From the NCBI GenBank assembly GCA_024641735.1, contig JAHECN010000013.1, forward strand, positions 1 to 34,263: a stretch of 34,263 nucleotides of DNA, written 5' to 3'. The notes under the pieces were generated by a model that made no database searches, had not been told where the DNA came from, and saw only the letters and a program-made list of their open reading frames with translations. This document shows positions 1 through 34,263 of the stretch, piece by piece. The translations under genes were made by a program, and so were the position numbers. Every line of letters begins with the position of its first letter. Position 1 is the stretch's first letter. The DNA is from Gemmatimonadota bacterium. Lineage in GTDB: Bacteria; Gemmatimonadota; Gemmatimonadetes; Gemmatimonadales; GWC2-71-9.

Positions 1-410
1 AGAGCGGGCGTCCCGCGGCGGAGGTATTGGCAGGGGCCGTTTCGGACTATGTGGACTTCGTCGCGGCCAACCCGTCCTTCGTGCGACTGATTCAACGGGA
101 AGGGATGGGAGAAGGACCAGGACTCGGCGCGGTGCCGCTGGGCAAAGCGGTTGGCACCGAGGCCGTGGCCGCACTCGCGCAGGGGCTGGGCTTTCCGTCG
201 GATTCGTATGACACGGTCGCGCACCTAGTCCTCTCGCTGATCGCCTTGACGTGGTTTCCCGTCCTCCACTCCGGGACGCTTGTTCCCGCCGTGGGTCTGG
301 ACGCGAGTGCCGCAGATTTTCTTGAGTCGCGCAAGCGACACATCACCACGCTGTTGCTCGGTGCTCTTCCCTCGGAGCAGATGACCTCACCCGGCCGGAG
401 CTCCCCATGA
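1..410 (+). CDS. TetR/AcrR-family transcriptional regulator, C-terminal part (5' end outside window)
   Basis: The reading frame is open from the window edge, so this is the 3' end of a longer gene. Only the ligand-binding, dimerisation half is visible; the N-terminal helix-turn-helix would lie upstream of the window. The visible part is about 135 residues of mostly helical sequence with the pattern YVDFVAANPSFVRLIQREG near its start, which is typical of TetR-type C-terminal domains. Its stop codon overlaps the start of the acyl-CoA dehydrogenase gene in an ATGA arrangement (407-410), so the two are co-translated. The natural inference is a fatty-acid or acyl-CoA responsive repressor of the beta-oxidation gene behind it. 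The family call rests on the C-terminal domain alone, which is poorly conserved, so another helical regulator is possible. Confidence 0.7.
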   Translation, partial: SGRPAAEVLAGAVSDYVDFVAANPSFVRLIQREGMGEGPGLGAVPLGKAVGTEAVAALAQGLGFPSDSYDTVAHLVLSLIALTWFPVLHSGTLVPAVGLDASAADFLESRKRHITTLLLGALPSEQMTSPGRSSP

Positions 411-2242
411 CGGACACGATCACACCCCCCGCACCAACAGTCGACGAAGCGCGTGCCGTGGCAGAAGCCGCACGCGAATCGGAGTGGACCGCACCCAGCT
501 TCCTGCGCGAGCTCTTTGCCGGACGACTCCCGCTGGCACTCGTCTATCCCTTCCCTGCCCCGACCGCCGAGGAAGTCGAGCGTGCCGCGCCCTTCCTCGC
601 GGAATTGGAAGCATTCCTTCGCGACGAGGTGGATAGCGATGCCATTGATCGTGAAGGAAAGCTTCCTGAGCAGGTGATTCGGCGACTGCAGGAGATGGGC
701 GCGCTCGGCATCAAGGTCGATCCGGAATACGGTGGCCTCGGACTGAGCCAGTTGATGTACACCCGTGCCATCGGCATGGTGACTTCACAGGACGGCTCAC
801 TCACCGCACTGCTCTCCGCGTCCCAGAGCATAGGCGTCGCCGTGCCGCTCAAACTCTTCGGCACGGCGGAGCAGAAGCAGCGCTACCTGCCACGACTGGC
901 CAAAGGTGCGATCTCCGCGTTCGCGTTGACCGAGGTCGGTGTCGGATCCGATCCGGCCGGTCTCACGACGACCGCTGTGAAGAGCGAGGACGGATCGCAC
1001 TGGATCCTGAACGGCGAGAAGCTCTGGTGTACCAACGGCACCATCGCCGAGGTGATGGTGGTGATGGCGAAGACTGGCAAGCGGATCACGGCGTTTGTGG
1101 TGGAGGCGAACTGGCCGGGTGTCGAGGTCGTCCATCGCCTCAACTTCATGGGACTCAACGCCATTGAGAACGGCGTCCTCCGTTTCACCAACGTGAAGGT
1201 GCCGACAGAGAATGTGATTTGGGGCGAGGGGAAAGGCCTGAAGCTCGCGCTGATGACGTTGAACACCGGGCGGCTCACCCTTCCCGCGTCAGGGACGGCG
1301 GGCGCCAAGCGTGCCCTCAAGATCTCGCGCACGTGGGCGGCGGAACGGGTGCAGTGGGGCAAGCCGATCGGCAAGCACGACGCGGTGGCCCAGATGATTG
1401 GGAAAATGGCAGCGGACAGCTTTGCGATGGATGCGGTGAGTGAGTTGGCCTCACTCCTGGCGGATCGCGGCGACACCGACATTCGGCTCGAGGCCGCGAT
1501 GGCGAAGTTGTGGAACTCGGAGATGAGTCACCGGATCACCGACGACTGCCTGCAGATCAAGGGAGGACGCGGCTACGAGACCGCGGACTCGTTGCGGATG
1601 CGCGGCGAGCGGCCAGACCCGGTGGAGCGGATGTATCGCGACTCCCGGATCAACCGCATCTTCGAGGGGTCCAGCGAGATCATGCGTCTCTTCATCGCGC
1701 GGGAGGCGGTGGACACGCACCTGGCGGTCGCCGGTGACCTGATCGACCCCAAGACGTCGATGGGGAAGAAGCTGAAGGCATTCGCACGCTCCGCAGTATT
1801 CTACGTGGGCTGGTATCCGCGGCTCTGGATGGCGACCGAGTGGTTCCGCTTCGGGCAGTTCGGTCCATTGGCCACACACCTCCGTTTTGTTGGGCGGCGC
1901 TCACGCAAGTTGGCGCGCACACTCTTCCACGCGATGGTCCGCTTCGGGCCGAAGCTGGAGCAGCGGCAGTCGGTGCTCTTCCGCTTAGTGGATGTCGGGG
2001 CTGAACTCTTCGCGATGACGGCGGCAATTTCTCGGGCGAAGACGATGGCCGTCGCAGGCAACGCGGATGCAATGGCCGTCGCGGACGTTTTCTGTCGTCA
2101 TGCACGGACGCGGGTGGACAACTTGTTCCAGGAGGCATTCGGCCCGAACGACGTGGCGACCTATCAGCTGGCGCAGCGCGTCGTGCGGGGTGAGTCGACG
2201 TGGCTGGAAGCGGGGATCGTCGGAGCGAAGTCCGCCGGCTGA
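407..2242 (+). CDS. Acyl-CoA dehydrogenase, long form (VLCAD/FadE-like)
   Basis: FAD-dependent enzyme that introduces the trans-2 double bond into acyl-CoA, the first step of beta-oxidation, and passes electrons to ETF. The 611 residues hold the N-terminal helical domain (about 60-170), the middle beta domain with the flavin-binding stretch FALTEVGVGSDPAG, and the C-terminal helical domain. The usual catalytic base is present as Glu420 in the motif IFEGSSEIMR. About 170 residues follow the core, as in very-long-chain dehydrogenases; ordinary short- and medium-chain enzymes end near 380-400 residues. The start is set by GGAG at 397-400, six bases before the ATG, and by the 4-base overlap with the regulator gene. 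Exact chain-length specificity cannot be read from sequence. Confidence 0.93.
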   Translation: MTDTITPPAPTVDEARAVAEAARESEWTAPSFLRELFAGRLPLALVYPFPAPTAEEVERAAPFLAELEAFLRDEVDSDAIDREGKLPEQVIRRLQEMGALGIKVDPEYGGLGLSQLMYTRAIGMVTSQDGSLTALLSASQSIGVAVPLKLFGTAEQKQRYLPRLAKGAISAFALTEVGVGSDPAGLTTTAVKSEDGSHWILNGEKLWCTNGTIAEVMVVMAKTGKRITAFVVEANWPGVEVVHRLNFMGLNAIENGVLRFTNVKVPTENVIWGEGKGLKLALMTLNTGRLTLPASGTAGAKRALKISRTWAAERVQWGKPIGKHDAVAQMIGKMAADSFAMDAVSELASLLADRGDTDIRLEAAMAKLWNSEMSHRITDDCLQIKGGRGYETADSLRMRGERPDPVERMYRDSRINRIFEGSSEIMRLFIAREAVDTHLAVAGDLIDPKTSMGKKLKAFARSAVFYVGWYPRLWMATEWFRFGQFGPLATHLRFVGRRSRKLARTLFHAMVRFGPKLEQRQSVLFRLVDVGAELFAMTAAISRAKTMAVAGNADAMAVADVFCRHARTRVDNLFQEAFGPNDVATYQLAQRVVRGESTWLEAGIVGAKSAG

Positions 2243-2254
2243 GCAGGCCGGCGG
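2232..2254. terminator. Possible hairpin between convergent genes
   Basis: An 8-bp perfect inverted repeat (CCGCCGGC, then a 7-base loop, then GCCGGCGG) overlaps the stop codon of the acyl-CoA dehydrogenase gene and sits just before the end of the convergent cytochrome gene. There is no T-run on either side, so it is not a classical intrinsic terminator. It may be only a GC-rich coincidence. Confidence 0.3.
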
Positions 2255-2258
2255 GGGA

Positions 2259-2984
2259 TCAGCGCGTCGGTTCGGCCGAGAGCCGCTTCTGATACTCGGC
2301 CGGGGATGTCAGGAAGTGACAGGTGGTGCACTCCTGCTTGGGCACATGGGCGCGCTGCGGCTCGTGACAGGTGACGCAGAAGCCACGATCCGGCGTGAGC
2401 ATGGCCACGGTTTCTGCGGCATGACAATCGTCACACTTCTGATGGCTCGCACGCTCGTGTGCCCCGAGCAGGTCGGGCGACCGATGACAGGACGCGCAGT
2501 CGCGTTGCGAGGTATGGTGGCTCTCGTGGCAGGAGGTGCAGCTGGCGACTTCCTTGCTTGGCGCCAGGTTGGGTGCCACGTGACAGGTCGCACAGGTTGT
2601 CGCGCGATGCTGACTATGATCGAGCTTCCGGCGCGGCAGCACGCCGTCCGCGGGGGGCGCGGGAGGTGTGAGGATTGCCTTGTGACAGGCGCTGCATTCA
2701 CGCATCTCGATCTGTCCGCGCATCGCCGCCTGATGGTGACAGAGATCACAGCCGCGCGGCACTTCGAAGACCAGCGCGCTGCCGTCGCCTCCTACCCGAT
2801 GGCAGGTCAGGCAGGCGAGCGCCGTATGCCGTGCATGGGGAAAGGAGTCCACGCGGACCACGTGGACGGCGGATGGAAGCTTCGGGGTCGCGGACAGTGT
2901 GCTCACGCGTGTGCCCGAGAACGCCACGAGCACTCCTGCACCCAGCAACATTGCCCGCCATCCAATTCCGGCATGCCCTGTCAT
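2259..2984 (-). CDS. Nonahaem c-type cytochrome (cytochrome c3/c7-like), exported
   Basis: The 241-residue protein has an N-terminal hydrophobic export segment (about residues 8-25) followed by nine CX2CH motifs: CLTCH, CDLCH, CSACH, CATCH, CTSCH, CASCH, CDDCH, CVTCH and CTTCH. Additional histidines (for example SFPHARH, LDHSQH, SHHTSQ) can serve as distal axial ligands. One haem per roughly 24 residues is the density of periplasmic electron-carrier cytochromes of the c3/c7 type. AGGAG at 2994-2998 lies nine bases before the ATG and supports the start. It lies 67 bases downstream of a membrane-anchored TPR gene on the same strand, possibly the same transcript. Likely role: electron shuttle in the periplasm, serving the porin-type cytochromes that follow. 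The specific partner is inference. Confidence 0.88.
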   Translation of the reverse strand: MTGHAGIGWRAMLLGAGVLVAFSGTRVSTLSATPKLPSAVHVVRVDSFPHARHTALACLTCHRVGGDGSALVFEVPRGCDLCHHQAAMRGQIEMRECSACHKAILTPPAPPADGVLPRRKLDHSQHRATTCATCHVAPNLAPSKEVASCTSCHESHHTSQRDCASCHRSPDLLGAHERASHQKCDDCHAAETVAMLTPDRGFCVTCHEPQRAHVPKQECTTCHFLTSPAEYQKRLSAEPTR

Positions 2985-3051
2985 GCGCGTCCTCTCCTGT
3001 TGGCACTACTCCGGTCGACCAACGCACGTCGCCTGAGACTCTGCGACCGTG

Positions 3052-3741
3052 CTACTTCGCGCGCTCCACGGTCAGGAACTCGCGCAGCAATCCTTCATGT
3101 TCGATATACTCCGATCGGCGGGTTGCCATCTCTGCTGCATACACCGCAGTGAACCGCTGACGTGACACGGCCTCAGCCACCGAATCCCCCTGTATTCTAG
3201 CGACCATGCCGCGCAAGTAATATCCGAACAAATTGTTCGGAGAAAGAGTCGCGATCGTGTCTGCCTGCGCGAGCGCCCCAGAATGGTCCCCGGCCACCGC
3301 CTGCATGATGCCCACGTGGTAGCGGCTGTCGACATCCCGTGCGTCGAGAGGAATCTCCTGGAATGTCAGCAACGCCCGTTGTGTCAGGTCCCGGGCCGCG
3401 TTGGCGTCACCACGTTCTGCGGCGTCGGAGATGAGGTTGACCAATGCGGCGAACTGGTCACGCGGTGTCGCCGTGGTGTCCACGACGGGAGTAGGCACGA
3501 TCACCCCCCGAGGCTCTGGGGTCGACCAGAGCGCAACGACCACGACCGCGACCACGGCACCCGCGCCCAGCACGAGCCCGATCCCTCGGGAACCCACACG
3601 ATCTCGCAACACAGCAACTCCGACGTTGGAGTGAACACCACGCGACGATCTGACCTTCCGAACGTACCCCATTCCGACGCGACGGCAAAGCAGCTCGGAT
3701 CCGGTACGCAGACAGGTCAGGCGGACTTCAATTCCGACCAA
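3052..3741 (-). CDS. Membrane-anchored TPR-like protein, function unknown
   Basis: Up to 229 residues: a basic, Arg-rich N-terminus, one transmembrane helix (about 53-72 with the TTG start at 3741), a Pro/Thr linker, then helical repeat sequence resembling tetratricopeptide repeats (about 95-215, with alternating small and large hydrophobic residues such as YHVGIMQAVAGDHSGALAQA). The topology suggests a periplasmic TPR domain. It sits between cytochrome genes on the strand of the nonahaem gene, so it could act as an assembly or maturation factor like the TPR proteins of cytochrome biogenesis, but there is no direct evidence. The start is uncertain. An ATG at 3672 is the only ATG near the beginning. 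The frame also stays open upstream to 3810 and encodes a Cys-rich CCPKC stretch with no standard start codon. Confidence 0.6.
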   Translation of the reverse strand: MVGIEVRLTCLRTGSELLCRRVGMGYVRKVRSSRGVHSNVGVAVLRDRVGSRGIGLVLGAGAVVAVVVVALWSTPEPRGVIVPTPVVDTTATPRDQFAALVNLISDAAERGDANAARDLTQRALLTFQEIPLDARDVDSRYHVGIMQAVAGDHSGALAQADTIATLSPNNLFGYYLRGMVARIQGDSVAEAVSRQRFTAVYAAEMATRRSEYIEHEGLLREFLTVERAK

Positions 3742-3827
3742 TTCGTTCGTGATACTACTGTTGCATTTCGGACAGCAACCCCTGATTTTTACTGCGGGAC
3801 CCCCCTCCCACTACACCTGATTACAGC

Positions 3828-3832
3828 AGGAG
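3828..3832 (+). promoter_or_regulatory. Ribosome binding site fixing a GTG start
   Basis: AGGAG sits six bases before the GTG at 3839. It decides the non-ATG start of the monohaem porin gene, whose signal peptide begins directly there. Confidence 0.75.
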
Positions 3833-3838
3833 CACACA

Positions 3839-5116
3839 GTGAAATCCTCCTATGTTTCCCTCGCCGCCGCGGTCGCACTCTTGGTGCCGACGCAGCTGCA
3901 CGCGATCCCTGCCTGGGCAAGAATGACCGGCCTGCCATGCTCCTCCTGTCATGCCACGCCGACGTGGCAACTCAACAAGGATGGCTTGGACTTCCTCAGC
4001 AATGGCCATCGGCTCGACGCCATGAAGGTCGACGCGAAGGACCAGAAACTCGACAACTACTTCTCGCTGCTCTTCAAGACCCGCTTCTACACCGATGATC
4101 GTGATGCGGCGCGCACCGGCCTCACCGAAAATCAGCGCCCTAAGACGCAGTTCGAGCAGCACTCGATGTCGATTTACGCCGGCGGCGCACTGAGCGAGCG
4201 GATGTCGTTCTTCGCCGAGATGTATCTCAGTGAAAACACCGGCGCGACGTCGGGCGGCAACGTCGTCCAGAGTGACGCCTCACGGAAGAAGTTGGCCGAG
4301 GCGTTCGTCTCGTACAATCTGCCCGTCACTGAAGGCAAGTCGTTCGTTGCCTTCCGCGGCGGCGCGATCCTTCCGGAAATTCTCCATGTCTTCGGCGTCG
4401 GCGCCCGGAGCGCGGAGCAGCGCTCGATCGTCTTGAACGATGCCCTGGTCGGCAACCCGAACGGGTACAAGCTCTTCACCCGGCAGCAGGGCCTCGACGC
4501 GACGTACAACAGTGAGCGCATCCAGCTCTCGGCTGGCATCGTGAACGGCTCGGACGCCGGCACAACCAACTCGATCGACGCCGACCGCTCGAAGGATGTC
4601 TTCGGAAGCGCCTTGATCACGGTCGACGACAAGGCCACCGCCGTGGGCGCGTACTACCACAAGGGCCATTTCACCAACTACGCGACCAAGCAGGACTTCA
4701 GCACGGCAATCAATTTCACCGATGACTTCTACAAGGCCGGCTTCCTCGGCCGCTTCGTGCAGGACAACTGGCGCGTGGTGGGCACCTACTTCATGGGCAA
4801 CCACACCATCAACGCCACCGGAACCGAAGCCAAGAACGCCGGCTACTATGGCTTGCTTGACTACAATCTCAACGAGAACCTCGGCGCCTACGTGCGCTAT
4901 GACCACGTCGACCCGAACACGGATATCGACAAGAATGACCAGTCGATGATCTTGGTCGGGATCAACGGACTCTTCTTCCAGAGTGACAAGAGCGGCGCAC
5001 GCTGGCAGATCGAGTACACGACGCGGAACAGCTACGCTGGTGGCAGCATCTCCAGCGTCGGCACGACGAAGTACACCGACAACCGCCTGTGGGCGCAGTT
5101 GACGTTCGGCTTCTAG
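3839..5116 (+). CDS. Cyc2-like outer-membrane cytochrome-porin fusion, one haem
   Basis: A signal peptide (about 1-22, ending LHA) is followed at once by IPAWARMTGLPCSSCH, with one haem motif at Cys34/Cys37/His38. After it comes a conserved-looking LNKDGLDFLSNGHRL stretch and then about 340 residues of amphipathic beta-strands ending in GF, a terminal aromatic typical of outer-membrane barrels. This layout, a small monohaem plug fused N-terminally to a porin barrel, is that of Cyc2 and its relatives. In characterised Cyc2 proteins it carries electrons from extracellular Fe(II) across the outer membrane. At 425 residues it is in the right size range. Related fused porins of unknown function are widespread, so iron oxidation is an inference. 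A terminator-like hairpin follows the stop, so the gene may be transcribed alone. Confidence 0.78.
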   Translation: MKSSYVSLAAAVALLVPTQLHAIPAWARMTGLPCSSCHATPTWQLNKDGLDFLSNGHRLDAMKVDAKDQKLDNYFSLLFKTRFYTDDRDAARTGLTENQRPKTQFEQHSMSIYAGGALSERMSFFAEMYLSENTGATSGGNVVQSDASRKKLAEAFVSYNLPVTEGKSFVAFRGGAILPEILHVFGVGARSAEQRSIVLNDALVGNPNGYKLFTRQQGLDATYNSERIQLSAGIVNGSDAGTTNSIDADRSKDVFGSALITVDDKATAVGAYYHKGHFTNYATKQDFSTAINFTDDFYKAGFLGRFVQDNWRVVGTYFMGNHTINATGTEAKNAGYYGLLDYNLNENLGAYVRYDHVDPNTDIDKNDQSMILVGINGLFFQSDKSGARWQIEYTTRNSYAGGSISSVGTTKYTDNRLWAQLTFGF

Positions 5117-5132
5117 TCGCCTGGCAGAACCC

Positions 5133-5178
5133 CACCGGGGCGTTGTGGCATACGCCGCAGCGCCCCGGTGACTAGTTT
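5133..5178 (+). terminator. Intrinsic terminator after the monohaem porin gene
   Basis: A 10-bp perfect stem (CACCGGGGCG at 5133-5142 with CGCCCCGGTG at 5161-5170) encloses an 18-base loop and is followed by ACTAGTTTT with a four-T run. It lies 16 bases past the stop codon. Confidence 0.7.
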
Positions 5179-5214
5179 TCAGCTCAAGTCTCTACCCTAA
5201 CCACGGCAATACGT

Positions 5215-5754
5215 ATGCGAACCACCACGATTCCCACGATCCTCCTCCTTCTCGGCGTTACGATGGCGCCCGCGCCGGCGTTCGGCCAAGAGACCTTCAC
5301 CTATGTGGGGGTTGCGGCCTGCGGCAAGTGCCACAAGACCGAGAAGATCGGCAATCAACTGGCCATCTGGGAGGGGACCAAGCACTCGAAAGCCTTCGAG
5401 AGCTTGAGCACTCCCGTGGCGGACAGCATCGCGTTGGCGAAGGGCCTCACGACCAAGGCCGCAGACTCAAAAGAGTGCCGGGAGTGCCACACCACCGGTG
5501 GCCCCGACTCCGGTGTTGACGCGAAGGAAGGCGTCGGCTGCGAAGCATGCCACAACGCTGGCTCGGGCTACCGCGTCCTCAAGATCATGAAGGACAAGCC
5601 GACGGCCGTCGAGAAGGGGCTACGTACCTTTGCAGACGCGGCAGCCATCGAGGCGCAATGCCGGACCTGCCACAACGAGCGGAGTCCGACCGCGAAGGAG
5701 TTCGACTTCAAGGAACGGTGGGAGAAGATCAAGCACCTGCGTCCGGTCGAGTAA
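5215..5754 (+). CDS. Tetrahaem cytochrome c554-type protein, periplasmic
   Basis: The 179 residues open with a signal peptide (about 1-24, ending AFG) and continue YVGVAACGKCHKTEKIG, the usual opening of cytochrome c554-family domains, where the haem motif is followed by a Trp/Lys-His segment (IWEGTKHSKAFESL). Four CX2CH motifs are present: CGKCH, CRECH, CEACH and CRTCH. The C-terminus FKERWEKIKHLRP is also common in this group. It probably acts as a small periplasmic electron carrier, and its position directly behind the Cyc2-like gene suggests that it could accept or donate electrons there. No clear Shine-Dalgarno site precedes the ATG. It is separated from the porin gene by a terminator, so it may have its own promoter, which I could not locate. 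Confidence 0.87.
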   Translation: MRTTTIPTILLLLGVTMAPAPAFGQETFTYVGVAACGKCHKTEKIGNQLAIWEGTKHSKAFESLSTPVADSIALAKGLTTKAADSKECRECHTTGGPDSGVDAKEGVGCEACHNAGSGYRVLKIMKDKPTAVEKGLRTFADAAAIEAQCRTCHNERSPTAKEFDFKERWEKIKHLRPVE

Positions 5755-5783
5755 CGGCGCAGACACCCAATGCGAACGACGAA

Positions 5784-5813
5784 AGGCCCCGACCAGATGG
5801 TCGGGGCCTCTTT
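5784..5813. terminator. Bidirectional intrinsic terminator between convergent genes
   Basis: A stem of GGCCCCGACC with GGTCGGGGCC around a 4-base loop is flanked by AAA on one side and CTTT on the other. It can therefore end both the tetrahaem cytochrome transcript and the convergent msrB transcript. Confidence 0.88.
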
Positions 5814-5831
5814 GCGTTTCCCAGCACGGTG

Positions 5832-6284
5832 TCAGTCGCCCTTGGAGGAGAACAGGTTGAGGAATTGTCCATAGCCAGACGCCTCAAGTTCCGCGACCGG
5901 AATGAACCGCAGCGCTGCCGAATTAATGCAGTATCGCAGGCCATTGGGGCCTGGGCCATCCGGAAAGACATGGCCGAGGTGTGAATCCGCGCCCGCGGAA
6001 CGGACTTCAATCCGCTCCACGAACAACTTGTGGTCGCGCTTGGTGGTCAGCGCATCGGGTTGGAGGGGCTGCGTGAAGGAGGGCCAGCCACAGCCGGAGT
6101 CGAACTTGTCGCGCGACGTGAAGAGCGGCTCGCCGGAAACAATGTCGACATAGAGTCCTTCGCGGGTCTCGTCGTGGTAGGGATTCTGAAACGGGGGCTC
6201 GGTCGCCTCGTGCTGCGTCACCTGGTACTGCAGTGGTGTCAGGCGCTGGCGAAGCTCGGCGTCGCTGGGCTTGGGGGTCGGCAT
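5832..6284 (-). CDS. msrB: Peptide-methionine (R)-S-oxide reductase
   Basis: This enzyme reduces methionine-R-sulfoxide in proteins using thioredoxin. The 150 residues contain the signatures SGCGWPSF (Cys65, in the position of the resolving cysteine), HLGHVFPDG (102-110) and [11 protein letters not shown] with the catalytic Cys119. The two CX2C zinc pairs found in many MsrB proteins are absent; the usual CxxC position reads DIVSGEPLF, so this is the zinc-free subtype. There is no signal peptide, so it should be cytoplasmic. GGAG at 6291-6294 supports the ATG start. It is inserted between two cytochrome transcription units and shares a bidirectional terminator with one of them. A repair role against oxidative stress fits, but a functional link to the cytochromes is only suggested by location. 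Confidence 0.95.
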
Positions 6285-6297
6285 CGGGGGCTCCAGG

Positions 6298-6318
6298 GTA
6301 GACAGTGCTGTAGTCTAC
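6298..6318. repeat. Small inverted repeat in the msrB leader
   Basis: GTAGAC and GTCTAC are separated by nine bases, about 14 bases upstream of the msrB start and beside its ribosome binding site. It could be an operator or an RNA hairpin near the ribosome site. A six-base arm is short enough to arise by chance. Confidence 0.3.
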
Positions 6319-6349
6319 GCTAGAACCCCCACTTTTGTTCCCTCAGCTG

Positions 6350-7789
6350 CTACTGCCGCCGGGGAATCGCGGTGCCGTGGCACGCGGTGCAGAGCTGCGG
6401 GTTCTTCCGGAGCAGCCGCTCCGAATCGAAGTTCGGCCCGTGGGGTGAGTATCCGCGCCCCTTCACAACCGAATGGCAGGTCAGACAGTCTCGCTCGACG
6501 TGACACGACGCGCAGCTCTCGAGTGCCTGCCGCGCAGCCTGACCGTGGCCGACGAAGAACTGGCGGTTGCCGTCGTGATACCCTCCGGCACCCAGGAGAG
6601 AGCGTTGGGTCACGACGCCGGCACTCTGGTGACAGCTCTGACAGAACTGTGCCTGATTGTGACAGTCGGAACAGGTGCCGGAGCGGCTGTACGCCTCCGC
6701 AGGATGCCGCGTCAGGAAACTCGCCGGGTGGTAGCCATTACGGCCCGCCGGATCGGGGACGTGACAGGCCAGACAGCTCTCCCGGCGGTGACAGCTGGCA
6801 CAACTCCGCATGGATGCATCGGCGACCGGCCCATGACTCGTCTTCCACGTTGGTGTATGGCTGGACGGGAGTTTTCCGGTGGTGGAGGCTCCGTGTCCCC
6901 GGTCCGGCCCAGCGCTGAAGAGCGCGCGTGCCGTGCCGGGGAGCTGCGCGTTGTGACAGGCTGCACAGCTCTCCTGCGTGTGGCAGGTGCGGCAGGCACT
7001 AGCGTTCTGCGTTCCGTGTCGCGTCTCGAAGTCGCCCTTGGCGTGGTCGGCAGGTGCTGCGACCGGCGGCGGTGTGGCCGTGGCCGCGGCGTTGAGGCCG
7101 AGCGCCTGAATCTGGGGCACCTCGGGCGCGTTCACATGGCAGGCGACGCAATAGGTGCGGACGTGGCAGGTGGCACAACTGACCGCGACGTGGCCGGATC
7201 CGGTCGTTGCCTTCGCCTGCGCACCATGGGCGGAGGCCGCTTGGAAATTCGGGGCGTCGTGGCTGGGTGGCTTGGGGAAGGCCGCAATCCGTTCCGACGT
7301 CAGGCCTGCGGCGCGCGAGAGTGGCACGTGACAGGTCGCGCAGGCGGAATCGGGCAACGACACGTGGCTCTTGGCCGGAAGCTTGTGGCAGGTCAGGCAC
7401 TGCTCCGCCTGCGGCCCGCGCACACTCATCCACTTGCCACCACTCGCCGTGTGACAGTCGGCACAGGTCCCTGGTGTCCGGCGGCCGCGCTTGGCGAGAT
7501 GCTGGACATGGTTGAACGCCAGGTTGCTGGCGCGCGGTGTGGCGGGAGCCTTCCAGGTCACCACAGGCTGCCGCGTGCCGTCGTGGCACGCAGCACACTG
7601 CACGGCGGTGGGGTACATCGTGGCCCCAGCGCGTTCGGCCGCGGTGTGGCAGGTACTGCAGCTGACGAAGAGCTTGGCATGCTTGGGGTGACTGAACGTT
7701 TCCTCCGCGGCTGGACTCCGGGCCGCGAGAAACGCGACGCCGCAGAGGGCCGAGAGCACAAAGCCACCGAACAACGCGCGAATTCTCAT
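6350..7789 (-). CDS. Hexadecahaem (16-haem) c-type cytochrome, exported
   Basis: The 479 residues begin with a signal peptide (RIRALFGGFVLSALCGVAFL, cleaved near SPAAEE) and carry 16 CX2CH motifs. Ten of them form five closely spaced pairs of the pattern CX2CH-X4-5-CX2CH: CATCHVRTYCVACH, CRTCHTQESCAACH, CASCHRRESCLACH, CSDCHNQAQFCQSCH and CASCHVERDCLTCH. The ATG at 7789 is chosen over a longer frame beginning at 7828 because it makes an ATGA overlap with the upstream barrel gene and is followed directly by the signal peptide. As the last gene of a four-gene operon with a porin and two other multihaem proteins, it is likely a periplasmic or barrel-embedded electron conduit subunit. That role is inferred from context. 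Confidence 0.9.
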   Translation of the reverse strand: MRIRALFGGFVLSALCGVAFLAARSPAAEETFSHPKHAKLFVSCSTCHTAAERAGATMYPTAVQCAACHDGTRQPVVTWKAPATPRASNLAFNHVQHLAKRGRRTPGTCADCHTASGGKWMSVRGPQAEQCLTCHKLPAKSHVSLPDSACATCHVPLSRAAGLTSERIAAFPKPPSHDAPNFQAASAHGAQAKATTGSGHVAVSCATCHVRTYCVACHVNAPEVPQIQALGLNAAATATPPPVAAPADHAKGDFETRHGTQNASACRTCHTQESCAACHNAQLPGTARALFSAGPDRGHGASTTGKLPSSHTPTWKTSHGPVADASMRSCASCHRRESCLACHVPDPAGRNGYHPASFLTRHPAEAYSRSGTCSDCHNQAQFCQSCHQSAGVVTQRSLLGAGGYHDGNRQFFVGHGQAARQALESCASCHVERDCLTCHSVVKGRGYSPHGPNFDSERLLRKNPQLCTACHGTAIPRRQ

Positions 7790-9285
7790 GGAGTCACCTG
7801 CCGCGGGCGCCCGGGAGGGAGCGACCACCGATCGGGTTCAGAGCGGAGGGTGAGCGACGCGCGCACGCCCATGCGCCACTGGTTCCAATCGAACGCGGCG
7901 GCATCGGGACGATCGCGTGACTCCCAATAGCGATCGACCGTTGCCCCAACATTCCACCGATCCGCCACGCGGTAGTCCGCCGCGGCACCCAGCCACGTCA
8001 CGCCGGCATCCTGAAAGCGCAGCTCCAACGGCCGCTCAAGCGCCCCACCCTGCACCGACACCGTCCACGACTCCTGCATCCGCCACGTCACGCGGCCGTC
8101 CACTCCACGCGATGACGCACCGGGAAGGAACTCGGAGTGGGCTCCGCCTTGCACAGTCCAACCCTCGACAGGCGTGACGGTGGCTTCGAGGCCAGCGCGC
8201 CAGCCACGATCTTCGATCGTGACCGTCGGGGTGGTCGCTCCTGCCGCGTCATACCGGAACCACTCGCCAGATCCCCGCACCTGAATTTTTGAGGTGATCC
8301 CAACTCCGAGCGTTCCGTTCACGCCGCGGTACGGCGTGGGCGAGAAGACGCCCCAAACCGTCCACAGATCAAAGAAGGGGCGGTAGTGACGGGCACCGAC
8401 CGTCGCCCAGAGTCGCGGTGCGGTGTAGGCGAGCGCGACCTCCGCCGTGCCGAGATTTCCTTGGGCAAGGTCGTAGTCACCACCACCGGTGAGGCGGACG
8501 CGCGCTGTCGGCCGAAACTGGACGGAAAGCGCGGCGCGTTCCGACACGAAGTAATCGGAGACCGGATCCACTTCACGACGATACTCCACTTCAGCATTGA
8601 CGCGCGGGAGGTGCGCGCCGAGCGTGGCACCCGCGACCAACTGCCGCGCTTCCGGGGCGTAGTCAAGCAGCGGATTCACGGCTGGGCTGGTCACGGACAA
8701 GAGTGTGCCGCGGGCAAAGCCCCAGCCGCCATAGAGCGAGAGGTCGAGCGGCACCTGGTCGAGTCGCAACGCGGCGCGGCCTCCATCGATCGCGCCGAGC
8801 GCGGAATTGCCGAGCCGACCGTGGTCGGGGATGCGTCCCCCTTCGAAGGTCCAGCCATCCCGGATGTATTCCGCGTAGGCTTCCTGCACTTGTGTGGTTG
8901 GGGAGCTGCCGGGCCAAAGGCGATCGCCCGTGAGATCGGTGTGGAGCCGTGAGCGTACGCGCACGCGGAGCCCGCTGATGCCGAAACCCCACATCGTCAG
9001 ATCGCTGGTGAGCGTCGCGGGAACGCCTCGTCGGAGTTCGCCGGGTCGCCAGTAGTGACAATAGCCGTCGTTGAAGCAATTCACGGCGAAGCCATCTGGA
9101 GTGATCTTGCCACTACTGAGGCCAGTCAGCGCATCTGCTTCGGGAATGCTATCGGCGATGACGCCACGAAAGCCGACGCGCTGCCCGGCCGCGTCAAGCC
9201 GCAGGCGCCATGACTGTGCCGTCGCGGACGGTGCCACCGCGAGGGCGAGTCCCACTCCAACGGCGACGGCGGGGAGGAAGCGCAT
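7786..9285 (-). CDS. Outer-membrane beta-barrel protein of the cytochrome operon
   Basis: 499 residues: a signal peptide (about 1-23, cleaved after ATA before QSWRLRLD) followed by repeated amphipathic beta-strands with aromatic girdles (for example WRMQESWTVSVQGGALE, DWNQWRMGVRASLTL). There is no haem motif and only two cysteines. I recognise no named porin family. Length and strand pattern fit a barrel of roughly 20 or more strands, comparable to MtrB-like or PCC porins that wrap a multihaem cytochrome. The start is the ATG at 9285, which shares a base with the preceding stop (TGATG); the frame also has a TTG one codon earlier. Its stop overlaps the next gene's start. Placement between two multihaem cytochrome genes implies a role as the sheath of an outer-membrane electron conduit. 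The lack of recognisable homology to MtrB is notable. Confidence 0.8.
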   Translation of the reverse strand: MRFLPAVAVGVGLALAVAPSATAQSWRLRLDAAGQRVGFRGVIADSIPEADALTGLSSGKITPDGFAVNCFNDGYCHYWRPGELRRGVPATLTSDLTMWGFGISGLRVRVRSRLHTDLTGDRLWPGSSPTTQVQEAYAEYIRDGWTFEGGRIPDHGRLGNSALGAIDGGRAALRLDQVPLDLSLYGGWGFARGTLLSVTSPAVNPLLDYAPEARQLVAGATLGAHLPRVNAEVEYRREVDPVSDYFVSERAALSVQFRPTARVRLTGGGDYDLAQGNLGTAEVALAYTAPRLWATVGARHYRPFFDLWTVWGVFSPTPYRGVNGTLGVGITSKIQVRGSGEWFRYDAAGATTPTVTIEDRGWRAGLEATVTPVEGWTVQGGAHSEFLPGASSRGVDGRVTWRMQESWTVSVQGGALERPLELRFQDAGVTWLGAAADYRVADRWNVGATVDRYWESRDRPDAAAFDWNQWRMGVRASLTLRSEPDRWSLPPGRPRQVTP

Positions 9286-10670
9286 CAATCACCGCCGATG
9301 GGCGGGCCTCCCTTCAGGGAGGCCCTGTCGCCCGTACCGTGCGGTGACAGAGGTGCCGTCAGAGAGGGAGTGCGCCCCGTCGTGTGGGCGGCGCTCACGC
9401 GCCGCCGCACGACCTTCATGGTATCGAAGGGCATCGGCGGTCGCAGCTTGCCCCGTTGCTGCACCTCACGATGGCAACCGACGCAATCCGACGCGTCGAC
9501 CTTGGCGGAGTGCGGCTGGTGACAGGTGAGACACTGCGACTCGACCCGTTTGTGGTTGGGGCCGATGTGGAACGGACTGTTCGCCAGATTGTCGTGACAC
9601 GTCACGCACGACGCCTTGGCATCTTGCGGAAGGGTGTCGGCATGCACGTCATGACAGGAGCCGCAATTGCCCTTGTGGGGATCGCGCTCGACCTTGTAGT
9701 CCGGGAGTTTGGCCAGCATCTCATGGCAACTGGTGCACTCCAGCACGGTCGGGCTCAACGCGAGTCCGGCGGAGTCAGGCGTCGCGAGGGCAGGGATCTC
9801 TCGACGGAACGCGTGGCAGACCGCGCAGGTGACCTCTGGCATGTCGGCCATCTTGCCCAGCTTGATATCCTTGTTCTCGTGGCAGCCCGACTGCTGACAG
9901 GTGCGCGCGGAAGGAATGAAGCGGTGGACCTCCGCCCCGTGACAGGTGACGCACTTGAGATCCTTCAACGCCGAGGAATCCGACTCGAAGTGCCGGCGGT
10001 GACCCGCCAAGGCCATCACGTTCTCCCAGCGCTCTTTCCCTGCCTTTCCTTTGACGTGACACGACTCACACCGCAGGTTGGCGACCGGCGCGTGCTTGGC
10101 GATCTCCTCGGGCCGCTCCAGCACCCAGAGCACAAGCTGGCGTGTGCTGGCGTAGATGCTCTGCTGGTGACAGTCATGGCATTGCAGTTTTTCGTGCTTG
10201 CCCGCGCCCTCGCCGAAGCGCCCGAAGGGCTTCGCCATGACGTGACAGCCGGTGCAGAAGCCGTTGTCGTGTTGCATGTAGTTCCAGCTCTTCATCCCTG
10301 CAAAGCCGGCGGCAGAGACCGCCAACAGCGCGCTCCCCGCCAATGCAACTTGAATCTCACGCGAGCGTGTCTTGAGCCAGGTGAAGATCTCCTCGCGCTT
10401 CCGCCACATGAGCAGCAGCAGCCAGATCCCGACGGCGGCCGCCACGATGGCACCACTGATCTGAATCCACTGCGGCACTCCGAAGATGAAGCGCACCACT
10501 TCCGCGACACCTCCCGGAAGGGGCGCGGCGGTCACGGTGTCGCGGAGTGCGCCCACTGCCCCACCGAGGGAATCGGTGAGGCTGTCAATGAGGGCACGCA
10601 CGGAATCTCCCCCGACGCCATGACTGGCGCCGAGGGAGTCCTGAAGCAGATACACGGCCGGGCCGGCCAC
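9285..10670 (-). CDS. Membrane-anchored 11-haem cytochrome with NapC/NirT-like head
   Basis: 461 residues. About 68 N-terminal residues precede two transmembrane helices (about 69-89 and 107-125) joined by the basic loop WRKREEIFTWLKTR. The charge pattern places both the N-terminus and the haem domain in the periplasm. The first haem segment, WNYMQHDNGFCTGCHVMAKP then HEKLQCHDCH and LRCESCH, resembles NapC/NirT quinol dehydrogenases. In total there are ten CX2CH motifs and one CX4CH (CQQSGCH). The tail after the last haem is Arg/Pro-rich and low in structure. Translation starts at GTG 10670, four bases past the stop of the lipoprotein gene. Likely job: oxidise or reduce membrane quinol and pass electrons to the other cytochromes of the operon, as CymA, ImcH and CbcL do in other phyla. 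Confidence 0.88.
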   Translation of the reverse strand: MAGPAVYLLQDSLGASHGVGGDSVRALIDSLTDSLGGAVGALRDTVTAAPLPGGVAEVVRFIFGVPQWIQISGAIVAAAVGIWLLLLMWRKREEIFTWLKTRSREIQVALAGSALLAVSAAGFAGMKSWNYMQHDNGFCTGCHVMAKPFGRFGEGAGKHEKLQCHDCHQQSIYASTRQLVLWVLERPEEIAKHAPVANLRCESCHVKGKAGKERWENVMALAGHRRHFESDSSALKDLKCVTCHGAEVHRFIPSARTCQQSGCHENKDIKLGKMADMPEVTCAVCHAFRREIPALATPDSAGLALSPTVLECTSCHEMLAKLPDYKVERDPHKGNCGSCHDVHADTLPQDAKASCVTCHDNLANSPFHIGPNHKRVESQCLTCHQPHSAKVDASDCVGCHREVQQRGKLRPPMPFDTMKVVRRRVSAAHTTGRTPSLTAPLSPHGTGDRASLKGGPPIGGD

Positions 10671-10673
10671 CGC

Positions 10674-12212
10674 CTACTCTGAGCGGTGGCTGGCCGAGAC
10701 GAAGGCAGGGGCACGTACTGCGGCCGCCTGAAGTGACTGCTCCACCAGGGCCGAGATACTGGCCGGTGGCGCGGGCAGCGCGTAGGCCGTCCGCAATTCG
10801 TTGATGCTGGCGCCCAGGAGAGCCCGGGCAAGGAACGGATTGTGGACGCCTCTCGAGCGGTCACCATTCGCGTACCGGTTCTCACCGAAGGTGGTGACGT
10901 TGAATCGCGCGCCACGCGCCGGGGTGATCACCGTCGGGTTGCTGAGTTCGGCCGGCCGGTCCCGCTTGATGATGGCGAGGTAGCCGCCATCCACCGGTGC
11001 GGCATCGATCGACTGGTTGCCGTTCAGGTCAGTCCAGATCTGTGCGGACAAGGTCTCAATCTCGGACCGCGCCAATGCAAGGCGTCCGGCGGCGATTGAT
11101 TCCGTCGCGTGGCAACCTGAGCCCAGGCAGCTCTTGAACGAACGAGCCGGCGGCGTGAAGGCGCAGCTACCATCGGCGATGGGGACGCCTTGCGCATTCA
11201 GACAGGGAATCGCCTTGAAGAGGTGGCCCGTGGAGCTGAAGACGAAGTTGCCCGACGTCGGATCGGTGATCGTGTACCGATTGACGTGACAGCCAGCGCA
11301 GAGCCGCGGGTTCGCGGAACTGGCGTGGGTCGTGAGCGAGATGTTCGGGTCGATCGAGACGCCCGCCGGCCGATAGCCACCGGTGCCCAGCACCACGAAG
11401 CCCTGTGGCGCGTGCGGCGTGTCGCGACCGCCGTCCACCGCCTCGCCGCGCCGCATGTGACACTTCATGCAGAGGTTCTGTTCGGGGTCCGAGGTCGCGA
11501 TCGGGAAGCGCAACTGGGCCGTGTTGGCCGAGCCATGCGGATCGTGACAGACCGCGCACGTCGTCGGGACGGCTCCCGTCGAATCCTTCTCGACGTAGTT
11601 GGTGTTGGCACCCCACGCCGTGAGCACCGTCCGACCGTCGTGACAGGCCGCACCACAGCTGCTGGTCGTGGCAACGAGGGAATGGCCACTCTGCGCCCAC
11701 TCATCCGCGAAGCCATGGTGCGAGCCGGTGTGACACGCCGCGCATGACTGACCGGTCACCGTCATCGTGATCCGCGCGAGCGGCTGGTTCACCTTCACGG
11801 AGGGATCCTGCACGTGCAACGTGCCAGGTCCGTGACAGGACTCACACTGGACGTCGTTGTAGGCGCTGTCCGCCTTCACGTTGTAGCCCGACGCCACCGA
11901 CAGCTTGTTGCCGTTCTCGGTGGTCGCATGGCAGGCCCAGCACGTCCGCGTCGGATCGATGTTGCGATCCGTCAGCGTCTTGTGCGCCGACGCATGCGCC
12001 GTCTGCTTCCACCGCGTCTGATGTCCGACGTGGCAATTGCCGCACGACGTCTGCTTGGTGGAGGCTTTGTAGTAACCGAGCAATCCACTCGCCGCATCGA
12101 CTGGCGGATTGAATGGCTCACGATCGCGATAGACAATTTCGGTCGTGGTACAGCCAGCGACCACGAGCGCGAGCAACGCAGCGCGCGCAACCGAACGAAG
12201 CACGGGAACCAT
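10674..12212 (-). CDS. Multihaem cytochrome c lipoprotein, nine haem motifs
   Basis: 512 residues beginning with a lipoprotein signal (VPVLRSVARAALLALVVAGC, lipidated Cys21). Nine haem motifs follow: seven CX2CH (CGNCH, CWACH, CESCH, CAACH, CAVCH, CMKCH, CAGCH), one CX3CH (CGAACH) and one CX4CH (CLGSGCH). The first haem block, CGNCHVGHQTRWKQTAHASA, resembles c554-like and DmsE-like multihaem proteins. The region behind the haems has an EF-hand-like DLNGNQSID and the phrase GVHNPFLARALL, common near the end of multihaem cytochromes. The start at 12212 is preferred to the longest frame (12371) because GGGAGG lies five bases upstream and the lipobox then falls correctly. It is first in the operon. 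Attachment to the outer membrane is likely; whether it faces outside cannot be told. Confidence 0.88.
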   Translation of the reverse strand: MVPVLRSVARAALLALVVAGCTTTEIVYRDREPFNPPVDAASGLLGYYKASTKQTSCGNCHVGHQTRWKQTAHASAHKTLTDRNIDPTRTCWACHATTENGNKLSVASGYNVKADSAYNDVQCESCHGPGTLHVQDPSVKVNQPLARITMTVTGQSCAACHTGSHHGFADEWAQSGHSLVATTSSCGAACHDGRTVLTAWGANTNYVEKDSTGAVPTTCAVCHDPHGSANTAQLRFPIATSDPEQNLCMKCHMRRGEAVDGGRDTPHAPQGFVVLGTGGYRPAGVSIDPNISLTTHASSANPRLCAGCHVNRYTITDPTSGNFVFSSTGHLFKAIPCLNAQGVPIADGSCAFTPPARSFKSCLGSGCHATESIAAGRLALARSEIETLSAQIWTDLNGNQSIDAAPVDGGYLAIIKRDRPAELSNPTVITPARGARFNVTTFGENRYANGDRSRGVHNPFLARALLGASINELRTAYALPAPPASISALVEQSLQAAAVRAPAFVSASHRSE

Positions 12213-12505
12213 CGGGACCTCCCGATGAAGACGATGTGTCGCATGTGCGCGTGCAATGCGCGGCGACAACATGCGAGGAATGCTCACACCGAAACGAACG
12301 ATGGAGCGGGTGACGTCAGGGATACTACGGAGCCGACTCTGCATTGCTGAACCTACCTCCAAACAGATCACGGAATACCATCTGCACGTGCAACCTATGA
12401 TGATCCGTGCGATTGCGCTAGGTGATAATCGACAATCAAAGACGACAATTCTGTTCGGGATTACAAGATTCTATCTCGACTTTTTTTGTCGGAATTGCCG
12501 TAGTC
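12213..12505 (-). promoter_or_regulatory. Leader and promoter region of the four-gene cytochrome operon
   Basis: This 293-base stretch is the longest without an assigned gene. GGGAGG at 12218-12223 is the ribosome site of the lipoprotein gene. Further up, around 12421-12490, the sequence becomes clearly AT-richer than its surroundings, which suits a promoter for the operon, but I could not pick convincing -35 and -10 boxes. A second GGAGG lies before an in-frame ATG at 12344, so a longer or leader-peptide product is not excluded. I see no riboswitch-like structure. Confidence 0.5.
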
Positions 12506-13408
12506 CTACGCGCCGAGGCGCCGAGCCAGCTGCCGACGCAGGAGCGCGTCCTCTCCCGCGGCCTCACCCCATGCCTCCGGGAAACCCCGGAGGCCGTCGC
12601 GCGCTCCGAGAAGCCCGCCAAGCAGTGCCCCAAGGACAGGAGATGCTCCCCCTCCCTGCACCATGCGCTCCATCACCTCGGCCCCTCTTGGCCTATGCTG
12701 GAGCTGCCAGAGCACCCAGGCCAACGTGCCGCGGGGGTCGGGCTCCATTCCCTCGGGACGCGGAGGCGCGGTGCGGGGATCACGAGGCACGGCGATCACG
12801 GCTTCGAGAAACTCCGGCGGGGCGTGGTTGGCGCGGAGCAAGGCCAGCACATCCGGGATGAAGTCACGCTGCCCCTCCAGGAGCCGCGAGCCGGCCACCA
12901 CCACGGCGACTGCGGCCAAGGCGGCATCCTCGGAGGGATCAAGCAACTTGGCGACATGATACGCGCCAGAAACCATCGTCCCAGGCGTAGCGGAGGCAAT
13001 CGCCGCGGGGAGCGCGGCGACCATCGCGATCGATCCAGCGGCCGGCAGCGTGGCCGTAGGGGCATCGAACTGGGCGATCTGGTCGAGTGCGGCCTCGAGC
13101 AAGGGGCCCGCCTCGAAGCCATCCTCACGCCACCAGTTGACCCACCGTCCCGCGAGTCGGCGCAAGTCCACGCCACCCAGCGTGAATTCCTCCAGCAACG
13201 CGTCCGCAAGCGCCGTGGTCGCGGGACGGCGGCCGAGCGGAGGAGGGAGCGGCATCAGCGGACCGTCCCCGAGGGCGGCACGAATGGTTTCCGGTGTGGA
13301 CTGGGCCGCGGTCCGGGCCGCGAGACGCGCACCAATCACGGCTCCGACGAGGAGCCCTTCGCGTCGGTCCGCGAGCGTCAGGTCTGGGGGAGTCTGGGAA
13401 TTGTGCAT
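12506..13408 (-). CDS. ADP-ribosylglycohydrolase-fold protein, probably inactive
   Basis: The 300 residues have the all-helical layout of the ADP-ribosylglycohydrolase (DraG/ARH) family, but the metal-binding motifs are gone. The opening GxxxGDAxG appears as GLLVGAVIGARLA, the DDT/DDS site as PATTALADALLEEF, and the C-terminal GGDTDT as GGGASPVLGALLGGLLGARDG. The closing GARDGLRGFPEAW still matches the family. Active enzymes need these aspartates to hold two magnesium ions, so hydrolysis is not expected; an ADP-ribose binding or structural role is possible. The start is taken at ATG 13408, where family-like sequence begins. A longer frame reaches 13558 but would run into the divergent citrate synthase gene. 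It stands alone, divergent from gltA. Confidence 0.72.
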   Translation of the reverse strand: MHNSQTPPDLTLADRREGLLVGAVIGARLAARTAAQSTPETIRAALGDGPLMPLPPPLGRRPATTALADALLEEFTLGGVDLRRLAGRWVNWWREDGFEAGPLLEAALDQIAQFDAPTATLPAAGSIAMVAALPAAIASATPGTMVSGAYHVAKLLDPSEDAALAAVAVVVAGSRLLEGQRDFIPDVLALLRANHAPPEFLEAVIAVPRDPRTAPPRPEGMEPDPRGTLAWVLWQLQHRPRGAEVMERMVQGGGASPVLGALLGGLLGARDGLRGFPEAWGEAAGEDALLRRQLARRLGA

Positions 13409-13508
13409 GCCGCAAAGAAAGCGACCCAGCCGCCGCGACGCATTCCCATCCGAAAGGATGCTATCTTTCGCGTGTTCCGCACGGCCCTCTGAACACACTC
13501 TCGACTCC

Positions 13509-13513
13509 AGGGG
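13509..13513 (+). promoter_or_regulatory. Ribosome binding site fixing the GTG start of citrate synthase
   Basis: AGGGG is seven bases before GTG 13521. It argues against the much longer open frame that begins at 13050 and overlaps the divergent gene. Confidence 0.7.
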
Positions 13514-13520
13514 AAACAAG

Positions 13521-14807
13521 GTGGCGAGCGACACACTGACCATTACCGACAACCGCACCGGGACGCTTTACGAAGTCCCGATCACGGACGACACCATCCG
13601 CGCCATCGACCTGCGCAAGATCAAGGTCAACGCAGATGATTTCGGCATGATGACCTACGACCCGGCGTTCATGAACACGGCCGCCTGTCGCAGCGCCATC
13701 ACCTTCATCGATGGCGATCGCGGCATTCTCCGCTATCGCGGCTATCCGATCGAGCAGGTGGCAGAACAAGCCTCCTTCCTCGAAGTGGCCTACCTGCTCA
13801 ACTACGGTGAACTGCCGACCAAGGCGGAGATCGATGCGTGGGAGCACGATATCCGCTACCACACGTACGTCCACACCAACGTCATCAAGTTTCTGGAAGG
13901 GTTCCGCTACGACGCGCACCCGATGGGGATGTTGCTGGGCACGATCGGTGGGCTGTCCACCTTCTATCCCGATGCCAAGGACGTGCATGACCCCGCCAAC
14001 CGGAAGATTCAGAAGATCCGGTTGATGGCGAAGTTGCCGACGATCGCGGCGTTCTGCTTCCGCCACTCGCGCGGACTCCCCTACGAGTTCCCGCGGAACG
14101 ACCTTGATTACATCGGCAACTTCGTCAACATGACGTTCTCCATTGGCGGCAAGCACGAGCCGAACCCGGTCCTCCAGCGCGCGCTGGAAATTCTCTTGAT
14201 CCTGCACGCGGACCATGAGCAGAACTGCTCGACGTCTGCCGTCCGCGCCGTCGGCTCCTCTGGCGTCGATCCGTTCTCGGCCGTCTCCGCCGGCATCGCT
14301 GCGCTGTATGGTCCGCTGCATGGTGGCGCCAACGAAGCCGTGCTCCAGATGCTCGACGAGATTGGCACCAAGGATCGCATCCCGGCGTTCATCGAGGCCG
14401 TGAAGAATGGCGGCGATCGCTTGATGGGCTTCGGTCACCGCGTCTACAAGTCCTACGATCCACGCGCCAAGTTGATCAAGCAGGTGGCCTACGACGTCTT
14501 CCAGCAAACCGGACTCAACCCGAAGCTGGAGATCGCGCTTGAGCTCGAGCGGATTGCCCTCGAGGACGACTACTTCATCTCCCGGAAGCTCTACCCGAAT
14601 GTCGACTTCTATTCGGGCCTGATCTACCAGGCGATGGGCTATCCGACCGACTTCTTCACGGTGCTCTTCGCGCTCGGGCGTCTCCCCGGCTGGCTCGCCC
14701 AGTGGGAAGAGATGATCACCGACAAGGAGCAGAAGATCGCCCGGCCGCGGCAGATCTACACGGGAGAGGATGCGCGGGATTTTGTGCCGCTTGTCATGAG
14801 GAAATAG
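13521..14807 (+). CDS. gltA: Citrate synthase (type II, hexameric bacterial form)
   Basis: Condenses acetyl-CoA and oxaloacetate at the entry of the TCA cycle. The 428 residues match the type II bacterial enzyme over the full length: the N-terminal beta region, RGILRYRGYPIEQVA, the active-site motif HADHEQN (229-235), the second histidine in LYGPLHGGANEAV, FGHRVYKSYDPRAK, and the catalytic aspartate in NVDFYSGLIYQAMG. It ends with the family's usual RPRQIYTG followed by a short tail. The GTG start at 13521 is backed by AGGGG upstream, and the protein then begins VASDTLTITDN as expected. It is followed by a strong bidirectional terminator. It appears monocistronic. Confidence 0.97.
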   Translation: MASDTLTITDNRTGTLYEVPITDDTIRAIDLRKIKVNADDFGMMTYDPAFMNTAACRSAITFIDGDRGILRYRGYPIEQVAEQASFLEVAYLLNYGELPTKAEIDAWEHDIRYHTYVHTNVIKFLEGFRYDAHPMGMLLGTIGGLSTFYPDAKDVHDPANRKIQKIRLMAKLPTIAAFCFRHSRGLPYEFPRNDLDYIGNFVNMTFSIGGKHEPNPVLQRALEILLILHADHEQNCSTSAVRAVGSSGVDPFSAVSAGIAALYGPLHGGANEAVLQMLDEIGTKDRIPAFIEAVKNGGDRLMGFGHRVYKSYDPRAKLIKQVAYDVFQQTGLNPKLEIALELERIALEDDYFISRKLYPNVDFYSGLIYQAMGYPTDFFTVLFALGRLPGWLAQWEEMITDKEQKIARPRQIYTGEDARDFVPLVMRK

Positions 14808-14810
14808 TCG

Positions 14811-14828
14811 CGAGTCGTGAGTCGTGAG
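14811..14828 (+). repeat. Left arm of GTCGTGA repeat pair around a terminator
   Basis: Two tandem GTCGTGA units (CGAGTCGTGAGTCGTGAG) begin three bases after the citrate synthase stop codon. The same unit recurs inverted at 14887-14915, on the far side of the terminator. Confidence 0.75.
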
Positions 14829-14830
14829 AG

Positions 14831-14872
14831 AAAGGCCCCCGCAGCGGAGATGCACTCGCTGCCGGGGCCTTT
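14831..14872. terminator. Bidirectional intrinsic terminator between gltA and speA
   Basis: The stem AAAGGCCCC/GGGGCCTTT is extended, past a single C-C mismatch, by GCAGCG/CGCTGC around a loop of about ten bases. A-run and T-run flanks allow it to serve both convergent transcripts. Confidence 0.88.
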
Positions 14873-14886
14873 CTGTTGGACCACCT

Positions 14887-14915
14887 GACGACTCACGACC
14901 AACGACTCACGACTC
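14887..14915 (-). repeat. Right arm of GTCGTGA repeat pair, supplying the speA stop
   Basis: Read on the minus strand, this is GAGTCGTGAGTCGTTG followed by GTCGTGAGTCGTC. It contains the last codons and the TGA stop (14907-14909) of the arginine decarboxylase gene. It is inverted relative to 14811-14828. Confidence 0.72.
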
Positions 14916-16856
14916 TCCTGACAGCTCCCCTTCCAAATACGTGTACCCTTCCAACCCCGCCACATAATCCGCGATAAAGGCGTTGGCATCCTGCCGCTTC
15001 AGGCCCTTGGCCCGCGCCACCTTGCGTCGGAAAGTCGCCAGCAGGTCGGAGGCGTGGAACTGCACGTAGGTCAGGACTTCGGTCACCGTGTCGCCGTGGA
15101 CGAGATCGGTGATCTCGTAGCCGCCCTCCTTCAATCGGACGTGCACGGCGTTGGTATCACCAAACAGATTGTGCAAGTCGCCGAGGATTTCCTGATAGGC
15201 GCCCGTCAGGAAGATGCCGAGGATGTAGGGCTCGTTCTCGCGCAACCGGTGCAGTTCCAGCGAGGGCTTCCCCTTGCGCCCTCCAGTGAACCGATCGATC
15301 ACGCCGTCGGAATCACAGGTCACGTCCTGAATGGTCCCGCGACGGGTCGGGAGCTCGTTCAGGCGGTGGATCGGCATGACCGGGAAGAGCTGATCGATGG
15401 CCCAGTTGTCGGGCACCGACTGGAAGATCGAGAAGTTGCAGAAATAACGATCAACCAGCGTGGTCTCGAGGTGCGCCACCACCTCCGGATAGGAGGCCTG
15501 GTCATCCGCGATCGCGACCGCGAGCGCATTGAGCGTCGTCAGGTAGAGCTGCTCGGCGTTCGCCCGCTCACGCAGGGAATACACGCCAGTCGCGAAATAC
15601 TCCTGCGCACGCTCCTTGGCAAAGAGCGCGTCGTGAAAGACTTCCTCAATGCGATCGACCGTGAGCGAGTCCAGATGCTCCTGCATGTCGAGCAGCAATT
15701 GCTGTGCATCCTCCTCGAGCACGACACGCTGCGGCTCGTATTGGGATTCGCAATCGATCACGTTCACCAGCAGCAACGAGTGGTGTGCCGTGATGGCGCG
15801 TCCCGACTCCGAGATCAGGTGCGGCATCGGGAGTTCTTCGTTCCGACAAATCGTCCCGATGGTGTACACCACGTCGTTGGCGTACTCACGCATGGTGTAG
15901 TTCATCGAGGCGGGGCGCGTGGAATGGGTGCCGTCATAGTCGACGCCGAGCCCACCACCCACGTCCACGTGACTGATATCAAAACCCATCTTCCGGAGCT
16001 CGACATAGTAGCGCCCGACTTCCTCCAGTCCCGCCTTCACAAAGCGGATGTCGGTGATCTGACTGCCGAGATGGAAGTGGACCAACTTCAGGAGGTGTTG
16101 CTTCCCTGCCTTGGTCAGGGTGTCGAGAAGTCGGACAAGTTCGACCGCCGAGAGGCCGAACTTTGACTTCTCGCCGCCGCTCTTGGCCCAACGCCCCGAG
16201 CCCTCGGTGGCCAGCTTGATGCGCACGCCGAGGGTCGGCTCGACCCCCATCTCGTCGGCCACCTTGAGGAGCACCTCGAGCTCGCTCGGTTGTTCCAGCA
16301 CCAGCACCACCTTGTGCCCGAGCTGCTGGCCGATCAGGGCGAGGCGCATGAACTCCTCGTCCTTGTAGCCGTTGCAGATGATCAGATGGGAGGTCGACTC
16401 GTGCAGGCCGAGGATCGCCATGAGTTCCGGCTTGGAGCCGCACTCCAGGCCGACGCCCAGCGGGGTGCCGAACTCGACGATCTCCTGCACCACGTGGCGC
16501 TGCTGATTGACCTTGATCGGGTAGACAGTGGTGTAACTTCCTTCGTAGCCGAATTCCTCGATCGCGCCACGGAAGCGGTCCGCCAGCTCCGCGATACGCG
16601 AGTGGAGGATATCGGAGAAGCGCAGCAGCAGCGGAAGGCCGACGCCCTGCGCATTGAGGTCTGTCGCGATCTGGTAGAGATCGATCCCTGGATGGTCCGA
16701 ACCGTCAGGGTGCACGACCACGTGCCCCTCGTCACTCACCCGGAAGTAACCCAGTCCCCATCCTGCCATGTTGTAGAGCTTCTCGGAGTCCGCGACGGTC
16801 CACTTGGCGGGATCCGCGTTGGCGGGGATGACGAACGGGGGGTGAGTCTTGACCAT
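14907..16856 (-). CDS. speA: Biosynthetic arginine decarboxylase
   Basis: PLP enzyme that converts arginine to agmatine in polyamine synthesis. 649 residues, matching the usual 630-660. It has the alanine-racemase-like barrel with the PLP lysine Lys115 in VYPIKVNQQR, the phosphate and substrate loops LVHFHLGSQI and DVGGGLGVDYDGT, the ESGRAITAHH motif, and the C-terminal beta domain with the family ending GYTYLEGE. The start is ATG 16856 with GGAGG at 16862-16866; the open frame extends to 16928 but the extra residues are not family-like. Its last three codons (GAG TCG TGA) lie inside the repeat between it and gltA. It is divergent from the M50 protease gene. Confidence 0.95.
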   Translation of the reverse strand: MVKTHPPFVIPANADPAKWTVADSEKLYNMAGWGLGYFRVSDEGHVVVHPDGSDHPGIDLYQIATDLNAQGVGLPLLLRFSDILHSRIAELADRFRGAIEEFGYEGSYTTVYPIKVNQQRHVVQEIVEFGTPLGVGLECGSKPELMAILGLHESTSHLIICNGYKDEEFMRLALIGQQLGHKVVLVLEQPSELEVLLKVADEMGVEPTLGVRIKLATEGSGRWAKSGGEKSKFGLSAVELVRLLDTLTKAGKQHLLKLVHFHLGSQITDIRFVKAGLEEVGRYYVELRKMGFDISHVDVGGGLGVDYDGTHSTRPASMNYTMREYANDVVYTIGTICRNEELPMPHLISESGRAITAHHSLLLVNVIDCESQYEPQRVVLEEDAQQLLLDMQEHLDSLTVDRIEEVFHDALFAKERAQEYFATGVYSLRERANAEQLYLTTLNALAVAIADDQASYPEVVAHLETTLVDRYFCNFSIFQSVPDNWAIDQLFPVMPIHRLNELPTRRGTIQDVTCDSDGVIDRFTGGRKGKPSLELHRLRENEPYILGIFLTGAYQEILGDLHNLFGDTNAVHVRLKEGGYEITDLVHGDTVTEVLTYVQFHASDLLATFRRKVARAKGLKRQDANAFIADYVAGLEGYTYLEGELSGES

Positions 16857-17041
16857 CGAGGCCTCCGGCTGGTGGAACAGGGGTTCGTGAGGGGGACAAA
16901 GGTAACGGACGAGACCGGGGAGGGACACCCGAACGTCAGGCTCGGCCCGGAGTCCCGGGGCCGGCGATCACACAGAGGAGGGTTGGTGGATTCACGCGCA
17001 GGCAATCGAGTCGTCGGCACGTCCATCCGGACGGAGGCCTC
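16857..17041. promoter_or_regulatory. Divergent promoter region with matching leader ends
   Basis: This 185-base gap separates speA (minus) from the M50 protease gene (plus). The same ten bases, CGGAGGCCTC, stand immediately before both starts (16858-16867 on the minus strand, 17032-17041 on the plus strand), and each holds the GGAGG ribosome site. I could not identify reliable promoter boxes. Confidence 0.5.
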
Positions 17042-18139
17042 GTGAGTTGGTCAATCCGGCTGGGACGGGTTGGCGAGACCCAGGTGCGCGTCCATACGAC
17101 CCTCCTGCTCTTGATCGCATGGTACGCCTGGGGCGGCTGGCAGGACGCGGGCCCGTCGGGTGCGGTGGACCAGATCGCGTTCCTGACGCTCCTCTTTCTC
17201 TCGATCCTGCTGCACGAGTTCGGGCATATCTTCGCGGCACGGCACTACGGCATCGGGACGCCGGATGTCCTGCTCACCCCGATCGGTGGGGTGGCACGGA
17301 TCGCATCGCTCCCGGACAAGCCACGGCAGGAACTGGTCATCGCGCTGGCAGGGCCCGCGGTCACTCTCGTGATCGCTTTAGGCCTCGGCGCCGTGCTCTA
17401 CTCGCAGTCTGGTGGCGTCCGTGTCCCGGGGCAGTGGAGCGGCCTGTCGCTGGTCGAATCGCTCTGCTGGACCAATGTGATCCTCCTCCTCTTCAATCTG
17501 CTGCCGGCCTTCCCGATGGATGGGGGTCGCGTCCTGCGGGCCCTGCTCGCCATGCGCCTCGGGCTGGTGCGTGGCACGCGGATCGCCGCCCGCGTTGGCC
17601 AACTCGTCGCGGTCGGCTTTGCCTACTATGGATTGCAGTCGTCTCCCATGTTGCTGTTGATCGCGGTCTTCGTCTTTCTTGGCGCCCAAGCGGAGTTGGA
17701 GATGGTGCAGCGTCGGCCCAGCACCGACGACAACAGCGCGACCCGACTGGTCACGACGGATGTCCGGGTGGTCGCACCGGGGCGCCGGCTGGAGGACGTC
17801 GTGGCGCTCTTTGCGCACGGCGCGCAGCACGCCTTTCCCGTGACCTCCCCCAACGGCGAGCTGCTTGGCATCCTCACGCGCGATGATGTCCTGCACGGCA
17901 TCAGCACCCACGGTCTCAGTGCCTTAGTCTCCGAGGTGATGGTTCCTCCCCGGGAGGATCATGTCGTCCGCATCGACGCGGACTTTGTCACCGCCGCCGC
18001 GCACCTCTTCGCGTCCGGACGTAACGCGCTCCCGGTCGTCGACCCGGAGGGGCGGTTCGTCGGGATCATCACCGTGGATCATGTCACTGATGTGCTCTTG
18101 GTTCGACCCTTGATGGCCCAGGGAGGAACAGAACGATGA
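17042..18139 (+). CDS. Site-2 protease family (M50) membrane metalloprotease with CBS domain pair
   Basis: 365 residues. A membrane domain of about 220 residues carries the zinc motif HEFGH (58-62) in one helix and the third zinc ligand in NLLPAFPMDGGR (Asp160). It is followed by two CBS repeats (about 235-355) with the pattern FPVTSPNGELLGILTRDD and LPVVDPEGRFVGIITVDH. Site-2 proteases cut membrane-embedded substrates; the CBS pair usually senses adenine nucleotides and may gate activity. The GTG start at 17042 is preceded by GGAGG (17033-17037). The stop overlaps the next gene's start (ATGA, 18136-18139), so the two are translationally coupled. The substrate is unknown. Confidence 0.92.
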   Translation: MSWSIRLGRVGETQVRVHTTLLLLIAWYAWGGWQDAGPSGAVDQIAFLTLLFLSILLHEFGHIFAARHYGIGTPDVLLTPIGGVARIASLPDKPRQELVIALAGPAVTLVIALGLGAVLYSQSGGVRVPGQWSGLSLVESLCWTNVILLLFNLLPAFPMDGGRVLRALLAMRLGLVRGTRIAARVGQLVAVGFAYYGLQSSPMLLLIAVFVFLGAQAELEMVQRRPSTDDNSATRLVTTDVRVVAPGRRLEDVVALFAHGAQHAFPVTSPNGELLGILTRDDVLHGISTHGLSALVSEVMVPPREDHVVRIDADFVTAAAHLFASGRNALPVVDPEGRFVGIITVDHVTDVLLVRPLMAQGGTER

Positions 18140-19053
18140 CGGGACTGCCTCGAATTGCGATCACTGGCGCATCGGGACTGCTCGGTCGTGCACTGACACC
18201 GTTCCTGGAAAGTCGGGGCTATCAGGTGGTGCCCGTCTCCCGGCGCGCGATGATGGGTGGCATTCAATGGGATCCTGCTTCGGGGCAACTCGAGAAGGCG
18301 GCGTTCGAAGGTCTGGACGGTGTAATCCACTTGGCCGGCGAGAATATCGCGGAGGGACGGTGGAGCGCCTCACGGAAGCGTGCCCTGCGCGACAGCCGCA
18401 TCGTACCGACCACACTGCTGTCCGAAGCACTTGCGCGCGTAGAGCAGCCACCGCGTGTGCTCATCTCCGCATCGGCGATCGGGATCTATGGCGATCGCGG
18501 CGACGCCATCGTGGACGAGTCGTCACCGCCAGCAGACGATTTTCTCGGCACACTCGGAACGGCATGGGAGGGCGCGGCCGACGCCGCGAGGGCAGCGGGA
18601 ATCCGCGTGGTACATCCGCGGCTGGGGATCGTCCTCACTCCGGAGGGCGGCGCACTCGGCAAGATGCTGCCGACCGCTCGGCTCGGGCTGGGTGGCCCGC
18701 TTGGCAACGGCCAGCAATGGATGAGTTGGATCGCCATCGAGGACGTACTGGAAGTCTTTGCCCGGATGCTCACGGACGAGACGCTCGTCGGCGCCGTCAA
18801 CGTCGTCGCGCCGAATCCGGTGCGCAACCAGGAATTCGCGGAAACGCTCGGGCGAGTCCTCGGGAGACCAGCCCTGCTTCCCGTTCCCGCCTTCGCGCTG
18901 CGCGCCTTGTTCGGTGAGATGGCGGATGCCGCACTGCTGTCGAGCACGCGGGTCCTGCCAGCCCGATTGTCGGACGCGGGCTATACGTTCCGCGAGCCGA
19001 CACTGGAAGGCGCGCTCCGCCAGCTCCTGCTCGGCACGGGCCGCGACGACTAG
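18136..19053 (+). CDS. TIGR01777-family NAD-dependent epimerase-like protein (YfcH/SulA-like)
   Basis: 305 residues with an extended short-chain dehydrogenase fold. The Rossmann motif is GASGLLG at 11-17, followed by the family signature [15 protein letters not shown], then [15 protein letters not shown] and [13 protein letters not shown]. The C-terminal domain (about 225-300) resembles the DUF1731 segment, with [22 protein letters not shown]. The reaction of this family is not established. It overlaps the upstream protease gene by four bases. At its 3' end it shares the palindromic CTAG with the convergent nitroreductase gene, so that both TAG stops overlap (19050-19053). Confidence 0.93.
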
Positions 19054-19727
19054 CGGAAGTTCGCGATCGCCGAGAGCGGCTTCCGTTGGAGATCGGGAAC
19101 CTTGGCATCGTCTGCGGGATATCCCGCGACCACCATCATGATGGCACGCTCATTTGCCGGACGCTCCAGGATCTCGTTCAGATACCCCATCGGGTTGGGG
19201 GTGTGGGTGAGCGTGGCCAGCCCGGCGTGATGCAGCCCGGCAATCAGGAATCCCGTGGCGATCCCCACCGACTCCATCACGTAATAGTGCGTCTGCCGAG
19301 TGCCGGCCGCATCGAGCCCGTAGCGTTCGGCAAAGACCACGATGAGGTAGGGCGCGATCTCAAGGTATGGCTTGTGGGCATCGGTGCCGAGTGGCGCGAG
19401 GGCCTCAAGCCACTCGGCAGGAGCAGACGAATAGAACTCGGCCTCGGATTCTTCCGCCGCGACCCGAATCTTCCGCTTCATCTCCGAGCTGCTCACCACT
19501 TCAAAATGCCACGGCTGCTGGTGTGCCCCACTCGGTGCGGTACCAGCGGCTTCCAGACAGGCCTCGATCACCGCACGATCCACTGGCCGATCGGAGAATT
19601 GGCGTACCGTCCGACGACGCTGCATTTCGGCGGCGAAATGCCGACTGCGCGCCAGCATTTCATCGGGCGGGTACTCCCGATAGCTCGCGAGCGGAATGAA
19701 GCCGGGTTGATCGAGGGAAGGCACCAT
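19050..19727 (-). CDS. Nitroreductase-fold flavoprotein, iodotyrosine deiodinase-like
   Basis: 225 residues of the FMN-dependent nitroreductase superfamily. FMN-binding features are [13 protein letters not shown] (37-49) and [18 protein letters not shown]. The rest matches iodotyrosine deiodinase unusually well from my memory of that family: an active-site lid with Glu95, Tyr99 and Lys119 in the positions that clamp the substrate's amino-acid group, [19 protein letters not shown], and a closing [18 protein letters not shown]. In that family the enzyme removes halogen reductively from halotyrosines. The native substrate here is not known, and a plain nitroreductase is possible. GGAG lies seven bases before the ATG. 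It appears monocistronic, tail-to-tail with the epimerase-like gene. Confidence 0.88.
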
Positions 19728-19869
19728 CAGTTGCTCCGGGGGTCACTGGGGTTACGGATCGTGTGGTAAGCTGTGGGAGGCGCGCCCGGCAGGGCAAGCG
19801 GATGGGTTGAACGCGCCGACACCGACCGGGTACACTTCCCGTACCTCACTTCAGGATGGCGGCGCTCCC

Positions 19870-20805
19870 GTGACCGACATGACGACGACCATTCAGCGCT
19901 GGCTCGCCGACCCGACCTTCGGAAAGTTGATCACGCTGGTACTCGGCATCCTGCTGATCGTCACCCTCGTCAAGTTCCTCAGCAATTCACTCCGACGCGT
20001 CATCTCAGACTCTGAGGCACGCTACCGCGCCCGCAAGCTGGTCACCTTCGGCGGCTACATCGCCGCGGTACTGCTCGTGCTCACCGTGTACAGCGGTCGG
20101 TTCGGTGGACTCACCGTCATCATCGGCGTCGCGGGCGCGGGGATTGCCTTCGCGCTGCAGGAAGTGATCGCGTCGTTCGCCGGGTGGTTCGCGATTGCGA
20201 TGTCTGGTTTCTATCGCACTGGCGACCGCGTCCAACTCGGTGGCATCAAGGGCGACGTGATCGACATCGGCGTGCTGCGCACCACGCTGATGGAAGTCGG
20301 CGAGTGGGTGAAGGGCGACCTCTATACCGGCCGGTTGGTGCGCATCGCCAACAGCTTCGTCTTCAAGGAACCGGTGTTCAACTACTCCGGGGACTTCCCC
20401 TTCCTGTGGGATGAAATCACACTCCCGGTCAAGTATGGCACGGACTGGAAGCTGGCACGCACCATCCTGAACAAGGTGGGGAACGAGGTCGTCGGGGATT
20501 ACACCAAGGGGGCACACCACGCCTGGCAGGAGATCACCAAGAGTTTCCTGGTCGAGGACGCCGCCGTCGATCCGATGGTGACGATGGTCGCCAACGACAA
20601 TTGGATTGAGTTCACCTTGCGGTATGTGGTGGACTACAAGAGTCGGCGCCGCACGAAGGATCGTCTCTTCACGCGGATCCTCGAGGAGATCGATCTCACC
20701 GACGGACGGATCGCGATCGCTTCGGCGACGTTCCATCTGGTCGAGGCACCGACGTTCGACGTGCGCGTACGCGGACATGCGGCGGAGGCACCACCCTCGA
20801 GTTGA
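19870..20805 (+). CDS. MscS-family mechanosensitive channel
   Basis: About 311 residues: N-terminal membrane helices (about 15-40 and 52-70), then a pore-like helix with VIIGVAGAGIAFALQEVIASFAGWF, typical of the MscS pore region, then the soluble beta domain (YRTGDRVQLGGIKGDVIDI) and a C-terminal alpha/beta part. Compared with E. coli MscS, the loop after the beta domain is longer and the tail differs, as in MscS-like relatives in many phyla. Such channels release solutes on osmotic downshock. The start is uncertain: GTG 19870, ATG 19879 or a TTG at 19807 are all in frame, and none has a strong ribosome site. A second, unrelated MscS copy lies at 24274-25173. Confidence 0.87.
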   Translation: MTDMTTTIQRWLADPTFGKLITLVLGILLIVTLVKFLSNSLRRVISDSEARYRARKLVTFGGYIAAVLLVLTVYSGRFGGLTVIIGVAGAGIAFALQEVIASFAGWFAIAMSGFYRTGDRVQLGGIKGDVIDIGVLRTTLMEVGEWVKGDLYTGRLVRIANSFVFKEPVFNYSGDFPFLWDEITLPVKYGTDWKLARTILNKVGNEVVGDYTKGAHHAWQEITKSFLVEDAAVDPMVTMVANDNWIEFTLRYVVDYKSRRRTKDRLFTRILEEIDLTDGRIAIASATFHLVEAPTFDVRVRGHAAEAPPSS

Positions 20806-20817
20806 TGCCGCGGACGA

Positions 20818-22983
20818 TCACTGCGGCGGACGGACCCGCACCACGTCATACGTGCCCGGTCCGAACGGCTGCCAGCGTCCGTCGCGCCACCACTCCAGGG
20901 TGGCGTGTACGGAGTCCGGCGTGACCCAACGGTAGACCTCGCGGTACCGGCGTCGACTCCCGCCAAGTTGCTCACCCGGAGTATCTACCAGCGTGCGGTA
21001 GTAGACATCGTAGGTGCGCTCGACGGTGCTGTCTGCCAGGACCCGATATTCCCCGGTGAAGAACCTGCCCTGCCCTTCCCCCTTCCCGGCTACGGCAACA
21101 AACTGGATCGTCTCGGTCGACGGATTCCAATACACCATGCCATCGAGCTGCGCATCCTCGGTGTGACCGAGCAGATACCCTTCCCGGATTCGGAGCGCCT
21201 TGCTCCCAACCGTCCAGGAATAATCGTGAACAATCGGCTGACCGCGCTGTCCGGGTGCGAGCGTTGCTGGCCCCCACAGGCCCACCAACCGGCTCAGCCC
21301 GGCGAGTGTGCTGTCTGGCGGATGGTACGCCATCACGTCCGCACCGGAGACCACGAGGACTCGACCGCTCCGTGCGCCGTGGATCGCACTCCATGCCGAG
21401 GTGAGGAGAAGATCTGGCACGCCATCCCCGTCGACGTCACCGAGCCCTGTGGCATCGAAGCCCAGCGTCTCACCCATCACGCGCCCGGTCAGCATCCCGA
21501 GAACCTTCCCACTCTTGCCAGAGTAGAGATAGACCTTTCCCCCGGAAGGCGCCGCTCCGGAGAAGAGCCACGCGCCAATAACCAGGTCTTCCACACCGTC
21601 ACGATCGATGTCGCCCGCGTCAGCTGCGCCGATTCCGAATCCGTTCCCGGGCCCTTCCCCGGTCAGGACACGCAGCAGCTGACCGGTGGCGCCAGAGTGC
21701 ACATACGAACGCCCCGTGGTGGAGCCGAGGGCACCATTCGACCAGTCCGACGAATAGACATCGTCGATGCCATCACCATTCTGGTCATCAAGAATCGTGG
21801 CGAACATGCCGCCGTAGGATACGCCTGTGGAGTCCGCTTCCATCACGAACGCCGGCGCCGTGGAATGCCCGCGAAAGATGTAGCTGCGCCCTCCGCCGGG
21901 AACTCCGGGAGCGCCGACCGTGATCAACGCCCGACCCTGTTGCACCCGCCCCGCGAGCGCTTGACCAAATTGGTGACCGGCGGCTTCCCCTGTCAGCGCC
22001 AGCAGATCCTTGCCCGTCTTGCCGGACACGAGATATACGCGCCCCGCATCCACCCCTTTGGCATCGTTCAACGGCGCGCCGATGAGCAGATCGGCATGGC
22101 CGTCCCCATCGACGTCGCCGATGTCACTCACGCGCTGTCCAAATGCTTCGCCTGCTTGACGCGCCGGGATCCGCCGAAGCACACGCCCGTCACGGCCGGA
22201 GAGGACCAGCGCATAGTTGCCACCCGGCGCTCCGGCGAGGACATCCGGGACACCATCCTTGTTCACGTCTCCGGCAGCCTCAATCCCGATGCCGAGCTGA
22301 TCGCCGGCTGTCCCCTTCACGGTCCAGAGTCGAGTGCCCTTCCGGGTCGAGAGCAGGGAGACCGCGCCGGCGTTTGCGCCTGCCGTTGGTGCCGACGTCA
22401 CAATGTCATGCACGCCATCGCCATCGACATCTCCCACGTCGCGTGCGATCCAGCCAAACTGATCGCCAGGAGCGTCACCGTGCCATTGGTGGAGGATGCG
22501 CACCGGCTCGAGGAACGGCGCGGCATACTCTGCGGCCGTGGGAAGCAAGTTGCGATGTCTGGGATCGGCGAGAATGGGACCGGCAGTGCTGTCCGTGAGG
22601 AGCGCTGTCAAGTCCACCTGATTGCTGGCCTTGGCCTGGTGGAGTCGGACGAACGCGCTGTCCAAATTGCCGAGGAGTCCGAGGGTCAGCCCCAGGTTGT
22701 ATTGCGCCGTGGCACGTGTAGCGGGAAACGTCTCCGCCCGCTCCAGGGCGACCATCGCGCGATCGAGGACTCGCGCGCTCAACAAGGCGCCCCCCAGCAT
22801 GGCCCACGCGCGTGGGAGGTTCGGGCTCGCGGCGGTGACGGAATCGAGAATGGGGATTGCCTCCGCGGCCTTGCCCGTTCCAATGAGCCGGGACGCCTGC
22901 TGGAGTGGGATCGGAGCCTGCCCGCCAAGGGGCACAGCCAGCAGACCGGAGAGTGTCAGTGCCCGAAGGGTCCTGAGGGACAT
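20818..22983 (-). CDS. Secreted FG-GAP (integrin-like) propeller protein with TPR head
   Basis: 721 residues. A signal peptide (about 1-21) is followed by a TPR-like helical head (about 25-125). A seven-bladed propeller (about 165-565) comes next, with calcium-loop motifs DVGDVDGDG, AAGDVNKDG, DIGDVDGDG, DDQNGDG, DAGDIDRDG and GLGDVDGDG; the fourth blade (ALAGRVQQGRALITVG) has lost its Asp loop. A C-terminal beta-rich domain (about 580-721) resembles lipocalin-like or DUF1579-like folds and contains many aromatic residues. It probably acts outside the cytoplasm in binding or adhesion; the ligand is unknown. It is last on the minus strand behind the MscS and antiporter genes, 90 bases from the antiporter stop, so co-transcription is possible. 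Confidence 0.85.
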   Translation of the reverse strand: MSLRTLRALTLSGLLAVPLGGQAPIPLQQASRLIGTGKAAEAIPILDSVTAASPNLPRAWAMLGGALLSARVLDRAMVALERAETFPATRATAQYNLGLTLGLLGNLDSAFVRLHQAKASNQVDLTALLTDSTAGPILADPRHRNLLPTAAEYAAPFLEPVRILHQWHGDAPGDQFGWIARDVGDVDGDGVHDIVTSAPTAGANAGAVSLLSTRKGTRLWTVKGTAGDQLGIGIEAAGDVNKDGVPDVLAGAPGGNYALVLSGRDGRVLRRIPARQAGEAFGQRVSDIGDVDGDGHADLLIGAPLNDAKGVDAGRVYLVSGKTGKDLLALTGEAAGHQFGQALAGRVQQGRALITVGAPGVPGGGRSYIFRGHSTAPAFVMEADSTGVSYGGMFATILDDQNGDGIDDVYSSDWSNGALGSTTGRSYVHSGATGQLLRVLTGEGPGNGFGIGAADAGDIDRDGVEDLVIGAWLFSGAAPSGGKVYLYSGKSGKVLGMLTGRVMGETLGFDATGLGDVDGDGVPDLLLTSAWSAIHGARSGRVLVVSGADVMAYHPPDSTLAGLSRLVGLWGPATLAPGQRGQPIVHDYSWTVGSKALRIREGYLLGHTEDAQLDGMVYWNPSTETIQFVAVAGKGEGQGRFFTGEYRVLADSTVERTYDVYYRTLVDTPGEQLGGSRRRYREVYRWVTPDSVHATLEWWRDGRWQPFGPGTYDVVRVRPPQ

Positions 22984-23073
22984 GGGAGACCGACCTTGGA
23001 GAGAGGGACGCGATGCAGGGTATCCCTCAATCTACGGTCTGCGACTCCCCGCATTTCGCGTCTGACCGGTTGC

Positions 23074-24273
23074 TTACACTCCGGACGGATCGACCACGGC
23101 GTGGGCCTCGGTCATTTCCGGCGCATCGTATTCCGGCGGTGGCGTCCGGCGGATCAAGCCAGGCACCGTGGTGTTCAGGACGGCATACACGATGAGGGCG
23201 CCGAAGATCGCATTCGAGACGGCGAACCGATCCCGGAGGATGGCCGCGATGACGAGCGTGAAGATCAGGGTGGGCAACATCGGGATGGCCACCCGGAGGG
23301 AATCGGCCGTCTTCTCCCCGAGCGCCCGACGCCGATGCCAGACCACCGCGCCGAGGCGCACGGGGATGATCAGGACCGTGAAGGCGACGCCGATCAGGAT
23401 AGCGCCCCACGTAAAATCCTGTGCGCGCAGTTCGGATCCTGCCACGAAGAAGTAGAAGGGGGCAAAAAAGGATGCAAAAACCTCGACCGCGTGGAGCATC
23501 CGTTCCGATGCCACGGCCGGCAGCGCCTCGCGGAAGCGCCGTGCGGCGACGCCGACCAAGAAGGCACCGACGAGATAGTAGACGCCAAGTTGTCGAGTCG
23601 CATATGCCACGACAATCGCCATCATCAGCAGAAACGCAAACTCGGAGCGCGGGGCGTAGGGGACGACTGCGCGCGCGAAGAGGCGGAAGATCGGTGGCAG
23701 CACCGCGATGATCGCGATCAACGCCGCGGAGGCCAGTGCCAGGCGCGGTGCCGACGTCGACTGCAATACCACGAACAGGACCACGAGCGCGAGCAATTCC
23801 GTCGCGATCGCCTTGCTCTTCACCCATCGTGCTTCCTCCTTGGTCAAGCCGAAGGAGGGCAACGAGTCGAGAATGAAGCCGGTTGACGGGATGAGCAGGG
23901 CCAAAGCCACCAGCGCCGCTGGACGGAAGGCCAATCCCAACAATTGCACCGCCGCGAACGCGACCAGGACGAGGAGCGCCACGCGCACCGCGAGGTGCTG
24001 CGTGATGACGCGCGCACTCGCCTGCAATTCATGGAACTCCACCTCGAGCCCCGCGAAGAGGAAGAGCGCCACGATGCCGAAGGTGGACAGGAGATGGAGC
24101 GTCGGATCGTGGGCAAAGAGCCCGAAGCCAATGCCACCGAGGGCACCGAGCGCGAAGGAGGTGATCGCGGTGGGGATCTGCCACCGCTGCAGGACGCGCG
24201 GAATGACGAAGAGCGCGAAGAGCAAGAAGACATAGCCAAGCTCGGAGGCAAACAGCAGGCGCACTTGTTCCAT
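23074..24273 (-). CDS. CPA2-family monovalent cation/proton antiporter (KefB/NapA-like)
   Basis: 399 residues, almost entirely hydrophobic, with about 12 predicted transmembrane helices. The family motifs FLFAGLEVEFHEL and LLIPSTGFILDSL are present, as is VYYLVGAFLVGVAARRF in the second inverted repeat. It ends shortly after the membrane domain and lacks the nucleotide-binding RCK/TrkA-N domain that full KefB proteins carry. It exchanges Na+ or K+ for H+; which ion cannot be told. AGGAG at 24279-24283 lies within the end of the upstream MscS gene, and its ATG follows that gene's TAA with no gap, so translation is coupled. Grouping with MscS fits osmotic and ion homeostasis. Confidence 0.9.
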   Translation of the reverse strand: MEQVRLLFASELGYVFLLFALFVIPRVLQRWQIPTAITSFALGALGGIGFGLFAHDPTLHLLSTFGIVALFLFAGLEVEFHELQASARVITQHLAVRVALLVLVAFAAVQLLGLAFRPAALVALALLIPSTGFILDSLPSFGLTKEEARWVKSKAIATELLALVVLFVVLQSTSAPRLALASAALIAIIAVLPPIFRLFARAVVPYAPRSEFAFLLMMAIVVAYATRQLGVYYLVGAFLVGVAARRFREALPAVASERMLHAVEVFASFFAPFYFFVAGSELRAQDFTWGAILIGVAFTVLIIPVRLGAVVWHRRRALGEKTADSLRVAIPMLPTLIFTLVIAAILRDRFAVSNAIFGALIVYAVLNTTVPGLIRRTPPPEYDAPEMTEAHAVVDPSGV

Positions 24274-25173
24274 TTATTCTCCTGCTGTCGTGTCGGGAGC
24301 CGGCGGCAATCGCCGAGCCTCGGCGGCTTCCCGGAAGATGTGCGCGCCCACATGCTCGATGAACAGCTGCCGGTGCGGGAACGGAATCGAGATGCCGGCC
24401 GCATCCAATGCCACCTTCGCCGCCTCGACGATCCGTGCGCCAACGGGACGCTCTTGCGCGGGGTCGTGAATCCAGACCCGCATTTCGAGATTGATGCTCG
24501 AGTCGCCGAACGCGCGGGCCACGACGTCAGGGCCTGGCTCCTGCATCACACCCTCCACCTTGGCGAGCGCCGCGAGCAACACGGCACGCGCCTCGGCAAT
24601 GTCCTCCTTGTAGGCGATCCCGACCGGGATCACCACACGCGTCTCGCCGTACATGGAGTGATTGATGAGGATGGCACCGATGATCTGCTTGTTGGGAATC
24701 ACGACATAGGTATTGTCGAGCGTCCGGATGCGGGTCGTACGGAGCGTGATCTCCTTCACCTCACCATACCGCCCTTCGGTACTGATGTGGTCACCGATCA
24801 CGAAGGGGCGGTCCCAGAAGATCAGAAACCCTGCAATCATGTTTGCGACGGTTTCCTGTGCCGCGAAGCCCAACGCGATGCCGGCGACACCGAGTCCGGC
24901 CAACATCGCGCTGACGTCGATCCCCAGCTGACTCGCGGCCATGACCAGCGCCACCAACACCACCACGCCGCGAAAGAGGCCGTCCACCAACAATTTGGTG
25001 AGCCCCTCGGCGAACTGCGCCCGCTGCAGCGCGGCACGGAGTGCCGGCTGGGTCAGGCGCAGCGCCAGCCAAAATACAACCAACAAAATGCCCGTCGCAA
25101 CGAGTTTCGGCGCAAAGCCCAGAATCATCGCTTCGAACTGGGCGGAGCTGGTGTCGAAGGGCAACCACTGCAT
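24274..25173 (-). CDS. Small-conductance mechanosensitive channel, MscS
   Basis: 299 residues in classical MscS layout: three N-terminal membrane segments, the pore helix with MLAGLGVAGIALGFAAQETV (Gly/Ala packing), the beta domain with FVIGDHISTEG, VIPNKQIIG, and the family ending ISIPFPHRQLFI followed by a 30-residue tail. It opens under membrane tension to release solutes. The start is set at ATG 25173, with GGAG eight bases upstream (25182-25185); a TTG at 25194 would add seven non-family residues. It is directly coupled to the antiporter gene. Confidence 0.94.
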   Translation of the reverse strand: MQWLPFDTSSAQFEAMILGFAPKLVATGILLVVFWLALRLTQPALRAALQRAQFAEGLTKLLVDGLFRGVVVLVALVMAASQLGIDVSAMLAGLGVAGIALGFAAQETVANMIAGFLIFWDRPFVIGDHISTEGRYGEVKEITLRTTRIRTLDNTYVVIPNKQIIGAILINHSMYGETRVVIPVGIAYKEDIAEARAVLLAALAKVEGVMQEPGPDVVARAFGDSSINLEMRVWIHDPAQERPVGARIVEAAKVALDAAGISIPFPHRQLFIEHVGAHIFREAAEARRLPPAPDTTAGE

Positions 25174-25260
25174 GCGCACTGCTCCAGGCAACAAGACGAG
25201 AGACAGACCAGAAGATAACGCCGGGCCGTGTGGTCACCACGCCGATGGGGCGGTTGTGCG

Positions 25261-26721
25261 CTATTTCGGACGGGGCCTCGGCATGTTCGCGCCCACGGCT
25301 CGGCGCCACGCCGCCAACTCGTCTTGCAGCGCAGCCGCTTCACGTGGACGCGCGACCGAGAGATCATGCGCCTCACTCGGATCCGAGGCCAAATCGAAGA
25401 GTTCCACGCGGCCATCCTCCAACCATTCGACCACTTTGAGCGAGCCTTTGCGCATCGCACTCGAGGGCGTACTGCCCGATCCGTGGTAGTGAGGGAAATG
25501 CCAGTAGAGGGCCCTGGGCGCAATGCCTCCGCGCTGGGTCAGCAGCGGACGCAGCGAGATGCCATCGAGGTGCTGCGCGGGTCGCGCGGGGAGACCCGCG
25601 AGTGCGAGCAGGGTCGGATAGAGGTCCGTCGAGATGGCGGGCGTGTCGATCACCAGACCGGCCGGGATCACGCCGGGATAGCGAATGGCCAGCGGGGCGC
25701 GGATGCCACCCTCGTAGAGCCACCCCTTCCCTGCCCGGAGCGGTGCGTTGGACGTCGGCATCCGCTCGGCCGAACGGAGCAGCGTGCTGAGTCCGCCGTT
25801 ATCGGAGACGAAGACGACGATGGTGTTCTGGCGCAGGCCGAGTGAATCGAGCGTGCGCATCAACACACCGATCGAGGCATCCACGCTCTCGATCATCGCG
25901 GCATAGGTGGCATGATCCTGATGCATCTTCGTCATGCTCGTCGGGCCTTCCGCGACCTCCCGTGGCGTGGACGAGGGCGGAAGCTGCTCCCGCTTCACGG
26001 CATACCGCGAGGTGATGTCAGTGGGCGCCTGAATCGGCGTGTGCACGGCGTAGTGTGACAGCATCAGGAAGAAGGGCTGCGTCCGTGGTTGCTGCAGAAA
26101 CGCGACCGCTTCCGCGGTCAACCGATCGGTGAGATACTCCCCCTCCCGGCTCCCCTCCAACTCGGGCACGTCGGACGGGCTGGGCTTCGCCCCACGATAC
26201 GGCGTGAAGTAGGACGCGGGCTGACCGGCATGATTCACGGCGCGGGTGAAGGCAAAGCCCTGCTGCTCGGGTCGGAAGCCGTCATCACCGAGATGCCACT
26301 TGCCGATGTAGCCGGTGGCGTAGTTCGCGTCCTGAAACGCCTCGCCGATGGTGACTTCCTCGAGCGGCAGTTGGTGCTCGTAGCGTGCGGGCAGCATCGC
26401 CCCGCTGTCGTCGCCGCCGATCCAATCGGTGATATGGACTCGCGCCGGGGCCTTCCCCGTCATGAGTGAGGCACGCGTCGGCGAGCACACGCCACTGGCG
26501 GTGTAAAACTGGGTGAAGCGCGCGCCCTCGGACGTCAGCCGATCGATGTGGGGCGTCTCGTAGAAGGTGCTCCCGGTGATTCCAGTGTCCTTCCATCCGA
26601 GATCATCGATCACGATATAGAGGACGTTGGGAGCGACCGAGGCCTGCGCGTTGCCGGTGACGATCGGGCGCACACTCCCAAGGAGTACGGCCAGCAGGGC
26701 CAACGATGGAGCCAAGCGCAT
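25261..26721 (-). CDS. Secreted sulfatase (formylglycine type)
   Basis: 486 residues: a signal peptide (about 1-26, ending GNA) then the type I sulfatase/alkaline-phosphatase fold. Metal ligands appear in YIVIDDLGWKD (Asp39, Asp40), the formylglycine site is GVCSPTRASLMTG (Cys79 in the CXPXR context), and HLGDDGFRPEQQGF and VFVSDNGG follow as expected. It hydrolyses sulfate esters, probably on exported glycans. The Cys-type site requires a formylglycine-generating or anSME enzyme, which is not in the window. The frame remains open to 26841, but ATG 26721 begins the signal peptide. It is divergent from the kinase gene. The substrate is unknown; no carbohydrate-active neighbours are visible. 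Confidence 0.93.
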   Translation of the reverse strand: MRLAPSLALLAVLLGSVRPIVTGNAQASVAPNVLYIVIDDLGWKDTGITGSTFYETPHIDRLTSEGARFTQFYTASGVCSPTRASLMTGKAPARVHITDWIGGDDSGAMLPARYEHQLPLEEVTIGEAFQDANYATGYIGKWHLGDDGFRPEQQGFAFTRAVNHAGQPASYFTPYRGAKPSPSDVPELEGSREGEYLTDRLTAEAVAFLQQPRTQPFFLMLSHYAVHTPIQAPTDITSRYAVKREQLPPSSTPREVAEGPTSMTKMHQDHATYAAMIESVDASIGVLMRTLDSLGLRQNTIVVFVSDNGGLSTLLRSAERMPTSNAPLRAGKGWLYEGGIRAPLAIRYPGVIPAGLVIDTPAISTDLYPTLLALAGLPARPAQHLDGISLRPLLTQRGGIAPRALYWHFPHYHGSGSTPSSAMRKGSLKVVEWLEDGRVELFDLASDPSEAHDLSVARPREAAALQDELAAWRRAVGANMPRPRPK

Positions 26722-26903
26722 GTCAGTGGTCCGGATGGGGATCAGGTGGGCCGTGCGGTGTGCCGGTAGGATACCTCCCGCAACAGCTCCAGAACAGCGG
26801 GACTCCGGGGAGCCAGCCTTTTGACACGTCCATCCGAGCACCGTACCTTGAGACGTTCCCTCCGCAGCTGCCCAACTCTGCCTCCGCCAACGTCTGGAGC
26901 GTG
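26722..26903. promoter_or_regulatory. Divergent intergenic region, sulfatase/kinase
   Basis: 182 bases between two outward-facing starts. GGAG at 26896-26899 lies just before the kinase start. I could not identify promoter boxes or operators with confidence. Confidence 0.35.
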
Positions 26904-28310
26904 ATGAGCGACCCCACGGCGCGACTGACCAAGGCCCTTGTCGACCTCTACACCATTGAAGGTGAGGTCGGCGCTGGCGGCATGGCGACGGTGTATCTCG
27001 CCCGCGATGTCAAGCACGACCGTGCCGTGGCACTCAAGGTGTTGCGCCCGGAGTTGACTTCGGCAATGGGGACCGATCGCTTCCCGCGCGAGATCAAGCT
27101 GGTCGCGTCGTTCAATCATCCCCACATCCTCTCGCTGTACGACTCGGGTGAGCGCGACGGATTCCTCTACTACGTCATGCCCTTCGTGGAAGGCGAGACG
27201 TTGGGTCAGCGACTCAGCCGAGAGAAGGAACTTCCGATCAGCGACGCCGTCCGCATCCTGATCGAAGTCACCGATGCGCTGGCCTACGCGCATGCCCGCG
27301 GCGTGGTGCACCGCGACATCAAGCCCGCCAACATCCTCCTCTCCGGGCGCCACGCCGTGGTTGCCGATTTTGGCGTAGCCAAGGCATTGCACGCCGCGGC
27401 CGGAGATCAGATGACCACGGTCGGTGTTGCGGTCGGGACGCCGCAGTACATGGCCCCGGAACAGGCGATGGGTGAGGCGGACATCGATCACCGCGTGGAT
27501 CTGTACGCTGTTGGCTGTCTCGCCTACGAGATGTTGACCGGTCGACCACCCTTCGATGGCAAGAGCGCGCAGGCCGTCCTCTCGGCCCATGTGATGGAAC
27601 AACCGAAGGATCCGCGCGAGCATCGGGCCGGGATTCCGGGGCCACTGGCCGAAGCCATCCTGCGTTGCCTTGCCAAGTTGCCGGCGGATCGTTGGCAGAG
27701 TGCGGACGATCTCCGGGTGCACCTGGAAGGTTTGCTCGCCACGCCAAGCGGCGGACTGACGCCGACGGACACGCGACCGTTCAAGGCGACGACGGCACGG
27801 ACCGCCCCGGCGCGGCGGACGTGGATTGGTGTCGTCGCGGCGATCGCCGTAGTCGCGGCTGGGGTCGGTGGGTGGTTTGCCACGCGCGGGGGGGGCACCA
27901 CGGGGATCCAGCGGATCGGCGTGTTGCCGATCGAGGATATCTCTGGACAGGACGCCCTCTTCGCCACCGCGATGCATGATGCGCTGACCAACGCGATGGC
28001 GCAGCTCGGTGCCAGCGTGGCACCACGATCGGCGATGGCGGCGTACGCGGGCGGCGGCAAGAGTATTCGCGAGATCGCGAACGAACAGGGGCTGGATGGT
28101 GTGATCGAGGCGACCCTCTTCCGCGCCGGTGACGTGATGCGCATTTCCGTACAATTCAGCGATCCGGTCACCACCCGATCACTCTGGGCGAGTCAATTCA
28201 ATCCCGACGTCCGGGATGTGTTGGCGGCCCAAGGCGCGGTGGTGGATTCCGTCAAAGCAGGCATCGGTGTCGTGTTGGCAGGCAATGGTTCAGGAGGGGG
28301 AAAGGAATGA
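26904..28310 (+). CDS. Membrane-anchored serine/threonine protein kinase (PknB-type)
   Basis: 468 residues. The N-terminal kinase domain (about 16-280) has the glycine loop GAGGMATV, Lys45 in VALKVL, HRDIKPANIL with Asp138, DFG at 155-157, and APEQ at 184-187; all catalytic residues are present. One transmembrane helix follows (about 308-328). The outer part (about 335-465) begins IGVLPIEDISGQD and resembles the FlgO/TolB-like sensor segment seen on many kinases and adenylate cyclases. ATG 26904 is chosen because the family N-terminus begins there; a GTG one codon earlier is also possible. Its stop overlaps the next gene (ATGA), making a kinase/propeller pair that probably forms one signalling unit. 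Confidence 0.94.
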   Translation: MSDPTARLTKALVDLYTIEGEVGAGGMATVYLARDVKHDRAVALKVLRPELTSAMGTDRFPREIKLVASFNHPHILSLYDSGERDGFLYYVMPFVEGETLGQRLSREKELPISDAVRILIEVTDALAYAHARGVVHRDIKPANILLSGRHAVVADFGVAKALHAAAGDQMTTVGVAVGTPQYMAPEQAMGEADIDHRVDLYAVGCLAYEMLTGRPPFDGKSAQAVLSAHVMEQPKDPREHRAGIPGPLAEAILRCLAKLPADRWQSADDLRVHLEGLLATPSGGLTPTDTRPFKATTARTAPARRTWIGVVAAIAVVAAGVGGWFATRGGGTTGIQRIGVLPIEDISGQDALFATAMHDALTNAMAQLGASVAPRSAMAAYAGGGKSIREIANEQGLDGVIEATLFRAGDVMRISVQFSDPVTTRSLWASQFNPDVRDVLAAQGAVVDSVKAGIGVVLAGNGSGGGKE

Positions 28311-30268
28311 GAGCGTTGCGATCGGTGGTGTGTGCCCTGGCCGTCCTGGCCTGCAGCGAGCCCGTGCCGACTGGGCCGGTCATCGCTGCACTCTCGCCTG
28401 AGGGCGCCCGCGACATGGACCCTGTTTACTCGCCCGACGGCTCGCGGGTGGCCTTCTGGCGTGTCGGCCCCAACGGCTCGCACCTCTGGATCGCCGACTC
28501 CGCCATGCAGTCCCCGCGTGCCGTGGAGGCCTACACGGCGCTGGGCGGCATCATTCCGATCTGGTCCCCCGATGGCACCACGCTCACCATCCCGGACGGA
28601 CACGATGGTCTGGCCAACGTCGTGACGGTCAATGCGGCGGACGGCGCCGTGACACCTCTGACAACGGGACCGGTGTTCAAGGTGCCTGTCCAGTTCCATC
28701 CCGATGGTGACGGCATCGTCTTCCAGACCATCGTACCGGGCGGCCGCATCACGACGCAGGTCGTGTCGCGTCGCACCAATCGGGTGCGCTCGCTCGTCCC
28801 TGGACTGGACGTGTCACACGTCGCCAAAGTCGCCCCCGATGGCAAGACGCTGATCATCCAGCAGTGGAATGGTGAGCACACCACCTTGTGGATCAGTGAC
28901 ATCGATGGCAGCAATCGCCGCGCTCTGACCACGGAGGGCTTCGAGTTCCTGCCGCCGACGCGGCAGATCTTCTCGCCGGACGGCACGGAGTTCCTTTTCA
29001 CTTCGCGACGCACCGGGAAAGGAGATATCTGGGTGGGTTCCCTCGACGGCACCACGCGGCAGCTTACGACGGATATCAATGAGGACAGCGACCCCGTCTG
29101 GTCCCCAGACGGCGAGTGGGTCGCCTTCCTCTCCGACCGGGGACGACAGAGCAATGTCTGGATCATGCCGGCCGCGGGGGGGGAGGCCCGCCGTGTCACC
29201 GAAGATGCCACCGGGAAGGAGGCTCTCGGTTGGATCGGCTCCGGGACGATTGTCTACTCGGCAGGCATGTCGCCAGGGGCGTTGTGGAGCCACGCGCTGG
29301 CCGATGATGCCGAAGTCCGAATCACGCCGGACTCGGTGGATGCCGGCGAGTTCTGGATCTCGCCGGATCGGAGTCGTGTTGCATTCCTGATCGATCACCC
29401 CGGCGGCACAAACGACCTCGCCATTACGGCGCTTCGTGGCAATGACCGTTGGATTATCGCCTCAAGCGCACACCACACCGACGTCAAATGGTCGCGTGAC
29501 GGGACGCGGATCGCGTACACGTCTGATGCAGCAGGCGACAAGGATGTCTGGGAAGCCGAGGCGAGTGGGGTGTCGGCGCCGCGTCGCCTGACCGACTGGG
29601 TCGGCGTCGAAACCGCCGTGGACTGGACCGCGGACGGCCGTGCCGTCCTCTTCCACTCAAGCAAGGACGCCACGATTGGCGACATTTGGCAGGTTGCCCT
29701 TGGGGCGGACAGCGCGGGTCCGACGCGGCTCACCGCAACCGGCCGAGTCACATGGGGCGTCGTGTCGTGGGCCAACGGAACAGGGGAAGTTCTGGTGGTT
29801 CAGGTGGACGGCAAGACCGGACTCCTGAGTCCATTCCGCCAAAACGCCGACAAGAGCCTCACGGCGATTCCCACGAGCGCCGACGGGACCGGCAACAGCA
29901 TCAATCCGATCCCGTCCGACGTCATGGACGTTCTCGCGATCCTGGTCTCGAAAGGCGGATCCTTCTATACCGACGTCGTTCGACTGGATGGTACGCCGAT
30001 CATTTCACTTGGGACGTCGAACCGAGCTCTTGGATTCTCTCCAGATGGCATGCGCCTGCTGTACCGGACGCTGCAGGCTGGCAGCGAGGACTTGGCCATC
30101 ATGGACCTTGAGAGCGGGGAGTCCCATGCACTCCCCACGACGCCGGAAGTCGAGACGCATGCGGCCTTCTCCGCGGATGGCAGCGCGGTGATCCTTCGGC
30201 GTGTGACGATCACGGAGCGCGTGATGCGCGCCGATGTGCGGGATGTGTTGACGCGAAAGTCGCCGTAG
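28307..30268 (+). CDS. PD40/TolB-like beta-propeller lipoprotein
   Basis: 653 residues. The lipoprotein signal MRALRSVVCALAVLAC gives Cys16 as the lipidation site. The rest is built of repeated WD40-like (PD40) blades with the phrase SPDG or equivalents: YSPDGSRVAFW, WSPDGTTLTIP, FSPDGTEFLFT, WSPDGEWVAFL, WTADGRAVLF and FSPDGMRLLYR. The repeats continue to the C-terminus. Such proteins bind partners or peptidoglycan outside the cytoplasm; TolB is the named example. It overlaps the kinase stop by four bases, so it may be a partner or sensor input for the kinase's outer domain. I do not assign it tolB because no other Tol-Pal genes are near. Confidence 0.88.
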   Translation: MRALRSVVCALAVLACSEPVPTGPVIAALSPEGARDMDPVYSPDGSRVAFWRVGPNGSHLWIADSAMQSPRAVEAYTALGGIIPIWSPDGTTLTIPDGHDGLANVVTVNAADGAVTPLTTGPVFKVPVQFHPDGDGIVFQTIVPGGRITTQVVSRRTNRVRSLVPGLDVSHVAKVAPDGKTLIIQQWNGEHTTLWISDIDGSNRRALTTEGFEFLPPTRQIFSPDGTEFLFTSRRTGKGDIWVGSLDGTTRQLTTDINEDSDPVWSPDGEWVAFLSDRGRQSNVWIMPAAGGEARRVTEDATGKEALGWIGSGTIVYSAGMSPGALWSHALADDAEVRITPDSVDAGEFWISPDRSRVAFLIDHPGGTNDLAITALRGNDRWIIASSAHHTDVKWSRDGTRIAYTSDAAGDKDVWEAEASGVSAPRRLTDWVGVETAVDWTADGRAVLFHSSKDATIGDIWQVALGADSAGPTRLTATGRVTWGVVSWANGTGEVLVVQVDGKTGLLSPFRQNADKSLTAIPTSADGTGNSINPIPSDVMDVLAILVSKGGSFYTDVVRLDGTPIISLGTSNRALGFSPDGMRLLYRTLQAGSEDLAIMDLESGESHALPTTPEVETHAAFSADGSAVILRRVTITERVMRADVRDVLTRKSP

Positions 30269-30393
30269 GCGTCGGACATTCGTGGCCAGCCCACTTCCGC
30301 TCCCGAGGATTTGCCGTACGATCATTCATTTGTTGCCCGCATTCGGTCGTCTTGAATCGTTCCTGTTGTTCCACCTCTTCTCACGGATATTCT

Positions 30394-33084
30394 ATGCGTG
30401 CAATGCTCGGTCGCGTGTTCTCGACCTCGCTATCCCTCACTCTGCTTGCATCGTGTACCGATAACGGTGTGGCGCCCACGGGATCTTCCGAACCGCACCG
30501 GTTGCAGGCCAGTCACGCCGCAGTCGCCCCGCCCAGCATCCGAATCAGCGAGATCCACTACGACAACGCCGGCACTGATGCTGGCGAGGCAATCGAGGTC
30601 TCCGCACCAGCCGGCACAGACCTGAGCGGGTATTCGCTCCTGCTGTACAATGGCAGCGGCGGTGCAGTCTACAGCACGGTGGGGTTGAGTGGAGTGGTGA
30701 CGGACCAGTGCAGTGGACGCGGCACCCGCGTGACCAACTATGCAGTCAACGGCATTCAGAACGGATCACCGGATGGCGTGGCGCTCGTGGCCCCCGGCAA
30801 CGTCGTGATTGAGTTTCTCTCCTATGAGGGGACCTTCACGGCCGTCGGCGGCGCGGCCAATGGCATCGTGAGCAGCGAGCTCTTCGACGCCTCAGAGAAT
30901 CCGGTATCCGAGAGTGGAAGCGGGGCGGTCGGTCGCTCGCTCTCGCGCACCGGTGGGAACAACTGGAGCGAAGGAGTGGCTACCTTCGGGAGTTGCAACC
31001 CAGGCGAGAACGATGTCATCGCACCACCACCGCCACCACCGCCGCCACCACCAGCGCTCCCAGCGACACGGTTCAGCGAAATCCACTATGACAACTCGGG
31101 GAGCGATGCGGGCGAGTTTGTCGAAATTGAAGGTCCGGCTGGCACGTCGCTCGACGGTTGGCGAATTCAGCTCTACAACGGCAACGATGGCACGCTTTAC
31201 AGCGAGAGCATTCTGAGCGGCACGATTCCGCTCCAATGCAGTGGCCGAGGCGCCGTTGCCGTCTCCTTCCCCCAGGACGGGATCCAGAACGGATCTCCCG
31301 ACGGCTTCGCGCTCCTGGACGCCGTGGGTGCCGTCGTGGAGTTCCTCTCGTACGAAGGCCCCATGACAGCCACGAACGGGGCTGCCGTCGGCTTGACCTC
31401 ACAGGACATCGGTGCCAGCGAGTCGAGCAGCACCCCACTCGGGCAGTCCTTGCAGCGCGGTCCCACCGGGACCTGGACGGGCCCCGCAGCGTCGTCCTTC
31501 AACAGCTGCAACGCCAACGGCCCTGTGACGCCGCCGAGCAGCATTTCGTTCAGCGGGCGGACAGCGTTCGATGCCCCACTCCCGGTCGGATTCCAGGACC
31601 AACTCTTCGGAACGGAACGGAGCGGTCTCGGCGTGGTAATCCCGACCACCTTTGTCTGGAGCAGCGACACGCCGGGCATTGCGACGATCGACGCCGATGG
31701 CGTCGTCACCGGCCTTGCGGACGGCCTCGCGATCCTTCGCGCCACAGCGACGGATGGCACGACCGCGACCTGGACGTTGCCGATTGCTGTCGCGCTCCCG
31801 AGCGCCACGGCGAGCTACATCGGCAACACCGAGTTCGGCGAACCGACTGACGGTAGTCCGCTGGACGACATCATCCTCCGCCGTACCGAGTACACCAGCT
31901 CGTTCAATCCGATCCGTGGCATTCCGAACTGGGTCAGCTACGATCTCGAGGCGAGCCACATCGCCAGCGGACAGGACCGCTGTGACTGCTTCACCTATGA
32001 CCCCCTCCTTCCCGCTTCCCTGACGCGCTACACGACCGCCGATTATACCGGGGGTGGCGCGGCGCTCGGCCTCCCGTCTGGCGAGACACTCGACCGCGGC
32101 CATCTGGCGCGTTCCTTTGATCGCACCGCGGGCGCCCTCGACAACGCCCGCACCTTCTACTTCTCGAACATCATCCCTCAGTTCGGCAGCGTGAATCAGG
32201 GCCCGTGGGCGGTGATGGAGAATTACTTGGGAGGGCTGGCCCAAGGGGGCACCAAGGAGGTCTACATCATCGCCGGCGCCACCGGATCGCAAGGCACGGT
32301 GAAGAGCGAGGGTCTCATCACGATACCCGAGTGGGTCTGGAAAGTGGCCGTGATCATGCCGCGTGATGGGCGGCTGTCGGATATCGACGGACTGGAGGAC
32401 TTCGAACTCGTCGCCGTCGTGATGCCAAACACGAGCATCAATCGCACCACCGACTGGCGCACCTTCGAGGTCTCTGTCGACTCCGTGGAAGCGCTCTCCG
32501 GCTACGACCTGCTGGCGTTGCTCCGCAACGATCTCGAGATCGCTGCGGAGAGTCGGACCCAGTTCCCAATCGCGGCGACCGATGGTCCCTACGGCAACCT
32601 GGAGAACCTCCCGATTGCCATGAGCGCCATCGGAAGCACGGATCCCGATGGCGACGTCCTGACGTTCCGCTGGGAATTCGGAGATGGCACAACCGCGATC
32701 GGGGCAACGACGGTCCATGCCTACGCTGCGGCCGGAAGCTATGCTATCCGTCTGATCGCGACGGATACTCGCGGTCTGGCCGATACGGCCATGACAGTGG
32801 CGACCATTGTCTCGCCATCGGCCGCCCTGGCTGCACCACTCGCGGTCATCAGTGGCTACGGGAGCGACGGGACGCTCTCCAAGGGGAATGCCAATTCGTT
32901 GGCCGTCAAGCTTGAGGCTGCGCAACGCTCCCTGGATAGAGGGAACGCGAACGCGGCGCGTGGGCAGCTCGGCGCGGCGTTGAATGAACTTGCCGGACTA
33001 GTGCAATCCGGCCGACTCTCCGCCGTGCACGCTGAGGCGATCGCCATCACCATCCGATCAGCCTTGGCGTCCATCGGCGGATAG
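30394..33084 (+). CDS. Modular secreted DNA/RNA endonuclease lipoprotein (two LTD-like domains, Big2, NUC1, PKD, FIMAH)
   Basis: 896 residues. The signal ends in the lipobox LLASC (Cys21). Two tandem lamin-tail-like domains follow (about 48-205 and 226-385); their openings are near duplicates (SEIHYDNAGTDAGE and SEIHYDNSGSDAGE) joined by a run of ten prolines. A Big2-like Ig domain (about 390-465) precedes the DNA/RNA non-specific nuclease domain, with the catalytic motif DRGH (His570) and FSNIIPQFGSVNQGPW for metal binding. A PKD-like domain (SMSAIGSTDPDGD type, about 720-800) and a C-terminal helical FIMAH-like domain (GNANAARGQLGAALNELAGLV) complete it. It probably degrades extracellular nucleic acid. 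ATG 30394 is used because it begins the signal peptide. Confidence 0.88.
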   Translation: MRAMLGRVFSTSLSLTLLASCTDNGVAPTGSSEPHRLQASHAAVAPPSIRISEIHYDNAGTDAGEAIEVSAPAGTDLSGYSLLLYNGSGGAVYSTVGLSGVVTDQCSGRGTRVTNYAVNGIQNGSPDGVALVAPGNVVIEFLSYEGTFTAVGGAANGIVSSELFDASENPVSESGSGAVGRSLSRTGGNNWSEGVATFGSCNPGENDVIAPPPPPPPPPPALPATRFSEIHYDNSGSDAGEFVEIEGPAGTSLDGWRIQLYNGNDGTLYSESILSGTIPLQCSGRGAVAVSFPQDGIQNGSPDGFALLDAVGAVVEFLSYEGPMTATNGAAVGLTSQDIGASESSSTPLGQSLQRGPTGTWTGPAASSFNSCNANGPVTPPSSISFSGRTAFDAPLPVGFQDQLFGTERSGLGVVIPTTFVWSSDTPGIATIDADGVVTGLADGLAILRATATDGTTATWTLPIAVALPSATASYIGNTEFGEPTDGSPLDDIILRRTEYTSSFNPIRGIPNWVSYDLEASHIASGQDRCDCFTYDPLLPASLTRYTTADYTGGGAALGLPSGETLDRGHLARSFDRTAGALDNARTFYFSNIIPQFGSVNQGPWAVMENYLGGLAQGGTKEVYIIAGATGSQGTVKSEGLITIPEWVWKVAVIMPRDGRLSDIDGLEDFELVAVVMPNTSINRTTDWRTFEVSVDSVEALSGYDLLALLRNDLEIAAESRTQFPIAATDGPYGNLENLPIAMSAIGSTDPDGDVLTFRWEFGDGTTAIGATTVHAYAAAGSYAIRLIATDTRGLADTAMTVATIVSPSAALAAPLAVISGYGSDGTLSKGNANSLAVKLEAAQRSLDRGNANAARGQLGAALNELAGLVQSGRLSAVHAEAIAITIRSALASIGG

Positions 33085-33109
33085 GCTGGCACAGATGGCC
33101 CCACCATGG

Positions 33110-33140
33110 AAAACGGGACCGAGCAATCGGTCCCGTTTTT
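33110..33140. terminator. Bidirectional intrinsic terminator
   Basis: A long perfect stem (AAAACGGGACCGA with TCGGTCCCGTTTT) around a GCAA tetraloop ends in a T-run. It lies between the nuclease gene and the convergent Rieske gene and has A/T flanks suitable for both. Confidence 0.92.
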
Positions 33141-33199
33141 CTTGCCCTCGAAACTCGCGGTACATCCCATGCGCCTCGGTGCCGATGAGCCCGGGACGA

Positions 33200-33727
33200 C
33201 TAGAGTCGCACGACCGAGGAAGCCCAGCCACTCTTGTCGTCATCGCTCTTGTGCATGGCATCGACGTGGACCACGATCCCGGTGCCCACGTGCGTGAGTG
33301 AGAAGCGATCCATGTTGCGCGTGGCGCGACCGGCGATAAAGGTGCCGTCCGGCTGATAGCGCGATTTGTGCTTCGGGCAAGTGAACTCCCCCTTCCTCTC
33401 CGTCCACCGCAGCGCCGTGTTCTGGTGCGGGCACGACAGGTTGAACGCCATGACTGCGTTCTGCCAGCGCACCAGGATGACCTGATTCGTCTTGTCGATT
33501 TGCACGCCGTCCGCGGCAGGCACTGGATAGCTGGGATCGCCGCCAAAGCGCCGGAGCGCAACGACCTCGCGTGGCTCGAAGGCGGCGGCCAGCTCCGCCG
33601 GCATGCCGGCCATCAGGAGGGCGCCCATGGCGGCGAGGCCGAGGTCCCGAAAGAAGGCGCGGCGGGGAGGGACAAGGGCACACCCTTCACAACTCGTGGG
33701 TTGTTCGGGAGCAGCGTGATCCGTCAT
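33200..33727 (-). CDS. Tat-exported Rieske [2Fe-2S] protein
   Basis: 175 residues. The N-terminus has a Tat signal (PPRRAFFRDLGLAAMGALLMAG, twin Arg at 22-23), followed by a Rieske fold with both cluster motifs: CPHQ (Cys99, His101) and CPKHKSRYQPDG (Cys117, His120). That gives the Cys2His2 ligand set. The ATG at 33727 is favoured over a TTG at 33736, with an AGG-rich stretch nine bases upstream. No large oxygenase or cytochrome b gene is in view, so it is not clearly a bc1 or Rieske-oxygenase subunit. It follows a CopD-like membrane protein gene by 46 bases and could donate electrons to or from that unit. The physiological partner is unknown. Confidence 0.88.
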   Translation of the reverse strand: MTDHAAPEQPTSCEGCALVPPRRAFFRDLGLAAMGALLMAGMPAELAAAFEPREVVALRRFGGDPSYPVPAADGVQIDKTNQVILVRWQNAVMAFNLSCPHQNTALRWTERKGEFTCPKHKSRYQPDGTFIAGRATRNMDRFSLTHVGTGIVVHVDAMHKSDDDKSGWASSVVRL

Positions 33728-33773
33728 CGGGGGCAACCTGCCTGCAAGAGTGAATCAGTGGTATGACTGACGA

Positions 33774-34263
33774 TCATGCCGCGTTCACGAGCACAGTGCC
33801 GGCGACGACCGTACTGACCCAGAGCAGGAGCGAGAGCCAGGTGGCAACCCGGAGTCTCGCCCATCGTCCGGCGGTTGCCTCACGCCGGAGCAATTGCTCC
33901 GTCCGGACGAGGAAGGCGCCATTGAGGCAGAGCAGCGCCACCAGCGCAATCTTCACGAGAAAGGCGGTGGAGGCGGCAAAGGTGGGGATATCCGCCGTGG
34001 CCATGGCGAGGCCACTGACGAAGAGGGCCGCCAGCCCGAGCAGCACGGGTCGATGCGTCGCCTGCAGGTCGGTCAACATGCCGGGCCGCACGGCGGGATC
34101 ACTCCGCAGCACGCGCAACGTGGTGCGGTCTGCGGCGACCGCGATCCCACCACCCACGAGCAGCGCGACCAGGTGCACCGAGGTGACGGCCGTTTCGGCA
34201 ACGGTCGAGTCGGCATAGTACGTCTGCCAGGGCTCGCACACCCGCGTCAGCGTTTCGATCAGG
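33774..34263 (-). CDS. Membrane protein, CopD-like (5' end outside window)
   Basis: The frame is open through the window edge at 34263, so the true N-terminus is probably beyond it; a GTG at 34241 is the last in-window alternative. The visible 155-163 residues contain four hydrophobic helices (about 20-37, 66-84, 90-110 and 133-153 counted from the GTG), with VHLVALLVGGGIAVAADR in the first and FLVKIALVALLCLNGAFL in the third. The pattern resembles CopD or similar small four-helix integral proteins. I cannot name a family with confidence. It is probably in one transcript with the Rieske gene. Confidence 0.65.
   Translation of the reverse strand, partial: LIETLTRVCEPWQTYYADSTVAETAVTSVHLVALLVGGGIAVAADRTTLRVLRSDPAVRPGMLTDLQATHRPVLLGLAALFVSGLAMATADIPTFAASTAFLVKIALVALLCLNGAFLVRTEQLLRREATAGRWARLRVATWLSLLLWVSTVVAGTVLVNAA

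Follow-up and report, generated by a model that had tools for sequence, protein, structure and literature searches.

A conserved Gemmatimonadota operon encodes a candidate porin-cytochrome conduit with an unnamed outer-membrane barrel family

Results

A minus-strand operon of cytochromes and an outer-membrane barrel

The genes described here probably encode a porin-cytochrome conduit of a new family, which would work like MtrCAB or the conduits of Geobacter. They lie in a window of 34,263 nucleotides (the whole stretch of DNA that was analysed) from a genome of 2.75 Mb that is 96% complete. The features are as follows.

P1, 10674-12212, minus strand: 512 aa; nine-haem lipoprotein cytochrome, proposed surface terminus
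P2, 9285-10670, minus strand: 461 aa; 11-haem NapC/NrfH-type membrane cytochrome (N-module), proposed to oxidise quinol
P3, 7786-9285, minus strand: 499 aa; outer-membrane beta-barrel of an unnamed family
P4, 6350-7789, minus strand: 479 aa; exported 16-haem cytochrome, proposed barrel-lodged wire
C-module gene, 2259-2984, minus strand: separate exported nine-haem cytochrome; homologue of the part that forms the C-terminal half of P2 where relatives have it fused
P2/P3 overlap, 9283-9287, minus strand: stop/start TGATG, read from the sequence
P3/P4 overlap, 7786-7789, minus strand: stop/start ATGA, read from the sequence

A preliminary description of this DNA had listed four coupled minus-strand genes in the order P1, P2, P3, P4, and all the ORFs are as it described them. 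Its haem counts (9, 11 and 16 for P1, P2 and P4, respectively) were borne out by our motif count, and the overlaps that it placed at 9285 (TGATG) and 7786 (ATGA) are both exact. The spacing of four bases that it gave between P1 and P2 has to be corrected, as three bases separate the stop codon of P1 from the GTG of P2. A total of 36 haem motifs across three ORFs (P1, P2 and P4) is far beyond chance, and cytochrome c assembly proteins are encoded in the genome. So is the recurrence of this gene order, which a conserved-operon search recovered from dozens of genomes. The four genes are thus real, but a fifth one, the C-module gene, belongs to the set and had been overlooked.

P3 represents a barrel family separate from MtrB

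P3 carries no haem motif, and it gave neither a Pfam or NCBIfam match above cut-off nor a sequence match in the PDB. When 69 members of its family were scanned against Pfam and NCBIfam, no named porin was recovered, and a profile search of the PDB produced nothing significant. Just one of these members matched the MtrB_PioB model (PF11854), at E=0.024 and below cut-off, and there were scattered weak matches to generic barrels (Porin_4/OMP_b-brl, OccD porins). As a positive control, PF11854 detected full-length MtrB in 11 of 149 genomes of the class, with E-values of about 1e-70 to 1e-116; most of these MtrB genes have an adjacent decahaem gene (e.g. L166-L175), and in four genomes (G016, G020, G054 and G124) true MtrB and the P3 barrel co-occur. 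Because the model finds true MtrB in the class, in four cases alongside P3, we consider P3 a family separate from MtrB. The claim that the barrel matches neither MtrB nor any other named porin therefore held in HMM searches with the MtrB/PioB profile, Pfam, NCBIfam and the PDB. Alignment of the P3 profile with that of the class MtrB (hhalign) reached 62% over 173 columns only, and the two types of barrel may have a distant common origin. Membership of P3 in the MtrB family was rejected on PF11854, on hhalign over most of the barrel, and on fold size and strand number.

In the AlphaFold model of P3, a confident one (pLDDT 86, pTM 0.80), the barrel begins directly after the signal peptide and contains no plug. 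Manual counting on this model gave 22 strands, a number that treats residues 75-87 and 89-99, interrupted at a single residue, as one strand; with this count the short turns and long loops alternate consistently. Standard geometry predicts a backbone diameter near 40 Å, compared with 47 Å for 26 strands. Length across the family is 491 ± 10 aa, with a mature barrel of about 475 residues, and a pair of cysteines near the N-terminus (C70 and C76) is nearly invariant. In the known barrels of 22 strands, TonB-dependent receptors for example, a plug is present. As P3 appears to be plug-less, unlike these barrels, its lumen would need another occupant. Foldseek was discarded as a classifier of this barrel because its many generic matches were not discriminating: all that it returned were large barrels of a generic kind, among them MtrB (6r2q_B), which at TM 0.35/0.28 ranked behind many unrelated barrels.

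P4 is built from two-haem modules

The assignment of P4 as a 16-haem cytochrome was supported by the count of 16 CXXCH motifs, though its construction from two-haem modules had gone unnoticed. An N-terminal part of about 120 residues matches HmcA, c7 and ActA profiles, and the match of the P4 profile to HmcA structures (E=4e-15) is limited to residues 40-161. This part is followed by five modules of the form CX2CHX4CX2CH, with one extra residue between the two motifs of the fifth pair. The corresponding DNA pattern occurs four times genome-wide, always in P4. Among 74 relatives, 69 have 16 haems in the five-pair arrangement, three have 18 haems and six pairs, and two have 14 haems and four pairs; shorter forms also exist. 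Of the histidines that are not part of a haem motif, 15 reach a conservation of at least 90%, which fits bis-His haems that transfer electrons.

An identification of P4 as HmcA was rejected on the NCBIfam HmcA equivalog, against which it scored 29 bits for a cut-off of 400. The AlphaFold model is poor after residue 350, and structure search was set aside given this unreliable C-terminal region, with Foldseek giving only weak matches to alternative complex III.

P1 resembles surface reductases and also MtrA

P1 has a lipobox (VVAGC) and nine haem motifs, seven of them CXXCH, one CX3CH and one CX4CH. By a simple pattern the lipobox is present in 30 of 42 relatives. The family profile matched 6qvm ('Multiheme cytochrome cf', E=1.3e-18 over residues 91-456) and 6i5b (E=3.8e-16), which we take to be OmhA of Carboxydothermus and OcwA of Thermincola, respectively. 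OcwA acts at the cell surface as a terminal reductase (PMC6703420). P1 is likely a surface terminus, its profile similarity and nine haems fitting the OcwA/OmhA type. It could also face the periplasm, as its profile resembles MtrA too: in hhalign its alignment to an MtrA-like profile from this class (99.2%, E=1.6e-19) was stronger than that of either P4 or the C-module. Since P1 resembles both OcwA/OmhA and MtrA, homology does not settle its position. Cross-matches to DmsE, c3, c7 and NrfA were disregarded as evidence of identity because all these proteins share dense CXXCH motifs.

P2 is one half of a protein that is fused in most relatives

P2 contains ten CXXCH motifs and one CX4CH, two hydrophobic segments and a CXXCHxM sequence. 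It matched the NrfH model over residues 112-245 (E=1.7e-9), below the NrfH equivalog cut-off, and its family profile matched the NrfH structure 2j7a (E=1.2e-11). On these profile matches P2 is a relative of the NapC/NirT/NrfH quinol dehydrogenases, not NrfH itself. The preliminary description had its NapC-like type and its 11 haems right, but P2 corresponds to no more than the N-terminal half of the proteins in its family. The fused P2 of relatives has about 650 aa, with 17-19 CXXCH and longer-spaced motifs that bring it to about 20 haems. P2 of the window ends where the linker of these proteins begins, without their nine-haem C-module.

A search of its own genome for the missing domain gave a match at 2274-2846 on the minus strand (E=2e-58, 53% identity to the C-module of a congener), within the ORF at 2259-2984, which has its own hydrophobic leader and nine CXXCH motifs. 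An MsrB gene and two opposite-strand genes separate it from the operon, to which it therefore no longer belongs. Sequencing loss was rejected as the whole explanation of the short P2, as the window does contain the missing half, at another place and with a leader of its own.

Profiles of the two half-modules were applied to 78 loci from relatives. The gene before the barrel is an N+C fusion in 42 of them and a C-module without a detected N-module in another 17, some of these cut by contig ends. Free-standing C-modules with their own leader are found in L086, L099, L103 and L125, the C-module does not adjoin the barrel in L105 and L120, and L147 has an independent split of the opposite kind, with the N-module moved away from the barrel. 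The free C-modules and L147 indicate that both fusion and fission have happened, the window being one form of the split.

The P3-P4 pair is widespread and almost obligate

When 198 genomes of the class were searched with P3, 64 proved to have it, spread over 45 of 89 genera. With a profile of 69 rows, 75 of 249 genomes of the phylum matched, 71 of them within the class. Presence is patchy even within the genus, where four members have P3 and two near-complete genomes lack it.

A P4 relative adjoins P3 in all 40 neighbourhoods fetched around P3, mostly in the order P1, P2, P3, P4. Conversely, the search with P4, restricted to one genome per species, yielded the 78 loci, nearly all of them Gemmatimonadota by title and none evidently from an isolate. 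P3 lies immediately upstream of P4 in 74 of the 78, and three of the four exceptions are close to a contig start. The two genes overlap in 51 of these 74 pairs, by exactly four bases in 45. P3 and P4 are thus an almost obligate pair.

Two loci carry other titles, one Krumholzibacteriota and one Kuenenia; the latter (L094) is probably a misbinned Gemmatimonadota contig. The former (L134) holds a full P1, P2, P3, P4 operon at 5480-11389 (plus strand) on a 275-kb contig. In L101 two opposed copies of the operon share one contig (5390-11401, plus strand, and 15155-20426, minus strand), one with a fused 20-haem P2 and the other with a free C-module.

In three genomes from another class of the phylum the barrel is a distant one (40-45 bits). 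Behind it come a P4-like cytochrome with 11-12 haems (109-125 bits) and, in third place, a multihaem lipoprotein that is unrelated to P1. In these three loci no NapC-type gene was found beside the set, and no C-module gene ahead of the barrel. Their lipoprotein genes, adjoining the distant barrel and the P4-like gene (L157, 1-940; L176, 1-1032; L178, 4060-6177; all minus strand), contain many repeats of the type FHG..C..CHG.D..G..SC..CH.GPSGHP, with 24 CXXCH motifs in L178.

Other cytochrome genes in the window

On the plus strand, P5 (3839-5116, 425 aa) has one N-terminal haem motif followed by barrel-like sequence, a layout that presumably resembles the fused cytochrome-porin Cyc2. It gave no Pfam, NCBIfam or PDB match. 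A close homologue (62%) was found in one other genome, G033, most other matches covering the N-terminal third only. The adjoining P6 (5215-5754, plus strand) is an exported four-haem c554-like cytochrome whose gene has the moved C-module on one side and the conduit operon on the other; G033 carries a P6-like gene too, some 2 kb away from its homologue of P5 (L165).

Proposed electron pathway and alternatives

The operon encodes an outer-membrane beta-barrel together with multihaem cytochromes, the combination by which conduits are recognised. In the proposed pathway quinol would be oxidised at the inner membrane by P2, from which electrons would pass to the nine-haem C-module in the periplasm. 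The C-module would deliver them to P4, lying in or under the barrel P3, for passage across the outer membrane, and P4 would in turn feed the surface lipoprotein P1, where an extracellular acceptor would be reduced. Here we infer that the proteins form a complex, which of the cytochromes is lodged in the barrel, which way the electrons move and what accepts them. Entry through a NapC-type protein and a terminus like OcwA speak for outward flow, although such chains can run inward. The other class keeps a P3-P4 type pair with its lipoprotein exchanged, which supports P3 and P4 as the core, in a putative MtrB/MtrA-like role, and P1 as the surface member.

It is also possible, if doubtful, that a fused P2 of about 20 haems, P4 and P1 form an unbroken wire of some 45 haems from the quinol pool to the surface. 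Such a wire, if true, would work without any cytochrome diffusing through the periplasm. In this genome the 20-haem bridge is split, leaving the relay less complete than in relatives, and if the wire is unbroken in those we would tentatively regard the window as a derived form whose bridge was split and its outer half moved.

An assignment that we consider unlikely places the nine-haem C-module in the barrel (in relatives, the end of the 20-haem inner-membrane protein) and makes P4 a surface or periplasmic wire. In 59 of 78 loci the gene immediately preceding the barrel is a C-module or fused P2, and the haem number of the C-module is nearly constant, while P4 varies in two-haem steps within a family whose barrel keeps its length. 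P4 is nevertheless the more constant partner of the barrel, given the moved C-module of the window and the two loci where it does not adjoin, and in the other class the barrel was not seen to follow a C-module gene. It is quite unlikely that an MtrA-like P1, lipid-anchored to the inner leaflet, occupies the barrel with P4 outside the cell: the alignment of P1 with the MtrA-like profile would agree with this, but its match to OmhA/OcwA spans a longer stretch, haem-motif proteins match each other promiscuously, and the other class keeps P3 and P4 but has an unrelated lipoprotein in place of P1. Finally, P3 might be a normal porin, or a transporter of small molecules, that shares a transcript with periplasmic cytochromes, no electrons crossing the outer membrane. 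Its weak similarity to Porin_4/OMP_b-brl and OccD porins would agree with this, and so would Foldseek not favouring MtrB over other large barrels. This reading is very unlikely, since solute porins would not usually be plug-less open pores as large as this, and the obligate cytochrome partner of P3, coupled to it, is retained in both classes.

Outer-membrane electron conduits arose several times without sequence similarity, and a conduit with P3 and P4 at its core would add one more family. Its known carriers, all of them uncultured, are soil and sediment Gemmatimonadota, a widespread and hardly cultured phylum, and it would let these poorly known bacteria trade electrons with extracellular minerals. 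Sequence profiles from this family can be used for annotating such genomes. Moreover, with the quinol oxidase and the periplasmic chain fused, the passage of electrons through the periplasm becomes open to direct testing, and the two-haem steps of P4 offer a natural series for the effect of wire length.

Comparison with known conduits

MtrCAB, MtoAB and PioAB (Shewanella, Sideroxydans and Rhodopseudomonas) also combine a large barrel with a multihaem cytochrome, and MtrCAB has a surface lipoprotein cytochrome, to which P1 may correspond; P1 is distantly MtrA/DmsE-like. The differences lie in size and haem content: the PF11854 model of MtrB has 635 positions against the mature P3, MtrB (6r2q_B) has 26 strands against the 22 counted, and MtrA is a decahaem protein whereas P4 is modular with 16. 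The number of class genomes with a true MtrB exceeds the single MtrCAB that an mBio 2022 survey reported in Gemmatimonadetes (PMC8805035).

The usual conduit set, in which a barrel is joined by a periplasmic cytochrome and a lipoprotein on the surface (PMC6148476), is clustered in OmbB-OmaB-OmcB, ExtABCD, ExtEFG and OetABI of Geobacter. The loci of the other class have this layout, and so does the operon here if P1 is its surface member. The lipoprotein is the replaceable part of these conduits (PMC6148476), like P1 between classes. As described, they have no inner-membrane NapC-type gene in the cluster, and their haem numbers and order differ. The absence of an NCBIfam match for P3 bears only indirectly on its relation to the OmbB, ExtB, ExtE and OetI barrels. 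PCC3 and PCC4 clusters are putative conduits with an inner-membrane protein, mostly from Proteobacteria (PMC5566968); the haem-bearing repeats of PCC3 cytochromes resemble P4, but the inner-membrane protein is a five-helix, probably b-type one rather than NapC-like, and PCC3 porins have up to 42 strands. P1 shares its profile match and, with OcwA, its nine haems with OcwA/OmhA of Gram-positive metal reducers; unlike these, it is a lipoprotein of an outer-membrane organism, encoded inside a barrel operon. The hexadecahaem HmcA has the 16 haems of P4, most of whose two-haem modules lie outside the match.

An unnamed conduit set is known from Verrucomicrobia (PMC5615132). No paper describing the P3-P4 family in Gemmatimonadota was found in the open literature searched, although a 2026 cave survey, which figures conduit clusters, may include an earlier unnamed sighting among them (PMC13264449). 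The quinol module and conduit in one unit had been put forward as unusual. The translation-coupled operon is conserved, but there are precedents, as cymA-type genes adjoin mtrAB in several genomes (PMC6295460) and PCC3/PCC4 include an inner-membrane protein (PMC5566968); what is unusual is that in most relatives the quinol module is fused to the conduit-adjacent cytochrome. The proposal of a new type of porin-cytochrome conduit likewise stands for the barrel family and not as a new principle. New here are this family, judged so by its lack of a match in Pfam, NCBIfam and the PDB, its class-wide spread in Gemmatimonadota, the fused quinol-to-periplasm protein and the cytochrome that varies in two-haem steps.
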